A stretch of DNA of 64,000 bases, taken from positions 573,145 through 637,144 of the forward strand of contig NZ_FOWQ01000002.1 in NCBI RefSeq assembly GCF_900115505.1. The letters are read 5' to 3'. The stretch comes from Geodermatophilus dictyosporus. Lineage in GTDB: Bacteria > Actinomycetota > Actinomycetes > Mycobacteriales > Geodermatophilaceae. Below the pieces are notes generated by a model. That model had not been told where the DNA came from. It searched no databases and saw only the letters and a program-made list of their open reading frames with translations. Shown in pieces: positions 1-64,000 of this stretch; the first letter of the stretch is position 1, and every line of letters starts with the position of its first letter. The position numbers were made by a program, and so were the translations under genes.

Positions 1-2427
1 CTGGAGCTTGTCGCAGCCCATCTCGGTGAGCAGCTTGCGGGTCAGCTCGTCCTCGACGCCCTCGGCCACGACGCGCAGGCCCAGGTTGTGCGCGAGCTCG
101 ATGATCGAGCGGGCGATGAAGGACTCGCCCTGGCTGGTGGACATCCCCAGCACGAAGGACTTGTCGATCTTGACCTCGTCGATCGGCAGCTGGCGCAGTT
201 GCGACAGCGACGAGTAGCCGGTGCCGAAGTCGTCCATCGACAGCCGCAGGCCCAGGGCGTGCAGGTCGGCCAGGACGGTGCTGGAGCGGACCGAGTCGTC
301 GACCACGCTGCCCTCGGTGAGCTCGAGGATGAGCAGCTCGCCCGGGACGCCGTGGCGGCGCAGCGCCCGCTGCACCCGCTCGACGAGGTCGGGCTCGCTC
401 AGGCAGCGCGCGGAGAGGTTGACCGCCACCGACAGCGCGATGTCCTGGTCCAGCCACCGCCGGCAGCGGGCCAGCGCCAGGTCCAGCACGTGGTCGGTCA
501 GCGGGCCGATCCGGCCGATCTGCTCGGCGAGGTGGATGAAGTCGTCCGGCGGGATCGCACCGAAACGCGGGTGCGCCCAGCGGACCAGGGTCTCCACCGA
601 GACGATGTCGGAGGTCCGGGCGTCGATGATCGGCTGGAAGACCACGCTGATCTGCCCGCCGGCCATCGCCTGCTCCAGCTCGGTGCCCAGCTGCAGCCGG
701 CGCAGGCTCTGCTGGTCGAGCACCTGGTGGTAGCTGGCCACGCCGCCGCTCTCGGAGGCGGCGGCCAGCAGGGCGACGTCGGCCCGCTGCATCAGCGTGC
801 CCGAGTCGGTGCCGTGCGCAGGGGCGGCGGCGACGCCCACGGTGAGCGTGACCTCCAGGTCCAGGCCGGCCACCCGGGCGCGGGTGGAGGTGGCCTCCCG
901 CAACCGCCGGGCCGCGCGCTCGGCGGCCACCTGGGACAGCCCGGGCAGCAGGACGGCGAACTGCTCACCCTCCATGCGGGCGACCATCGCGTCGGGCGGC
1001 GCGTGCTCGCGCAGCAGCCCGGCGGTGACCAGGAGCAGCTCGTCGGCCGCGGCGTGCCCGAGGGTGTCGACGATCTCGGTGTGGTTGTCCAGGGCGGTCA
1101 GCACGAGACCGGCGCGCGCCCCGACCGGGTCGGCGCGGAGGAGCTGGTCGATCTCGGCGGCCAGCCGCTGCCGGTTGGGCAGACCGGTGAGCCGGTCGTG
1201 GTCGGCGTCGTAGCGGATCTGGGTGAGCAGCTGCTGCTGACGGATCGCCGCGTTGACGTGGGTGAGCATCGAGTCCAGCGCCGAGCGGTCGCCCTCGGAG
1301 AACGAGACGACGTCGCTGCGCCGGTCGCAGACCTCGAGGTAGCCGGGCTCGCCGGCGGCCGTGGTGACCGGCGCGCCCAGGACCTCCTGGGCGCCGCGCA
1401 GCGCGAGGGCGGCCGCCTCCTCGGGGCCCACCCGGCCGGGCGCGAACAGGAACGGCGCGGTGGACCCCGGGGTCAGGACACGGCGGCGCAGGGGGTCCTC
1501 GGAGTCACCCGGGCCCTCGTACCAGCTGGTGGCCGCGTCGTCGGAGTCGACGATGAGCCGGGGCGGCTCGTCGAGGTAGGGCGGCAGCCACAGCGCGACG
1601 CGCTCGGCGTTGAGGAGCTCCCGGATCGCCTTCACCAGCCGGCGCGCACCGTCCGCGTCCGGCGAGGTCTGCTCGACCTGCCGGGCGAAGGCGTAGACGG
1701 CCTCCAGCTCGCGCCCCTCACGGGTCACCGCGGCGAAGCGCCGGTACATGAGCGCGAGGCCGCCGAGCAGCGGGAGGACCAGGACCACGCCCCAGAGGCT
1801 GACCTCGACGACGAGCAGGACCGACAACCCGCTCAGCACCGCCATCGGCGTGACCGTGGCCGCCGGCAGCAGGACGCTCCACCACAGCTCGGGGCCGGTG
1901 TACCCCTGCGTCGCGATGATGGCCAGCCTGATGAGTCCCCCACCGACGATGGTGGCGACCACGATGGCGACGAGGTGGGCCAGCCAGGTCGCCGGCTCGG
2001 TGACGTCGCCGACGGGGAACAGGCGCAGGACGGCGACGGCGACGGCGACCTCGACGACCGCCAGCGCGGTGTTGGTGAGCGACTTGGCCGGGCTGTAGCG
2101 CTGGACGGCGCAGACCCCGCCGACCGCGACCGCCCGGGTGAGGGCGGTCCACGTCGGGCCGACCTCGACGAGGGCGATGACGAAGACCAGCTCCGAGGCC
2201 GACACCACCACGCTCTGCCGGCGGAACTCCACGTGCATGTTGGCCGACTCGGCGAGCACGAAGGCGCCGAGCACCACGAGCACCACGAGCGGTGAGGCGG
2301 GCTCGAACCGCGTGGGAAGAGCGAGGGACGCAGCGGCGAGGGCGACGAGGACGCTCAGCCAGCCGATGGTCGCCGGCCCCAGCGAGGCGACCGGCCAGCG
2401 CGGGGCGGGAGGGTCTTGCACGGCCAC
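1..2427 (-). CDS. Membrane GAF-GGDEF-EAL c-di-GMP signalling protein (C-terminus cut by window edge)
   Basis: The frame is open for 809 codons from GTG 2427 to base 1, where it leaves the window inside the EAL domain (last residues GCDKLQ, just before the usual final QGY). A GAGGACAGG ribosome-binding site precedes the GTG. Residues 1 to about 200 are hydrophobic with several membrane helices. A GAF-like region follows, then GGDEF, then EAL. The GGDEF signature reads EGEQF and no RxxD inhibitory site precedes it, so cyclase activity is unlikely. The EAL domain keeps the key acidic and lysine positions: ETLVRW in place of EALxRW, VNLSA, ELTE, DDFGTGYSS, KIDKSFV and VAEGVE. I infer an active phosphodiesterase with a degenerate, possibly GTP-sensing, GGDEF domain. 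It is the first of three GGDEF/EAL genes in 10 kb. Confidence 0.85.
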   Translation of the reverse strand, partial: MAVQDPPAPRWPVASLGPATIGWLSVLVALAAASLALPTRFEPASPLVVLVVLGAFVLAESANMHVEFRRQSVVVSASELVFVIALVEVGPTWTALTRAVAVGGVCAVQRYSPAKSLTNTALAVVEVAVAVAVLRLFPVGDVTEPATWLAHLVAIVVATIVGGGLIRLAIIATQGYTGPELWWSVLLPAATVTPMAVLSGLSVLLVVEVSLWGVVLVLPLLGGLALMYRRFAAVTREGRELEAVYAFARQVEQTSPDADGARRLVKAIRELLNAERVALWLPPYLDEPPRLIVDSDDAATSWYEGPGDSEDPLRRRVLTPGSTAPFLFAPGRVGPEEAAALALRGAQEVLGAPVTTAAGEPGYLEVCDRRSDVVSFSEGDRSALDSMLTHVNAAIRQQQLLTQIRYDADHDRLTGLPNRQRLAAEIDQLLRADPVGARAGLVLTALDNHTEIVDTLGHAAADELLLVTAGLLREHAPPDAMVARMEGEQFAVLLPGLSQVAAERAARRLREATSTRARVAGLDLEVTLTVGVAAAPAHGTDSGTLMQRADVALLAAASESGGVASYHQVLDQQSLRRLQLGTELEQAMAGGQISVVFQPIIDARTSDIVSVETLVRWAHPRFGAIPPDDFIHLAEQIGRIGPLTDHVLDLALARCRRWLDQDIALSVAVNLSARCLSEPDLVERVQRALRRHGVPGELLILELTEGSVVDDSVRSSTVLADLHALGLRLSMDDFGTGYSSLSQLRQLPIDEVKIDKSFVLGMSTSQGESFIARSIIELAHNLGLRVVAEGVEDELTRKLLTEMGCDKLQ

Positions 2428-2504
2428 TGGCACCTGTCCTCGCCGGGGAGTTGAGCGGAGGAGAGGCTAACAGCGCAGGGGCCGGATACCAGGCCCGTCG
2501 CCCC

Positions 2505-2528
2505 ACCTCCCCCTCGGGGGAGGGAGGT
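2505..2528. terminator. GC hairpin between the RGQKWG peptide gene and the GGDEF/EAL gene
   Basis: A CCTCCCCC/GGGGGAGG stem with a very short loop lies about 70 bases after the stop of the small peptide gene and 80 bases before the GGDEF/EAL start, both on the minus strand. No U-tract follows, which is common in high-GC actinobacteria. It could end the small transcript or act as an attenuator for the downstream gene. Confidence 0.4.
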
Positions 2529-2597
2529 CAGTGCGGCCGCGGGCCAGGTGGTAGGCCCGGCCGCCCGGACACCCGGACGGTCCGGCGCCGCACGCGC

Positions 2598-2687
2598 TCA
2601 GGCGGCCTGACGACCCCACTTCTGACCGCGGCCCCACTTCTGACCGCGACCCCACTTCTGACCACGGGCAGCAGCGTTGATGATCAT
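2598..2687 (-). CDS. 29-residue cationic Trp-rich peptide with three RGQKWG repeats
   Basis: ATG 2687 is preceded at 4-5 bases by a strong GAGGAGG ribosome-binding site, and the frame stops at TGA after 29 residues. The peptide starts MIINAAA, then has three back-to-back RGQKWG units and ends RQAA. It carries seven Arg/Lys and no Asp or Glu. The DNA of the three units is also nearly repeated, with synonymous differences at Arg and Gly codons. I do not recognise the family. It has no hydrophobic signal or membrane segment. It lies about 170 bases upstream of the GGDEF/EAL gene, so it could be a free small protein, a leader peptide whose three Trp codons are read for attenuation, or a precursor of a repeated peptide product. 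No modifying enzyme is visible nearby. A conserved leader shared with the small gene at 4339-4572 precedes it. Confidence 0.6.
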   Translation of the reverse strand: MIINAAARGQKWGRGQKWGRGQKWGRQAA

Positions 2688-2740
2688 GACGCCTCCTCAG
2701 GCATGAAGACAGCTCTCCGGGATTGCGGGCTGTCACCCAG

Positions 2741-2855
2741 GCGCGGGGGCAGAGCGTCGTTCGTGTACGGACCGCGCCCGGAACCCTGCTGCCCGTCCCT
2801 CCGGCGGGGCAAGCACGCACGATCACGGAAGAGTGACGAGCCGTTATGTCGTCAC
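2741..2855 (-). promoter_or_regulatory. Conserved leader/operator element, copy A
   Basis: About 115 bases upstream of the RGQKWG peptide gene match the region 4624-4737 upstream of another small minus-strand gene at roughly 80% by eye; the 26 bases closest to the genes are identical. Read on the minus strand it has, in order: an inverted repeat ATGTCGTCAC-type arm pair (GTGACGA, 9 bases, TCGTCAC at 2833-2855), a GC-rich middle, and a GCGCGG/CCGCGC stem enclosing a conserved loop containing ACGAACGACGCTCTGCC. The distance from the element to the start codon is close to 55 bases in both copies. I cannot match it to a known riboswitch class. It may be an operator plus 5' UTR structure or a small RNA. 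Confidence 0.55.
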
Positions 2856-2901
2856 GCAGCGTTGCACACGATCGCCAAAGGGTCACCGATACGGGTGACG
2901 A
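2833..2901. promoter_or_regulatory. Cluster of GTGACGA half-sites (candidate operator)
   Basis: GTGACGA at 2833 and TCGTCAC ending at 2855 form an inverted pair with a 9-base centre. A third GTGACGA follows at 2895-2901 and overlaps a second inverted repeat GTCACC-N6-GGTGAC (2882-2899). The other leader copy near 4715-4769 also has three half-sites. The position between divergent genes suggests control of the small peptide gene and possibly the TadE/G-like gene. The binding protein is unknown. Confidence 0.4.
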
Positions 2902-2959
2902 CTGGGGCGCAAGGGGCGAACGTCCCTGTGGAGAGGGGGCGGGGACGACCCCGCCGACC

Positions 2960-2965
2960 TACGCT
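2960..2965 (+). promoter_or_regulatory. TACGCT -10 box of a likely leaderless promoter
   Basis: TACGCT lies six bases before GTG 2972 with no ribosome-binding site between them. This spacing puts the transcription start on or next to the start codon, a common arrangement in actinobacteria. I see no convincing -35 box. Confidence 0.35.
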
Positions 2966-2971
2966 CCCGCC

Positions 2972-3403
2972 GTGCCAGCGGGGTCGGTGGAGGGTGAGCG
3001 GGGCTCGGCGCTGCCCTTCGTGCTCGTCTGCTGGCTGGTCGCCGCGTTCATGGCACTGGGCGCGATCGCCGCCTCCGACGCCGTCCTCGAGCACCAGGAC
3101 GTCCAGGCGGTCTGCGATGGCGCCGCCCTGGCCGCGGCCAACCGGACCGACGAGGGGCGGGTCTACGCCTCGGGGGTCGGCGAGCAGCTGCCGCTCACCG
3201 GGGAGACGGCGCGGACGGCGGTCGCCGACCACCTGGCCGACGGCGGGAGCACGCTGGACGCCTGGGCGGCCCAGACCGACGGCGTGGAGGTCACCGTCCG
3301 CTGCGCGCGCTCGGTGGAGGTCGCCTTCGGCTGGCTGTTCCTCGGCGGGCGGCCCCTGGAGGTCACCGCCGTCGCCAGTGCCCGGGCGCCCACGCTGGGC
3401 TGA
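2972..3403 (+). CDS. TadE/TadG-like pilus-assembly family membrane protein
   Basis: The 143-residue product has a short charged N-terminus (EGERGSALPFVL), one N-terminal membrane helix (about residues 12-36) and an extracytoplasmic part rich in Ala and Thr. The sequence QAVCDGAALAAANR after the helix is the pattern of TadE/TadG-like proteins that accompany Flp pilus systems, where the gene encodes a minor pilin or helicase-secretion partner. No other tad genes are near, so its role is unclear. I chose GTG 2972 because the preceding in-frame ATG at 2846 lies inside the conserved leader element, and a TACGCT box just before 2972 fits leaderless expression. Confidence 0.6.
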   Translation: MPAGSVEGERGSALPFVLVCWLVAAFMALGAIAASDAVLEHQDVQAVCDGAALAAANRTDEGRVYASGVGEQLPLTGETARTAVADHLADGGSTLDAWAAQTDGVEVTVRCARSVEVAFGWLFLGGRPLEVTAVASARAPTLG

Positions 3404-3420
3404 CCGCCCCCACACGGCGA

Positions 3421-3450
3421 GCGGCCCCCGACCTGCCGGTCGGGGGCCGC
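3421..3450. terminator. Perfect 13-bp hairpin terminator
   Basis: GCGGCCCCCGACC and its exact complement flank a four-base loop. It lies between the plus-strand TadE/G-like gene and the minus-strand tRNA-Tyr, so it can terminate both convergent transcripts. Confidence 0.75.
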
Positions 3451-3460
3451 TGCACGGGGG

Positions 3461-3542
3461 TGGCGGGTGAAGGATTCGAACCTTCGTAGGCTAAGCCGAC
3501 GGATTTACAGTCCGCTCCCATTGGCCACTCGGGCAACCCGCC
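3461..3542 (-). tRNA. tRNA-Tyr (anticodon GTA)
   Basis: The minus strand folds as an 82-base class II tRNA. The acceptor stem is GGCGGGT/ACCCGCC with discriminator A, the anticodon loop contains CTGTAAA, there is a long variable arm, and the T arm contains GGTTCGAATCC. The next two bases are CC, so part of CCA follows. A terminator hairpin lies directly downstream. Confidence 0.95.
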
Positions 3543-3633
3543 CTGGTCCCACGGGAGAGAGCGTACAAGACGGGCCGGTGACGGCCCGACGGGTCCCGTC
3601 GCGGGTACCCCGCGCGGGAGTGAGGAGCACACC

Positions 3634-4125
3634 GTGGCCGACTCGTCCTTCGACGTCGTGAGCAAGGTCGACCGCCAGGAGATCGACAACGCGCTCAACC
3701 AGGCCGCCAAGGAGATCGCCCAGCGCTTCGACTTCCGCGGCACGAACGCCTCGATCAGCTGGGCCGGCGAGAACGGCGTGACGCTGCAGGCCGACACCGA
3801 GGAGCGGGTCAACGCCGCCCTCGACGTCTTCCGCGACAAGCTCGTCAAGCGCGGCATCTCGCTCAAGGCCCTGGACGCCGACGAGCCGCAGGCCTCGGGC
3901 CGGGCCTACAAGCTCTCCGCGCGGATCAAGCAGGGCATCGAGTCCGACACCGCGAAGAAGATCGCCAAGATCATCCGCGACGAGGGCCCGAAGGGCGTGC
4001 AGGCGCAGATCCAGGGCGACCAGTTGCGGGTGACCGGCAAGAAGCGCGACGACCTGCAGGCGGTGCAGCAGCTGCTGCGCGGCAAGGACCTCGACGTCGC
4101 CCTCCAGTTCGACAACTACCGGTGA
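3634..4125 (+). CDS. yajQ: YajQ family c-di-GMP/nucleotide-binding protein
   Basis: The 163-residue product ([20 protein letters not shown] at the N-terminus, [13 protein letters not shown], ending ALQFDNYR) matches the full length of the YajQ/DUF520 family. Known members have two ferredoxin-like domains, and some bind cyclic di-GMP and modulate transcription factors. GTG 3634 has a GAGGAG ribosome-binding site. The gene stands between two GGDEF/EAL loci, which fits a c-di-GMP effector, although nucleotide specificity of actinobacterial members is not established by sequence. A hairpin terminator follows it. Confidence 0.9.
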
Positions 4126-4284
4126 GCTGACCCCTGGCGCAGCGCCGGGGCCCGTCGGTGCGCTCGATCCGCACCCGATCCGCAGGAGCGCGCACCGCGG
4201 CCGTCGGCAGGTGCGCGGCCGCGCCCGCTGGTGCCGGCCAGGTCGTGCCGTCCTGGTCCCCCACCGACCTGGTCGCACCACCGG

Positions 4285-4327
4285 CTGACGCCCGCCCGGC
4301 GCGGCGTGCCAGGCGGGCGGGCGTCAG
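4285..4327. terminator. Strong 14-bp hairpin between convergent genes
   Basis: CTGACGCCCGCCCG pairs perfectly with CGGGCGGGCGTCAG around a 15-base loop. It separates yajQ from the convergent small membrane protein gene and can serve both. Confidence 0.75.
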
Positions 4328-4338
4328 CGGTGAGCGGA

Positions 4339-4572
4339 TCAGTGGCGCGCGGACCGGCCGAGGCCGAGGAGGACCAGGACCGCAGCCATGGCTGCGACGA
4401 CCTGCATCGCCTGGTCGACGTCTCGGGTGATCACGAGGGTCACTGCCATCAGGCTGGCCAGGATGGCGACGATCGCGACGAGATCCCCCCCGCTCGGCGG
4501 CGCACTCGACGGTGCCGGCAGCGAGGGCTCCTCGCGGACCGTCGGACTGCTCTGACGGGTCTTCTTTGGCAT
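4339..4572 (-). CDS. 77-residue small membrane protein of unknown function
   Basis: ATG 4572 follows a GGAGGA ribosome-binding site at good spacing, so I prefer it to the in-frame ATG 18 bases upstream. The product begins MPKKTRQSS, has a Pro/Ser-rich cytoplasmic stretch to about residue 28, a helix around residues 30-48, a short charged loop TRDVDQ, and a second hydrophobic stretch to residue 71. I do not recognise a family. Its promoter region carries the same conserved leader as the RGQKWG peptide gene. It is divergent from the GGDEF/EAL gene at 4864, so a link to c-di-GMP signalling is possible but unproven. Confidence 0.65.
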   Translation of the reverse strand: MPKKTRQSSPTVREEPSLPAPSSAPPSGGDLVAIVAILASLMAVTLVITRDVDQAMQVVAAMAAVLVLLGLGRSARH

Positions 4573-4623
4573 GGTTCCTCCGCGGATCAAGGCTGAGGTG
4601 GGTCGGGAGCGGCACCCACTCGC

Positions 4624-4737
4624 GCGCGGGGGCAGAGCGTCGTTCGTGTCAGGACCGCGCCCCGACCGTGCTCCCCGTCACTCCGGCGAGACAAGCACGG
4701 AGGATCACGACGGGGTGACGAGACGTCATGTCGTCAC
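4624..4737 (-). promoter_or_regulatory. Conserved leader/operator element, copy B
   Basis: This is the partner of the element at 2741-2855. It has the same order of parts: an inverted repeat with GTGACGA/TCGTCAC arms, a GC-rich middle, and a GCGCGG/CCGCGC stem around a loop with ACACGAACGACGCTCTGCC. The downstream small gene starts about 55 bases further on. Some differences fall in the middle part while the promoter-distal hairpin loop is almost unchanged, which suggests selection on the RNA or on protein binding. Confidence 0.55.
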
Positions 4738-4769
4738 CGTGTGCCGTGGACGGTCGACGTCTCGTCACC
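4714..4769. promoter_or_regulatory. Array of GTGACGA half-sites in the divergent GGDEF/EAL promoter
   Basis: GGTGACGA (4714-4721) and TCGTCACC (4731-4738) form an inverted pair with a 9-base centre. A further copy makes a perfect 14-bp inverted repeat, GGTGACGAGACGTC at 4714-4727 and its complement at 4756-4769. The array lies between the small membrane protein gene and the divergent GGDEF/EAL gene. Confidence 0.4.
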
Positions 4770-4863
4770 AGAGCGGTGTCCGATGCGGAGGTCGGACGAC
4801 CGGTCCGGCACCGGGCGGGCGGGAGCGGTCAACACCGCACGCCGCGCCGCCGATGACGGGCGG

Positions 4864-7110
4864 GTGAACGCCACGCTCGACAGCTCCGTGCCCGGTCCGG
4901 GCACCGGCGCGGCCGACGCCGGTGGGCCCGGCCGGGGCCCCGGCTTCCGGTTGACCGCCCGCGTCTTCTGGGACCTCGCCGTCTACATGGTCGGGCTCGG
5001 GCTCGCCGTCGGTCTCGTGTTCCCCCCGTTCGCGACCGCCCTGGGTGTGCCCGGTGCCTACGCCGAGCGCGTCTGGTTCCGCGCGGCCTGCCTGATCGCC
5101 GGGTTCCTGGTCGGTGCCCTGAGCTACGCGATCTGCCGGTGGGTGGTCGGTGGCCGGCTGGCCGTGCTGAGCGGCCACCTCCGCCAGGTGGCCGAGGCGG
5201 TGGCCCAGGCCAGCCGCACCGGCGACTGGTCGGCCTCCAGCTCCGCCCGGATCCCCGCCGACTCCGACGACCAGCTCGGCGAGACGGCGCGGGCCTTCAA
5301 CAGCCTGCTCGACGCCCTGGAGGTCGGGCAGCACTTCCGGTCGCTGATCCGCAACGCCTCCGACGTCATCACCATCGTCGACACCGCCGGGCGGATCACC
5401 TACCAGACGCCGTCGGTCGGCTGGGTGCTCGGTTACCCGCCCGGCGGCCTGGTCGGCACCGAGATGGCCGCGCTGATCCACCCCGAGGACGCCGGGCACT
5501 TCGCCGCCCAGCTGGCCGAGTCCAGCGCCGGCCTGCCGGCCACGGCGCCGATCGGGTGCCGCATGCGCCACCGCAACGGCTCCTGGCGCTGGACGGAGAC
5601 GGTCGTCAACGACCTCCGGCACGACCCGGCCGTCAGCGGGGTCGTCCTGAGCACGCGCGACGTCAGCGACCGGCGCGAGCTGGAGGAGCAGCTCCGGACG
5701 CAGGCCTTCTACGACCCGCTCACCGACCTGCCCAACCGCAGCCTCTTCCTCGAGCGGCTGCGCGCCGCCGAGGAGGCCCTGGAGGTCCACGGCATCCCGC
5801 TGGCCCTGCTCTACCTCGACATGGACGACCTCAAGGCGGTCAACGACGACGTCGGCCACGAGGGCGGCGACCGCCTGCTGCAGGTGGTGAGCACCCGGAT
5901 CCTCGACTGCCTGCGGCCGGCCGACGTGTTCGCGCGCCTGGAGGGCGACGAGTTCGCCGTCCTGCTCACCGGTCCCGCCAGCGAGCGCGAGGCGCTGCGC
6001 ACCGCCGAGCGCATCCTGGCCGCGCTGGTGCAGCCGGTGCTCGTCGACGACGGGTTCGTCCAGCCGGCGGCCAGCCTGGGCGTGGCCACCTCCACCGCCG
6101 CCGCCAGCAGCGGCATCGGGATCCTGCGGGCCGCCGACGTCGCGCTGTCGATCGCCAAGGCCACCGGCAAGGGGCGCTGCGAGACCTTCCAGCCCCGCCA
6201 CCACGCCGTCCAGCTCGAGCGCGAGCGGCTGCAGGCGGACCTCCAGCACGCGCTCGACGGCGACCAGCTGGTCGTCCACTACCAGCCGCTGGTGGACCTG
6301 GGCAGCGGCCGCATCGACGGCTACGAGGCGCTGCTGCGCTGGCAGCACCCCGAGCGCGGCCTGGTGTCACCGGCGGATTTCATCCCCCTGGCCGAGACCT
6401 CCGGGCTCATCGTCCCCGTCGGCCGGTGGGTCCTGCGCGAGGCCACGGCCCAGGCCGCCACCTGGCAGCACCCGGCCGACCCCACCGGCGTGCACGTCAG
6501 CGTGAACGTGTCGGTGCGCCAGTTCGCCCACGGGGACCTGCTGCACGACGTCGCCGACGCACTGCGCCGCTCCGGGCTGCCGCCCCACCTGCTCACCCTG
6601 GAGATCACCGAGAGCCTGTTCGCCTCGGACATCCGCGACGTCACCCTCAAGCTCGAGCGGCTCAAGGACCTCGGCGTCCGTCTCGCCCTGGACGACTTCG
6701 GCACCGGCTACTCGTCGCTGTCCTACCTGCGCCGCTTCCCCTTCGACATCCTCAAGATCGACAAGTCCTTCGTCGAGGACATCGACGCCAACCGGCAGAA
6801 CCAGGCGGTCGCGAGCGCCATCGTCACGCTCGGGCAGACCCTCGAACTCGACCTGGTCGCCGAGGGCATCGAGACCCCGGGTGAGCTGCGCAGCCTGGAG
6901 GCCCTCGGCGTCCACCTCGGCCAGGGCTTCCACCTCGGCCGGCCGGGGCCGGCCGCGCTGGTCTGCCCCACCCCCGGCATCCGCCGGGTCGAGCGCCGGG
7001 ACCCCGACTCGGTCGGCGCGCCGCTGCGCGGCCGGGGCGACGCCGGGCCGACGCCGATGACGGCGCGGCCGCCCGTCCCGCCCCGCGGCCGGCACGCGGC
7101 CGACGGCTGA
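4864..7110 (+). CDS. Membrane HAMP-PAS-GGDEF-EAL c-di-GMP cyclase/phosphodiesterase
   Basis: About 748 residues from GTG 4864. Residues 35-60 and 78-102 are two membrane helices around a short external loop. A HAMP-like linker (DSDDQLGETARAFNSL) follows, then a PAS domain (about 160-280), a GGDEF domain with signature EGDEF and inhibitory RPAD five residues before it, and an EAL domain with intact EALLRW, DDFGTGYSS and KIDKSFV motifs. Both activities are plausible. The N-terminal half matches the protein at 8620-10401, which supports this start; in-frame ATGs at 4783 and 4741 would add 27 or 41 residues. The final 40 residues after EAL are Pro/Arg-rich and look disordered. Confidence 0.85.
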   Translation: MNATLDSSVPGPGTGAADAGGPGRGPGFRLTARVFWDLAVYMVGLGLAVGLVFPPFATALGVPGAYAERVWFRAACLIAGFLVGALSYAICRWVVGGRLAVLSGHLRQVAEAVAQASRTGDWSASSSARIPADSDDQLGETARAFNSLLDALEVGQHFRSLIRNASDVITIVDTAGRITYQTPSVGWVLGYPPGGLVGTEMAALIHPEDAGHFAAQLAESSAGLPATAPIGCRMRHRNGSWRWTETVVNDLRHDPAVSGVVLSTRDVSDRRELEEQLRTQAFYDPLTDLPNRSLFLERLRAAEEALEVHGIPLALLYLDMDDLKAVNDDVGHEGGDRLLQVVSTRILDCLRPADVFARLEGDEFAVLLTGPASEREALRTAERILAALVQPVLVDDGFVQPAASLGVATSTAAASSGIGILRAADVALSIAKATGKGRCETFQPRHHAVQLERERLQADLQHALDGDQLVVHYQPLVDLGSGRIDGYEALLRWQHPERGLVSPADFIPLAETSGLIVPVGRWVLREATAQAATWQHPADPTGVHVSVNVSVRQFAHGDLLHDVADALRRSGLPPHLLTLEITESLFASDIRDVTLKLERLKDLGVRLALDDFGTGYSSLSYLRRFPFDILKIDKSFVEDIDANRQNQAVASAIVTLGQTLELDLVAEGIETPGELRSLEALGVHLGQGFHLGRPGPAALVCPTPGIRRVERRDPDSVGAPLRGRGDAGPTPMTARPPVPPRGRHAADG

Positions 7111-7133
7111 CGGTCCCGGACCGTCGGACCGTC
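7109..7133. terminator. Hairpin between convergent genes
   Basis: GACGGTCC and GGACCGTC form an 8-bp stem with a 9-base loop. It overlaps the stop codons of the plus-strand GGDEF/EAL gene and the minus-strand aminotransferase. Confidence 0.55.
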
Positions 7134-8493
7134 AGACCGGGGCCGCCACGCGGGGGCGGACCCGCGGCACGTAGTCGCCGCGCTCGTCGAGCACGTACTG
7201 CCCGGCGCCCTCGGGACTGGCGGCGATCTCGCGCAGCGCCTGGCCGAGCAGCGGGATGTCGGTGAGGTAGGTCTGCCGGTTGGCGCTGACCCGCACCGCG
7301 CCGGGCAGCCGGTGCCGGTTCCCCGCCCGCACGTCGGCGTGGAACCGGTCGACCTCGGCGTCGGAGAGGCCGAGCAGCCGGCCCATGTAGGGGTGGGCGC
7401 AGAAGCAGCCGCTGCGGGTGCCGATCGCGTACTCGTTGGCCAGCCGCGCGGCGAGCAGACCGTGGGGCACGCCCTCGAGGTTGAAGGCGGCGACCGGCAG
7501 CCGGTCCCCCGTGACCGGGCCCAGCCGGCGCAGCCCGGGCACCGAGCGCAGCTCGGAGTCCAGCGCCCGGACCAGGTGGTCCTCGTGCGCGCGCACCGTC
7601 GACCAGCCGTCGCTGCGCAGCTCGTCGGCCGCCGCGGTGAGGGCCACGACGCCGACCACGTTCGGCGAGCCGGCGTCGTCGCGGTCGGGACCGTCGGCCC
7701 AGATGACGTCGTCGAAGGAGACGGCGCCGACCGCGCCGCCCCCGACGAGGAACGGCTCGCCGCGGGTGAGCAGCGCCCGGGGCACCACCAGGGCGCCGGC
7801 ACCGAAGGGCGCGTACATCTTGTGCCCGGAGAAGGCGATGACGTCGACGCCGAGGGCGGTGATGTCCACCGGGCGGTGCGGCACCAGCTGCGCACCGTCG
7901 ACGACCACGAGCACACCGCGCTCGCGCGCGGCCGCCGCGATCGCCCGCAGGTCGGGCAGCCAGCCGGTGACGTTGGAGCCGCCGGTCACGGCGAGCACGC
8001 GCGGCCGCGGCTGCTGGTCGAGGGCGGCCTCGACCGCGGCGACGTCGAAGGTGCCGCTCCGGTCGACGTCGACGACCCGCAGCTGCGCGTGCCGGCGCCA
8101 GGGCAGCAGGTTGGCGTGGTGCTCGACGGCGGTGGTCACCACGACGTCGTCCCGGGACAGGCCCAGGCGGAAGGCGAGCAGGTTGATCGCCTCGGTGGTG
8201 TTGCGCGGGAACAGCGCCACGTGCGTGGCGGGGTCGCCGCCGACGAAGCGCGTGATCACCTCGCGCGCCTCCTCGTACCGGGCGCTGGTGAGCTGGGACC
8301 GGATGCCAGCGCCGCGGTGCACGCTCGCGTACCACGGCAGGAAGTCCTGCACCGCACGCGCGACGACGACCGACGCCGAGCTGGTGGCGGCGGTGTCGAG
8401 GTCCACGTACTGGCGCGGGCGGCCGTCGAGGACCGAGACCCACAGGTCGTCGCCCACGTACTGGCCGGCCGTGAAGGACAGCGTCATCTCCAT
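7132..8493 (-). CDS. Class V PLP-dependent aminotransferase / cysteine desulfurase-like protein
   Basis: 453 residues from ATG 8493, chosen because GGAGAGG lies at ribosome-binding distance and the longer in-frame alternatives run into the promoter region of the divergent gene. The fold markers are present: AVEHHANLLPW, the aspartate in VVDGAQLVPH that holds PLP, the Schiff-base lysine in SGHKMYAPFGAG, and RSGCFCAHPYM with a cysteine in the desulfurase loop position. The family includes SufS/Csd desulfurases, isopenicillin-N epimerases and selenocysteine lyases, and the sequence alone does not fix the substrate. It lies between two paralogous GGDEF/EAL genes and is divergent from the second, with 126 bases between the starts. 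Confidence 0.8.
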   Translation of the reverse strand: MEMTLSFTAGQYVGDDLWVSVLDGRPRQYVDLDTAATSSASVVVARAVQDFLPWYASVHRGAGIRSQLTSARYEEAREVITRFVGGDPATHVALFPRNTTEAINLLAFRLGLSRDDVVVTTAVEHHANLLPWRRHAQLRVVDVDRSGTFDVAAVEAALDQQPRPRVLAVTGGSNVTGWLPDLRAIAAAARERGVLVVVDGAQLVPHRPVDITALGVDVIAFSGHKMYAPFGAGALVVPRALLTRGEPFLVGGGAVGAVSFDDVIWADGPDRDDAGSPNVVGVVALTAAADELRSDGWSTVRAHEDHLVRALDSELRSVPGLRRLGPVTGDRLPVAAFNLEGVPHGLLAARLANEYAIGTRSGCFCAHPYMGRLLGLSDAEVDRFHADVRAGNRHRLPGAVRVSANRQTYLTDIPLLGQALREIAASPEGAGQYVLDERGDYVPRVRPRVAAPV

Positions 8494-8619
8494 GCAAGGC
8501 AGATCGGCCTCTCCGACCATTCCTTGAACGACTGCTGCAAACTCCTCACAAATGGTGGAATGGTCCGGGAACGTCGGGGAGTTCCTCAAGTCACACCGCG
8601 GCCGGCCGATCTGTCCTGC

Positions 8620-10401
8620 ATGACGCTGCACGATCCGCCGGCCCCGCAGCGGCCGCGCACCCGCCGGGGTTTCCGGCTGACCTCCCGCGTGTTCTGGGAC
8701 ATGGCCATCTACATGGTCGGTCTGGGCCTGGCCGTCGGGGTCGTCTTCCCGCCGTTCGCCGTGCTGCTCGGCGTCCCGGAGACGATCGCCCACCGTCCCG
8801 TGTTCGGCACCGCCTGCCTCGTGGCCGGCTTCCTCGTGGGCGCCATGAACTACGCCCTGTGCCGCGGGGTCGTCGGCGGGCGCATGGAGGTGCTGGCCAG
8901 CCACCTGCGGTCGGCGACCAGCGTGGTCGGCTCGGCCTCGAGCTCCGGCGACTGGTCAGCGGCGGTGTTCGAGCGGATCGACGTCGACTCCGACGACCAG
9001 ATCGGTGAGGCCGGCCGCGCCTTCAACAGCCTGCTGGGCGCGGTCGAGGGCCGCAAGGAGCTGGAGGAGCGGCTGCGGTTCCAGGCCTTCCACGACGTGC
9101 TCACCGGCCTGCCCAACCGCGCCTACTTCATGGAGCGGCTGGCCGAGGCCGAGGCCGCGCACGCGCGGACCGGTGACCGGTCGGCGGTGCTCTTCCTCGA
9201 CGTGGACAACCTCAAGGCGGTCAACGACAACCTCGGCCACGAGGGCGGCGACCACCTGATCAAGCTGCTCGGGGAGCGCATGGTCGGCTCCGTCCGGGAC
9301 ACCGACACCGTCGCCCGCCTCTCCGGTGACGAGTTCGCCATCCTGCTCACCGGCCCGGGCAGCGCCCACCAGGCCGAGCGCGTCGCGCACCGCATCCTGG
9401 ACTCGCTGCGGGCGCCCACCCGCATCGGCGAGCACGCGGTGCGGACCGGCGTGAGCATCGGCCTGGCCACCTCCGACGCGTGCGCCCCCACCGGCATCAC
9501 CATGCTGCGCGCCGCCGACCTGGCCATGTACGCGGCCAAGACCGACGGCAAGGGCCGGCTGGAGGTGTTCCAGCCCAGCCACCACACCGCCCAGGTGCGC
9601 CGGGACGCCGTCCGGGCCGAGCTGTCCGGGGCGCTGGACGCCGAGCAGCTCGAGCTGCACTACCAGCCCATCGTCGACGTGTCCTCGCAGGTGATCGTCG
9701 GGTTCGAGGCGCTGCTGCGGTGGCGTCACCCCGAGCGCGGCCTGGTGTCGCCGCTGGAGTTCATCCCGCTGGCCGAGGAGACCGGCCTGATCGTGCCGAT
9801 CGGCCGCTGGGTGCTCCAGGCGGCCACCCGGCAGGCCGCCGAGTGGCAGCACCGCTCACCGCTGGGCCGGCTGCGGATGAGCGTCAACGTGTCGGTCCGC
9901 CAGTTCCAGCACCCGGACCTCGTCGGGGACGTGGCCGAGGCGCTGCGGACGTCGGGGCTGGCCCCGTCGCTGCTGACGCTGGAGATCACCGAGTCCCTCT
10001 TCGTGCACGACACCGAGGAGACGACCCGCAAGCTGGCGCAGCTCAAGGACCTCGGCGTCCGGCTGGCCCTCGACGACTTCGGCACCGGGTACTCCTCGCT
10101 GGGCTACCTGCGGCGCTTCCCCATCGACACGCTGAAGATCGACAAGTCCTTCGTCGACGGCGTGGCCTCCAGCCCCGAGGGGCACGCGGTGGTCGCGGCG
10201 ATCACGCAGCTGGGCCAGGACCTGCGCCTGGAGGTGGTCGCCGAGGGGCTCGAGACCGGCGACCAGGTCGACATCCTCAAGGCGCTGGCCTGCCCGCTCG
10301 GCCAGGGCTACCACTTCTCCCGCCCGCTGGTCCCCGGCGACGCGGTGAAGCTGCTGCTCACCGGGCGCCGGTCGGACCCCCGGATGCTCGTCCCCGCCTG
10401 A
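8620..10401 (+). CDS. Membrane HAMP-GGDEF-EAL c-di-GMP cyclase/phosphodiesterase
   Basis: 593 residues from ATG 8620. It starts with a short Pro/Arg-rich tail, then two membrane helices whose sequence (FRLTSRVFWDMAIYMVGLGL...) parallels the paralogue at 4864-7110. A HAMP-like linker (DSDDQIGEAGRAFNSLL) joins directly to GGDEF, so the PAS domain of the paralogue is absent. The cyclase signature is SGDEF with an RDTD inhibitory site five residues before it. The EAL domain has FEALLRW, VNVSVRQF, ITESLF, DDFGTGYSS, KIDKSFVDG and VVAEGLE, so phosphodiesterase residues are intact. The reading frame is open far upstream but lies antisense to the aminotransferase there, so only the part from 8620 is real. 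Confidence 0.88.
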   Translation: MTLHDPPAPQRPRTRRGFRLTSRVFWDMAIYMVGLGLAVGVVFPPFAVLLGVPETIAHRPVFGTACLVAGFLVGAMNYALCRGVVGGRMEVLASHLRSATSVVGSASSSGDWSAAVFERIDVDSDDQIGEAGRAFNSLLGAVEGRKELEERLRFQAFHDVLTGLPNRAYFMERLAEAEAAHARTGDRSAVLFLDVDNLKAVNDNLGHEGGDHLIKLLGERMVGSVRDTDTVARLSGDEFAILLTGPGSAHQAERVAHRILDSLRAPTRIGEHAVRTGVSIGLATSDACAPTGITMLRAADLAMYAAKTDGKGRLEVFQPSHHTAQVRRDAVRAELSGALDAEQLELHYQPIVDVSSQVIVGFEALLRWRHPERGLVSPLEFIPLAEETGLIVPIGRWVLQAATRQAAEWQHRSPLGRLRMSVNVSVRQFQHPDLVGDVAEALRTSGLAPSLLTLEITESLFVHDTEETTRKLAQLKDLGVRLALDDFGTGYSSLGYLRRFPIDTLKIDKSFVDGVASSPEGHAVVAAITQLGQDLRLEVVAEGLETGDQVDILKALACPLGQGYHFSRPLVPGDAVKLLLTGRRSDPRMLVPA

Positions 10402-10450
10402 CCCCCTCCACCGCACCCTCTCCACTGCCCCCTCTGCGCAGCGTCCTCCC

Positions 10451-10485
10451 GCGTCCCCCGTGCCGGCCTCCGGCACGGGGGACGC
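10451..10485. terminator. Perfect 16-bp hairpin terminator
   Basis: GCGTCCCCCGTGCCGG and its exact complement enclose a 3-base loop. It sits between the convergent GGDEF/EAL and htpX genes. Confidence 0.8.
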
Positions 10486-10498
10486 GGCCGTCTGCGGG

Positions 10499-11374
10499 TC
10501 AGTCGCGGCCGGGCTCGAGCGCCATCCGCTCGAGCCGGGCGATCCGCTCGGCCATGGGCGGGTGGGTGGCGAACAGCGCCGCCAGGCCGGCCGCCCGGAA
10601 CGGGGCGGCGATCATCAGGTGGCTCTGCGCCACCAGCCGCTCCTCGCGGGGCAGCGGCCGCGCCGTCGTCCCCCGGGAGATGCGGCGCAGGGCCGTGGCG
10701 AGGGCCAGGGGGTCACCGGACAGGCGTGCCCCCGCGGCGTCGGCCTCGTACTCCCGGCTGCGGCTGACCGCGAACCGGACCAGCCCCGCGGCCAGCGGGC
10801 CGAGCAGCACCAGCAGCAGCGAGCCGAGCAGGTTGCCGCTGCCCCGGTCGTCGGAGCGTCCGCCGGACAGCGCGCCGAACGTGGCCAGGTGCGCCAGGTA
10901 GGTGACCGCGGTGGCCAGGGCGCCGGCCACCGAGCTGATGAGGACGTCGCGGTTGTAGACGTGCGAGAGCTCGTGGGCCAGCACCGCCCGCAGCTCCCGG
11001 CGGTCGAGCAGCTCGAGCAGGCCCTGCGTGCAGCAGACCGCCGCCCGGCGCGGGGTGCGTCCGGTGGCGAAGGCGTTGGGCTGGTCGGTGGGGCTGACGT
11101 AGAGGCGCGGCACCGGGTGGCGGGCCTCGGTGGCCAGCTCGCGCACCACCGCGTACAGCCCGGGCGCCTGGGTCTCGGTGACCGGGAACGCGCGCATCGC
11201 GCGCAGCGCCAGCCGGTCGGAGTGGTACCAGGCCCAGCCGTTCACCCCGAGGGCGACGACGAGCGCGACGAGCAGCCCGCCCCGGCCGCCGACGAGGGCG
11301 CCGGCAGCGAGGACGAGGCCGGCCACCAGGCCGAGCAGGAGGGCGGTCCGCACCCCGTTGCCCCAGCGCCGCAC
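10499..11374 (-). CDS. htpX: HtpX-like M48 membrane metalloprotease
   Basis: 291 residues. Two N-terminal helices (about 8-25 and 30-48) are followed by the zinc-protease core with HELSH as the HExxH motif, then two more hydrophobic segments, and SREYEADAAGARL carrying the downstream glutamate ligand. This is the standard layout of HtpX, a membrane-bound protease that degrades misfolded membrane proteins under stress. The start is GTG 11374 with only a weak ribosome-binding site; a second in-frame GTG seven codons later (GVRTALLL) is possible. It is divergent from korA with a 200-base gap. Confidence 0.88.
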   Translation of the reverse strand: MRRWGNGVRTALLLGLVAGLVLAAGALVGGRGGLLVALVVALGVNGWAWYHSDRLALRAMRAFPVTETQAPGLYAVVRELATEARHPVPRLYVSPTDQPNAFATGRTPRRAAVCCTQGLLELLDRRELRAVLAHELSHVYNRDVLISSVAGALATAVTYLAHLATFGALSGGRSDDRGSGNLLGSLLLVLLGPLAAGLVRFAVSRSREYEADAAGARLSGDPLALATALRRISRGTTARPLPREERLVAQSHLMIAAPFRAAGLAALFATHPPMAERIARLERMALEPGRD

Positions 11375-11547
11375 CCCTCGTGAACGGAACGCGCCCGACC
11401 GCCGTTCCCGCCGGCCGGAGTGTGACGGCGCTCACGAGACGGCATCGGGCGGAATCCCCGGCCGCCGCGGGCGGTTGCCGCTGCTGACACCCTCGTACGA
11501 CCGCCCGCCGTGATCCGCCTCACGCGTCCAGCCGGGACACACCGCCG

Positions 11548-11553
11548 TAACCT
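11548..11553 (+). promoter_or_regulatory. TAACCT -10 box for korAB
   Basis: TAACCT lies 24 bases upstream of korA ATG, with GGAGGT ribosome-binding site in between. A weak -35-like GGGACA is located upstream. No other element is evident in the 200-base gap between htpX and korA. Confidence 0.35.
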
Positions 11554-11576
11554 GGGGCCTTTGGAGGTAGCACACG

Positions 11577-14629
<3,053 letters not shown>

Positions 14630-14632
14630 AGG

Positions 14633-14690
14633 AGGACCTCCCTGCCCCCCACCGCTCGCACGCTCGCGGCGGGCCCCTGCAGGGAGGCCG
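14633..14690 (+). repeat. Dispersed nested-palindrome repeat, copy 1
   Basis: First of six copies of a ~57-base element. Its approximate consensus begins AGGACCCYCSTGCCCCCCAC, has CTCGC-nn-GCTCG at the centre, and ends GGCGGGCCCCTGCAS-GRGGGCC. The ends form an outer stem and the centre a second stem. This copy directly follows korB. Confidence 0.75.
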
Positions 14691-14691
14691 T

Positions 14692-14727
14692 GACGGGCCC
14701 GCCCCCCTCAGGGGAGGCGGGCCCGTC
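14692..14727. terminator. 12-bp hairpin overlapping the end of the MocR gene
   Basis: GACGGGCCCGCC and its exact complement flank a 12-base loop. It can terminate korAB and the convergent regulator gene, whose last codons lie within it. Confidence 0.65.
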
Positions 14728-16090
14728 GCGTCTCGGCGAGGAGGTCGGCGAGGACGGGCAGCGCCCGGTCCAGCTCGGCGCGGGCCGGGGCGGCGAAGCC
14801 GAGCACGAGCCCGGCAGCCGGTCCGGGCCCGGCCGCGTGCCGGGCCAGCCCGTCGACGGTCAGCCCGCGCGCGGCGGCCGCGGCCACGACGGCCGCCTCC
14901 GCCGTCCGGTCGGGAAGCGGCACGAAGACGTGGGCGCCGGCCGGGTCCCCGGTGACGGCGACCCCCGCGGCGGCGAGCGCCCGGAGCACCGCGGCCCGCC
15001 GTCCGGCGAGCTCGCGGCGCAGCCGCCGCAGGTGGCGGGCCAGGTCACCGGAGGCGGCCAGCGCGGCGAGCACCCGCTGGCCGGCGCGCGGCGGGCGGGT
15101 CCCGGTGGCCGTCCGCGCGGCGACCAGCTCCGCGCGCAGCGGCGCGGGCGCCACCAGCCAGCCGGTGCCCAGGGTCGGGCTGACCACCTTGCTACTCGTC
15201 CCGAGGTGCACCACGACGTCAGGGCCGAGCGCGGCCAGCAGCGGCAGCGGGGCGACGTCGTAGCGCAGCTCGCCGTCGTAGTCGTCCTCGAGCACCCACC
15301 AGCCCTCCGCGCGGGCCCGCGCGACCAGGGCCACCCGGCGGGCCGCCGACAGCCGCCGGCCCAGGGGGAACTGGTGCGCCGGTGTGCAGTAGACCGCGGC
15401 CAGGCCGGCCGGCAGGGCGTCGACGACCAGCCCGTCGCCGTCCACCGGGCACGGCACCACCTCCAGCCCGGCGGCCCGCAGCGCTCCGGCCGCGCGCTGG
15501 TAGCCGGGGTCCTCCAGCCCGACCCGGCTGCCCGGCGGCAGCAGGCGGGCGACCTCCCCGACCGCCGCGGAGGTGCCGGCGGTCGCCAGCACCACGTCCG
15601 GCGCCGCGGGCAGGCCCCGGTGCCGCAGCAGGTGCCCGGTGACGGCCAGCTGGAACCCCGGGTCCGCGGCGGGCTCGGGACCGGGGTCGGCCGGGACGTC
15701 CCCGGCCGCCCGCCAGGCCCGCCGCCACGCGGCACGGTCGAGCACCTCGAGGCAGGGCGCCCCGGCACGCAGGTCCACGGCCGGCGTCGCCGCCGACCGC
15801 GCCGGCGTCCCGTGCCCCGACCGCACCGGGGCGGCCGGGGCCGCGCCGACGACGAAGGTGCCCGCGCCGTGCCGCCCGGCGGCCCACCCCTCGGCCACCA
15901 GCTGGTCGTAGGCGGCGGAGGTGACCGTCCGGCTGACCCGCAGCGCCGTGGCCAGCTCGCGGGTGGAGGGCAGCCGGTCGCCGGGCCGCAGCGCGCCGCC
16001 GGCGGCGGCCGCGCGGAGGGCGTCGGCGAGCTGCACCGACAGCGGTGTCCCGGACCCGCGGTGCAGCACGACCGGCGGGACCTCGACCAC
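14708..16090 (-). CDS. MocR/PdxR-type transcriptional regulator (GntR HTH + aminotransferase domain)
   Basis: 460 residues from GTG 16090, preceded by GGAGGAGG at 7 bases. Residues 1-75 form a GntR-type winged helix (PLSVQLADALRAAAAGG, RLPSTRELATALRVSRTVTSAAYDQL). A linker leads to a class-I aminotransferase-like domain with CTPAHQFPLGRRLS, the aspartate-rich LEDDYDGELRYD and the PLP lysine in HLGTSSKVVSPTL. Such regulators sense PLP and often control vitamin B6 salvage or amine metabolism. It is divergent from a PNPOx-fold gene with about 83 bases between starts, which is the typical target arrangement. A longer frame upstream overlaps the neighbour and is unlikely. Confidence 0.85.
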   Translation of the reverse strand: MVEVPPVVLHRGSGTPLSVQLADALRAAAAGGALRPGDRLPSTRELATALRVSRTVTSAAYDQLVAEGWAAGRHGAGTFVVGAAPAAPVRSGHGTPARSAATPAVDLRAGAPCLEVLDRAAWRRAWRAAGDVPADPGPEPAADPGFQLAVTGHLLRHRGLPAAPDVVLATAGTSAAVGEVARLLPPGSRVGLEDPGYQRAAGALRAAGLEVVPCPVDGDGLVVDALPAGLAAVYCTPAHQFPLGRRLSAARRVALVARARAEGWWVLEDDYDGELRYDVAPLPLLAALGPDVVVHLGTSSKVVSPTLGTGWLVAPAPLRAELVAARTATGTRPPRAGQRVLAALAASGDLARHLRRLRRELAGRRAAVLRALAAAGVAVTGDPAGAHVFVPLPDRTAEAAVVAAAAARGLTVDGLARHAAGPGPAAGLVLGFAAPARAELDRALPVLADLLAETRRARLP

Positions 16091-16115
16091 GCGATCGCCT
16101 CCTCCCAGTGGCCTG

Positions 16116-16130
16116 CCGGAGATGCTCCGG
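16116..16130. promoter_or_regulatory. CCGGAG-ATG-CTCCGG inverted repeat between divergent genes
   Basis: A 6-bp inverted repeat with a 3-base centre sits mid-way between the MocR-type regulator and the PNPOx-like gene. GGAGATGC here and GGAGGATGC 21 bases further on also look like an imperfect direct repeat, the type of site PdxR-like regulators bind. It is a candidate operator. Confidence 0.35.
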
Positions 16131-16173
16131 AGTGGCCCTTGGAGGATGCCACCGCGTCGCCGAGGGTGGTGCC

Positions 16174-16836
16174 ATGGACACCGCACCGCCGCTCTCCCCC
16201 ACCGCCCGGAGCACCGTCCGCCGGGGGGCGGCGCGGGCGCGCACCGACCGCGCCCAGCTGCACGCCGTCCTCGACGCCGGGCTCGTCGGCCACCTCGGGG
16301 TCGTGCTCGGCGGCGCGCCGGTGGTGCTGCCCACCGGCTACGGGCGCCACGGGGACACGCTGTACCTGCACGGCTCCACGGGCGCGGCCACGCTGCGGGC
16401 CGCGGCGGCCGGGGCGCCGGTCTGCCTCACCGTCACCCACCTCGACGGCGTCGTCTACGCCCGCTCGGCGTTCCACCACTCGGTCAACTACCGCTGCGCC
16501 GTCGTCCACGGCACCGCCCGCGCGGTGACCGACCCCGGGGAGCAGCTGCTCGGTCTCGAGGTGCTCACCGAGCACCTGGCACCGGGCTCGTGGACGGCGA
16601 CCCGACAGCCGACCCGCAAGGAGCTCGCCGCCACCGCGGTGCTGGCGCTCGACCTCGCCGAGGCCAGCGTCAAGGTGCGCACCGGCCCGCCCGTCGACGA
16701 CGAGGAGGACCTGGCCGCGCCGGTGTGGGCGGGGGTGTTGCCGCTGCGCACCGTCCTCGGAGAACCCGAACCCGACCCCCTGCTGCCCGAGGGGATCGGC
16801 GTGCCCGGTCGCGTGTCCGGCCGACGGCTCGGCTGA
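16174..16836 (+). CDS. Pyridoxamine 5'-phosphate oxidase-fold (FMN-binding) protein
   Basis: 220 residues from ATG 16174. The split-barrel core is visible in GHLGVVLGGAPVVLPTGYGRHGDTLYLHGSTGAATLR, CLTVTHLDGVVYARSAFHHSVNYRCAVVHGTARAV and SVKVRTGPPVDDEEDL. This subgroup is annotated as a flavin-dependent nitroreductase-like or PNPOx-family protein; the actual substrate is unknown. The divergent MocR regulator suggests a B6- or amine-linked role and local control. Confidence 0.8.
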   Translation: MDTAPPLSPTARSTVRRGAARARTDRAQLHAVLDAGLVGHLGVVLGGAPVVLPTGYGRHGDTLYLHGSTGAATLRAAAAGAPVCLTVTHLDGVVYARSAFHHSVNYRCAVVHGTARAVTDPGEQLLGLEVLTEHLAPGSWTATRQPTRKELAATAVLALDLAEASVKVRTGPPVDDEEDLAAPVWAGVLPLRTVLGEPEPDPLLPEGIGVPGRVSGRRLG

Positions 16837-16854
16837 GCCCCCGTCAGCCGGCGT

Positions 16855-17159
16855 TCAGCACCCGCGCTCGCGGGCCGCGACCGCCTCCGGTGACGAGGTC
16901 AGGGCGACGGTGAGCAGGCGGAGGGGCGCCACCGCCGCGCGCAGCACCTGCAGGTCCTCGCCGTGGACGTTGTCGGCCACGACGGTGCGCAAGCCGGCCT
17001 CGGCGTGGACCCGCGCCGCCAGGCCGAGCGCCCGGAGACGACCGCCTGCCAGAAGACGTCGCCGTCGAGGAGGACCTCCCGGTCCGCTGGCGCGGTCACG
17101 GCCCGCCCGACCGTCGTCTTCGCGGCGGCCTGCGCGCCGGTCACCAGCAGGACCGTCAC
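16855..17159 (-). pseudogene. Decayed AAA/P-loop kinase gene
   Basis: The frame starts at GTG 17159, overlapping the stop of the sugar dehydrogenase gene as GTGA. It begins VTVLLVTGAQAAAKTTVGRA, a Walker A motif in which the glycine before the lysine is replaced by alanine, and continues to LLDGDVFW. It then becomes nonsense, while a different frame continues with VHAEAGLRTVVADNVHGEDL and LTVALTSSPEAVAARERGC to the stop at 16855. The region between the two parts of such kinases (a hundred residues or more) is missing. I infer an internal deletion with frameshift of a small-molecule kinase or chloramphenicol-phosphotransferase-like ATPase. Confidence 0.65.
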
Positions 17160-18397
17160 CGCAGCGGACCGGGCGTCACCCGGAGCAGGCGGTCGTCGCC
17201 CTCGCCGTTGTCGGTGGTCAGGTACAGCGCGCCGTCGCTCCCGAGCACCGGGGTGCGCACCCGGCCGTAGGTGTCCTCCAGCTCGGGCACGCGGAACTGC
17301 TCGACCAGGCGGCCGCCCTCGACCCGCAGCGCGAGCACGCCGGTGTCCTTCTGCACGCCGACCAGCAGGACGCCGTCGTAGCCACCCCACTGCGGGCCGC
17401 TGAGGAACTCCGCGCCGCTGGTGGCGATCGTCGGGGCGCCGGAGGACCAGACCGCCGCGATCGCGCCCGGGATCGCCGGGTCCGTCATCGGCACGCTCTC
17501 GTCGTAGCGCCCGCCGGCGCCGTCGGGGTCCCAGCCGTAGTTGCCACCGGGCTGCGACAGGTTGACCTCGTCGTCGCGGTCGGGGCCCTGCTCGGCGGTG
17601 TAGACCGCGCCGGTGCCCGGCTGCACGGCGATGCCCTGCACGTTGCGGTGCCCGTAGCTCAGGACCAGCCGGGTGACGGGGTCGGCGTCGCCGGCGAACG
17701 GGTTGCCGGGAGCCGGGCCGCCGGTAGCCGGGTCGACGCGCAGGACCTTGCCGGCCAGGGTGCCGAGGTCCTGCGCGTTGCCGCCGACGGCGTTGTCGCC
17801 GGTGCCGACCAGCAGCGCGCCGGTCGGGTCGAACCGCACGCGGCAGCCGCCGTGCCGGCCGGAGGACTCGTTGACCGGGATGTCCCCGACGAGGGGGTCG
17901 GCCACCCGGGTCGCCGCCGTCCACTCCGCGTCCACGGTCCAGGCCACCACCTGGATCTCCGCTCCGCCGTCCTCCTCGACGCCCTGGCAGGTGTAGAACC
18001 GCCGGTCCTCGGCGAACGCCGGGCTGAGGACCAGGCCCATGAGGCCGGTCTCGCCGTCGACGAAGAGGTCGGAGAGGTCGGCGTCGAGCTCCCGCGCCGT
18101 GCCGTCGGGGAGGACGGCGGTCAGGCCGCCGCCGCGCTCGTCGAGCAGCAGCGTGCCGTCGGGCGCCCGGGCGACGTCCCAGGGGTGGTCGAGCCCGTCG
18201 AGGACGGTCTCCACCTCGAGCGCCGGGAGCCCCGCCGCCGTCCCGCCGGCGTCGGGGACGTCGGTGGCGCCCTTGTCCTCCTGGCCGCCGGGCAGGTCGC
18301 CGGTCCCGCCCGCCGAGCAGCCGGTCAGCACGAGCACGGCGGACAGGACGGCCGCCGTGCAGGGTCCCGCCGTGGGCCTGCGAGCGGAGGGGGGCAC
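17156..18397 (-). CDS. PQQ-type sugar dehydrogenase lipoprotein (beta-propeller)
   Basis: 413 residues. An N-terminal signal ends in the lipobox VLTGC at about residue 26, so it should be a membrane-anchored extracytoplasmic lipoprotein. After an acidic linker the beta-propeller of soluble glucose/sorbosone dehydrogenases starts (GLDHPWDVARAPDGTLLL). It includes SSGRHGGCRVRFDPTGALLVGTGDN, SYGHRNVQGIAVQP and EQGPDRDDEVNLSQPGGNYGW. The histidine and arginine positions typical of PQQ binding are present. The start is GTG 18397, 10 bases after the polyprenyl synthase stop, so it belongs to the tail of the nuo operon and could pass electrons toward the quinone pool. Confidence 0.82.
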   Translation of the reverse strand: MPPSARRPTAGPCTAAVLSAVLVLTGCSAGGTGDLPGGQEDKGATDVPDAGGTAAGLPALEVETVLDGLDHPWDVARAPDGTLLLDERGGGLTAVLPDGTARELDADLSDLFVDGETGLMGLVLSPAFAEDRRFYTCQGVEEDGGAEIQVVAWTVDAEWTAATRVADPLVGDIPVNESSGRHGGCRVRFDPTGALLVGTGDNAVGGNAQDLGTLAGKVLRVDPATGGPAPGNPFAGDADPVTRLVLSYGHRNVQGIAVQPGTGAVYTAEQGPDRDDEVNLSQPGGNYGWDPDGAGGRYDESVPMTDPAIPGAIAAVWSSGAPTIATSGAEFLSGPQWGGYDGVLLVGVQKDTGVLALRVEGGRLVEQFRVPELEDTYGRVRTPVLGSDGALYLTTDNGEGDDRLLRVTPGPLR

Positions 18398-18407
18398 GGG
18401 TCCGTCG

Positions 18408-19466
18408 TCAGCTGGTGCGGGTGACCACGTAGTCGCACAGTGCGGCCAGCGCCTCGCGCACCTCGCCGGCCGGGACGTCGGCCAGCGACGCCTGCGCCCG
18501 GGCGGCGTAGTCGCGCAGCACCTCGGTGGCGCGGGCCAGCGCGGTCGAGCCGCGCAGCAGGGCCAGCGCCTCGGCGTGCTCGGTGTCGTCGGAGAGCGGG
18601 CGGGCCACCAGCTCCCGCAGCCGCTCCTCGGCCGGGTCGTCGCCGGTCAGCGCGATGAGCGCCGGCAGCGTGGCGATGCCCTCGCGCAGGTCGGTGCCCG
18701 GCGACTTCCCGGAGGCGCCGTCCTCGCTCACGATGTCGAGCAGGTCGTCGGAGAGCTGGAAGGCGACGCCGACCAGCTCCCCGAAACGGGTCAGTGCCTC
18801 GACGAGCGCGGGGTCGACCCCGGCGAAGGTGGCGCCGAAGCGCGCGGAGGTGGCCACCAGCGAGCCGGTCTTGTCGGCGAGCACCTCGAGGTAGTGGGTC
18901 ACCCGGTCCTCGCCCGGGCGCGCGCCCACGGTCTCCCGGATCTGCCCGGTGACCAGCCGCTCGAAGGTCCGCGCCTGGATGCGCACCGCCTCGGGGCCGA
19001 GGTCGGCGAGGATGTCGGAGGCGCGGGCGAAGAGGAAGTCGCCGGTCAGGATGGCCACGCTGTTGGTCCACCGGCTGTTGGCGCTGGGCGCCCCGCGGCG
19101 GACGGAGGCCTCGTCCATCACGTCGTCGTGGTAGAGCGTCGCCAGGTGGGTGAGCTCGCAGACCACGGCCGCCCGGACGACGTCGGGGGCCTGCGCGTCG
19201 CCGAGCTGGGCGGCCAGCAGCGCGAGCATCGGCCGGAACCGCTTGCCCCCCGCGGCCATGAGGTGACCGGCCGCCTCGGACACGAACGAGTGGTCGCTGT
19301 CCACGGCGGTGGCCAGGGCGGCCTCGACGCGGGCGAGCCCGTCGCCGAGGGACGCCCCGAGCGGCCCGTCGGGCAGCCAGGCCCCGACGGTGGAGGCGGG
19401 TGTGGAGATGCGGTGCCAGACCTCGGCCGGGGCGGTCCCGTCGACGGCGGCACGGGGTCCGGTCAT
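18408..19466 (-). CDS. Long-chain polyprenyl diphosphate synthase (menaquinone side chain)
   Basis: 352 residues. The two aspartate-rich motifs of trans-prenyltransferases are clear, DDVMD in LYHDDVMDEASVRRG and DDLLD in FQLSDDLLDI, together with GGKRFRPML and TGDFLFARA. The enzyme adds isopentenyl units to an allylic diphosphate to make the menaquinone tail. Its ATG shares a base with the nuoN stop (TGATG), so it is translated as part of the complex I operon, which couples quinone-tail supply to the quinone-reducing complex. The product length (C35-C50) cannot be read from the sequence with confidence. Confidence 0.9.
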   Translation of the reverse strand: MTGPRAAVDGTAPAEVWHRISTPASTVGAWLPDGPLGASLGDGLARVEAALATAVDSDHSFVSEAAGHLMAAGGKRFRPMLALLAAQLGDAQAPDVVRAAVVCELTHLATLYHDDVMDEASVRRGAPSANSRWTNSVAILTGDFLFARASDILADLGPEAVRIQARTFERLVTGQIRETVGARPGEDRVTHYLEVLADKTGSLVATSARFGATFAGVDPALVEALTRFGELVGVAFQLSDDLLDIVSEDGASGKSPGTDLREGIATLPALIALTGDDPAEERLRELVARPLSDDTEHAEALALLRGSTALARATEVLRDYAARAQASLADVPAGEVREALAALCDYVVTRTS

Positions 19467-21013
19467 CAACCGACGAAGATAGCCGCCTGGTCCGCCAGAC
19501 CGAGCACCGACCCGGGGACGATGCCGAGGACCAGGGTGGCCGCCGCCGTCACCGCCAGCACGATCGTGGTGGGCAGGCCGGGCACGCCCACCGTGGGTCC
19601 GTCGGCCGCGGGCTCGGAGAAGTACATGAGCACGATGACCCGCAGGTAGAAGAACGCCGCCACCGCGCTGGTGAGCAGCGCGACCAGGACCAGCGGCCAG
19701 GCGCCGTCCTCGATCGCGGCCCGGAACACGGCGAACTTGCCGGTGAAGCCGCTGGTGAGCGGGATCCCGGCCAGCGCGAGCAGGAACAGGCCCATGACCG
19801 CGGCGGTGAGCGGCGAGCGCTGCGCCAGTCCGGCCCACTGCGACAGGTGGGTGGCCTCGCCGTCGCCGCTGCGCACCAGGGTGAGGACGGCGAAGGCGCC
19901 GAGCGTGGTCAGGCCGTAGGCCAGCAGGTAGAACATCGTGGCCGGCACGCCGGAGCCCGCGGGGTCGCCGGTGCCCGGGTAGCCCAGCACGCCGGTGAGC
20001 AGGAAGCCGGCGTGGGCCACCGACGAGTAGGCCAGCATCCGCTTGAGGTCGGTCTGGGTCAGCCCGAGGACGGCGCCGACCACCATCGAGACGATGGCGA
20101 CCCCGTAGACCAGCGGCCGCCAGGTCCACTCCTCCGGACCGAAGGCGACGTAGAGCAGCCGCAGGATGGCGCCGAAGGCCGCGACCTTGGTGCAGGCGGC
20201 CATGAAGGCGGTCACCGGGGTGGGCGCGCCCTGGTAGACGTCGGGCGTCCAGGTGTGGAACGGCGCGACACTGGCCTTGAACAGCAGGCCGACGACGAGC
20301 AGCGCCAGGCCCAGCACGAGCAGCACCTCGCCGTCGCCGCCGCCCGCGGCCGAGCGGACGTCGGACAGCCGCACGCTGCCGGTGGCGCCGTAGACCAGCG
20401 CCAGGCCGTACAGGAAGAACGCCGAGGCGAAGGCGCCGAGCAGGAAGTACTTGACCGCCGCCTCCTGCGAGAGCAGCCGGCGCCGCCGGGCCAGGCCGCT
20501 GATCAGGTACAGCGGCAGGCTGAGCACCTCGAGCGCGACGAACATGACCAGCAGGTCGTTGGCCGCGACGAAGAGCATCATCCCGCCGACGGCGAACAGG
20601 GCCAGCGGGTACACCTCGGTCTGCACGCGCTGCACGGTGAGCAGCTCGCGGTCGCGGGCGCTGCCGGCCGGCACGGCGGCGGAGACGACGAACGCCGAGC
20701 GGGCCGGGTCGAGGTTGCGCTCGGCGAACAGCAGCACCGACAGGGCCGCCAGCCCGGCGATGGTGGCCTGCAGGAAGACGGCGGGGCCGTCGACGGCGAG
20801 CGCCCCGCCCGCGGTCACCTCCGCGGTGCCGGCGAGCAGCAGCGTGGTGACCAGCCCGCCCAGCGTGCCGACCAGCGCGACCGCCACCTGCACCGGGTGG
20901 CGGCTCTCGCGCGGGCCGAAGGCCTCCACCAGGACCCCGACGCAGGCGGCGCCGAAGACGAACAGCAGCGGAGCGAGCGCGGCCAGCGAGAGGTCGGGCG
21001 CCTCGATGGGCAT
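19466..21013 (-). CDS. nuoN: NADH-quinone oxidoreductase subunit N
   Basis: 515 residues with about 14 membrane helices. It has the antiporter-like core of complex I, including EVLSLPLYLISG with the conserved helix-5 glutamate, the lysine in AAVKYFLLGAF, and FKASVAPFHTWTPDVYQGAPTPVTAF. ATG 21013 shares a base with the nuoM stop. It ends the canonical nuoA-N series and is coupled to the prenyl synthase. Confidence 0.95.
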   Translation of the reverse strand: MPIEAPDLSLAALAPLLFVFGAACVGVLVEAFGPRESRHPVQVAVALVGTLGGLVTTLLLAGTAEVTAGGALAVDGPAVFLQATIAGLAALSVLLFAERNLDPARSAFVVSAAVPAGSARDRELLTVQRVQTEVYPLALFAVGGMMLFVAANDLLVMFVALEVLSLPLYLISGLARRRRLLSQEAAVKYFLLGAFASAFFLYGLALVYGATGSVRLSDVRSAAGGGDGEVLLVLGLALLVVGLLFKASVAPFHTWTPDVYQGAPTPVTAFMAACTKVAAFGAILRLLYVAFGPEEWTWRPLVYGVAIVSMVVGAVLGLTQTDLKRMLAYSSVAHAGFLLTGVLGYPGTGDPAGSGVPATMFYLLAYGLTTLGAFAVLTLVRSGDGEATHLSQWAGLAQRSPLTAAVMGLFLLALAGIPLTSGFTGKFAVFRAAIEDGAWPLVLVALLTSAVAAFFYLRVIVLMYFSEPAADGPTVGVPGLPTTIVLAVTAAATLVLGIVPGSVLGLADQAAIFVG

Positions 21014-22701
21014 CAGTCGGTCCCCTCGGGGGAGTCGGTGGTGCCGACACCGACGTCGCTCATCGTGGCGACGACGGCCGGCTCGATCAGCCGGATCAGC
21101 GGCTGCGGGTGGACGCCGAGCAGCAGGACCAGCGCCACGAGCGGCGCGACGACGGCGACCTCGCGGCGGGACAGGTCGTGCACGCGGGTGGCGGCGCGGG
21201 CGGCCCGGGGGAGCGTGGCCGTCCCCGTCGCCGTCCCCGTCGCCATCGCCGTCCCCGTCGCCGTCCCCGTCGCCATCGCGGTGGCGGCGGTGGCGCCGCC
21301 GGCCGGGTGGCCGGCACCGGTGGTCCCGCCGTCGGCGGTCCCGCCGTCGTCGGCGGGGAAGAGCACGCCGCGCGGCGGGCCGTGCATCGTCCGTTGGTAG
21401 AGCAGCAGCACGTAGAGCGCGGCCAGCACGATGCCCACGGTGGCCAGGACGGTGAACACCGGCCGGGTCGGGAACGAGCCGATGAGCACGAGGAACTCGC
21501 TGACGAAGCTGTTGGTGCCGGGCAGCGCCAGCGAGGCCAGTCCCGCGACGAGGAACACCCCGGCCAGCTTGGGCGCGTGCGCGGCCACGCCACCGTAGTC
21601 GCCGACCAGCCGGGACCCGCCGCGGGCGATGAGCATCCCGACGACGAGGAACAGCAGGCCGGTGGCGATGCCGTGGTTGACCATGTACAGCACCGCGCCG
21701 GTGGCGGCCTCGGTGGTGAAGGCGAAGACGCCGAGCGCGATGAACCCGAAGTGCGCGATCGAGGTGTAGCTGACCAGCCGCTTCATGTCGCTCTGCCCCA
21801 TCGCCAGCAGCGCGGCGTAGAGGACGCCCGCGACGGCCAGCACGAGCACCAGCGGGGCGAACTCCCGCGACGCGTCGGGGAACAGCGGCAGGCAGTAGCG
21901 GAGGAAGCCGAAGGTGCCCACCTTGTCCAGGACCCCGACCAGCAGCACCGCGCCCCCGATCGGGGCCTCGGCACCGGCGTCGGGCAGCCAGGTGTGCAGC
22001 GGCACCAGCGGCGCCTTGATGGCGAAGGCGACGAAGAAGCCGAGGAACAGCAGCCGCTGCGCCGTGGGGTCGATCTCGAGGTCGTTGAGCGCGGTGAAGG
22101 AGAAGGTGCCCTCCCCCGCGGCCTCGCTGACCACGTAGAGCCCGATGACGGCGGCCAGCATGACCAGCCCGCCGAGCAGGCTGTAGAGGAAGAACTTGAC
22201 CGCCGCGTACTGCCGCCGCGGGCCGCCGAAGCTGCCCACGATGAAGTACATCGGGACGAGCATCGCCTCGAAGAAGACGTAGAACAGGAACACGTCGGTG
22301 GCGGCGAAGACGCCGACCATGCACGCCTCGAGCAGCAGCAGCCAGGCGAAGAAGGTGCGCATCGAGCGGCGCCCGGGCGAGGTGTCCCGCCAGGAGGCCA
22401 GCACCACCACCGGCACCAGGACGCCGACCAGCAGCAGCATGACCAGCGCGATGCCGTCGACGCCGAGGGCGAAGTCGACGCCGAAACCCGGGATCCAGGG
22501 CACCGAGCTGGTCAGCTGGAACCGCTCGCCGTCGGGGTCGAAGGCGAGGGTGGCCAGCACAGCCAGGACCAGCACGACCAGGCTCACCCCGAGGGTGGCC
22601 TGCTTGGCCGTGGCCTCCCGGTCGCCGGGGAGCGCGGCGACGACGGCGGCGCCCACCGCGGGCACCGCCAGCATCGCGAGCAGCAGCAGGGAGTCGCTCA
22701 C
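21013..22701 (-). CDS. nuoM: NADH-quinone oxidoreductase subunit M
   Basis: 562 residues, longer than usual (about 490-530). The core is normal: FEAMLVPMYFIVG with the proton-path glutamate, YAAVKFFLYSLLGG, and IKAPLVPLHTWLPDAGAEAPIGGAVLLVGVLDKVG. The extra length is a loop of about 55 residues before the last helices. It is made of Gly/Thr/Ala, including two tandem copies of a 30-bp DNA unit (ATGTATGTAM in protein) at 21221-21280. The GTG start overlaps the stop of a TTDDV-repeat micro-ORF as GTGA. Confidence 0.95.
   Translation of the reverse strand: MSDSLLLLAMLAVPAVGAAVVAALPGDREATAKQATLGVSLVVLVLAVLATLAFDPDGERFQLTSSVPWIPGFGVDFALGVDGIALVMLLLVGVLVPVVVLASWRDTSPGRRSMRTFFAWLLLLEACMVGVFAATDVFLFYVFFEAMLVPMYFIVGSFGGPRRQYAAVKFFLYSLLGGLVMLAAVIGLYVVSEAAGEGTFSFTALNDLEIDPTAQRLLFLGFFVAFAIKAPLVPLHTWLPDAGAEAPIGGAVLLVGVLDKVGTFGFLRYCLPLFPDASREFAPLVLVLAVAGVLYAALLAMGQSDMKRLVSYTSIAHFGFIALGVFAFTTEAATGAVLYMVNHGIATGLLFLVVGMLIARGGSRLVGDYGGVAAHAPKLAGVFLVAGLASLALPGTNSFVSEFLVLIGSFPTRPVFTVLATVGIVLAALYVLLLYQRTMHGPPRGVLFPADDGGTADGGTTGAGHPAGGATAATAMATGTATGTAMATGTATGTATLPRAARAATRVHDLSRREVAVVAPLVALVLLLGVHPQPLIRLIEPAVVATMSDVGVGTTDSPEGTD
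21221..21280. repeat. Two tandem 30-bp units inside nuoM
   Basis: Positions 21221-21250 and 21251-21280 differ only in the last base. Each unit is itself built from GTCCCCGTCGCC and related triplets. Encoded residues (about 474-494 of NuoM) are low-complexity Ala/Thr/Gly/Met in a loop, so length changes would be tolerated in frame. Confidence 0.85.
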
Positions 22702-22859
22702 GCCGGGCTCCTGAACGTCATGGTCCTCACGTCGTCGGTCGTCACGTCGTCGGTCGTCACGTCGTCGGTCGTCACGTCGTCGGTCGTCACGTCGTCGGTC
22801 GTCACGTCGTCGGTCGTCACGTCGTCGGTCGTCGTCTCGTCGGGCACGGGTCCGCTCAC
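22698..22859 (-). CDS. Bridging micro-ORF with seven TTDDV repeats between nuoL and nuoM
   Basis: A 53-codon frame starts at GTG 22859, which overlaps the nuoL stop as GTGA, and ends with TGA that overlaps the nuoM GTG in the same way. The residues run [10 protein letters not shown], seven TTDDV units, then RTMTFRSPA. The product is very acidic and low-complexity and I know no homologue. Its exact four-base fit at both ends suggests that ribosomes pass through it from nuoL to nuoM. It may have no protein function beyond keeping translation coupled across an expanded spacer. Confidence 0.5.
22728..22832. repeat. Seven perfect 15-bp tandem repeats in the nuoL-nuoM spacer
   Basis: The unit CACGTCGTCGGTCGT occurs seven times without interruption. 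The unit length is a multiple of three, so copy-number change keeps the bridging frame open. It is too short and lacks spacers, so it is not a CRISPR array. Confidence 0.95.
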
Positions 22860-24775
22860 CCGGCCGTCACCGCCAGCAGGGCCCCGGCCACGACGACCGC
22901 GCCGCCGAGCATGCCGAGGGCGTAGGACCGGACGAAGCCGGTCTGGGCGCGGCCCAGCCGCGAGGAGGAGCCGCCGAGGGTGGCGGCGAGGCCGTTGACC
23001 GCGCCGTCGACCCCGCGGTTGTCCACCCACACCAGCGCGCGGGTCAGCCACTGGCCGGGCCGCATGAACAGCGACTCGTTGACCGTGTCGGCGTAGAGGG
23101 CCTTCCGGGCGGCGCGGGTGACCGGCGAGACGCGCTCCGGCGCGACCACCGGGATCTCGCGGCGGCCGACGAAGAGCCACGCGGCGAGGACGCCGACCAG
23201 CATCACCGCCGTGACCACGATCCCGACGACGGCGGGCGCCACCACGTGCTCGGCCTCCTGCGGCTCCCCGAACACCGGGGCCAGCCACTCCTCGAGCGGG
23301 AAGACGTTGACCAGCAGGAAGCCCGCGGCCACCGAGCCGACGGCGAGCACGACCATCGGCGCGGTCATCACCGACGGCGACTCGTGCGGGTGGACGTCGT
23401 CGGTCCACCGCGGCCGGCCGAGGAAGGTCATCAGCATCAGCCGGGTCATGTAGAAGGCCGTCAGCCCGGCGCCGACGACGGCGACGGCGCCCAGCAGCCA
23501 GCCCGACGTCCCGCCCCGGTCCAGCGCGGCCTCGATGATCGCGTCCTTGGTCCAGTAGCCGGACAGGAACGGGAAGCCGATGAGCGCGAGGTAGCCCAGG
23601 CCGAAGGTCACGAAGGTGACCGGCAGCTTCCGCGCCAGCCCGCCGAAGCGGCGCATGTCCACCTGGTCGTTCATCGCGTGCATGACCGACCCGGCACCGA
23701 GGAACAGCCCGGCCTTGAAGAAGCCGTGGGTGAGCAGGTGGGCGATGCCGGCCGCGTAGCCGACCGGGCCCAGGCCCACCGCCAGGAACATGTAGCCGAT
23801 CTGGCTGACCGTGGAGTAGGCCAGGACCTTCTTGATGTCGTCGTGGGCGCAGCCGACGATCGCCCCGATCAGCAGGGTGACCGCGCCGACGGCGAGGACG
23901 ACGGTGCGGGCGGTCGGCGTCAGGTCGTAGATCGGCGCCGAGCGGGCGACGAGGTAGACGCCGGCGGTGACCATGGTGGCGGCGTGGATGAGCGCCGAGA
24001 CCGGCGTCGGGCCCTCCATGGCGTCGGGCAGCCACGCCTGCAGCGGGAACTGGCCGGACTTGCCGCAGGCCCCGAGCAGGAGCAGCAGGCCGATGGCGGT
24101 GATGGTCCCGGCGGCCAGGGTGCCGATGCCGCCGAAGACGCCCTCGTAGCTCACCGTGCCGAGCTGGGCGAACATCACGAAGATCGCCAGGGCCAGGCCG
24201 ACGTCGCCGACCCGGTTCATGATGAACGCCTTCTTGGCGGCGGTGGCGGCGGCCGGGCGCTCGTGCCAGAAGGCGATGAGCAGGTAGGACGCCAGGCCGA
24301 CGCCCTCCCAGCCGACGTAGAGGGCCACGTAGTTGTCGCCGAGGACGAGCAGCAGCATCGCCGCGACGAACAGGTTGAGGTAGGCGAAGAAGCGGCGGCG
24401 GCGCGGGTCGTGCGCCATGTAGCCGATCGAGTAGACGTGGATGAGCGCGCCCACCCCGGTGATCAGCAGCACGAACGTCGCCGACAGCGGGTCGAGCAGC
24501 AGGCCGGCCCGCACGTCGAGGTCGCCGACACCGATGAAGGTGAACAGGTCCACGGCGACCGAGCGCCGGTCGCTGCCGGCCAGCGCGACGGTGCACAGCA
24601 GCCCGACGACGAAGGCGGCGACGACGGTCGCCGTCCCCAGCAGGTGGCCGAAGCGGTCGGTGCGGCGGCCACCCAGCAGGAGGACCGCGGCGCCGAGCAG
24701 CGGCAGCGCGATCACCAGCCAGGTGGCCGAGAGCAGCCCGTCGGCGGCGACGGTGTCCAGTCCCCCGGTGTCCAT
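22856..24775 (-). CDS. nuoL: NADH-quinone oxidoreductase subunit L
   Basis: 639 residues from ATG 24775. It shows the NuoL antiporter-like core ([98 protein letters not shown]) and the long C-terminal lateral-helix region ([17 protein letters not shown]). The start follows nuoK by 14 bases. Its stop is embedded in the GTG of the TTDDV micro-ORF. Confidence 0.96.
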
Positions 24776-24789
24776 GTCCCCGGCTCCCG

Positions 24790-25089
24790 TCAGTACTTGA
24801 GCAGGTTGGCGTCGTCCACCGACGCCGACCGGCGGGTCCGGTAGATCGACATGATGATCGCCAGGCCGACGACGACCTCGGCGGCGGCCACGACCATGAC
24901 GAAGAAGGCCATGATCTGGCCGTCGATGGTCCCGGTGGCCCGGGCGAAGGTGACCAGCGTCAGGTTCACCGAGTTGAGCATCAGCTCGACGCACATGAAC
25001 ACGACGATCGCGTTGCGCCGCACCAGGACGCCGACCGCGCCGATGGTGAACAGGATCGCCGCGAGCACGAGGTAGTGCGTCAGCGTCAT
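24790..25089 (-). CDS. nuoK: NADH-quinone oxidoreductase subunit K
   Basis: 99 residues, the usual size, with three helices. It has the conserved glutamates in [14 protein letters not shown] and [13 protein letters not shown]. Its ATG overlaps the nuoJ stop by four bases. Confidence 0.96.
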
Positions 25090-25898
25090 CGCGGACCCTC
25101 CAGGCTGCCGAGCGACGCGTCGGGGCTGCCGAGCTGGCCACGACCGGTGGGGCGCGGCATCTGCTCGACCTCCTGGGCCTCGATGCCGGTGGCGACGGTC
25201 TCCTCGGCGGTGCTGCCGTCGGGCAGCAGCGCGGGCGCGGCGACGGAGTTGGCGCGGGCGTACACGCCGGGGCCGGGGTACGTCTGCGGCCGGTCGGTGA
25301 GGAAGCGGGCCCGGGAGAGCTCCTTCTGGGTCTGCCGGGTGCCGGGCTCGCGCTCGATGTGGGCCAGCACCATGGCGCCGACCGCGGCCGTGATGAGCAG
25401 CGCGCTGGTCACCTCGAAGGCCAGCAGGTACCGGGTGAACAGCACCTCGGCGATCCCCTCGATGTTGCCCCGCCCGCCCTGGTCGCCCAGGCCGGCGGCC
25501 GCGGTGTCCTGCGTGGCGCGGGCGATGCCGGCGCCGACCAGGCCGGCGAACCCGACGCCCAGCACGATCGCGGCCACCCGCTGCCCGCGCAGGGTCTCCA
25601 CCACGGAGTCCGAGGAGTCGCGGCCGACCAGCATGAGCACGAACAGGAAGAGGATCATGATCGCGCCGGTGTAGACGATGATCTGCACCGCGCCGAGGAA
25701 CGGCGCCGACTGCACGACGTAGAAGACGCCCAGCGCCAGCATGGTGTTGACCAGCCAGAGCGCCGAGTGGACGGCGTTGCGGCTGAACACCATGCCCAGC
25801 GCGCCGGCCAGCGCGATCGGGCCGAGGACCCAGAAGACGACGGCCTCCCCGGCACCCAGCTGCACCGAGGTGTCGGCGGCCGCGGCGACCGCGCTCAT
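25086..25898 (-). CDS. nuoJ: NADH-quinone oxidoreductase subunit J
   Basis: 270 residues with five helices ([51 protein letters not shown]). After the last helix (residue about 180) there is a hydrophilic tail of about 80 residues absent from enterobacterial NuoJ. ATG 25898 overlaps the nuoI stop by four bases. Confidence 0.95.
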
Positions 25899-26548
25899 GC
25901 CCGCTCCGCGGTGACCGGCTCGGCCGGCGAGCCCTGCTCGGGCTCGCGCACGTAGTAGGCCTTCTCGTCCTCGCCGAGGCGCATCGCGTGCGGCGGGGCC
26001 TCCATGCCCGGCAGCAGCGGGGCCATGAGCTGCTCCTTGGTGTAGATGAGGTCGCCCCGGTTGTCGTCGGCCAGCTCGAAGTCGTTGCTCATGGTCAGCG
26101 AGCGGGTCGGGCAGGCCTCGATGCACAGGCCGCAGAAGATGCAGCGCAGGTAGTTGATCTGGTAGACGCGGCCGTAGCGCTCACCGGGGCTGTAGCGCTC
26201 GTCCTCGGTGTTGTCGCCGCCCTCGACGTAGATGGCGTCGGCCGGGCACGCCCACGCGCACAGCTCGCAGCCGACGCACTTCTCCAGCCCGTCGGGGTGC
26301 CGGTTGAGCACGTGCCGCCCGTGGTAGCGCGGCTTGGTCACCTTGGGCGTCTCGGGGTACTGCTCGGTGGTCACCTTCTTGAACATCTGGCCGAAGGTGA
26401 CGCCGAAGCCCTGGCCCGGCGCCGGGAGCAGACTGCGCCGCACGGGTGCGGCGGCGCCACCGCCGCCGCCGGCGCGCTCGACCGCGCCCCGCGACGCCTG
26501 CGCCAGCCCCTTCTCCTGGCCGGTCGTCATCGGGTCCTGCTCAGGCAT
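25895..26548 (-). CDS. nuoI: NADH-quinone oxidoreductase subunit I (two 4Fe-4S clusters)
   Basis: 217 residues from ATG 26548 with a GGAGGA ribosome-binding site. Two ferredoxin motifs, [12 protein letters not shown] and [12 protein letters not shown], ligate clusters N6a and N6b that pass electrons toward quinone. An N-terminal Gly/Ala-rich stretch of about 50 residues and a short C-terminal tail extend the core. It overlaps the end of nuoH by 8 bases. Confidence 0.95.
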
Positions 26549-28046
26549 CGCTGTCCTCCTGTGCGCGGGTGGCGGTGCTGCCCGTGCTGCTGCCGGCGGA
26601 CCGGCGGCCGCTGCCGACCACCCCGCCGCCGGCGGGGGCGCCGACCGGCTCGGCGCGGCGCAGCCGCGGCGAGGGCGGCACGGTGAGGTCCATGGGCGGC
26701 ACCGGGAAGCCGCCCTCGGCGCGGGCCGGGCCGGTGCGCTGCGCCGGGCGGTGCCGCGGCCCGGCCGGGGGCAGCACCTCGGGCTCGGGGTCGGTCGCGT
26801 GCACCCCGCCGGCGGCGGCCTCCTCGGCCATGAGCCGGGTGTCGCGGTTGGCCGTGCGGCTGGCGACCAGCAGCCCGGCGAGCACGACCAGCGCGATCGG
26901 CACGCCCACGAACAGCGCCACCTGGCCGCTGGAGAGCTCCGCCTCCCGGGAGACGGTGCGCATCGTGGCGACGACGAGGATCCACAGCAGCGCCGTGGGG
27001 ACCAGGACCTTCCAGCCGAAGCGCATGAACTGGTCGTAGCGCAGCCGCGGCAGCGTCCCGCGCAGCCAGATGAAGACGAACAGCGCGAGGACGACCTTGA
27101 GGAAGAACCACAGCAGCGGCCACCAGCCGGAGTTGGCACCGTCCCAGATCGACAGCGGCCACGGCGCGCGCCAGCCGCCGAGGAACAGCGTCGCGGCCAG
27201 GGCCGAGACGGTGACCATGTTGATGTACTCGGCGAGGAAGAACAGCGCGAACTTCAGCGACGTGTACTCGGTGTGGAAGCCGCCGACCAGCTCGCTCTCG
27301 GCCTCGGGGAGGTCGAACGGGGCCCGGTTGGTCTCCCCGACGACGGCGACCACGTAGATGACGAAGCTGACCGGCAGCAGGACCGCGAACCAGCCGGGCC
27401 CGGTGAACTCCAGGCCGAAGAACGACACCTGGTTGCCGTCGGCCTGGGCGGCGACGATCTCCGAGGTCGACATCGAGCCCGCGTAGAGGAACACCGCGAC
27501 GATCGACAGCCCCATCGCGATCTCGTAGCTGACCATCTGCGCGGCGCTGCGCAGCCCGCCGAGCAGCGGGTAGGTCGAGCCGGAGGCCCAGCCGGCGAGC
27601 ACGATGCCGTAGACGCCCATGGCCGAGCAGGCGAGGACGACGAGCACGCCGATGGGGGCGTCGGTCAGCTGCAGCGGGGTGCGCTCCCCGAAGATGCTCA
27701 CCGTCGGGCCCAGCGGGATGACCGAGAAGGCCAGGAACGCCGGGACCGCGGAGATGACCGGTGCCAGGAAGTAGACCGGCTTGTCCGCCAGCGCCGGCAT
27801 GATGTCTTCCTTGAACGCCAGCTTCAGCCCGTCGGCCAGGCTCTGCAGCGACCCGCGCGGGCCCACCCGGTTGGGGCCCGAGCGCTGCTGCATGCGGGCG
27901 ACGACCTTGCGCTCGAACACGATCGCGAACAGCGTCATCGCGACCAGCACGCCGAAGACGCCGACGATCTTGATGAGCACGATCCACCAGACGTCGGACC
28001 CGAAGTCCTCGAGCGTCGGCTGGTCGGCGGCGGCGAGCACCCTCAC
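26541..28046 (-). CDS. nuoH: NADH-quinone oxidoreductase subunit H
   Basis: 501 residues from GTG 28046 (GTGA overlap with nuoG). The quinone-site motifs are intact: [49 protein letters not shown] and FLAEYINM. The last ~95 residues are a Pro/Ala/Arg-rich disordered tail beyond the family core. Confidence 0.95.
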
Positions 28047-30517
28047 GCGGCACCTCCGGACAGACGGACGACGGCGCCGGGCGCGGTGCCGAGGTCGCGG
28101 TACAGCTCGCTGCCGGGCGAGCGCAGGGGCAGCCAGACGACGCCGTCGGGCATGTCGGTGACGCACAGCGGCAGGGTCACCGCGCCGGTGGCGCCGGTGA
28201 CGGTGAGCGGGTCGCCGTCGGCCAGGCCCAGCCGGGCGGCCGCCTCGGGGGCCAGCCGGGCCACCGGCGGGCGGGCGGTGCCGGCGAGCTCGGGCTCGTC
28301 GCGCTGCAGCGTGCCGACGTCGAGCAGCTGCCGCCACGAGGCCAACAGCGCCTCGCCCTCGCCGGGCTGCGGGGCGACCGCGGGCGGCACGTCGAGGCCG
28401 GGGACCTCGGCCGGGCCCACCGCGGCGCCGAGGGCGGCCAGCTCCGCGCGGGCGGCCTCCGGCCCGGGCAGCCGCAGGTCGACGTCGAGGTACTCGGCCA
28501 GGCCGTGCAGCACCCGGCCGTCGGGCAGCTGGCCGGTGCCGTGCAGCGTGGCGTCGAAGGAGCGGACCCGCCCCTCCCAGTCCAGGTAGCTGCCGGCCTT
28601 CTCGGGCGCGGCGGCCACCGGCAGGAGGACGTCGGCGTGCGCGGTGACGGCGCCGGGCCGCTGCTCGAGGCTGACCACGAACGAGGCCGCGGCCAGTGCC
28701 GCCTCGGCCAGCCGCGGGTCGGGCAGGTCGGCGGGGTCGACGCCGCCGACGACGAGGCCGGCCAGCCGCCCGTCGCGGACCGCGGTGAGGATGCCGGTGG
28801 TGTCCCGGCCGGGGACGGCGGGGACGTCGGCGGGGTCGACGCCCCACAGCGCGGCCACCTCGGCGCGGGCGACGGGGTCGTCGACCGGGCGCCCGCCGGG
28901 CAGCAGCGCCGGCAGCGCGCCGGCCTCGACGGCACCGCGCTCGCCGGCCCGCCGCGGCACCCAGGCCACCCGGGCGCCGGTGGCGCGGGCGAGCGCGACC
29001 AGTGCGGTGAACGCGCCGGGGACCGCGGCCAGCCGCTCACCGGCGAGGACGACCGCGCCGGGCTGCCGCAGCGCCTCGACGGCCGGGCCGCCCCAGCTGC
29101 CGTCGGCCAGCGCGCCCAGCGCGCGGGCCTCGTCGCCGGGGCGGGTGACCAGGACGGTGGCCTGCAGCTTCTGCGCGGCCCGGGTGGCGAAGGGCGCCAG
29201 GTCGTAGACGGCCAGCGACCCCGTGCGCGCGGCCCGCCGGAGCCGGAGGAAGACGATCGGCGACTCCTCCTCGGGCTCGAACCCGGCCAGCAGCACCGCG
29301 GGGGCGGCGGTGAGCTCGTCGTAGGTGACCGCGCCGTCGCCGGGAGAGCGGCCGGCGACGTGCGCGGCGAGGAAGGCCTGCTCCTCGGGCGAGTGCGCGC
29401 GGGCGCGGGCGTCGACGTCGTTGGTGTGCAGGCCGACCCGCGCGAACTTGGCGTAGGCGTAGGCGTCCTCGACGGTCAGCCGGCCGCCGGGCAGCACCCC
29501 GACGCCCCCGGCGGCCTGCGCGGCGCGCAGCCCCTCCGCGGCGGCGGCCCACGCGTCCGGCCAGGAGGCGGGGGCGAGCACGCCGTCGGCACCCCGGACC
29601 AGCGGGGTGCCCAGCCGGTCGTTGGTGGCCGCGTAGCGGAACGCGTAGCGGCCCTTGTCGCAGGTCCACTCCTCGTTGACCGCGGGGTCCTCGCCGGCCA
29701 GCCGGCGCATGACCTTGCCGCGCCGGTAGTCGGTGCGCATCGCGCAGCCCGAGGCACAGTGCTCGCAGACCGAGGGCTCGCTGCGCAGGTCGAAGGGCCG
29801 GGAGCGGAACCGGTACTGGGCGCTGGTCAGCGCGCCGACCGGGCAGATCTGGGTGGTGTTGCCGGAGAAGTAGGAGGAGAAGGGCTCGTCCTCGTAGACG
29901 GCGACCTGCTCCAGCGCGCCCCGCTCGAACAGCTCGATGAAGGGGTCGCCGGCCACCTGCTGGGAGAAGCGGGTGCAGCGGGCGCACAGCACGCAGCGCT
30001 CGCGGTCGAGCAGGATCTCGCTGCTGATCGGCAGCGGCTTGGGGTAGGTCCGCTTGACGTCGACGAAGCGGGTCTCGGTGCGGCCGTTGCTCAGCGCCTG
30101 GTTCTGCAGCGGGCACTCGCCGCCCTTGTCGCAGACCGGGCAGTCCAGCGGGTGGTTGATCAGCAGCAGCTCCATGGTGCCCTGCTGCGCCTTGTCGGCG
30201 ACCGCGCTGGTCAGTTGGGTGTGCACGGCCATGCCGTCGGTGACCGGCATGGTGCAGGAGGCCACCGGCTTGCGCTGCCCCTCCACCTCGACCAGGCACT
30301 GGCGGCAGGCGCCGACCGGGTCGAGCAGCGGGTGGTCGCAGAACCGCGGGATCTGGATGCCGACCATCTCGGCGGCCCGGATGATCAGCGTCCCCTTGGG
30401 CACCGCGACGTCGAAGCCGTCGATGGTGCAGTGGACGGCGTCGGGCGGGGTGTGCGGCCCCGGCACGCCGGGCGGCACCGCCGCCGCGGGCTCGGGACTG
30501 GTGGGCGTGAGTGTCAC
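28043..30517 (-). CDS. nuoG: NADH-quinone oxidoreductase subunit G (iron-sulfur, molybdopterin-fold)
   Basis: 824 residues from GTG 30517. The N-terminal 2Fe-2S site is [15 protein letters not shown]. It is followed by the His-Cys cluster in [15 protein letters not shown], the 4Fe-4S region [13 protein letters not shown], and [17 protein letters not shown] in the molybdopterin-oxidoreductase fold, the extra cluster site of many bacterial enzymes. The C-terminal domain is a non-catalytic relic of formate dehydrogenase in this family. Overlaps of four bases link it to nuoF and nuoH. Confidence 0.95.
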
Positions 30518-31842
30518 GAAGCGGCTCCGACGGGCTCGAGGCGCAGGGAGCGGCCCAGGCGGGCCTGCTCCTCGGGCGGCAGCAGGGCGACGTAGTCGTC
30601 GCGGAAGTACTTCAGCGAGCTGGTGATGCAGCTGGTCGCGCCGTCGCCGAGGGCGCAGAAGGACCGGCCGAGGATGTTGTCGCAGGTGTCGGTGAGCAGG
30701 TCGAGGTCGGCCGCCGTCCCGCGGCCGTCGACCAGCCGCTGCAGCACCTGGACCAGCCAGTAGGTGCCCTCGCGGCAGGGGGTGCACTTGCCGCAGCTCT
30801 CGTGGGCGTAGAACTCGGTGAACCGGAGGGTGGCCTCGACGATCGAGTCGGTCTCGTCGAACACCATGAGCGCGGTGGTGCCGAGCATGGAGCCCGCGGC
30901 GGCCACCGAGTCGAAGTCCAGCGGCACGTCGAGGTGCTCGGCGGTGAAGTACGGCGTCGACGAGCCGCCCGGCGTCCAGAACTTGAGCTCGTGGCCGGGC
31001 CGCACGCCGCCGGCCATGGCCAGCAGCTCGCGCATCGTCGTGCCCATCGGGGCCTCGTACTGGCCGGGGCGCACCACCCGGCCCGAGACGGAGTAGATCT
31101 TCGGCCCGGGCGACTTCTCCGGCCCGAACCGCTTGAACCACTCGGCGCCGCCGCGGACGACGAACGGCACGGTGGCCAGCGTCTCCACGTTGTTGATCAC
31201 CGTCGGGGCGCCGTAGAGACCGGCGACGGCCGGGAACGGTGGCTTGAGCCGCGGCTGCCCGCGGTAGCCCTCGAGCGAGTCGAGCAGCGCGGTCTCCTCG
31301 CCGCAGATGTAGGCGCCCGCTCCGGCGTGCACGACCAGCTCGAGGTCGTAGCCCGAGCCGAGGACGTCACGGCCCAGGTAGCCGGCCGCGTAGGCCTCCT
31401 CGACGGCGCTGACCAGCCGGCGGTGCGCGTGCACCGCCTCGCCGCGCACGTAGATGACGGCGAACCGGCAGCGGATCGCGTACGCCGAGATGATCACGCC
31501 CTCCACGAGGGAGTGCGGGTCGGTCATCATCAGCGGGAGGTCCTTGCAGGTGCCCGGCTCGCCCTCGTCGGCGTTGACCACGAGGTACTTGGGCAGCGCG
31601 GCCGGCCCGCTGGGCGTCTCCCCCGGCTTGGGCTGCGGGATGAAGCTCCACTTCATGCCGGTGGGGAACCCGGCGCCGCCGCGGCCGCGCAGGCCGGAGT
31701 CCTTGACCAGCGAGACCAGCTCGTCGGGCGACATGGACAGCGCCGTGCGCAGCGCGGTGTAGCCGTCGAGCGACTCGTAGGTGGACAGCCGCCAGGGCTG
31801 GTCGGCGCCCCAGCGGGAGGTGAGGACGGGGGTGAGCGGCAT
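30514..31842 (-). CDS. nuoF: NADH-quinone oxidoreductase subunit F (NADH/FMN binding)
   Basis: 442 residues from ATG 31842. NADH and FMN binding are shown by [16 protein letters not shown] and the [19 protein letters not shown] region. The N3 cluster motif is [15 protein letters not shown] with a later cysteine in [11 protein letters not shown]. The upstream extension of the frame belongs to the end of nuoE and is not used. Four bases separate it from nuoE. Confidence 0.96.
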
Positions 31843-31846
31843 CGGT

Positions 31847-32866
31847 TCAGGCCTCTCGGGTCGCGGGGCCCTGGCCGGAGGTGCCCGGCTCGGTGCCCGC
31901 GGGGGTGTCGGGGGTGGGACGGGACCCGGGCGGCGTCTTCCGGCCGTACTCGGTGCCCTGGTCGGGGTGGGTCTGCGCGGCCCCGGCCCGCTCGGCGGGG
32001 TTGTCGGCCGCGGCGACACGGGCGTCGGCGGCCTCCTTCTCGGGCGTCTGCCCGGCCTGCCCCGAGGGCACGACCGTCTCGGCGGGCTCGCCGGTGTCGG
32101 CGGCCTCCGGCTCGGGACCGCTCATGGGCGGTGCCGTCTCGCCGCGCTCGGCGGCCAGCCGGACGCCGGCCAGCGTCGGGCCCCACTCCCCCGGCGCGTC
32201 GACGGCGGCCCCGGCGGCCGCGGCGTCGGCGTGCTGGGAGAAGCCGGCCAGCTGGCGGGAGACGCCGCGGAAGTCGGTCAGCGGCGCGCCGCGGGTCGGG
32301 TGCGGCTTCTCGCCCCGGCGCAGCGCCGCCACCAGGGCCCGGGCGCCGTCGACGTCCTGCTGGTCGTAGAACTCGTAGTCGACGGTGACCACGGGGGCGT
32401 AGTCGCAGGCGGCCAGGCACTCGGCGTGCTCGAGGGTGATCGAGCCGTCGGCCGCGGTCTCGTCGTGGTGGACGCCGAGGTCGGCGGAGAGCGCGTCCAT
32501 GATCCGCTGCCCGCCGAGGACGGCGCACAGCGTGTTGGTGCAGACGCTGACCAGGTGCCGGCCGGTCGGGCGGCGCTTGTACATCGTGTAGAAGGTCGCC
32601 ACCGCGCCGACCTCGGCCTTGGTCAGGCCCAGCTCCCCGGCGCACAGCGCCACGCCCTCGGGCGAGACGTAGCCCTGGTAGCTCTGCACCAGGTGCAGCA
32701 TCGGCAGCAGCGCCGAGCGCGGCTGCGGGTAGCGGGACATGATCTCCCGCGCCTCCAGCCGCGTCTGCTCGGTCAGCGGCGGCAGGTCCGCGGCCACCGG
32801 CTCGACGGGGCTGTCGACCAGCCCCGTCGTCGCCGCGCCCTCCGCCGATCCCGGCAGCGCACTCAT
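31847..32866 (-). CDS. nuoE: NADH-quinone oxidoreductase subunit E with long C-terminal extension
   Basis: 339 residues, about twice the normal ~160-240. The thioredoxin-fold core ends near residue 205 and holds the 2Fe-2S ligands in [11 protein letters not shown] and [14 protein letters not shown]. The remaining ~130 residues are Pro/Ala/Glu/Gly-rich, with no predicted fold visible. ATG 32866 overlaps the nuoD stop as ATGA. Confidence 0.94.
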
Positions 32867-34197
32867 CGGTCGACTCCCCCCATCACGGGGTCGATGGAGG
32901 CGATGGCCGCGATGACGTCGGCGATCATGCCGCCCTCGCTCATCGCCGCCGTCGCCTGCAGGTTGACGAAGCTGGGGTCGCGCACGTGGACGCGGAACGG
33001 GCGGGTGCCGCCGTCGCTGACCACGTGGTAGCCGAGCTCCCCGCGCGGGGACTCGACCGGCACGTACACCTGACCGGCCGGGACCCGGAAGCCCTCGGTG
33101 ACCAGCTTGAAGTGGTGGATGAGGGCCTCCATCGAGGTGCCCATGATGTGGCGGACGTGCTCGAGGGAGTTGCCCATGCCGTCGGCGCCCAGCGACAGCT
33201 GCGCCGGCCAGGCGATCTTGCGGTCCTCGACCATCACGGGGCCGGGCTCGAGGCGGTCGAGCGCCTGCCGCACGATCTTGAGCGACTCGAACATCTCGGC
33301 CATGCGAACGAGGTAGCGGCCCCACGCGTCGGAGGTGTCGGCGGTCGGCACCTCGAAGTCGTAGTCCTGGTAGCCGAGGTAGGGCTCGGTCCGGCGCAGG
33401 TCCCAGGGCAGCCCGGTGGCGCGCAGCACGGGCCCGGTGACGCCGAGCGCCAGGCAGCCGGTGACGTCGAGGTAGCCGACGTCCTTGAGCCGGCGCTGCC
33501 AGATCGGCTGGCCGGTGAGCAGCTTGTGGTAGCCGGCCAGCCGCTCGGGCATGACGGTCAGCCACTCGCGGATGGACTCGACCGCACCGGGCGGCAGGTC
33601 CTGCGCGACGCCGCCGGGCCGGACGTAGGCGTGGTTCATCCGCAGGCCGGTGATCTCCTCGAGCAGGTCGAGGCACAGCTCGCGCTCGCGGAAGCCGTTG
33701 GTCATCCCGGTGAGCGCGCCGAGCTCCATGCCGCCGGTGGCCAGGCCCACCAGGTGCGAGGCGATGCGGTTGATCTCCATGACCAGCACCCGGATGGTCT
33801 GCGCGCGCTGCGGCGCCTCGATGCCGAGCAGCTTCTCGACGGCCAGGCAGTAGGCGGTCTCGTTGTACAGCGGGGCCAGGTAGTCCATCCGCGTGACGAA
33901 CGTCGTCCCCTGGGTCCAGTTGCGGTACTCGACGTTCTTCTCGATGCCGGTGTGCAGGTAGCCGATGACCACCCGCGCCTTGGTCACCGTCTCGCCCTCG
34001 AGGTCGAGCACCAGCCGGAGGACGCCGTGCGTCGAGGGGTGCTGCGGCCCCATGTTGACGACGAGGCGCTCCTCGCCGGTGAGGTCGCTGCCGAACGCCT
34101 GGTCCCAGTCGCCGCCGGTGACGGTGTAGACGCGGCCCTCGGTGGTCTCGCGCGACCCGGCGTAGGGGTCCGCGCCGGCCGGGGTGGTCGTGGTCAC
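32863..34197 (-). CDS. nuoD: NADH-quinone oxidoreductase subunit D
   Basis: 444 residues from GTG 34197. [17 protein letters not shown] and [11 protein letters not shown] belong to the quinone-site loop with the conserved histidine, and [21 protein letters not shown] and [15 protein letters not shown] are also typical. It is the 49-kDa homologue derived from NiFe hydrogenase and lies next to the N2 cluster of NuoB. Confidence 0.96.
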
Positions 34198-34927
34198 CGG
34201 TAGCTCCGGCGGGTGTCGGGCGGCGGGACGGTCGCACCGTGGTACTCGACCGGCACCCCGCCGAGCGGGTAGTCCTTGCGCTGCGGGAACCCGTCCCAGT
34301 CGTCGGGCATGAGGATCCGGGTCAGCGCCGGGTGGCCGTCGAAGACGACGCCGAACATGTCGTAGGTCTCCCGCTCGTGCCAGTCCGCCGTGGGGTACAC
34401 CGACGACACCGACGGGACGTGCGGGTCCTCCACCGTCACCGCCACCTCCAGCCGGATCCGCCGCCGGTAGGTCATCGAGGTCAGGTGGTAGACGACGTGC
34501 AGCCGCGGCCGCCCCGGCGTCGCCGCGGGCCCGCCGCTGCTCTCGTAGTCGACGCCGGAGACGCTGCTGCACAGCTCGAAGCGCAGCGCGTCGTCGTCGC
34601 GCAGGGCCCGCGCCAGGGTGAGCAGGTGCTCGCGGGCGACGAAGTAGGTGATCTCGCCGCGGTCGACCAGCACCCGCGGGACCGCAGCGGCGTAGGTGGC
34701 CTCGCCGACGGCCTCGATGAGCGCGTCGGTGACCTCGTCGAACCAGCCGCCGTAGGGCCGGTCGGTGGAGTGCAGGGCCACCGCGCCGCCGGGCTCGACC
34801 CGGACCAGGCCGCCGAAGCCGGAGGTGTCGCCGCTGCCCGCGACGCCGAAGGCACCCTTGCGGAACCCGCCGCTGGGGGCGGCGGCGCCCTGGCCGGCGT
34901 CGACGCCGCTGCGGTCGCCGGGGCCGG

Positions 34928-34931
<4 letters not shown>
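34194..34931 (-). CDS. nuoC: NADH-quinone oxidoreductase subunit C
   Basis: 245 residues from GTG 34931. The 30-kDa subunit signature is present as [24 protein letters not shown] and [18 protein letters not shown] Gly-rich N-terminal stretch of about 45 residues precedes the core. It is separate from nuoD, unlike the fused enterobacterial NuoCD. Confidence 0.95.
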
Positions 34932-35608
<677 letters not shown>

Positions 35609-35609
35609 G

Positions 35610-35696
35610 TCAGCTCCCTGCCGTCGGGGTCGTCACGGCCGCCGGGTCCACGGCCGTCGGTGTCGTGGCCGTCGGTGGCACGGCCGTCAGTCCCAC
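35610..35696 (-). CDS. Possible 28-codon bridging micro-ORF between nuoA and nuoB
   Basis: A frame starts at GTG 35696, inside the last codons of nuoA, and stops one base before the nuoB ATG. Its product is built from Thr, Ala, Pro and Val and the DNA has imperfect ACGGCCGT-type repeats. It resembles the other bridging frames in this window but lacks their exact four-base overlaps, so it may be fortuitous. Confidence 0.25.
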
Positions 35697-36049
35697 TCGA
35701 GCCCGCCGCGGCGCCAGACGTAGGCGTAGGCGAGGAAGACCGTCGCGATGAACACGACCATCTCGACCAGGCCGAACACGCCCAGCGCGTCGTTGGCGAC
35801 GGCCCACGGGTAGAGGAAGACGATCTCGATGTCGAAGACGATGAAGAGCATCGCCGTGAGGTAGTACTTCACCGGGAACCGGCCGCCCTGCAGCGGCTGG
35901 TCGACCGGCTCGATGCCGCACTCGTAGGCCTCGAGCTTGGCCCGGTTGTAGCGGCGCGGGCCGACGAACGGCGCGACCGCCACGGAGAACAGCGCGAAGG
36001 CCGCGGCCAGCGCGAAGAGGCCCACGATGGGCACGTAGGTCGAGAGCAC
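35687..36049 (-). CDS. nuoA: NADH-quinone oxidoreductase subunit A
   Basis: 120 residues with three helices and the conserved YECGIEP and KYYLTAMLFIVFDIEIVFLYPWA motifs. GTG 36049 has an AAGGGGGGAG ribosome-binding site. It is the first gene of nuoA-N. A perfect Rex-type operator lies 40 bases upstream. Confidence 0.95.
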   Translation of the reverse strand: MLSTYVPIVGLFALAAAFALFSVAVAPFVGPRRYNRAKLEAYECGIEPVDQPLQGGRFPVKYYLTAMLFIVFDIEIVFLYPWAVANDALGVFGLVEMVVFIATVFLAYAYVWRRGGLEWD

Positions 36050-36088
36050 CGGCTCCCCCCTTCGACGTTCCAGACCCTGGGACGGTGC

Positions 36089-36106
36089 TTGTGAAGAAAT
36101 TCACAA
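36089..36106. promoter_or_regulatory. Perfect Rex operator upstream of nuoA
   Basis: TTGTGAAGAAATTCACAA is a 7-4-7 perfect palindrome and matches the established Rex operator pattern TTGTGAA-N4-TTCACAA. On the minus strand it lies just downstream of a TAGGCT -10-like box, so bound Rex would block transcription of nuoA-N. In Streptomyces coelicolor Rex is known to control nuo. Rex itself is encoded at 60556-61227. Confidence 0.85.
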
Positions 36107-36155
36107 ACGGACGGGAACGAGCCTATGCCTCCCCTCCGACGATGAGAAGCACGGG

Positions 36156-36173
36156 GGGTGAGTGAGTTCACAT
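36156..36173. promoter_or_regulatory. Second, imperfect Rex-like site
   Basis: GGGTGAGTGAGTTCACAT matches 10 of the 14 conserved positions of the Rex operator, mainly in the right half. It lies 50 bases further upstream of nuoA and may be an auxiliary or remnant site. Confidence 0.3.
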
Positions 36174-36215
36174 CGGCGCGTCACGGTCTGGTCACGCTCC
36201 GGCCGCGGAGCGGGC

Positions 36216-37490
36216 TCAGACCGAGGGCGTCAGGCGGGTGAGCAGCGCGATCGCGCGGTCGAAGCGGTCGCCGTCGCGGCCGTCGGAGAGGTTGCCCATC
36301 AGCCGCAATGCGGCGTTCACCATCGCCGGGCGCTTGAGCCCGTGGGCGGTCGCGAAGCGGACCAGCGCCGGCCGGTCGAGCAGGGCGAGGAACGCCGTGC
36401 CGAGGCGGTGGTGGCGGCCGTACTCCTCGCGCAGCCGCTGCGGGTAGCGGCGCAGCACCGCCTCGCGGGCGGGACCCTCCGGGGCGGCCAGCGCCGCGGC
36501 CGCCGTCTCCCCCGCCATCCGGCCGGTCTCCAGGGCGTAGCTGATGCCCTCGCCGTTGAACGGGTTGACCACCCCGGCGGTGTCGCCGGCCAGCAGCAGG
36601 CCCCGGGTGTAGGCCGGGCCGCGGCTGAGCGCCGTGGGCAGGCCGGCGCCGCGCAGCGGGGTGACCGCGTGCTCCTCGCCGAGCTGCCACTCCGGCGGGA
36701 GGGTGGCCAGCCAGCGGCACAGCACGGTGCGCGGGTCGGTCCCCCCGCCGCGGCGGGTGTCGAGCAGCCCGAAGCCGACGTTGGCGGTGCCGTCGCCCAT
36801 GCCGAACGACCAGCCGTAGCCGGGCATCGAGTCGGCGGTGGGGCCCTCGGCGGAGAGGTCGAAGGAGATGTCGAGCCAGGGGTCCTCGCCACGCGGGGTC
36901 TCGACGTACCGGCGGACGGCGACGCCGAGCGGGCGGTCCTCGCGGCGGGTGAGCCCGATGGCCTTGGCCAGCCGGCCCGACAGGCCCTCGGCGGAGACCA
37001 CCAGCGGCGCCCGCCAGGTGACCGGCTCCCTCCCCGGCCCGGCCTGGGCGCGCACGCCGGCGACCCGGCCGGCGTCGTCGAGCAGCGGGTCGGTGACGGT
37101 GACCTCCTGCTCCAGCCGGGCACCGGCCGCGACGGCGTGCCCGGCCAGCACCGGGTCGAGGTCCCGGCGCGCGCGGATGAGCCCGTACGACGGCCAGGAG
37201 TCCAGCACCGGCCAGTCGACCTCGACCACCTGGCCGCCGCCGAAGACCCGCAGGCCGCGGTGGCGCACCCAGCCGCCGGCCGGCGAGACGTCGATCCCCA
37301 TGTCGTCGAGGGCCTTGACCGCCCGGGGCGTCAGGCCGTCGCCGCAGACCTTCTCGCGGGGGAAGCGGGCCTTCTCCAGCACGACCACGTCGAGCCCGGC
37401 GGTGGCCAGCGCCCACGCGGCGGCCGACCCCGCCGGGCCGGCCCCGACCACCACGACGTCGGCGGTGCCCCCGGCGGTCGGATCGGTCAC
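36216..37490 (-). CDS. Geranylgeranyl reductase family FAD enzyme (MenJ-like)
   Basis: 424 residues from GTG 37490. The FAD dinucleotide-binding motif VVVVGAGPAGSAAAWALA is at residues 12-30, followed by KVCGDGLTPRA and the second FAD motif GLLLAGDTAGVVNPFNGEGISYALETG. This family saturates isoprenoid chains; the mycobacterial member MenJ reduces one isoprene unit of menaquinone. Neighbouring nuo, menG and menF genes make menaquinone the probable substrate, which would fit partially saturated menaquinones common in actinobacteria. It lies 166 bases upstream of nuoA on the same strand. Confidence 0.82.
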   Translation of the reverse strand: MTDPTAGGTADVVVVGAGPAGSAAAWALATAGLDVVVLEKARFPREKVCGDGLTPRAVKALDDMGIDVSPAGGWVRHRGLRVFGGGQVVEVDWPVLDSWPSYGLIRARRDLDPVLAGHAVAAGARLEQEVTVTDPLLDDAGRVAGVRAQAGPGREPVTWRAPLVVSAEGLSGRLAKAIGLTRREDRPLGVAVRRYVETPRGEDPWLDISFDLSAEGPTADSMPGYGWSFGMGDGTANVGFGLLDTRRGGGTDPRTVLCRWLATLPPEWQLGEEHAVTPLRGAGLPTALSRGPAYTRGLLLAGDTAGVVNPFNGEGISYALETGRMAGETAAAALAAPEGPAREAVLRRYPQRLREEYGRHHRLGTAFLALLDRPALVRFATAHGLKRPAMVNAALRLMGNLSDGRDGDRFDRAIALLTRLTPSV

Positions 37491-37542
37491 GCGCTGGCCC
37501 CCTCGGTGCTCGGCTGCGGCCCTGCCGGACCGCCGTCCGAGC

Positions 37543-38211
37543 CTAGGCGGGGGCTCGCGCGAGGGCCGCCCGCACCTCGTCGTCGGTGGTCTGGCCGAAG
37601 TCGTCGTAGTACCGGCCGACCGCGCCGAACGGCGACGGGGTCAGCGCGCAGACCACCTCGTCGGCGTCCAGCGCGGCGCACGCGTCGGGCGACCCGACGG
37701 GGACGGCGACGACGACGGCGGCGGGTCCGGCGCGGCGCACGGCGGCCAGCGCGGCGCGCACGGTCGAGCCGGTGGCCAGCCCGTCGTCGACCAGGACCAC
37801 GGTGCGGCCGGCGAGGCGCGGGGGCGGCCGGTCGCCGCGGTAGGCCTCCTGGCGGCGGCGCAGCTCGGCGAGCTCGGCCCGGCGGACCTCGGCGGCGGCG
37901 TCGTCGTCGACCGCGTGGTGGGCCAGGACCGCCTCGCTGCGGACGCTCTCGACGGCGTCCCCCACCGCCGCGAGCGCCCCCATCGCCAGCTCCGGGCGGC
38001 CGGGCAGGCCGAGCTTGCGGACGGCGACGACGTCGAGCTCCGCCCCGAGCGCGGCGGCCACCTCGGCGGCGACGAGCACCCCGCCGCGGGGCAGGCCGAG
38101 GACGAGCGCCCCGGGCCCCAGCGGGACCGCGGCGGCGCGGTCGGGCTCGGTCAGGAGAGCAGCGAGCTGCCGGCCGGCGTCGCGCCGGTCGGCGAAGCGG
38201 CGGTCGGCCAC
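37543..38211 (-). CDS. Phosphoribosyltransferase-family protein
   Basis: 222 residues. It has the PRPP-binding loop TVVLVDDGLATGSTVRAAL and the N-terminal PRGGVLVAAEVA motif, placing it in the type I PRTase family of unknown specificity often found in actinobacteria, sometimes fused to hydrolases. The substrate cannot be deduced. It starts at ATG 38211, 13 bases after the stop of a Pro-rich micro-gene. Confidence 0.8.
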   Translation of the reverse strand: MADRRFADRRDAGRQLAALLTEPDRAAAVPLGPGALVLGLPRGGVLVAAEVAAALGAELDVVAVRKLGLPGRPELAMGALAAVGDAVESVRSEAVLAHHAVDDDAAAEVRRAELAELRRRQEAYRGDRPPPRLAGRTVVLVDDGLATGSTVRAALAAVRRAGPAAVVVAVPVGSPDACAALDADEVVCALTPSPFGAVGRYYDDFGQTTDDEVRAALARAPA

Positions 38212-38224
38212 CGCGGCGGCCCGG

Positions 38225-38371
38225 TCAGACGGGGGCGGGCCCCGTGGGCGGCGGGGCGGTCGGGTCCGTGGGGCTCGGCTGCGGGACCGGGGCCGGCGAC
38301 GGCGGGGGGACCGGGTCCACCGGCGACGGTGACGGACCGGGCGGCTCGGGCAGCGGGAACGGTGTCGTCAT
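38225..38371 (-). CDS. 48-residue proline-rich small protein
   Basis: ATG 38371 opens a frame of 48 codons, MTTPFPLPEPPG then repeated Pro-Ser-Pro and Pro-Thr steps to GPAPV. More than a third of residues are proline. No strong ribosome-binding site is visible. Similar short Pro-rich genes exist in actinobacteria, but I cannot name a family. It sits directly upstream of the PRTase gene, with a dispersed repeat on its other side. Confidence 0.4.
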   Translation of the reverse strand: MTTPFPLPEPPGPSPSPVDPVPPPSPAPVPQPSPTDPTAPPPTGPAPV

Positions 38372-38388
38372 GCACGAAAGCTAGTAGA

Positions 38389-38448
38389 AGGACCCCCTCG
38401 CCCCCCACCGCTCGCGAGCTCGCGGCGGGCCCCTGCGAGAGGGCCGAC
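38389..38448 (+). repeat. Dispersed nested-palindrome repeat, copy 2
   Basis: It matches the family consensus (AGGACCCCCTCGCCCCCCAC start, CTCGCGAGCTCG centre, GGCGGGCCCCTGC near the end). It lies between the menG stop and the Pro-rich small gene, a likely intercistronic or terminator position. Confidence 0.75.
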
Positions 38449-38457
38449 CAGGAGCGC

Positions 38458-39177
38458 CTACGGGCGGCGGGCGCGGTGGAGGGCGACGATGCCGCCGGTG
38501 AGGTCGCGCCACTCGACGTCGGCCCAGCCCGCCGCGCGGATGCGCGCGGCCAGCGCCGGCTGGTCGGGCCAGGCGCGGATCGACTCGGCGAGGTAGACGT
38601 AGGCGTCGGGGTTGCTGCTCACCGCGCGGGCGATCCGCGGCAGCGCCCGCACCAGGTACTCGGTGTAGACGGTGCGGAAGGGCGCCCAGGTCGGGCTGGA
38701 GAACTCGCAGACCACCAGCGTCCCGCCCGGCCGCACCACCCGGGCGAACTCCCGCAGCGCGACGTCGGGGTCGGCCACGTTGCGCAGCCCGAAGGAGATG
38801 ACCAGCCCGTCGACGCTGGCGTCGGCCAGCGGCAGCGCCATGGCGTCGCCGGCCACCTTGGGCACCGGGCGCGCGGCGCCGGCGCGCAGCATCCCCTGGG
38901 AGAAGTCGCAGGCGATGGCGTGCACGCCGGCGGCCGCGAGCTCGACGGTGGACACCGCGGTGCCGGCGGCGACGTCGAGGACGGTCTGGCCCGGCCGCGC
39001 CCCCAGCGCCTCGCGGGTGGCCCGCCGCCAGCCGGCGTCCAGACCGCCGGAGAGCACCGTGTTGGTCACGTCGTAGCGGCGCGCGACCCGGTCGAACATG
39101 GCGGCGACGTCGCGCGGCTGCTTGTCCAGTCCGGCCCGCACCCCGGGCCTGTGTGCGCTGTCTCGCCGGGAACCCAC
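38458..39177 (-). CDS. menG: Demethylmenaquinone methyltransferase
   Basis: 239 residues. It is a class I SAM methyltransferase of the UbiE/MenG family: [23 protein letters not shown], the SAM loop [16 protein letters not shown], and the family motif [25 protein letters not shown]. It methylates the naphthoquinone ring in the last step of menaquinone synthesis. GTG 39177 is only 35 bases from the divergent menF start, so the two promoters overlap; an internal GTG (VRAGLDKQ) is also possible. Confidence 0.92.
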
Positions 39178-39200
39178 GGCGGCCGACGCTACCGGGCTCC

Positions 39201-39206
39201 TACCCT
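39201..39206 (+). promoter_or_regulatory. TACCCT -10 box of a likely leaderless menF promoter
   Basis: TACCCT ends six bases before GTG 39213 and no ribosome-binding site lies between. The same arrangement occurs before menE. Confidence 0.45.
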
Positions 39207-39212
39207 GGGGGC

Positions 39213-40484
39213 GTGACCGCGGCTGCGCTGACCTCGCCGGACGCCGTCGCGCCCGCCGTCACCACGGTCGCCCTGGCCGACTCCCCCGACCTGCTGCGCC
39301 TGCTGCCCCGCGACGGCGCGCTGTCCTGGGTGCGCCGCGGCGAGGGCCTCGTGGGCTGGGGCGAGGCCGACCGGCTCGAGGTCTCCGGGCCCGGCGCGCT
39401 CGCCGAGGCCGCGGCGTGGTGGGCCGACCGCAGCGCCGGCCTGGTGGTCGACGACGGCGTCGGCGTCCCCGGCTCGGGCCCGGTCGTGTTCGGCAGCATC
39501 GCCTTCGACCCGGCCGCCGGGACGTCGGTGTTCGTCGTCCCGGAGGTCGTCGTCGGCCGCCGCGCCGACGTGACCTGGCTGACCACCACCGGCGACGTCG
39601 ACCCGCGCGAGGTCCTCGCGGCCGCCGGGCCGCTGCCGCCGGCGCCGGCCCGGCTGCGCTACGCCGACGGCGTCCTCGACCCCGCGTCGTGGTGCTCGGC
39701 GGTGGCCGCCGCCGTGGCGCGCATCGACGACGGCGACCTCGCCAAGGTCGTGCTCGCCCGCGACCTGCTGGTCACCGCCGACGCCCCGCTCGACCCGCGC
39801 CGGCTGCTCGAGCGGCTCGCCGACCGCTTCCCCGACTGCTGGACCTTCGCCGTCGACGGGCTGCTCGGCGCCACCCCGGAGCTGCTGCTGCGGCGCACCG
39901 GCCGGGAGCTGTCCGCGCGCGTGCTGGCCGGCACCGCACCGCGCGGCGCCGGCGCCGAGGACGAGCGGCTGGCCGTGGGGCTCATGGACAGCGCCAAGGA
40001 CCGCGCCGAGCACGCCCTCGCCGTCGACTCGCTGGTGCGCGCGCTCGACCCCTACTGCACCGCGCTGTCGGTGCCCGACGGGCCCTCGCTGCTGACGCTG
40101 GCCAACGTGCGACACCTGGCCACCGACGTCACCGGCACCCAGCGCCGGTCGGGCCGCCGCGGGTCGGCGGGCCTGCTGGAGCTCGTCGACGCGGTGCACC
40201 CGACCGCCGCCGTCTGCGGCACCCCGCCGGACCGGGCCGCCGCGGTGATCGCCGAGCTCGAGGGGTTCGACCGCGGCCGCTACGCCGGGCCGGTCGGCTG
40301 GCTCGACGCCGACGGGGACGGCGAGTTCGGCCTCGCCCTGCGCTGCGCCCAGCTCTCCGACGACGACCCGTGCTCGGCACGGCTGTTCGCCGGCTGCGGC
40401 ATCGTCGCCGGCTCCGACCCCGCCGCCGAGCTGGCCGAGACCCAGTCGAAGTTCGCCGCCGTCCAGGCCGCGCTGGAGAGCTGA
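39213..40484 (+). CDS. menF: Isochorismate synthase
   Basis: 423 residues from GTG 39213. The chorismate-binding domain occupies residues 160-420 with [35 protein letters not shown] and the conserved [31 protein letters not shown] and [20 protein letters not shown]. It converts chorismate to isochorismate at the head of menaquinone synthesis, feeding MenD encoded 2 kb away. Confidence 0.9.
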
Positions 40485-40489
40485 CCCGC

Positions 40490-41179
40490 GTGGTCCCGGA
40501 CCTGCGCTGGGACCACGGTGCGCACTACCGGCCGCTGCTGCTGCGCGCCCTGCCGCGGCGCTGCGAGCGGGTGCTCGAGGTCGGCTGCGGCACCGGTGAC
40601 CTGGCCGCCGTCCTCGCCGCCCGGGGCGCCACCGTGGACGCCGTCGACCGCTCGCCGGAGATGGCCGCGCTCGCGCGGGCCCGGGTGCCGCCCGGCGTCC
40701 GCGTGCTCGAGGGCGACGTGCTGGGGACCGGGCTGCCCCCGGGTGGCTACGACGCCGTCGTGGGCTCGGGCGTGCTGCACCACCTGCCGCTGGAGGAGGC
40801 GCTGCGCACCCTGGCCGCGGCGGTGCGGCCGGGCGGCGTGCTGGCGATGGTGGCGCTGCCGCGCACCGACCTGCCCCGCGAGCTGCCGCGGGAGCTGCTG
40901 GCCGCCGTGCTGCACCGGGCCGTCGGGCTGCTGCTGGCCCTCCGCGGCCGCCGCTGGGCCGGGCCGCCGCCGGGTATGCCCCTCCGGGAGCCGGAGCTGA
41001 CGGTGCGCGAGGTGCGGCGCCGGTCAGCGGCGGTGCTGCCCGGCGTCCGGGTGCGGCGGCTGCTGTTCTGGCGCTACCTCCTGGTGTGGCGCCGGCCCGG
41101 GTGGGACCGCGCGGACGACGGGGCCCCGACCGCCGGGGTGGCGGTCGGGGCCCCGTGGCGCCGGCGTCAGCCGGCGTAG
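40490..41179 (+). CDS. Class I SAM-dependent methyltransferase, unknown substrate
   Basis: 229 residues from GTG 40490, six bases after the menF stop, so it is probably co-transcribed. It has the SAM-binding motif VLEVGCGTGDLAAVLAARGA, the acidic VDAVDRSPEM, and GSGVLHHLPLEEALRTLAAAVRPGG. The C-terminal third is Arg-rich. The family is generic; the substrate is not identifiable, and a quinone-related role is only a neighbourhood hint. Its last codons contain a terminator hairpin. Confidence 0.75.
   Translation: MVPDLRWDHGAHYRPLLLRALPRRCERVLEVGCGTGDLAAVLAARGATVDAVDRSPEMAALARARVPPGVRVLEGDVLGTGLPPGGYDAVVGSGVLHHLPLEEALRTLAAAVRPGGVLAMVALPRTDLPRELPRELLAAVLHRAVGLLLALRGRRWAGPPPGMPLREPELTVREVRRRSAAVLPGVRVRRLLFWRYLLVWRRPGWDRADDGAPTAGVAVGAPWRRRQPA
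41120..41154. terminator. 15-bp hairpin within the 3' end of the methyltransferase gene
   Basis: GGGGCCCCGACCGCC pairs exactly with GGCGGTCGGGGCCCC around a 5-base loop. It lies between the ends of two convergent genes. Confidence 0.7.
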
Positions 41180-42291
41180 TTCACGTGCACGTGGTCGAAG
41201 TGGTTGGCGGTGACGCCACCGCGGTCCTCCATCGCCTTCCAGGTGCCGGTCGGCGAGGTCAGGATCCGCTGCTCCCAGATGACGTAGGAGACGCCGAGCT
41301 CCTCCCAGTGGTCCACGTGGTACTGCGCGATCGCGTCGCCGAGGGCGGCGTCGGACATGACCATGTAGTCCAGGGCCAGGCCGGACGGGTGGCCGTTGGG
41401 GTCGACGGCGCTGGCGCGGGTGCCGCCCAGGGTGATGTCGGCGGCGCCCGGCACGTTGCTGACGACGGCGTCCGCCGCCGCCTGCACCACGTCGCGGACC
41501 GGGCCGGCGGAGTTGGTGATCGTCGCGGTCGCACCGGCCGACGCGACCTCGGGGGCGGCCTGGGCCAGCGGGGCGACCGGGGCGGCGAGCGCGGACGTGC
41601 CGGCGGTGGCCGTGGTGGCGGCCTCGGCGGGCGCCCCGGTCGCCGACCCGGCGAGCGCGAGCACCTGGCCCGGGTGGATCCGGTTCGGGTTGCTGCCGAT
41701 GGTCTCGGCGTTGCGCTGGTAGAGGTCGCGCCACTTCTCGCCGTGGGCGGCGGCGATCCTCTGGATCGTGTCGCCGCGCTCGACCGCGTAGTCGCTGCCG
41801 GAGGCGGCGTGCCGGCCGTAGTCGTCGGCGTCGTGGTCGTGGTCGTGGTCGTCGTGGTCGCGCTGCTCGGCGGGCTGCGCGGCGGCGGGCTGTGCGGCGG
41901 GCGCCTCGGCGGCGGCTGCGGTGGTGCCGTCGGTGAGGTGCTTGCCGCAGCTCGGCCACGCGCCGATGCCCTGGCCGGCCAGGACGCGCTCGGCGACCTC
42001 GACCTGCTGGGCGGGGGTGGCGAGGTCGGCGCGCGGGGCGAGGTCGGTGCCGCCGAACGCGGCCCAGGTCGACTGGCTGAACTGCAGGCCGCCGTAGTAG
42101 CCGTTGCCGGTGTTGGTGCTCCAGTTGCCGCTCGACTCGCACTGGGCGACACCGGTCCAGTCGTGACCGGTGGCCGCCGAGGCGGGCGAGCTGAGGACGC
42201 CGAGCCCGACCACGGTGGCGCCGGCGGCGACAGGGGCCTTGGCGATGACCTTCTTGGTGCGGACGTAGCGGGGTGCGCGGTGCTTGGCCAT
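41167..42291 (-). CDS. Secreted Rpf-like transglycosylase with LysM and M15-type peptidase domain
   Basis: 374 residues from ATG 42291. A signal peptide ends near residue 40 (SSPASA). Residues 43-120 form an Rpf/transglycosylase-like domain with the catalytic glutamate in VAQCESSGNW. A linker with alternating His and Asp (DHDDHDHDHDADD, about residues 147-160) leads to a LysM domain (DYAVERGDTIQRIAAAHG to PNRIHPGQVLAL). After an Ala/Thr-rich spacer, the C-terminal ~110 residues have GHPSGLALDYMV and HFDHVHVNY, the zinc motif arrangement of M15/VanY-like peptidases. The protein should cut both glycan and peptide parts of peptidoglycan outside the cell. A c-di-AMP riboswitch precedes it. Confidence 0.85.
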   Translation of the reverse strand: MAKHRAPRYVRTKKVIAKAPVAAGATVVGLGVLSSPASAATGHDWTGVAQCESSGNWSTNTGNGYYGGLQFSQSTWAAFGGTDLAPRADLATPAQQVEVAERVLAGQGIGAWPSCGKHLTDGTTAAAAEAPAAQPAAAQPAEQRDHDDHDHDHDADDYGRHAASGSDYAVERGDTIQRIAAAHGEKWRDLYQRNAETIGSNPNRIHPGQVLALAGSATGAPAEAATTATAGTSALAAPVAPLAQAAPEVASAGATATITNSAGPVRDVVQAAADAVVSNVPGAADITLGGTRASAVDPNGHPSGLALDYMVMSDAALGDAIAQYHVDHWEELGVSYVIWEQRILTSPTGTWKAMEDRGGVTANHFDHVHVNYAG

Positions 42292-42304
42292 GGTGATGAT
42301 CTCC

Positions 42305-42500
42305 CGATCACCGCCGGCGAGGTGAGCTGTCGGGTTCGGGCGATCGAGTGCCCGGCCGCGGTTCGCGGCTTCACCCCGGAGGCGCGCTCCGACAGGCCCT
42401 CGTGGGCCGTCGCGCGCCGGAAGTGGTTCCCCCACCCCTGCCCTGGGACTGGACGGTTGGCGCGCGGTGGGCAGGGTTTGGCGGACCGGCGCTGCGCTCC
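42305..42500 (-). ncRNA. ydaO/yuaA-type c-di-AMP riboswitch
   Basis: On the minus strand, directly upstream of the Rpf-like gene, are the conserved blocks of the ydaO-yuaA motif. These are GCCAAACCCTGCCC, then CAGGGGTGGGGGAACCAC, then GGGGTGAAGCC, and finally CCGAACCCGACAGCTCACCT with CGCCGGCGG, which closes the P1 helix against GCGCCGG at the 5' end. In actinobacteria this riboswitch class is known upstream of rpf and other wall-hydrolase genes, where c-di-AMP binding turns expression off. The match is by eye; boundaries are approximate. Confidence 0.85.
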
Positions 42501-42521
42501 TGTTTGCTGAGCGCGACCAAA

Positions 42522-42550
42522 ACGTTACGTGTCGTCATGTCGACTGTCGC
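42522..42550 (-). promoter_or_regulatory. Candidate promoter of the riboswitch transcript
   Basis: TAACGT (-10, 42522-42527) follows a GCGACA -35-like box at 17-base spacing on the minus strand. It would start the transcript near 42515, just ahead of the riboswitch. The rest of the interval to the menD stop at 42640 shows nothing recognisable. Confidence 0.35.
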
Positions 42551-42639
42551 CGTGTCGTAGGTCACACCGGGCCGTCCGCGGCGTGTCGCCGACGGCGTGT
42601 CCCCCGGCCGGCGGCTGTGTGACGGACCGTTCCCGCTGG

Positions 42640-44319
42640 TCAGGCCAGTGCGGCGACCGCGGCGTCGCGGATCGCGACCGCGAGGTCGGCCTCGGCGTGC
42701 TGGTCGGTGCGCGCCACCACCACCCGGGGGCCGCCGAGGGCGAGCGCCGCGGTGAGCTCCTGCGGCGTCGTCACCGCCGTCGCCGCCCAGCCCAGCGCCC
42801 CGGCGACGGCGACCAGGTCGCGGCCGTGCGGTGTCCCGAACACCCGCCGGTAGTCGCGGGCGTACGCGGAGCGCCCCGGCTCGAGCTGGGCGAAGATCCC
42901 GCCGCCGTCGTTGTCGGGCACCACCACGGTGAGGTCCGGACGCGGTTCGCCCTCACCGGTCAGCAGCCCCTGCAGGTCGTGCAGGAACGTGAGGTCACCC
43001 AGGAGCGCCACGGCCGGGCCGCCGTGCACCACCGCCGCCCCGAGCGCCGTCGAGATCGTGCCGTCGATCCCGGCGACGCCGCGGTTGGCGAGCACGGTGA
43101 GGTCGCCGCGGGGGACGGCGAGCCGGTCGACGTCGCGCACCGGTGTCGAGGAGCCGAGCACGAGCAGGGCCCCGGAGGGCAGCGCGGCCACCACGTCCCG
43201 GGCCAGGCGGGCGGCGGTCAGCGCGGGTGCGGCGTCCAGCAGCGCGTCGACCGCCGTCCCGACCCGGCCGCCCGCGTCCCGCCACGCCTCCGCCCAGCCG
43301 TCGCCGTACCCCGGACCGGCCGGCGGGGCGTCCCGGCCGACCGCCGCGCTGGTCCGGCCGGCGTCGGGCCAGCGCGGTGCCACGGCGACGGTCTCCACCC
43401 GCACGCGCGGGTCGGCCAGGAGCGCCGACACCGGCCGGGACAGGGTCGGGCGGCCGACCACGACCACCCGCTCGGGGCGGTGCGCGTCCAGCCAGCCGGC
43501 GACGCCGAGCACCAGCGCCCCGCCGCGGACGGCGTCGCCGGTCCAGGCACCGCCGCTGGGCTCGGCGACCACCGGCCAGCCGGCCACCCCGGCACCCTCG
43601 GCCCAGGCGCGCCCGACGGCGGTCGGCCCGTCGCCGGCCACGACCAGCGTGCGCACCCCGCCGTCGACCGGCGCGGACGCCACCGGGGCGGGCCGGCCGG
43701 CGGTCCACGGCGCACCGCCGGCCCGGCCGGCCCACGGACCGGCGAGCTCGCCGGGCTCCCCGTCGGGCAGCAGCGGCTCGCGGAAGGGCAGGTCGAGGTG
43801 CACCGGGCCCGAGTCGGCCGACAGCGCGCCGGTGGCCGCCAGCACCGCCCGCGACACGACGGAGCGCCAGTAGCGGTTCTGCGCCTCCTCGCGGCCGGCC
43901 TCGGGCACGCCGACGTCGGCCGACCAGCGCACCGCCCCGCCGTAGAGCCCGGGCTGCTCGACGGTCTGGTTGGCCCCGGTGGCGCGCAGCTCCGGCGGCC
44001 GGTCGGCGGTGAGCGCCAGCAGCGGCACGCCGCTCGCGTCGGCCTCCAGGACGGCGGCGTGCAGGTGCGCGGCCGCCGTCCCGGAGGTGGTGAGGACCGG
44101 CACCGGGCGGCCCGAGGCGCGGGCCAGGCCGAGGGCGAGGAAGGCCGCCGTCCGCTCGTCGATGCGCACGTGCAGCCGCAGCACGCCGGCCCGCTCCGCC
44201 GCGGCCAGCGCGAGCGCGACCGGCGCCGAGCGCGAGCCGGGGGCCAGCACCGCGTCGGTGACGCCGTGCCGGGCCAGCTCGTCGACCAGCACGCGGGCCA
44301 GCGCGGTCGAGGGGTTCAC
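42640..44319 (-). CDS. menD: SEPHCHC synthase (2-succinyl-5-enolpyruvyl-6-hydroxy-3-cyclohexene-1-carboxylate synthase)
   Basis: 559 residues from GTG 44319 (GTGA overlap with the menC stop). Family markers are DAVLAPGSRSAPVALALA with the substrate-binding arginine, HVRIDERTAAFLALGLARASGRPV with the conserved glutamate, TSGTAAAHLHAAVLEA, LTADRPPELR, and the TPP site GDLTFLHDLQGLLTG to VVPDNDGGGIF. It condenses isochorismate with 2-oxoglutarate-derived semialdehyde. The upstream continuation of the open frame is antisense or out of frame with menC/menE and is not coding. Confidence 0.93.
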   Translation of the reverse strand: MNPSTALARVLVDELARHGVTDAVLAPGSRSAPVALALAAAERAGVLRLHVRIDERTAAFLALGLARASGRPVPVLTTSGTAAAHLHAAVLEADASGVPLLALTADRPPELRATGANQTVEQPGLYGGAVRWSADVGVPEAGREEAQNRYWRSVVSRAVLAATGALSADSGPVHLDLPFREPLLPDGEPGELAGPWAGRAGGAPWTAGRPAPVASAPVDGGVRTLVVAGDGPTAVGRAWAEGAGVAGWPVVAEPSGGAWTGDAVRGGALVLGVAGWLDAHRPERVVVVGRPTLSRPVSALLADPRVRVETVAVAPRWPDAGRTSAAVGRDAPPAGPGYGDGWAEAWRDAGGRVGTAVDALLDAAPALTAARLARDVVAALPSGALLVLGSSTPVRDVDRLAVPRGDLTVLANRGVAGIDGTISTALGAAVVHGGPAVALLGDLTFLHDLQGLLTGEGEPRPDLTVVVPDNDGGGIFAQLEPGRSAYARDYRRVFGTPHGRDLVAVAGALGWAATAVTTPQELTAALALGGPRVVVARTDQHAEADLAVAIRDAAVAALA

Positions 44320-45272
44320 GCGGCGAGCACCGCCGCGAGCCGCCCGGTCCAGCGGGCCGTCACGTCGTCGTCGGCGGCGACGGCGGCTCTCCGGTCGGGC
44401 GCCACGGCGCGCACCGGCAGGGCGCCGTCGACCGGGAGCAGCGGTGCCGAGGACACGTCCTGCGCCAGCAGCGCGACCGTGGCCAGCCCGCAGGCGAAGG
44501 GCAGCTCCGGCAGCGCCGCGGCCAGCGCCACCCCCGCGGCGATGCCCACCGAGGACTCCAGCGCGGAGGAGACCACGCACGGCAGGCCGTGCGCCTCGGC
44601 CACCCGCAGGGCCGCGCGCACGCCGCCCAACGGCTGCACCTTGAGGACGACGACGTCGCACGCCTCGCGCAGGTCGACCGCGAGCGGGTCGGCCGCGCGC
44701 CGCACCACCTCGTCGGCGGCCACCCGGACGTCGACCCGGCGGCGCAGCGCGGCCAGCTCCGCGAGGCCGGCACAGGGCTGCTCGACGTACTCCAGCCCCA
44801 CCCGGTCCAGCTGCCCGATCCGGACGACGGCGGTGTCGACGTCCCAGGCGGCGTTGGCGTCCACCCGCACGGCGCCGTCCGGACCGAGGGCGTCGCGGAC
44901 GGCCTCGACCCGGGCGAGGTCGTCGGCGGCGGTCTGGCCGGGCTCGGCCACCTTCACCTTCGCCGTCCGGCAGCCCGAGGCGGACACGATCGCGTGCGCC
45001 CGCTCGGCGTCGACCGCCGGCACCGTCACGTTCACCGGCACCGTGTCGCGCACCGGAGGCGGCCAGTCCCCCGCCGCCGCCTCCGCGGCGGCGGCCCACC
45101 AGCGGCGGCTCTCGGCGGCGTCGTAGTCCCAGAACGGGGAGAACTCGCCCCAGCCGCCCGGACCGCGCACCAGCACCCCGTCGCGGACGTCGATGCCGCG
45201 GAAGCGGGTGCGCATCGGCACCGACCACACCGCCAGCTCGTCGATCCCCGGCGGGAGGGCGGCGGTGATCAC
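44316..45272 (-). CDS. menC: o-Succinylbenzoate synthase
   Basis: 318 residues from GTG 45272. It belongs to the enolase superfamily: the catalytic lysines in TAKVKV and VLKVQPLGG, and metal ligands in RVDANAAW, YVEQPC and AADEVVRR. It dehydrates SHCHC to o-succinylbenzoate. The frame is open upstream, but 45272 has the family N-terminus and the region before it is a dispersed repeat. Confidence 0.9.
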   Translation of the reverse strand: MITAALPPGIDELAVWSVPMRTRFRGIDVRDGVLVRGPGGWGEFSPFWDYDAAESRRWWAAAAEAAAGDWPPPVRDTVPVNVTVPAVDAERAHAIVSASGCRTAKVKVAEPGQTAADDLARVEAVRDALGPDGAVRVDANAAWDVDTAVVRIGQLDRVGLEYVEQPCAGLAELAALRRRVDVRVAADEVVRRAADPLAVDLREACDVVVLKVQPLGGVRAALRVAEAHGLPCVVSSALESSVGIAAGVALAAALPELPFACGLATVALLAQDVSSAPLLPVDGALPVRAVAPDRRAAVAADDDVTARWTGRLAAVLAA

Positions 45273-45287
45273 GCCCGCCAGCGTATG

Positions 45288-45347
45288 GCCCTCCTGCAGG
45301 GCCCGCCGCGAGCCTGCGAGTGGTGGGGGGGCAGGAGGGTCCTCTTC
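45288..45347 (-). repeat. Dispersed nested-palindrome repeat, copy 3
   Basis: Minus-strand copy (AGGACCCTCCTGCC start, CTCGCAGGCTCG centre, GGCGGGCCCTGCAGGAGGG end). It lies in the divergent menC/menE intergenic region, immediately upstream of the menE -10 box. Confidence 0.75.
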
Positions 45348-45349
45348 CG

Positions 45350-45355
45350 TACCCT
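45350..45355 (+). promoter_or_regulatory. TACCCT -10 box of a likely leaderless menE promoter
   Basis: TACCCT lies eight bases before GTG 45364 with no ribosome-binding site. The sequence and spacing repeat those at menF. Confidence 0.45.
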
Positions 45356-45363
45356 GGCTCGAC

Positions 45364-46560
45364 GTGCCCCGGCAGCTGACCGTCCTCACCGCGCCGGACT
45401 CCCCCGACGCCGTCCTCGGCACCGTGCTGCCCGCCGTCCGCGCCTGCCTCGACGGGACCGCGCCGCTCGCCGTCCTCCCCGCCGGGCCGCCCGAGGCCGC
45501 GGCCCGGGAGGTCCTCGCGCCGGCCGAGCCGCTCGAGGACGGCGCCGACCTCGTCGTCGTCACCTCCGGCTCCACCGGCCGCGGCCGCGGCGTGCTGCTG
45601 ACCGCCGCGGCGCTGCGGGCCTCGGGCACCGCGACGCTGGCGCGGCTGGGCGGCCCGGGGACGTGGCTGCTGGCCCTGCCGGTGTCGGCGATCGCCGGGC
45701 TGCAGGTGCTGTGCCGCTCGGTGCTGGCCGGCACCGGGCCGACCGTCCTCGGGCCCGGGGAGTCGCTGGCCGCGGCGGTCAGGCGGACCGGCGGCGACCG
45801 GCGCTACACCGCCCTCGTGCCCACCCAGCTGCACCGGTACCTGGAGCGCGAGCCCGCGGCGCTGCGCGCGTTCGACGCCGTGCTGGTGGGCGGCGCGGCC
45901 ACCGACCCGGGGCTGCTGGCGCGCGCCCGCGAGGAGGGGGTGGCCGTGGTGACCACCTACGGCACGACCGAGACGGCCGGCGGGTGCGTCTACGACGGCG
46001 TCCCGCTCGACGGCGTGCGCGTGCGCGCCGACGACGAGGGGATCGCCGTCGCGGGCCCGGTGCTCGCGCTCGGGTACCGGCGCGACCCGGCCGCCACGGC
46101 CGCGGCCTTCGCCGGCGGGGAGTTCCGCACCCGCGACGCCGGGTCGGTCGGGCCCGACGGGCGGCTGACCGTGCACGGCCGGCTGGACGACGTCGTGGTG
46201 ACCGGCGGGGTGAACGTCGCCCCCCAGGCGGTCGAGGGCGCGCTGCGCGAGCACCCCGCCGTCGCCGACGCCGTCGTCTTCGGCCGTCCCGACGAGGAGT
46301 GGGGGCAGCGCGTGGTGGCCGCCGTCGTCCCGGCGGGCGGGGAGGCGCCCGACCTCGCCGTCCTGCGGCCGTGGGTGGCCGCGCGGCTGGGGAGCCCCTC
46401 GGCGCCGCGCGAGCTGCACGTCATCGCGGCGGTGCCGACGCTGCACACCGGCAAGCCCGACCGCCGCGGGGTCGCCGCCGCGGCGACGGACCGGCACGGC
46501 CCGCCTGCGGGGTCCCGCCGCGAGCCCGCGAGTGGCGGGCAGCAGGGGGGTCCTTCGTGA
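45364..46560 (+). CDS. menE: o-Succinylbenzoate-CoA ligase with repeat-derived C-terminal tail
   Basis: 398 residues from GTG 45364. It is an acyl-adenylating enzyme: VVVTSGSTGRGRGVLLT (phosphate loop), VTTYGTTETAGGC, GRLDDVVVTGGVNVAPQAVEGAL and the C-terminal lysine in TLHTGKPDRRGV. It activates o-succinylbenzoate for MenB, which is not in this window. The last ~20 residues after the family end are encoded by a dispersed palindromic repeat. The stop overlaps menA ATG by one base. Confidence 0.9.
   Translation: MPRQLTVLTAPDSPDAVLGTVLPAVRACLDGTAPLAVLPAGPPEAAAREVLAPAEPLEDGADLVVVTSGSTGRGRGVLLTAAALRASGTATLARLGGPGTWLLALPVSAIAGLQVLCRSVLAGTGPTVLGPGESLAAAVRRTGGDRRYTALVPTQLHRYLEREPAALRAFDAVLVGGAATDPGLLARAREEGVAVVTTYGTTETAGGCVYDGVPLDGVRVRADDEGIAVAGPVLALGYRRDPAATAAAFAGGEFRTRDAGSVGPDGRLTVHGRLDDVVVTGGVNVAPQAVEGALREHPAVADAVVFGRPDEEWGQRVVAAVVPAGGEAPDLAVLRPWVAARLGSPSAPRELHVIAAVPTLHTGKPDRRGVAAAATDRHGPPAGSRREPASGGQQGGPS
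46500..46556 (-). repeat. Dispersed nested-palindrome repeat, copy 4, inside the menE 3' end
   Basis: The element follows the family consensus (AGGACCCCCCCTGC start, CTCGCGGGCTCG centre). It encodes the last residues of MenE in the plus direction and supplies the GGGGGG that precedes the menA start, so its insertion changed both the protein end and the intergenic junction. Confidence 0.75.
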
Positions 46561-47432
46561 TGGCCACCCCCGCGCAGTGGGTGGCCGGTGCCCGGCCGCG
46601 CACCCTGCCCGCCGCGCTGGCGCCGGTCCTGGTGGGCAGCGGCGCCGCGGCCGCGCTCGGCGGCTTCCGGCCGGTCCCGGCGCTGCTGGCCCTGCTGGTG
46701 GCGCTGGCCCTGCAGGTGGCGGTCAACTACGCCAACGACCACTCCGACGGCAAGCGCGGCACCGACGCCGACCGGGTCGGGCCGATGCGGCTGGTCGGCT
46801 CGGGCGCGGCCTCGGCGCGGCAGGTGCTGGTGGCCGCGCTGCTGGCCTTCGCCGTCGCCGGTGTCGCGGGGCTGGTGCTGGCCGCGCTGTCGAGCTGGTG
46901 GCTGGTCGCCGTCGGCGCGGTGTGCATCGCGGCGGCCTGGACCTACACCGGCGGCCCGCTGCCCTACGGCTACCGGGCGCTGGGCGAGCTCTTCGTCTTC
47001 GTCTTCTTCGGCCTGGTCGCCGTGGCCGGGACGACCTTCGTGCAGACCGGCCGGGTGGAGGGCCTGGCGCTGGCCGCGGCGGTGCCGATCGGGCTGATGT
47101 CGGTCGCCCTGCTGGTGGTCAACAACCTGCGCGACGTCGAGGGCGACGCGCGGGTGGGCAAGCGCACGCTGGCGGTGCTGCTCGGTGACCGCGCCACCCG
47201 GCGGTTCTACGTCGGGCTGCTCGCGGTCGCGTTCGCCGTCGTCCTCGCCATCGGGGTGGACCGGCCGTGGGCGCTGCTGGCGCTGGCCGCCGCCCCGCTG
47301 GCGGTGCCGCCGTCCCGGGTGGTGCTCTCCGGCGGCCGGGGGCCGGCGCTGATCGCCGCGCTGCAGGCCACCGGCCTGCTCACCCTGGTCACCGGCGTGC
47401 TGCTGGCGGCCGGCCTGGCCCTGTCGGCCTGA
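46560..47432 (+). CDS. menA: 1,4-dihydroxy-2-naphthoate polyprenyltransferase
   Basis: 290 residues with about eight membrane helices. UbiA-family aspartate motifs are NYANDHSDGKRGTD and NNLRDVEGD. MenA joins the polyprenyl tail to dihydroxynaphthoate in the membrane, so it uses the product of the synthase encoded at the end of the nuo operon. The ATG shares a base with the menE stop; a GTG one codon earlier is an alternative. Confidence 0.93.
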   Translation: MATPAQWVAGARPRTLPAALAPVLVGSGAAAALGGFRPVPALLALLVALALQVAVNYANDHSDGKRGTDADRVGPMRLVGSGAASARQVLVAALLAFAVAGVAGLVLAALSSWWLVAVGAVCIAAAWTYTGGPLPYGYRALGELFVFVFFGLVAVAGTTFVQTGRVEGLALAAAVPIGLMSVALLVVNNLRDVEGDARVGKRTLAVLLGDRATRRFYVGLLAVAFAVVLAIGVDRPWALLALAAAPLAVPPSRVVLSGGRGPALIAALQATGLLTLVTGVLLAAGLALSA

Positions 47433-47447
47433 GGGGCGGGCCGGCCG

Positions 47448-47750
47448 TCAGGCCGCGGCGTCGCCGCTGAGGCGGGCGCGCAGCTGCTCCTTGGCGTGCC
47501 GCCTCTCCTCCTGCCGCAGCACCAGCGCCGTGCTCAGCCGCTCGCGCGAGCGGCGCAGCACGAAGTAGGCCACCGGCATCGACAGCACCAGCCCGAACAG
47601 CAGGCCCGACCAGAAGTCGAGGCCGACCATCCAGAGGACCACGGTCAGCACCGCGAAGACCGCCAGCCGGCCGACGGTGTGGACCACCAGCCAGGGCAGC
47701 ACCTTCGGGCGCTCCGCCGGCGTCCCGGTCGTGCGGTCCTGCTCAGCCAT
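47448..47750 (-). CDS. DUF4229-like small membrane protein
   Basis: 100 residues from ATG 47750. Two helices (about residues 18-38 and 42-62) are followed by a charged tail of repeated Arg/Glu (RRSRERLSTALVLRQEERRHAKEQLRARLSG). This is the pattern of the DUF4229 family that occurs near menA in actinobacteria. The function is unknown. Its start overlaps the Lrp gene stop by 8 bases, so the two are coupled. Confidence 0.7.
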   Translation of the reverse strand: MAEQDRTTGTPAERPKVLPWLVVHTVGRLAVFAVLTVVLWMVGLDFWSGLLFGLVLSMPVAYFVLRRSRERLSTALVLRQEERRHAKEQLRARLSGDAAA

Positions 47751-48252
47751 GACGGCCCTCCCACTTCGTCGACAGCACCACGGTGGTGCGGGTGCGGGCG
47801 ACACCCCTGATCCTGTTCAACGCGCTGATGGTGGCCTCCAGTGCCGGGATGTCGGTCACGCGCACCTTGAGCACGTAGGCCTCGCTGCCGGCCACCCGCC
47901 AGCAGTCCTCGACCTCGGTCAGCTCCCGCAGGGCCGCCTCGACGCCGGTGTCGTCGACCGAGTCGCTCTCGATGACGCCGACCAGCGCGGTGACGTCCAG
48001 GCCGACCGCGACGGGGTCGACGACGGCGCGGTAGCCGGTGATGACGCCCGCGGCCTCCAGCTTGCCGACGCGCTCGTGCACCGACGGCGCGGAGAGGCCG
48101 ACCTGGCGGGCCAGCTCGGCGTAGCTGGCCCGGCCGTTGTCGCGCAGCAGGTCGATCAGCTGCCGGTCGACGGCGTCGATGGGTCTCTCCGTCCTGCTCG
48201 GGCCCGGGGCCGTGTCGCGCTCCGTCCCCCGAGTATCCCCGCGTGCGTACAT
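47743..48252 (-). CDS. Lrp/AsnC family transcriptional regulator
   Basis: 169 residues from ATG 48252; an ATG seven codons upstream (48273) is also possible. A winged helix (IDAVDRQLIDLLRDNGRASYAELARQVGLSAPSVHERVGKLEAAGVITGY) is followed by a RAM effector domain (TDIPALEATISALNRIRGVARTRTTVVLSTKWEGRHG). Such regulators sense amino acids or related ligands. A Thr/Arg-rich stretch of ~28 residues precedes the helix-turn-helix. Confidence 0.85.
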   Translation of the reverse strand: MYARGDTRGTERDTAPGPSRTERPIDAVDRQLIDLLRDNGRASYAELARQVGLSAPSVHERVGKLEAAGVITGYRAVVDPVAVGLDVTALVGVIESDSVDDTGVEAALRELTEVEDCWRVAGSEAYVLKVRVTDIPALEATISALNRIRGVARTRTTVVLSTKWEGRHG

Positions 48253-48288
48253 TGGCCGCACGGACCCGTTCATGAGGGGGTGGCGCGG

Positions 48289-48498
48289 GTGTTCGCGGTG
48301 CTGCTGGTGGTCGCGGTGGTCGTGGTCGTGCTCGTCGTGCGCGCGACGGCAGCCGCCGGGAGCGGGGTGCGCCCGCCGCGGCAGGCCCGCCGTCCGCGCC
48401 CGTCGCAGGCGGCCCGTCCGGTGGCCCCCGACGACGACCCCGAGTTCCTCCGCGAGCTCGCCCGCCGCGTCCGCCGGGACGACGGCTCCCCCGCGTAA
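48289..48498 (+). CDS. 69-residue single-helix membrane protein
   Basis: GTG 48289 follows GAGGGGG at 8 bases; GTG 48280 is an alternative. The product starts with a strongly hydrophobic Val-rich helix, then a Pro/Arg-rich segment and an acidic-to-basic tail (DDDPEFLRELARRVRRDD). It is divergent from the Lrp gene. I cannot assign a function. Confidence 0.5.
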   Translation: MFAVLLVVAVVVVVLVVRATAAAGSGVRPPRQARRPRPSQAARPVAPDDDPEFLRELARRVRRDDGSPA

Positions 48499-48532
48499 CG
48501 GTCCGGGGGTTGCTGGCCGGAGCGACCAGTCG

Positions 48533-48588
48533 TGGCCCCGCTGCAGGGCCCACCGCGAGCGCGAGTGGTGGGGGCAGCGGGGTCCACT
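48533..48588 (-). repeat. Dispersed nested-palindrome repeat, copy 5
   Basis: Minus-strand copy, slightly shorter at the centre (CTCGCGCTCG). It lies between two convergent small genes and could act as their terminator. Confidence 0.7.
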
Positions 48589-48590
48589 CG

Positions 48591-48932
48591 CTAGGCCGCG
48601 CGGCCGCCGAAGAGGCGCCGCCAGCCGCGCCGGGCCGGCGACTCCGGGTCGTCCCCGGGTCCGGGTACCGGCGGGACGGCGTCGATGCGCGCGGTCTCCG
48701 CCCCGTCGTCGGTCGAGCCGGGCCAGCCCAGCCCGCCCCCGGTGGTGGTGTCCCCCGGCCAGCCCAGGCCGCTCTCCGTGCCCTGCGTGGAGCCGGCACC
48801 CTGCGTGGAGCCCGTGCCCCCGGTGGACGCCGACGCGTGCCGCCGGCCGGGTGCGCCGTCCTGCTGCCGGGCGAGCGCGGCTGCGACGATCGGGTCGGTG
48901 CCGGCGTCGTCGGCGGCTGCGTGCCTAGCCAC
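48591..48932 (-). CDS. 113-residue hypothetical protein with GLGWPG repeats
   Basis: GTG 48932 has a strong GAGGAGG ribosome-binding site five bases upstream. Residues 1-35 are charged and likely helical (VARHAAADDAGTDPIVAAALARQQ). The middle is Gly/Thr/Ser-rich with two GLGWPG units, and the end is WRRLFGGRAA. No signal peptide or membrane helix is visible. The family is not recognised. Confidence 0.5.
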   Translation of the reverse strand: MARHAAADDAGTDPIVAAALARQQDGAPGRRHASASTGGTGSTQGAGSTQGTESGLGWPGDTTTGGGLGWPGSTDDGAETARIDAVPPVPGPGDDPESPARRGWRRLFGGRAA

Positions 48933-49059
48933 GGTGGCCTCCTCGCCGGTCCCCCGCACGTGCGGTCATGCGGAGCATGGAAGCACGCAACCGACCCGAC
49001 CGGCGCCCGCACCCCTGCTCAGGGGGCGCGAGTGCCCTGGTGGGGCGGGTGGTGCGGAC

Positions 49060-50013
49060 TCAGTCCACGCCGCCGTAGCTGTGCAGGCCGGTGGAGACCA
49101 TGTTCACGTACAGCAGGTTGAACAGCACCATGCCGAAGCCGACGACGTTGACCCACGCCGCGGGCCGGCCCCGCCAGCCCGCCGTCGTCCGCGCGTGCAG
49201 GTAGGCGGCGTAGACGACCCAGGAGATGAACATCCAGGTCTCCTTGGGGTCCCAGCCCCAGAACCGGCCCCAGGCGCTCTCGGCCCAGATCGCGCCGGCG
49301 ATCATGGCGAAGGTGTAGATCGGGAAGCCGAAGACCGCGGTGCGGTGGGCCAGCCGGTCCAGGCTCGCCGCGCTCGGCACCCGGGCGACCAGGTCGGCGC
49401 CGTCGCCGCCCCGCGCCTCGTACCGCGACCGCACCAGGTACAGCGCGCTGGCGATGCCGCTGACCAGGAAGACGCCCGAGCCGAGGATGGCGCTGGTGAC
49501 GTGCACGGCCAGCCAGCTCGACCGCAGCGCCGCCACCAGCGGGCCGCCCTCGACGTAGAGGAACAGGCCGATCGCCACCAGGCTGACCACGACCGGGGCG
49601 AGCACGAACAGGCCCAGGTGGCGCAGGCCCGGCGAGCGCACCGCCAGCACGAGGAAGGCCACCACGGCGACGAGCACGACGGCCGTCGCGAACTCGTACA
49701 TGTTGCCCCAGGGCAGCCGGTCGGTGGCCAGCCCGCGGGCGACCAGGACCCCGGCGTGGGCGAGCGCGCCGAGCGCGGTGAGCAGCATCGCGACCCGGCC
49801 CCAGCGGCGCACCGCGGGCGGGTCGGCCCCGGGGGCGGACGCAGCGGTGGCGCCGGGCTCGGCCGGCGCGCCGGAGCCGACCAGCTCGCGCGCGCGGGCG
49901 GGCCGGCGGCCGAAGGCCAGCTGGGCGCAGAACGCCACGACGGCCAGGGAGTACAGGCCGACGCTGCTGGAGAACAGCGTGTCGGACAGGTCGGCCAGCT
50001 GGTCAGCGGTCAC
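49060..50013 (-). CDS. ccsB: Cytochrome c biogenesis protein CcsB/CcsA (heme-handling)
   Basis: 317 residues with eight predicted helices. The heme-binding WWD region is WGRFWGWDPKETWMFISWVVYAAYLHA. It is preceded by LPWGNMYEFA, and conserved histidines flank it. With ResB it exports and attaches heme to apocytochrome c (system II). GTG 50013 overlaps the end of resB by 11 bases. Confidence 0.93.
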   Translation of the reverse strand: MTADQLADLSDTLFSSSVGLYSLAVVAFCAQLAFGRRPARARELVGSGAPAEPGATAASAPGADPPAVRRWGRVAMLLTALGALAHAGVLVARGLATDRLPWGNMYEFATAVVLVAVVAFLVLAVRSPGLRHLGLFVLAPVVVSLVAIGLFLYVEGGPLVAALRSSWLAVHVTSAILGSGVFLVSGIASALYLVRSRYEARGGDGADLVARVPSAASLDRLAHRTAVFGFPIYTFAMIAGAIWAESAWGRFWGWDPKETWMFISWVVYAAYLHARTTAGWRGRPAAWVNVVGFGMVLFNLLYVNMVSTGLHSYGGVD

Positions 50014-51649
50014 GCGGGGAGGCCTCCGGTTCCGGTGCGGCCCCGTCGGACGGGGCGCGGGCTGCGGCGCGGGCCGCCAGGGCCGCCCGCAGGTCGTCGG
50101 TCAGGGCGGCGAAGCGCGGGGCGCCGTCGCCGCTGCCGCGGGTCAGCACGCCGACGCCGAGCACGGTACCGCCGTCCGCAGGGGCGGCGGTGGCGCGGGC
50201 GAAGACGCGCTCCCGGCGCAGCAGGAGCATGCCGAGCAGGCCGGCCAGGACGGCGATCGCGGCGGCGAGCACCCACACCTGGCCGGGGTCGTGCGAGAAC
50301 TGCAGCGCGGCGAACTCGGCGTAGCCGGTGAAGGTCACCGTCGTGCCGTCGGGCAGCGTCGTCGACTCCCCCACCGCCAGGTTCGCCGAGCCGACCTCGG
50401 TGAGCCGGCCGCGCTCGATCTGCGAGGTGTCCAGCGAGTACACCGACTGCGGCAGGCCCGAGTCCAGCCCCAGGTAGCCCTGGTAGGCCACGATCGCGAC
50501 CTGCGGCGCCAGCGGCTGCGGGTTGATCGAGGTGAGGATGCCGTCGCGGACCATGCCGGTCGGGGCGAAGAACCCCTGCAGGGCGAGCTGGTCCTCGGCG
50601 CCGGCGCCGAGGTCGGGCAGCTTGAGCGCGCCCTCGCTGGCCATCGTGCTCTGCTCGGTGGGCAGGAACGGCGCCGAGACGTCGTCGAAGGTCGAGCCGT
50701 CGGGCAGCGTCACGGTGAACCGCGGGGCGAAGCCGTGGCCGGTCACGTACACGCGGTCGCCGTCGACCCGCAGCGGGTCGTTAACGCCGATCGTCGCCGG
50801 CCGGCCCTCCTGCCCCGGCGGGCCGTAGGTGATGTCCGCGGTGAACGAGGCGGCGGTGAGGTCCTCCTCGTACTCGGCGCGGAAGTCCTCGAGGCCCACG
50901 CAGACCGGCGTCAGGTCGCTGCCCTCGACCAGCGCGCCGGAGGAGTGGGTGTCGTACTGCTGGAAGGAGTTGCAGAACCGGCCGCCCTCGGTGACCAGGA
51001 TGCTGCCCTCGTAGCCCCACAGCTTGCCCCCGGCCAGCGCCAGCAGCAGCGCCACCAGCGCGAGGTGGAAGACCAGGTTGCCGGCCTCCTTGAGCAGCCC
51101 CTTCTCCGCCGACAGCTCTTCCACGCCCCCGCGCTCGCGGCGGACGACGCGGTGGCGGCGCACCCGCAGCTCCTCCTCGACGACGTCGAGGGCCTCGGGC
51201 GCCGGCAGCGGGGTGGGCAGCTCCGCGGCGTCGGGCAGCCGCGAGAGCCGGCGCGGGGCCGGCGGCGGCGGGGTGCGCAGCGCGCGGGCGTGCTCCAGGG
51301 CGCGGGGCAGCACGCAGCCGATGAGCGAGACGAACAGCAGCAGGTAGACCGCGGCGAACCACGGGGAGCTGAAGACGTCGAAGAGGTAGAGCCGGTCGAG
51401 CACCGGCGCGAGCGTCGGGTGGTCGGCGAAGTACTGGCTGACGTTGGCCTGCGACAGCGAGCGCTGCGGCAGCAGCGAGCCGGGGACGGCCGCCAGCGCG
51501 AGCAGGAACAGCAGCACGATCGCCGTCCGCATCGCGGTCAGCCGGCGCCACTGGCGCAGCAGGAACCCGCCGAGCCGGCGGACGGCCGACGGCCGGGCGG
51601 GCGGCGGCGGGGGCGCGGCGGCCTCCCGCGGCGGGGCGGCGAGACTCAC
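50003..51649 (-). CDS. resB: Cytochrome c biogenesis protein ResB
   Basis: 548 residues from GTG 51649. Three helices near the N-terminus (SLLPQRSLSQ loop, AAVYLLLFVSLIGCVLPRALEHARAL) and one near residue 470 bracket a large external domain (AEKGLLKEAGNLVFHLALVALLLALAGGKLWGYEG). It is the partner of CcsB in system II cytochrome c maturation. The stop of ccdA overlaps its GTG by four bases. Confidence 0.92.
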   Translation of the reverse strand: MSLAAPPREAAAPPPPPARPSAVRRLGGFLLRQWRRLTAMRTAIVLLFLLALAAVPGSLLPQRSLSQANVSQYFADHPTLAPVLDRLYLFDVFSSPWFAAVYLLLFVSLIGCVLPRALEHARALRTPPPPAPRRLSRLPDAAELPTPLPAPEALDVVEEELRVRRHRVVRRERGGVEELSAEKGLLKEAGNLVFHLALVALLLALAGGKLWGYEGSILVTEGGRFCNSFQQYDTHSSGALVEGSDLTPVCVGLEDFRAEYEEDLTAASFTADITYGPPGQEGRPATIGVNDPLRVDGDRVYVTGHGFAPRFTVTLPDGSTFDDVSAPFLPTEQSTMASEGALKLPDLGAGAEDQLALQGFFAPTGMVRDGILTSINPQPLAPQVAIVAYQGYLGLDSGLPQSVYSLDTSQIERGRLTEVGSANLAVGESTTLPDGTTVTFTGYAEFAALQFSHDPGQVWVLAAAIAVLAGLLGMLLLRRERVFARATAAPADGGTVLGVGVLTRGSGDGAPRFAALTDDLRAALAARAAARAPSDGAAPEPEASPRDR

Positions 51650-52473
51650 AGCAGCGACTCCCCCAGGCCGGTGGCGGCCAGCCACGAGCGCAGCCACGAC
51701 ATCATCTCGCTCCAGGCGCCGGTCACCAGCAGCAGCCCGACCACGACGAGGACGGCGCCGCCGAAGCGGGTGACGGCGCGGGCGTGCCGGCGCAGGAACG
51801 TCGTCGCCCCGACCGCCCAGCGGGCGCCGAGTGCGACGAGCACGAACGGCACGCCCAGGCCCAGGCAGTAGGCCACCGACAGCAGCGCACCCCGGCCGGC
51901 GGTGGCCTCGGTGTAGGCCAGCGAGTAGACCGCCGAGAGCGTCGGGCCCAGGCACGGCGTCCAGCCGAGCCCGAAGACGACGCCGAGCAGCGGCGCCCCG
52001 GCCAGGCCCGCGGCCGGGCGCACCGACAGCCGGGCGGTGCGCTGCAGCAGCGGCAGCCGGCCGAGGAAGGCCAGCCCGACGACGATGACGACGACGCCCA
52101 TCACCCGGGTGATCACGTCGTCGTACTGCACGAGCAGCCGGCCCAGCCCGCCGAAGGCGGTGCCCACGGCGACGAAGACGGCGGTGAAGCCGAGGACGAA
52201 CAGCAGCGCGCCGAGCACCATCCGCCCGCGCGGGGAGCGCTCGTCGGCGCGGACGGCGGTGACGGTGGCACCGGGCGCCGTGCCGTCGCCGGCGGGGACC
52301 GGGGCGGCGGTGCGCACGCCGCTGCCCACCAGGCCGGTGACGTAGGACAGGTAGCCGGGCACCAGCGGCAGCACGCACGGCGAGGCGAAGCTGACCAGCC
52401 CGACGAGGGCGGCGACGGCCGCGGCGACCAGCAGCGGGCCGTCGGTGACCAGCGCGGCGAACTCAGCTCCCAC
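51646..52473 (-). CDS. ccdA: Thiol-disulfide interchange membrane protein CcdA
   Basis: 275 residues with six helices. The two redox cysteines lie in FASPCVLPLVPGYLSY and GLGWTPCLGPTLSA. It passes reducing equivalents to the extracytoplasmic thioredoxin-like protein encoded just upstream. A 40-residue hydrophilic loop follows the first helix pair. The GTG start overlaps tlpA by 11 bases. Confidence 0.93.
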   Translation of the reverse strand: MGAEFAALVTDGPLLVAAAVAALVGLVSFASPCVLPLVPGYLSYVTGLVGSGVRTAAPVPAGDGTAPGATVTAVRADERSPRGRMVLGALLFVLGFTAVFVAVGTAFGGLGRLLVQYDDVITRVMGVVVIVVGLAFLGRLPLLQRTARLSVRPAAGLAGAPLLGVVFGLGWTPCLGPTLSAVYSLAYTEATAGRGALLSVAYCLGLGVPFVLVALGARWAVGATTFLRRHARAVTRFGGAVLVVVGLLLVTGAWSEMMSWLRSWLAATGLGESLL

Positions 52474-53050
52474 CCGAGCCCTCCCCGAGCAGCGAGTCGA
52501 TCACCGCGCGCAGGTCGTCCTGGGCGACCTCGCCGGTGTAGACGGCGGCCACCCGGCCGTCCCGGTCGAGCACGATGGTGGACGGGATCGCCGTCGCGGG
52601 GTAGTCCCGGAACGCCAGGGCCACCTCGCCGGCGGGGTCGTACAGAGAGGGGAACTCGATGCCCTCGCTGTCGACGAACGCCTGGGCGAACTGCTCGTCG
52701 GTCTCCTTGACGTTCAGGCCGAGGAACGCCACGCCCTCGTCGCGGACGTCGGCGTAGACCTCCTGGAACTGCGGCGTCTCCACGCGGCAGGGCGGGCACC
52801 ACGAGCCCCAGAAGTTGAGCACGGCGACCCGGCCGTCGAGCACGGCGGAGGTCCAGTCGCCGCCGCCGAGCAGGGTGCCGCCGAATTCGGGTGCGGCGTC
52901 CCGCTCGGCCTCCGGGATGACCTCGCCGGCCGGGGTGGCCGCGACGAAGCGGAACTGGCCGCCGTTGGCGACGTCGACCTGGCCCTCGCCGGTCGAGCAG
53001 CCGGTGAGCAGGGCGAGGGCCGCGGTCACGGCGAGCAGGGCACGCCTCAT
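52463..53050 (-). CDS. TlpA/ResA-like thioredoxin lipoprotein
   Basis: 195 residues. The signal ends in lipobox LLTGC (about residue 18). The thioredoxin fold has active site FWGSWCPPCRVETPQF and the cis-proline region YPATAIPSTIVLDRDG. It should keep cytochrome c heme-site cysteines reduced, using electrons from CcdA. The ATG overlaps the stop of the phosphatase gene upstream by four bases, joining the ccs genes to the heme operon. Confidence 0.9.
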   Translation of the reverse strand: MRRALLAVTAALALLTGCSTGEGQVDVANGGQFRFVAATPAGEVIPEAERDAAPEFGGTLLGGGDWTSAVLDGRVAVLNFWGSWCPPCRVETPQFQEVYADVRDEGVAFLGLNVKETDEQFAQAFVDSEGIEFPSLYDPAGEVALAFRDYPATAIPSTIVLDRDGRVAAVYTGEVAQDDLRAVIDSLLGEGSGGS

Positions 53051-53685
53051 GCGCCGGGGACCGCGTCGGGGTCGGTGGCACCGGCCGGCTCGGCGTAGGC
53101 GACGCCGACCACCCGGTCGCCCTCGTAGGTCACCGAGGTCACGCTCGCCAGCCCGCACTGCCGGCGGCGCGGGTCGTGGGCGTAGCGACGGCCCTCCAGG
53201 TGCAGCCGCAGCGTCCAGATGGGCAGCTGGTGGCTGACGCAGACGGCGGCGCTGCCGCGGGCGGCGTCGCGCGCGGCCTCGACGGCGAGGATCATCCGCG
53301 CGGCGATCTCCACGTAGGGCTCGCCCCACGAGGGGCGGACGGGGTTGCGCAGCCGCCACCAGTGCGCCGGTGACCGGAACACACCCCGGCCGCCGGCCAC
53401 CGTGAGCCCCTCGAAGGCGTTGCCGGCCTCGATGAGCCGGTCGTCGACGGCCAGCGGCAGGCCCAGCCGCTCGGCGACCGGCGCGGCGGTCTGCCGCGCG
53501 CGCTCGAGCGGGCTGGACACCAGGTGGGTCACGCCGCGACCCTCGAACCACTCCGCCGCCGTCCGGGCCATCCCCTCCCCCGCCGCCGAGAGCCGGTAGC
53601 CGGGCAGCCGGCCGTAGAGCACGCCCTGCGGGTTGTGCACCTCGCCGTGGCGCAGCAGGTGCACCACCGTCGTCCCGTCGCTCAC
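53047..53685 (-). CDS. Histidine phosphatase (phosphoglycerate-mutase-like) family protein
   Basis: 212 residues from GTG 53685. The phospho-histidine motif is [14 protein letters not shown], and later catalytic residues are in [26 protein letters not shown] and [12 protein letters not shown]. The gene lies in the heme operon between hemL and tlpA, as in many actinobacteria. Its substrate is unknown. Confidence 0.85.
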
Positions 53686-55064
53686 GGGGACAGCTCCTGG
53701 GCGTCCTTGGCGGCCTCGTCGGGCGGGGCGTCGGCGGGGTCGGCGGCCGCGGCGGCACGGGCGGCGGCGGGCAGCGCGTCGAGCACCTTCTCCACCGCCT
53801 CGTCGTCGAGCGCCGCGTTGACGAACCAGGACTCGTAGGCCGACGGCGGCAGGTAGACGCCGCGGGCGAGCATCTCGTGGAAGAAGGCGGTGAACGCGGC
53901 GGTGTCCTGGGTGCGGGCGTCGTCGTAGTCGCGCACCTGGCGCTCGGCGGGCACGAAGAACACCGAGAACATCGAGCCGGCCTGCTGCACCCGGTGGGGG
54001 ACGCCGGCGGCGAACAGCGCCGCGCTGGTGGCGCCGCGCAGCACCGCGGCCACCTCGTCGCAGCGGGCGTAGACCTCGTCGGTGCAGTGCCGCAGCGTGG
54101 TGAGCCCGGCGGCGACCGCGACGGGGTTCCCCGCCAGCGTGCCGGCCTGGTAGACCGGCCCGGTCGGCGCGAGGTGGTCCATGAGGTCGGCGCGCCCGCC
54201 GAAGGCCGCGGCCGGCAGCCCGCCGCCCATGACCTTGCCGAAGGTGAACAGGTCGGCGTCGACCGGGTCGTGGCCGTACCAGCCCGAGCGGGACACCCGG
54301 AACCCGGTCATCACCTCGTCGAGCAGCAGCAGCGCGCCGTGCGCGGCGGTGATCCGGCGCAGCTCGGCGTTGAAGCCCGCCAGGGGCGGCACGACGCCCA
54401 TGTTGCCCGGCGCGGCCTCGCTGACGACGAGGGCGATGTCGGGACCGCGCTCGGCGAAGACCCGCTCGACGGCGGCGACGTCGTTGTAGGGCAGCACGAC
54501 CGTGTCGGCGGCCGCGCCGGTGGTGACGCCGGGGGTGTCGGGCAGGCCGAGGGTGGCCACGCCGGAGCCGGCCGACGCCAGCAGCGCGTCGACGTGGCCG
54601 TGGTAGCAGCCGGCGAACTTGACGACGACCGGCCGGCCGGTGGCGCCGCGGGCCAGCCGCACGGCCGAGAGCACCGCCTCGGTGCCGGAGTTGACCAGCC
54701 GCACCCGCTCCACCGGCGGCATCCGGGCGATGATCTCCTCGGCCAGCTCGAGCTCGCCCTCGGTGGGCGTGCCGAAGGAGAACCCGCGGCGCGCGGCGGC
54801 GGTGACCGCCTCGACGACGGCCGGGTGGGCGTGGCCGAGGATCATCGGCCCCCACGAGGCCACGAGGTCGACGTAGCGGCGGCCGTCGGCGTCGGTCAGC
54901 CACGGTCCGGAGCCCTGCGTCATGAAGCGCGGGGTGCCGCCGACGGCGCGGAACGCGCGCACCGGGGAGTTCACGCCACCGGGGGTGACGCGCTGCCCGC
55001 GGGCGAACAGCTCGGCCGAGACGGGTGCGGCGTAGTCGTACCGGGCGGTGTCCAGCGAGGTCAC
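53682..55064 (-). CDS. hemL: Glutamate-1-semialdehyde 2,1-aminomutase
   Basis: 460 residues from GTG 55064. It is a class III PLP enzyme with [49 protein letters not shown], the [11 protein letters not shown] cofactor site and the PLP lysine in [13 protein letters not shown]. It makes 5-aminolevulinate from the product of HemA. An Ala-rich C-terminal tail of about 30 residues extends beyond the usual end. Confidence 0.95.
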
Positions 55065-55591
55065 GGCCCCAGTGTCCCCCTCCTGCCGGGGCGGCCGTCG
55101 GGGGCGTCGGGGTGGGCGGGCTGTGACGTCGCCCTCGCCGGCACCGCGGCGAGCAGGGCGGTGCCCAGGGCCGCCGGGTCGCAGGTGGGGACGAGCACGG
55201 TGCGCCCGTCGGCCAGCCGCAGCGGCAGCCCGGTGCGGCCCCGCGGCACCGACCAGCCGCCGCCGAGCACCGGGGCGCCGGCGTCCACCCCGGCCGCGCC
55301 CCGGCGGACGGCGCGCAGGTGGGCGGCGTCGACGTCGGCCAGCGCCACCCGCTCCCGGCCCACCGACAGCGCGCCGTCGGGACCGCCCGGGTCCACCCGC
55401 ACGGTCCAGGCGCGGCGCGCGGCGAGGCAGACGGCGGCGGCGATCCCCAGCACGGCCACCACCGCGACGAGCCACAGCAGCGGCGGGACGTCCGGGCCGG
55501 GCAGCACCCGGTCCAGGACGCCGAGGAGCCCGAGGACACCGGCGACCAGCCAGAACGGCCGCCAGGAGCCCCCGGGCTCGACGTAGCTCAT
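55061..55591 (-). CDS. Membrane protein resembling DUF3093
   Basis: 176 residues from ATG 55591. Two helices (residues 12-30 and 36-58) are followed by a soluble region with alternating Val/Asp/Arg ([58 protein letters not shown]), similar in layout to DUF3093 proteins. It sits between hemB and hemL with a GTGA overlap to hemL. The function is unknown. Confidence 0.55.
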
Positions 55592-55601
55592 CGGCGGGCG
55601 G

Positions 55602-56600
55602 TCACCGCAGCAGGCGCGCGGCCTCGACGGCCCAGTAGGTGAGCACCTGACCCGCACCGGCCCGGCGGATGGCGGTCAGCGTCTCCAGGATGGCGCGCTC
55701 GCGGTCGATCCAGCCGTTGCGGGCCGCCGCCTCGACCATCGCGTACTCGCCGCTGACCTGGTAGGCGCTGACCGGGACGTCGACGGCGTCGGCGACCCGG
55801 GCCACGATGTCGAGGTAGGGCAGCGCCGGCTTGACCATGACGGCGTCGGCGCCCTCGGCGAGGTCCTGGCGCACCTCGCGCAGCGCCTCGTCGGCGTTGG
55901 GCGGGTCCATCTGGTAGGTCGAGCGGTCGCCGAACTGCGGCGCGCCCTCGGCCGCCTCGCGGAACGGGCCGTAGAAGCCCGAGGCGTACTTGGCGGCGTA
56001 GGCGAGGACCGGCGTCTCGGTGAACGCGCTGGAGTCCAGCGCCCGGCGGATGGCCGCGACCTGCCCGTCCATCATCCCGCTGGGGGCGATCACGTGGGCA
56101 CCGGCCTGCGCCTGGGCGATGGCCACCGACGCGTAGCGGTCCAGCGTGGGGTCGTTGTCGACGACGCCGGCCGGCGTGACCACCCCGCAGTGCCCGTGCG
56201 AGGTGTACTCGCACAGGCACAGGTCGGCCATGAGCACCAGCTCGTCGCCGAGGTCGGCCCGGAGCTGGCGCAGCGCGACGTTGACGATCCCGTCGGCGGC
56301 GTCGGCCTGCGAGCCCACCTCGTCCTTCTCGGCGGGGACGCCGAAGAGGATCAGCCCGCCGATGCCGGCGTCGGCCGCCTCGTGGGCGGCCTTGCGCAGC
56401 GAGTCGGTCGTGTGCTGCACGACGCCGGGCATCGAGCCGATGGGCTGGGCCTCGGAGATGCCCTCCTTGACGAAGACCGGCAGCACCAGGTCGGCCGGGG
56501 CCACCCGGGTCTGGGCGGTGAGCCGGCGCAGCGCGGGCGTCGACCGCAGCCGGCGCCCGCGCGCGAAGCCCGGGTTCGACCCGCCCTGCGCCGCGGTCAC
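55602..56600 (-). CDS. hemB: Delta-aminolevulinic acid dehydratase (porphobilinogen synthase)
   Basis: 332 residues from GTG 56600. It has the cysteine-rich metal site DLCLCEYTSHGHCG, the first Schiff-base lysine in YAAKYASGFYGPF, the second in MVKPALPYLD, and AYQVSGEYAM. The cysteine site indicates a zinc-dependent enzyme. It overlaps hemD by four bases. Confidence 0.95.
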   Translation of the reverse strand: MTAAQGGSNPGFARGRRLRSTPALRRLTAQTRVAPADLVLPVFVKEGISEAQPIGSMPGVVQHTTDSLRKAAHEAADAGIGGLILFGVPAEKDEVGSQADAADGIVNVALRQLRADLGDELVLMADLCLCEYTSHGHCGVVTPAGVVDNDPTLDRYASVAIAQAQAGAHVIAPSGMMDGQVAAIRRALDSSAFTETPVLAYAAKYASGFYGPFREAAEGAPQFGDRSTYQMDPPNADEALREVRQDLAEGADAVMVKPALPYLDIVARVADAVDVPVSAYQVSGEYAMVEAAARNGWIDRERAILETLTAIRRAGAGQVLTYWAVEAARLLR

Positions 56601-58126
56601 TCCCCGGCCTCCGCGCGCCTGGCCTCGGCGAACGCGGCCAGGGCGTCGACCAGCGGGCCGACGGCGGCGGTCTCGGGCTGCACGTCCACCCGCAGCCCGA
56701 ACTCCTGGGCGGTGGCGGCGGTGGCCGGGCCGATGACCGCGACGACGGTCTTGGCGTGCGGCTTGCCGGCGATGCCGACCAGGTTGCGCACGGTGCTCGA
56801 CGAGGTGAAGCACACCGCGTCGAAGCCGCCGCCCTTGATCGCCTCGCGCACGGGCGCCGGCGGCGGGGCCGCCCGGACGGTCCGGTAGGCGGTCACGTCG
56901 TCGATCTCCCAGCCGCGCTCCTGCAGGCCCGCGGCGAGGGTCTCGGTGGCGATGTCGGCGCGCGGCAGCAGCACCCGGTTGATCGGGTCCAGGACGTCGT
57001 CGTACTCGGGGAAGTCGGCCAGCAGGCCCTCGCTGGACTGGGCGCCCGAGGGCACGAGCTCCGGCACGATGCCGAAGGCCCGCACCGACTCGGCGGTCTG
57101 CTCGCCGACGCAGGCGACCTTGACGCCGGCGAACGCGCGGGCGTCGAGGCCGAGCTCGGCGAACTTCTCGCGGACGGCCTTCACCGCGTTGGCGGAGGTG
57201 AACACGATCCAGCCGTAGCGGCCGGTGACCAGGCCCTTGATGGCCCGGTCCATCTGGGCGGCGCTGCGCGGGGGCTCCACGGCGATGGTGGGCACCTCGA
57301 CCGGCACCGCGCCGTAGGCCCGCAGCCGGTCGCTCATCTCACCGGCCTGGTCCTTGGTGCGGGGCACCAGCACCCGCCAGCCGAACAGCGGCCGGCTCTC
57401 CCACCAGGACAGCTTGCCGCGCTTGTCGACGGCCGCCCCGACGGTGGCCACGACCGCGCCGGTGAGCGCGTCGAGGCCGGCGGTCTTCTCCGCCACGGCC
57501 GCCAGCTTGGCGACGACGCTGCGCTGGCCGGTGCCCGAGCCGCCGGCGGTCACCACGACCGGCGTGCTGCCGGACAGGCCGCCCTCGACCAGCCGGGCGG
57601 CGGCGTCGGGGAGCTGCTCGGCGCCGGCCTGCAGCACCACGGGGGCGCCCAGCGCCGCGGCCGCGCCGGCCAGCGCCGGCAGGTCGGCCGAGCCGTCGCG
57701 GAGGTCCGCGGTCAGCGAGGTGCCGCCGAGGGCGACCCCGGCGTAGGCGGGGACGGCGGTCGCGGGCGCGACGCCGGGGACGACGTCGAAGGGCACCGAC
57801 GTGCGGCCGACGGCGAGCACCTCCTTGACCGCGGCGTCGGAGGTGAACGGGTCGCCGGCGACGAGCCGGACGACGACGTCGCCGCCCTTCGCCGCGGCGA
57901 CCGCGCCCTTGGCGACGTCGGCCGGCTCGCCGCTGACGGGGGTCAGCTCGAGGCCGGGCCGGTTCTCGCGGACGGCGTCCTGCACCGGTGCGGGGACGTC
58001 GGGGTCGACCAGCACGACCGTGGCCTCGGCCAGCGCGGCCGTGGCCCGGGTGGTCAGCATGCCGGGATCGCCGGGGCCGGCGCCGACGAAGACGACGCGG
58101 CCTGGGGTCTTGCGGAAGCGCGTCAT
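56597..58126 (-). CDS. hemD: Fused uroporphyrinogen-III C-methyltransferase / uroporphyrinogen-III synthase
   Basis: 509 residues from ATG 58126. Residues 8-240 are a CobA/SUMT-like methyltransferase domain (VVFVGAGPGDPGMLTTRA, RLVAGDPF). Residues 248-505 are a HemD domain (WRVLVPRTKDQAGEMSDRLRAYGAVPVEVPTI, FTSANAVKAV). The usual DARDVL-like motif of SUMT enzymes is weak and the first domain is degenerate in places, so methyltransferase activity is uncertain. This fusion is typical of actinobacterial heme operons. Confidence 0.9.
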   Translation of the reverse strand: MTRFRKTPGRVVFVGAGPGDPGMLTTRATAALAEATVVLVDPDVPAPVQDAVRENRPGLELTPVSGEPADVAKGAVAAAKGGDVVVRLVAGDPFTSDAAVKEVLAVGRTSVPFDVVPGVAPATAVPAYAGVALGGTSLTADLRDGSADLPALAGAAAALGAPVVLQAGAEQLPDAAARLVEGGLSGSTPVVVTAGGSGTGQRSVVAKLAAVAEKTAGLDALTGAVVATVGAAVDKRGKLSWWESRPLFGWRVLVPRTKDQAGEMSDRLRAYGAVPVEVPTIAVEPPRSAAQMDRAIKGLVTGRYGWIVFTSANAVKAVREKFAELGLDARAFAGVKVACVGEQTAESVRAFGIVPELVPSGAQSSEGLLADFPEYDDVLDPINRVLLPRADIATETLAAGLQERGWEIDDVTAYRTVRAAPPPAPVREAIKGGGFDAVCFTSSSTVRNLVGIAGKPHAKTVVAVIGPATAATAQEFGLRVDVQPETAAVGPLVDALAAFAEARRAEAGE

Positions 58127-58221
58127 CGCGTGCTCCTGGTCCTTGTGGGTCTCGTGGCCCTCGGGAGGGCGTGTGCGGGGGTCGTGGGGGCCGGGGCGGG
58201 CTGCCCGGCGGAGGGGGTCAC
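58123..58221 (-). CDS. Bridging micro-ORF between hemC and hemD
   Basis: GTG 58221 overlaps the hemC stop as GTGA, and the frame ends after 32 codons at a TGA that overlaps the hemD start as ATGA. The product, [20 protein letters not shown] then [12 protein letters not shown], is Pro/Ala/Thr-rich and then basic. Like the TTDDV frame between nuoL and nuoM it fits its spacer with four-base overlaps at both ends. hemD also has its own AGGAGC ribosome-binding site inside this frame. Confidence 0.4.
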
Positions 58222-59153
58222 CGGGACGCCGCCACGAGCTCGGCGGCGCCGCGGTCGAGCAGGTCGGCGGCGATCTCGCGGCCGAGCCGCTCGGCGTCGC
58301 CCACCGGGCCGGTGACGGAGCCGCGGACTCCGTCGCTGCCGTCGAGCGCGGTGACCGAGGCCCGCAGGTAGAGCTCGGGGCCGTCGTCGCCCTCGGCCAG
58401 CTCCGCGTACGCGGCGACCGGCGCGCTGCACCCGGCCTCCAGCGCGGCGAGCGTGGTGCGCTCGGCGAGCACGCAGGCGCGGGTGGGGGCGTCGTCGAGG
58501 GCGGCGAGCACCTCCAGGGTGCGCTCGTCGTCGGCCCGGCACTCGACGGCCAGCGCGCCCTGTGCGGGCGCGGGCAGCACCTGCAGCGGGTCGAGGGTCT
58601 CGGTGATCGTGGCGAGCCGGCCGAGGCGGGCGAGCCCGGCGCGGGCGAGCACGACGGCGTCCAGGTCGCCGGGGACCACGCGGGCCATCCGGGTGTCGAC
58701 GTTGCCGCGGATCGGCACGACGTCCAGTTCCAGGCCCAGGGCGCGCAGCTGGGCGACCCGGCGGGGGGCGCCGGTGCCCACCCGGGCGCCGGCGGGCAGC
58801 TCGCCGAGGGTGAGCCCGTCGCGGGCGACGAGCGCGTCGCGCGGGTCCTCGCGGGGCGGGACGGCGGCCAGCACCAGGCCGGGCTCCGGCGCGGTGGGCA
58901 GGTCCTTGTAGCTGTGCACGGCGACGTCCACGGTGCCCTCGAGCAGGGCCTGCCGGATGGCGGTGACGAAGACGCCGGTGCCGCCGAGCTGGGCGATCGC
59001 CGCGGCGGACCGGTCGCCCTCGGTGCTGATGTGCACCAGCTCCACCGGCAGCCCGCTGACCGCGGTGATCGCGTCGGCGACGGCCTGCGACTGGGTGCGG
59101 GCCAGCTGGCTGGCGCGGGTGCCCAGCCGCAGCGTGCGGGTGGCGGTCGTCAC
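58218..59153 (-). CDS. hemC: Hydroxymethylbilane synthase (porphobilinogen deaminase)
   Basis: 311 residues from GTG 59153. It has the N-terminal [15 protein letters not shown], the catalytic aspartate region VHSYKDLPT, the substrate-binding arginines [25 protein letters not shown], and the cofactor cysteine in [14 protein letters not shown]. It overlaps hemA by four bases. Confidence 0.95.
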
Positions 59154-60559
59154 GCGGCGCCGCCCGGGCGCAGCTCGTCGGGGTCCACGCCGACCGCCTC
59201 GGCCAGGTGCGACCCGTCGGCGGGCACCTCGGCGTCGATGCCCAGCCCGAACAGCGCGCGCAGCGCGTCGGCGTAGTCGACGCCGCCCGGGGTGCTGGCC
59301 AGCTCCTTGACCCGCACGGTCGGCTCGTGCAGCAGCTTGTCCACGACGCGGCGCACGGTGCGGGTGATCTCGCTGCGGGCCCGGGCGTCGAGGTCGGGCA
59401 GCCGGGTCGACAACCGCAGCAGCTCGGCGTCGACGACCTCGGCGGCCTGGCTGCGCAGCGCCGACACCGTCGGGGCCACGGCGGCGGCCTGCCGCTCGGC
59501 GCGCAGCAGCGCGGTCTCGGCCTCGATGAGCGCGTGCGCCGCGGAGACGTCGTCCGCGCCGACGGAGCCCGCGACCCGGTCGGCGCCGATGGTCGGGTCG
59601 GTGCCGGTGGCCGGGCGGTCGCCGCGCAGGAGGGCGCCGTTGCGCTCGCCCTGCAGGAGCGCCAGGTCGACGACGTGCACGCCGGGCAGCGCGGCCACGC
59701 CGGGGTCGACGTCGCGGGGCAGCGCCAGGTCGACGACGGCCAGCGGACGGTCGGGGCGGCCGGCCATCGCGGTGGCGACCGCGTCGGTGGAGACGACCAG
59801 GCCGGTGGCGCCGGTGCAGGTCACCAGCACGTCGGCGTCGGCGATGGCCTGCGGCAGGTCGGCCAGGTCCGCGGTGCCGCCGTCGACGGCCGCGGCCAGC
59901 CGGGCCGCCGACTCCGGGGAGCGGCTGGCGACGGTGACCAGCGCCCCGCGGCGGGAGAGCGTGGTGGCGGCGAGCGCGCCCATCGAGCCGGCGCCGACGA
60001 CCAGCACCGGGCGGCCGGCCAGCGGTCCGACGCGCGCCTCGGCGCGGTCGAGGGAGACGGTGACCAGCGACTGCCCGGCCCGGTCGATGCCGGTCTCGGC
60101 GTGCACCCGCTTGCCCACCCGCAGGGCGTGCTGGGCCACCGGGTGCAGGGCGCGGGCGACCGCGCCCTCCTCCTGGGCGAGGGCGTAGGCGGCGCGCAGC
60201 TGGCCGAGCACCTGGGTCTCGCCCACGACCATGGAGTCCAGGCCGGCGGCCACGGTGAACAGGTGGGCGACGGCCTGGTCCTCGTAGTGGACGGTGACGT
60301 AGGGCGAGAGCTCCTCGACGGTGGCACCGGCCTGGCGGGCCAGCACCCGGCTGACCTCGGCGACGCCGCCGTGGAAACGGTCGACCTCGGCGAAGACCTC
60401 GACCCGGTTGCAGGTGGCCAGCACCAGCGCCTCGCTGACGTGGTCGCTGCCGACCAGCTCGTGCAGCGCCTTGACCTGGTCGTCGCGGGACATGGCGAAC
60501 TGCTCGAGCAGCGCGACCGGCGCGGTCTGGTGGCTGATGCCGACGGCGAGCAGGCTCAT
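59150..60559 (-). CDS. hemA: Glutamyl-tRNA reductase
   Basis: 469 residues. The catalytic cysteine lies in [20 protein letters not shown]-binding motifs are [22 protein letters not shown], and the dimerisation domain is at the C-terminus ([22 protein letters not shown]). It performs the first committed step of tetrapyrrole synthesis. ATG 60559 overlaps the rex stop by four bases, so Rex and HemA are made from one transcript. Confidence 0.95.
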
Positions 60560-61227
60560 GCCATGCCTCCGGCGGGGGCGAGGACGGTCGTGGCGGGGCC
60601 GCGCTGCTTGTCGAGGAACGCGAGGACCTGGAGCTCGACGGAGAGGTCGACCTGGCGGACGTCGACCCCCGCGGGCGCGGTGAGCGCCACCGGCGCGAAG
60701 TTCAAGATGCTCCTCACCCCGGCCGAGGTCAGCCGGTCGCAGACCCCCTGGGCCACCTCGGCCGGTGTCGCGATGACCCCGATCGTCGCCCGGGTGGCGG
60801 TGACGACCTCGTCGAGCTCCTCCATCGGGCGGACCACCCGGCCGCCGACCTCCTGACCGACGCGGGCCGGCGAGGCGTCGAACAGGCCGACGAACTCGAA
60901 CCCGCGGCTGCCGAAGCCGCCGTAGCCGGCCAGGGCCGAGCCGAGGTTGCCCAGCCCGACCAGCACGCAGGCGTGCGCGGTCTCCATGCCGAGCACACCG
61001 GCGATGCGGTCACGCAGCGTGGCCACCTCGTAGCCCACACCGCGGGTGCCGCAGGGCCCCAGGTGCGAGAGGTCCTTGCGCAGGCCCGCCGGGTTGACGC
61101 CGGCCGCCGAGGCCAGCTCACCGGAGGAGACCGTGCCGCGACCGCCGTCGGCCAGGCCGCTGAGCACCCGCAGGTACACGGCCAGGCGCGCGACGGTGGC
61201 CTCCGGGATCCGGGGCCGCGACTGCAT
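60556..61227 (-). CDS. rex: Redox-sensing transcriptional repressor Rex
   Basis: 223 residues from ATG 61227. The N-terminal winged helix ([54 protein letters not shown]) binds DNA. The Rossmann domain ([30 protein letters not shown]) binds NADH/NAD+. Rex releases its operators when NADH is high. It leads the heme operon, has a Rex-like site 111 bases upstream, and a perfect site precedes nuoA. A GTG 30 residues upstream would give an unlikely extension. Confidence 0.95.
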
Positions 61228-61337
61228 CACGGGTCCACTCCACAGCGGTCGCGCCCGGACGACGGCGGGAGCCGAGGGGGGCGGACGACATCGGGGATCC
61301 GGGCGGACGACCACCCGGCGACTGCCACGGTAACCGC

Positions 61338-61355
61338 TTGTGAACGCAGGAACAA
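61338..61355. promoter_or_regulatory. Imperfect Rex operator upstream of rex
   Basis: TTGTGAACGCAGGAACAA has a perfect left half-site and 4 of 7 positions in the right half. Its location upstream of rex-hemA fits the autoregulation known for rex-hemACD in Streptomyces coelicolor. The weaker site could give a different NADH threshold from nuo. Confidence 0.6.
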
Positions 61356-61421
61356 AGTCCCGGCGGCCGCACCGGCTCCCTGGTCAGCGCGGACGGGCGG
61401 TGCTGTGTCCGAGACCATAGC

Positions 61422-61482
61422 AAGGACCCCCGTGGCCCCCACCACTCGCAGGCTCGTGGCGGGCCCCTGCACGGGGGCCGGA
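61422..61482 (+). repeat. Dispersed nested-palindrome repeat, copy 6
   Basis: AGGACCCCCGTGGCCCCCAC start, CTCGCAGGCTCG centre, GGCGGGCCCCTGCACGGGGG end. It lies upstream of rex and just after the stop of the glutaredoxin-like gene, which is transcribed in the same direction. Confidence 0.75.
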
Positions 61483-61498
61483 CCAGCCCGTGCCGGCC

Positions 61499-61771
61499 CT
61501 ACCCGAGCCCCAGGTCGCGGCGCAGCCGCGGGACGTCGACGGTGAAGTAGGAGTGCTCGCGGCCGTCGAGCAGCACGACGGGCACCCGGTCGCCGTACTC
61601 GGCCCGCAGCTCCGGGTCGGTGTCGACGTCGACCTCGCGGCTGGTCACCCCCGCCTCCGCGGCGACCCGGGCCACCGTCTCGGCGGCGGCGACGCACAGG
61701 TGGCAGCCCTCGCGGGTGAGCAGCTCCAGCCGCGGGGGCGCCGGGCCCGTGGCGGCTGCGGGCGGTTCCAC
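61499..61771 (-). CDS. Glutaredoxin-like (DUF836) thiol protein
   Basis: 90 residues from GTG 61771, preceded by GGAGGAGG. It has LELLTREGCHLCVAAAETV with a CxxC redox motif, and RVPVVLLDGREHSYFTVD with the cis-proline. It is a thioredoxin-fold protein of the small glutaredoxin family. It is divergent from the sigma factor gene with a ~95-base gap. Confidence 0.8.
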   Translation of the reverse strand: MEPPAAATGPAPPRLELLTREGCHLCVAAAETVARVAAEAGVTSREVDVDTDPELRAEYGDRVPVVLLDGREHSYFTVDVPRLRRDLGLG

Positions 61772-61865
61772 GGCGCCTCCTCCCGGGCGGCGGCGCCTCC
61801 TCCCCCTGGGACAGGGGGTGCGGGAGCGACCACCGACGTGGACGGTTCGCAGTGATGTTGTCACC

Positions 61866-62714
61866 ATGGGACACGACCCGCAGCAGCGCGGGCACCCGGC
61901 GAACCGGGGAGGGGCCCCCGTCGGGCGAGCCGTCGCGGCTCGGCGGGCCGACGAGGAGGTCGACGCCCGCATGCCGCAGTCGCGCCCGGTGGACGAGGCG
62001 CCGTCCCCCGCCCCGGCCCGGCGGCCCCGCCCGACCCCGTGCCCGCGCACGCCCGGGGCGGCCGTCCTCGGGTCCGCCGTGCCCCCCGGACCGCCCACGG
62101 AGGGCGAGGAGGACGACGCGGCGCTCGACGAGGACCTCGCGGCCCTCGAGGAGGAGCGGCCGGCCGACCGGGTCGACGTCTGGCGCCTGGTCCGCCGCGC
62201 CCAGGACGGCGACGCAGAGGCGTTCGGGCAGCTCTACGACCACTACGTGACGCTGGTCTACCGCTTCGTCCTCCTCCGGGTGGGCGACCGGGCGCAGGCC
62301 GAGGACTTCACCAGCGAGACGTTCGTGCGGGCGCTGCGGCGGATCGACTCGCTGTCCTTCCAGGGCCGCGACGTCGGCGCCTGGCTGGTGACGATCGCCC
62401 GCAACATCGTCCGCGACCACGTGAAGAGCAGCCGCTTCCGGCTGGAGGTCAGCACCGCCGACATGCGCGACGCCGACCGGGCCACCGACGGCCCCGAGGA
62501 CGCCGTCGTGGCCCGGCTGACCAACGAGCAACTGCTGGCCTGCATCCGGCAGCTGGGCAGGGAGCAGCAGGAGTGCATCTCGCTGCGGTTCCTGCAGGGC
62601 CTGTCGGTGTCGGAGACCGCCGCGGCCATGGGCAAGAAGGACGGCGCGGTCAAGGCCCTGCAGCACCGGGCGGTGCGTCGGCTGGCCGGCCTGTTGCCGG
62701 AGGGGCTGCGGTGA
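61866..62714 (+). CDS. bldN: BldN-like ECF sigma factor with long N-terminal extension
   Basis: 282 residues from ATG 61866. Sigma region 2 (RAQDGDAEAFGQLYDHYVTLVYRFVLLRVGDRAQAEDFTSETFVRALRRI, GAWLVTIARNIVRDHVKSSRFRLEV) and region 4 (LGREQQECISLRFLQGLSVSETAAAMGKKDGAVKALQHRAVRRLAGLL) closely resemble BldN. About 100 Pro/Arg- and acidic-rich residues precede region 2; Streptomyces BldN also has an N-terminal extension that is removed by proteolysis. In Streptomyces coelicolor bldN likewise lies near rex-hemA, as I recall. Target promoters are not visible here. Confidence 0.85.
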   Translation: MGHDPQQRGHPANRGGAPVGRAVAARRADEEVDARMPQSRPVDEAPSPAPARRPRPTPCPRTPGAAVLGSAVPPGPPTEGEEDDAALDEDLAALEEERPADRVDVWRLVRRAQDGDAEAFGQLYDHYVTLVYRFVLLRVGDRAQAEDFTSETFVRALRRIDSLSFQGRDVGAWLVTIARNIVRDHVKSSRFRLEVSTADMRDADRATDGPEDAVVARLTNEQLLACIRQLGREQQECISLRFLQGLSVSETAAAMGKKDGAVKALQHRAVRRLAGLLPEGLR

Positions 62715-62877
62715 CGGCCGTGCCCCCGGTCGGGGCACCCGGGGTGGTTACCCGCGGGTACCCCGTACCGGCCCCCGACCGGCCTCGTTGCTCCGGTCGA
62801 CGGCGTTCCGCACGACCCCGACCCGACCGCCCCCGACCCGACCGCGCCCGTCCCGACCGACCGACCGGAGGACCCAG

Positions 62878-64000
62878 GTGAGCCCCTCGCACGACGCCGC
62901 GGGCAGCCGCCGCGCGTCCGTGCGGGACCGCGAGGAGGCCGTGGAGGCCCGCCTGCGGGCGCTGGCCGCCGACCTCGACGTCGAGCCGGCGCCGGACTTC
63001 CGCGCGGCCACGCGCGCCCGGCTGGTCGCGATGGCCGCCGTCCGCTCGCCCGGGCCCGCGCCGCGCCGCGGCCTGCGCGCCCTCCTCGGGCCCCGCCGCG
63101 CCGCCTGGCGGTCCCGGCTGACCGCGGCGGTGGCCGGCGCGGCGCTGGCGGTCACCGCGATGGGCGCACTGGTCGCGCTGTCGGCCGACGCCCGGCCCGG
63201 CGACGCGCTCTACGGGCTCAAGCGCGGCTCCGAGCAGACGCAGCTGGCCCTGGCCGGCGACGAGCGCGGCGCGACGCTGCTGGGGTTCGCCTCGACGCGC
63301 CTGCAGGAGCTCGACGAGCTGGCGGACGGCGGCGCCCCGGCCCCCCTCGTCCGCGACACGCTCGCCACGATGGACGAGCAGACCACCGAGGGCGCCGAGC
63401 TGGTGTTCACCGAGGCGCTCAGCGCCCGGGACCCCGCGCCGCTGACGGTGCTCAGCGGCTGGGCGCGGCAGCAGGGCTCCGGGCTCGCCGACCTGCGGCC
63501 CGCGCTGCCCGGCGACGCCGGCGCTGCCGCCACCGGGTCGATCGACCTGGTGGGCCGGGTCGGCGTCCGCGCCGAGCAGCTGCGGGCGGCACTGGCCTGC
63601 GCCGCCGGCCCGGCGACCAGCGGCCGCGACGAGCTCGGCCCGAAGCCCCCGCCGTGCGCCGCTCCCGAGGCGCCGGTGCCGACGCCCCCGGGCGACCCGT
63701 CCGCCGTCCCCGACACACCCACCAGCGACGTCCCCGCCGGCGAGGTGCCCCCGGCCGCGCCGACGCCGACACCGGCGCCCGTGTCACCCTCCGGTGGCAG
63801 CAGCAGCGGGTCGACCGGCTCCGCGCCGGCTCCCGGCGGCCCGGCGTCCACGGCCGGCGACCCGGCACCCACGACGACCGCGCCCGACAGCGGTCCGGTC
63901 CCCTCGCTGCCGGTGCCCGGAGGGGGCGGCACGTCCCCGTCGCCGTCGCCGAGCAGCACTCCCCCGGCGGTCCTCGACACCCCGCTGCCGACCTGCCTGC
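62878..64000 (+). CDS. DUF5667-type membrane protein downstream of bldN (C-terminus cut by window edge)
   Basis: The frame is open from GTG 62878 (GGAGGACC ribosome-binding site) to the right edge, 374 codons so far. Residues 1-80 are cytoplasmic and charged, with LRALAADLDVEPAPDFRAATRARLVAMAA. One helix follows (about 80-103). The external part starts SADARPGDALYGLKRGSEQTQLALAGDERG, the signature of DUF5667 proteins, and ends in a long Pro/Thr/Ser/Gly-rich tail from residue 255. Proteins like this usually sit beside bldN-type sigma genes and may help regulate them. The 163-base gap before it shows only GAC/CCG-rich low-complexity DNA. Confidence 0.75.
   Translation, partial: MSPSHDAAGSRRASVRDREEAVEARLRALAADLDVEPAPDFRAATRARLVAMAAVRSPGPAPRRGLRALLGPRRAAWRSRLTAAVAGAALAVTAMGALVALSADARPGDALYGLKRGSEQTQLALAGDERGATLLGFASTRLQELDELADGGAPAPLVRDTLATMDEQTTEGAELVFTEALSARDPAPLTVLSGWARQQGSGLADLRPALPGDAGAAATGSIDLVGRVGVRAEQLRAALACAAGPATSGRDELGPKPPPCAAPEAPVPTPPGDPSAVPDTPTSDVPAGEVPPAAPTPTPAPVSPSGGSSSGSTGSAPAPGGPASTAGDPAPTTTAPDSGPVPSLPVPGGGGTSPSPSPSSTPPAVLDTPLPTCL

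Follow-up and report, generated by a model that had tools for sequence, protein, structure and literature searches.

In the staphylococcal agr system (AgrD/AgrC) and in Bacillus ComX/ComP, a peptide gene and the gene for a hypervariable membrane sensor lie side by side and diversify together, and specificity groups differ between close relatives. The yeast alpha-factor precursor holds several identical short copies of a peptide that is specific to the species and is paired with a cognate membrane receptor. RRNPP systems (Rap-Phr, NprR-NprX, PlcR-PapR) also join adjacent propeptide and cognate receptor genes, with a mature peptide of about 5-6 residues. S components are membrane proteins that bind ligands. 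A 2024 study showed the S-component fold to be the receptor in 5TMR proteins, some of which are fused to GAF, GGDEF and EAL domains (PMC11109136). According to a 2016 review, only 25 of 342 actinobacterial genera had reports of quorum sensing, nine of these were backed by experiments, and the signals listed were mostly small molecules (PMC4748050). In a 2022 census of c-di-GMP signalling inputs, the one mention of peptides was as ligands that periplasmic-binding-protein domains might bind (PMC8846402). Among open-licence PMC papers we found no match for a peptide pheromone linked to c-di-GMP, for subtilase arrays or for Geodermatophilaceae signalling, and a description elsewhere is possible. 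The gene pair reported here appears to be a bacterial system for signalling between cells through c-di-GMP that has yet to be described. We think it quite probable that its upstream gene encodes the precursor of a multi-copy short Trp peptide signal, which would be sensed by a downstream S-component-fold receptor governing c-di-GMP turnover.

The window, that is the whole stretch of 64,000 nucleotides analysed, comes from Geodermatophilus dictyosporus (contig NZ_FOWQ01000002.1). The precursor ORF lies on its minus strand at 2598..2687 and encodes the 29 aa peptide MIINAAARGQKWGRGQKWGRGQKWGRQAA, with three identical RGQKWG units at 2649..2666, 2631..2648 and 2613..2630 (all minus). The start codon ATG is at 2687-2685 and the stop codon TGA at 2600-2598. 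A strong and conserved Shine-Dalgarno stretch, CCTGAGGAGGCGTC (2688..2701, minus), abuts the ATG, as seen in the upstream-region alignment and the start contexts. The peptide has seven positive charges (four R and three K), no negative ones and three Trp, and pairwise comparison of its units gave four synonymous and no non-synonymous codon differences. An earlier note on this DNA had described the repeat peptide, its ribosome-binding site, its charge and Trp content, the synonymous divergence of its units and a GGDEF/EAL gene downstream. All of these descriptions were correct, the last gene being directly next and on the same strand. On comparative sequence evidence the ORF is a real gene and not a chance frame, because its start, Shine-Dalgarno stretch and frame were conserved at once in about 27 relatives, and in the 105 loci of the family recovered by script. 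In a tblastn-type search of 60 relatives, the precursor orthologues shared the start context and all of them had tandem hexads, the hexad depending on the species (RGHKWS, RGSKWG, RGNRWS, RGAKWA, RGSRWN, TNKWTR and others).

Upstream of the ORF, a conserved element (CTTGCC..GGCAGCAA; GCGCGGTCCGTAC..GACGCTCTGCCCCCGCGC) spans 2702..2870 on the minus strand and is probably the promoter or leader region of the precursor. The Rfam search of the window and the locus returned no family at this element. In the alifold analysis of the aligned leaders, the Shine-Dalgarno region paired with GACGCTCTGCC. The window's own leader folded no better than its shuffles (z -0.08); we therefore make no claim of a riboswitch and dropped the leader as a candidate structured RNA. 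Elsewhere in the window, at 42296-42465 (minus), a c-di-AMP (ydaO/yuaA) riboswitch scored above the Rfam gathering score. Part of the upstream element (2734-2855, minus) had a second copy at 4617-4737 (minus), 82-88% identical, and these were the only two strong copies in the genome. The second copy precedes a small membrane-protein ORF (4572-4339, minus), which is divergent from another GGDEF/EAL gene. Several GTGAC/GTCAC half-sites were present 5′ of the precursor, at 2755-2870 (minus) and in the homologous upstream regions. These may resemble the boxes of BldD, a c-di-GMP effector.

The receptor gene lies directly downstream of the precursor and is co-directional with it (1..2433, minus). 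It is cut by the window start, its open frame in the genome being 861 aa. It encodes, in order, an S-component-fold membrane domain, a GAF domain (1243..1644, minus), a degenerate GGDEF domain (757..1206, minus) and an EAL domain that runs off the window (1..681, minus). The membrane domain (residues 18-217; 1783..2382, minus) is hypervariable and is the presumed peptide-binding domain. Across the family the GGDEF signature is mostly degenerate (EGxQF) and the EAL motifs ETL, DDFGTG, KIDKSF and VAEGVE are conserved. Judged from these motifs, the output is likely to be a regulated phosphodiesterase. Three GGDEF-EAL genes and a YajQ gene (3634-4125, plus) were found within 1-10401 of the window.

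The membrane domain was folded alone, since with the GAF domain attached the Foldseek list was dominated by GAF matches. The AlphaFold2 model had a pLDDT of 89. In VIA-align, the top 21 structural matches were NikM/CbiM and ECF S components, with Z falling from 14.2 to 9.6, followed by Lnt at Z 9.5 and below. Matches to NikM/CbiM, FolT, RibU, ThiT and BioY had Z of 10-14 over 150-190 residues. The best Foldseek match was RibU (probability 1.00, with a modest E of 0.02), in agreement with an S-component fold. As modelled, the domain has the fold of an ECF S component. The fold by itself does not reveal the ligand, here presumed to be the peptide. The Pfam scan gave no 5TMR match in the window receptor.

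The family set comprised 115 Geodermatophilaceae genomes, including Geodermatophilus, Blastococcus, Modestobacter, Klenkia and Goekera. The receptor gene was present in 109 of them. A W-peptide precursor preceded the same membrane GAF-GGDEF-EAL gene in all 110 loci examined; 105 precursors were called by script (directly upstream and co-directional) and five were read by eye. The earlier note had proposed counting unit copies across the family, and this count found the array throughout, each of the 105 scripted loci having 2-5 copies. No frameshifts, which the note had named as grounds for rejection, were seen at orthologous loci. The eye-read precursors included that of Goekera, which has one copy, RTVRWG, at its C-terminal end. 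Those of two small genera placed in the family (g8 and g10) had arrays of GVSWG, GVSWN, GTAWN and GAAWN, and in two cases a hydrophobic N-terminal signal could be seen before the array. The spacing between precursor and receptor was about 150-250 bp.

By the hydrophobicity criterion, most Geodermatophilaceae precursors, including that of the window, lacked a signal peptide. Among the scanned family neighbourhoods, no dedicated exporter or protease was a constant neighbour, a point against export from Geodermatophilaceae. The conserved neighbours were YajQ, a TadE/G-like protein, an M48 peptidase, POR, MaoC dehydratases, an aminotransferase, NusG and L1. The TadE/G-like (Tad) gene (2846-3403, plus) is divergent from the precursor and was conserved as its neighbour at 23 of the 27 loci. 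An M48 metalloprotease gene was frequent about 2.5 kb upstream of the precursor (L054:7332-8309; cluster c11, 17 loci).

Among the 105 scripted loci there were 68 different hexad units. Position 5 was Trp in every locus, position 1 was Arg in 98 and position 4 was Lys or Arg in 98. The units of one precursor were identical at positions 1-5 in 94 of the 105 loci, and identical in DNA in only nine. Within loci, codon differences between units were synonymous in 563 cases and non-synonymous in 28, the opposite direction from the neutral expectation (a site ratio of roughly 129:410, or about 1:3). Together with the rarity of DNA-identical units, this indicates that selection, and not recent duplication, holds the units identical. 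Judged from the sequences, such identity within a precursor is the pattern expected if each unit yields the same product, and it would be unexpected for a Trp attenuator.

The unit also varied together with the membrane domain of the receptor. Median amino acid distances among family loci were 0.61 for the membrane domain, 0.28 for GAF and 0.14 for GGDEF-EAL. Where the GGDEF-EAL distance was below 0.06, the membrane-domain distance was 0.09, 0.33, 0.48, 0.55 and 0.60 for zero to four unit differences, respectively. Among 48 non-overlapping closest pairs, it was 0.087 for the nine pairs with equal units and 0.476 for the 39 with unequal units (p 9e-6), the GGDEF-EAL medians of the same pairs being 0.022 and 0.033. 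The nearest neighbour shared the unit in 46 of 105 loci when chosen by membrane domain and in 22 of 105 when chosen by GGDEF-EAL. Close pairs with unequal units were 36-60% identical in the membrane domain, 67-88% in GAF and mostly 93-99% in GGDEF-EAL, and the leader 5′ of their precursors was 87-88% identical in DNA. At the window locus, the nearest relative by GGDEF-EAL (genome G002, distance 0.020) nevertheless has another unit, RGSKWG, and differs by 0.60 in the membrane domain. By membrane domain, the nearest loci were mostly from RGHKW or RGQKW species, the group that the window's own unit also resembles. By analogy, this pattern looks like the specificity-module exchange of the agr and ComX systems.

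A partial Mantel test of unit against membrane domain, controlled for GAF and GGDEF-EAL, gave r 0.25 (p 0.001). Because the precursor adjoins the membrane domain, linkage can account for some of the correlation, and it does contribute, since GAF and flanking-DNA distances also followed the unit, more weakly. A test for pairwise coupling between unit positions and individual residues of the membrane domain found no credible sites among the family loci.

Outside the family, a membrane-GAF profile search detected homologues in 27 of 48 and 46 of 79 genomes of the order, and in 31 of 247 genomes of the class. A single scripted criterion was applied to the genes upstream of 79 such receptors and to 215 other genes as controls. 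A W-array, or a signal followed by a W peptide, was found for 49 of the 79 receptors (47 without L321 and L333, which on inspection by eye were judged spurious) and for two of the 215 controls, both spurious (Fisher p 1.4e-30). Of the 30 receptors missed by the script, several have a precursor by eye and others do not. Secretion signals were judged by hydrophobicity and are therefore called apparent. The precursors included octad arrays (DGGSWTFA, DGNTWTFV), an apparent signal peptide with a short C-terminal W peptide (..MDFDWN, ..NSHKWY, ..EEVEWT), and a large group with MSGRRLGRLLGSLLVLAA..DVVWG in one family (f16, genus g27). Others had a signal followed by three GASWN units with spacers (L329) or by AGTRWG..RGTRWG (L305). 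With the same receptor class, Trp-free repeats also occurred behind a signal, namely SSGEVA, GGSGEIA and GASLT, the last about 18 times (L286, L361 and L315).

In many class-level genomes, the gene upstream of the receptor encoded a subtilase of the S8 family ending in a W-peptide array; the two that were scanned matched Pfam PF00082. The tails carried GSSWR 19 times, GLRWN 11 times, GAGWR 22 times and GSQWS 12 times, and also SARWS, GRTWA and GATWS. Array-tailed subtilases directly upstream of S-fold c-di-GMP receptors were seen at L306:1-1428 and L309:2700-4151 (minus), and at L312, L311, L320 and L289. From this arrangement, it is possible that they are self-processing pheromone precursors. 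A DNA pattern search for W-hexads across the order yielded mostly noise, as judged from a reversed control. HHWGKR repeats (G156/G148) were considered as members of the system and rejected, being His-rich secreted proteins with no linked receptor. Small secreted His/Trp/Arg-rich proteins with this repeat were seen in genus g24 (L297:4810-5275 and L298:4791-5265), where no receptor of the class was linked.

We propose that the ORF yields the unit R-x-x-[K/R]-W-[G/S/T/N] in several identical copies placed in tandem. In Geodermatophilaceae the array would be exported and cut at the Arg between the cores, which is the likely cleavage site, releasing a core such as GQKWG. The mature peptide would enter the pocket of the S-fold domain from outside the cell. 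The signal would then pass through GAF, altering the phosphodiesterase activity of EAL and shifting the c-di-GMP level. Peptide and receptor domain would diversify and be swapped jointly, giving rise to species-specific "pherotypes". It also seems probable that this is an Actinomycetes-wide class of peptide pheromones, with tandem units of 5-6 residues, mostly x-x-x-W-[G/S/T/N], a hypervariable S-fold receptor fused to c-di-GMP enzymes and exchangeable pherotypes. Its precursors would take the form of leaderless arrays, signal-peptide precursors and arrays on a secreted subtilase, which may itself be the processing enzyme.

The main weakness of this proposal is that most family members have no signal peptide, which leaves room for the explanation that the peptide is not secreted. 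The product could then be a small subunit, intracellular or at the membrane surface, which uses its Trp/Arg repeats to bind the membrane domain within its own cell and set the activity of the receptor. The strong positive charge of the peptide, the constant gene pairing and the covariation with the membrane domain would all suit such a subunit. However, relatives of the gene pair, two genera placed in the same family (L186 and L187) among them, carry N-terminal signals or subtilase fusions, and 2-22 identical copies of a unit are more natural for a released multi-copy product. We regard an unsecreted subunit as unlikely. Simple linkage, with a small ORF and a membrane domain that both evolve fast on one recombination-prone segment and have no interaction with each other, would agree with the short distance between the two and with the GAF and flanking-DNA distances that follow the unit. 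It appears improbable, as it does not suit a leader whose DNA is still 87% identical in the type of pair where the membrane domain drops to 36-60% amino acid identity, the strong purifying selection on units within a locus, or a pairing that recurs across the class with differing precursor architectures.

The earlier note had suggested a Trp-codon leader peptide, at which ribosome stalling would control expression of the GGDEF/EAL gene. It was right about the functional partner, and a short ORF with a strong Shine-Dalgarno stretch, 2-5 Trp codons and a conserved leader region upstream of that gene would fit an attenuator. The mechanism is scarcely credible, as it needs only the Trp codons and all six unit positions are held identical within loci. 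Moreover, the unit co-diversifies with the receptor membrane domain, the upstream leader is no more stable than shuffles, and in relatives the motif follows an apparent secretion signal, forms the C-terminal end of a secreted protease, or lacks Trp. The note's suggestion of a nucleic-acid- or membrane-binding small protein found no positive support, and its multi-core precursor came close to the reading preferred here, a multi-copy peptide signal precursor. A multi-core antimicrobial precursor, bacteriocin-like or RiPP, for which the membrane protein encoded beside it would be the sensor or confer immunity, is very improbable. Species-specific variation is also typical of bacteriocins, and the peptide is cationic, Trp-rich, multi-copy and variable in its unit between species. 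Among the conserved neighbours scanned, however, there was no modifying enzyme, exporter or immunity-like gene (an unlinked enzyme is possible), the partner is a signalling protein, and the units of relatives are often neutral or acidic (DVVWG, SSGEVA, DGGSWT).

If the multi-copy peptide signal is real, one gene pair would hold the peptide code, the receptor fold and the output, and the exact peptide would be predicted for more than 100 species. Pherotype specificity, peptide binding by an S-component fold and population control of c-di-GMP would become testable with synthetic pentapeptides.

Among known systems, RRNPP receptors are cytosolic with TPR and are encoded next to a propeptide that carries a Sec signal, whereas the Pfam scan found no TPR in this actinobacterial receptor, which combines a membrane-embedded S-fold domain with GAF-GGDEF-EAL. 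The 5TMR/LytS-type receptors share the S-component-like membrane receptor domain and the fusions to GAF, GGDEF and EAL, and the searched passages of the study that describes them contain nothing on peptide ligands or on a tandem-repeat precursor linked to the receptor (PMC11109136). Like agr and ComX/ComP, the present pair consists of adjacent, co-diversifying genes. Unlike them, it has multi-copy linear units and a GAF-GGDEF-EAL output, and no AgrB-like protease, histidine kinase or response regulator was found among its conserved neighbours. In ComQXP, a ComQ prenyltransferase encoded next door modifies a single Trp pheromone, and ComP is a kinase; here no ComQ is adjacent and the receptor is no kinase. 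A polyprenyl synthetase fragment was seen 9-10 kb away at one locus (L054; cluster in 8 of 27 loci). The alpha-factor system is matched in the several identical units of its precursor (2-5 in the scripted family loci and up to 22 in relatives), in a species-specific peptide with a proposed cognate membrane receptor and, in some relatives, in spacers and an apparent secretion signal. Such a signal is absent from most Geodermatophilaceae precursors, and in many relatives it is suggested by hydrophobicity or subtilase fusion. The present system differs in being bacterial, in the leaderless arrays without spacers of many Geodermatophilaceae, and in a receptor that is not a GPCR, having instead an S-component-fold domain fused to c-di-GMP enzymes. 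The system proposed here would work like agr, ComX and alpha-factor, and it belongs to none of them.
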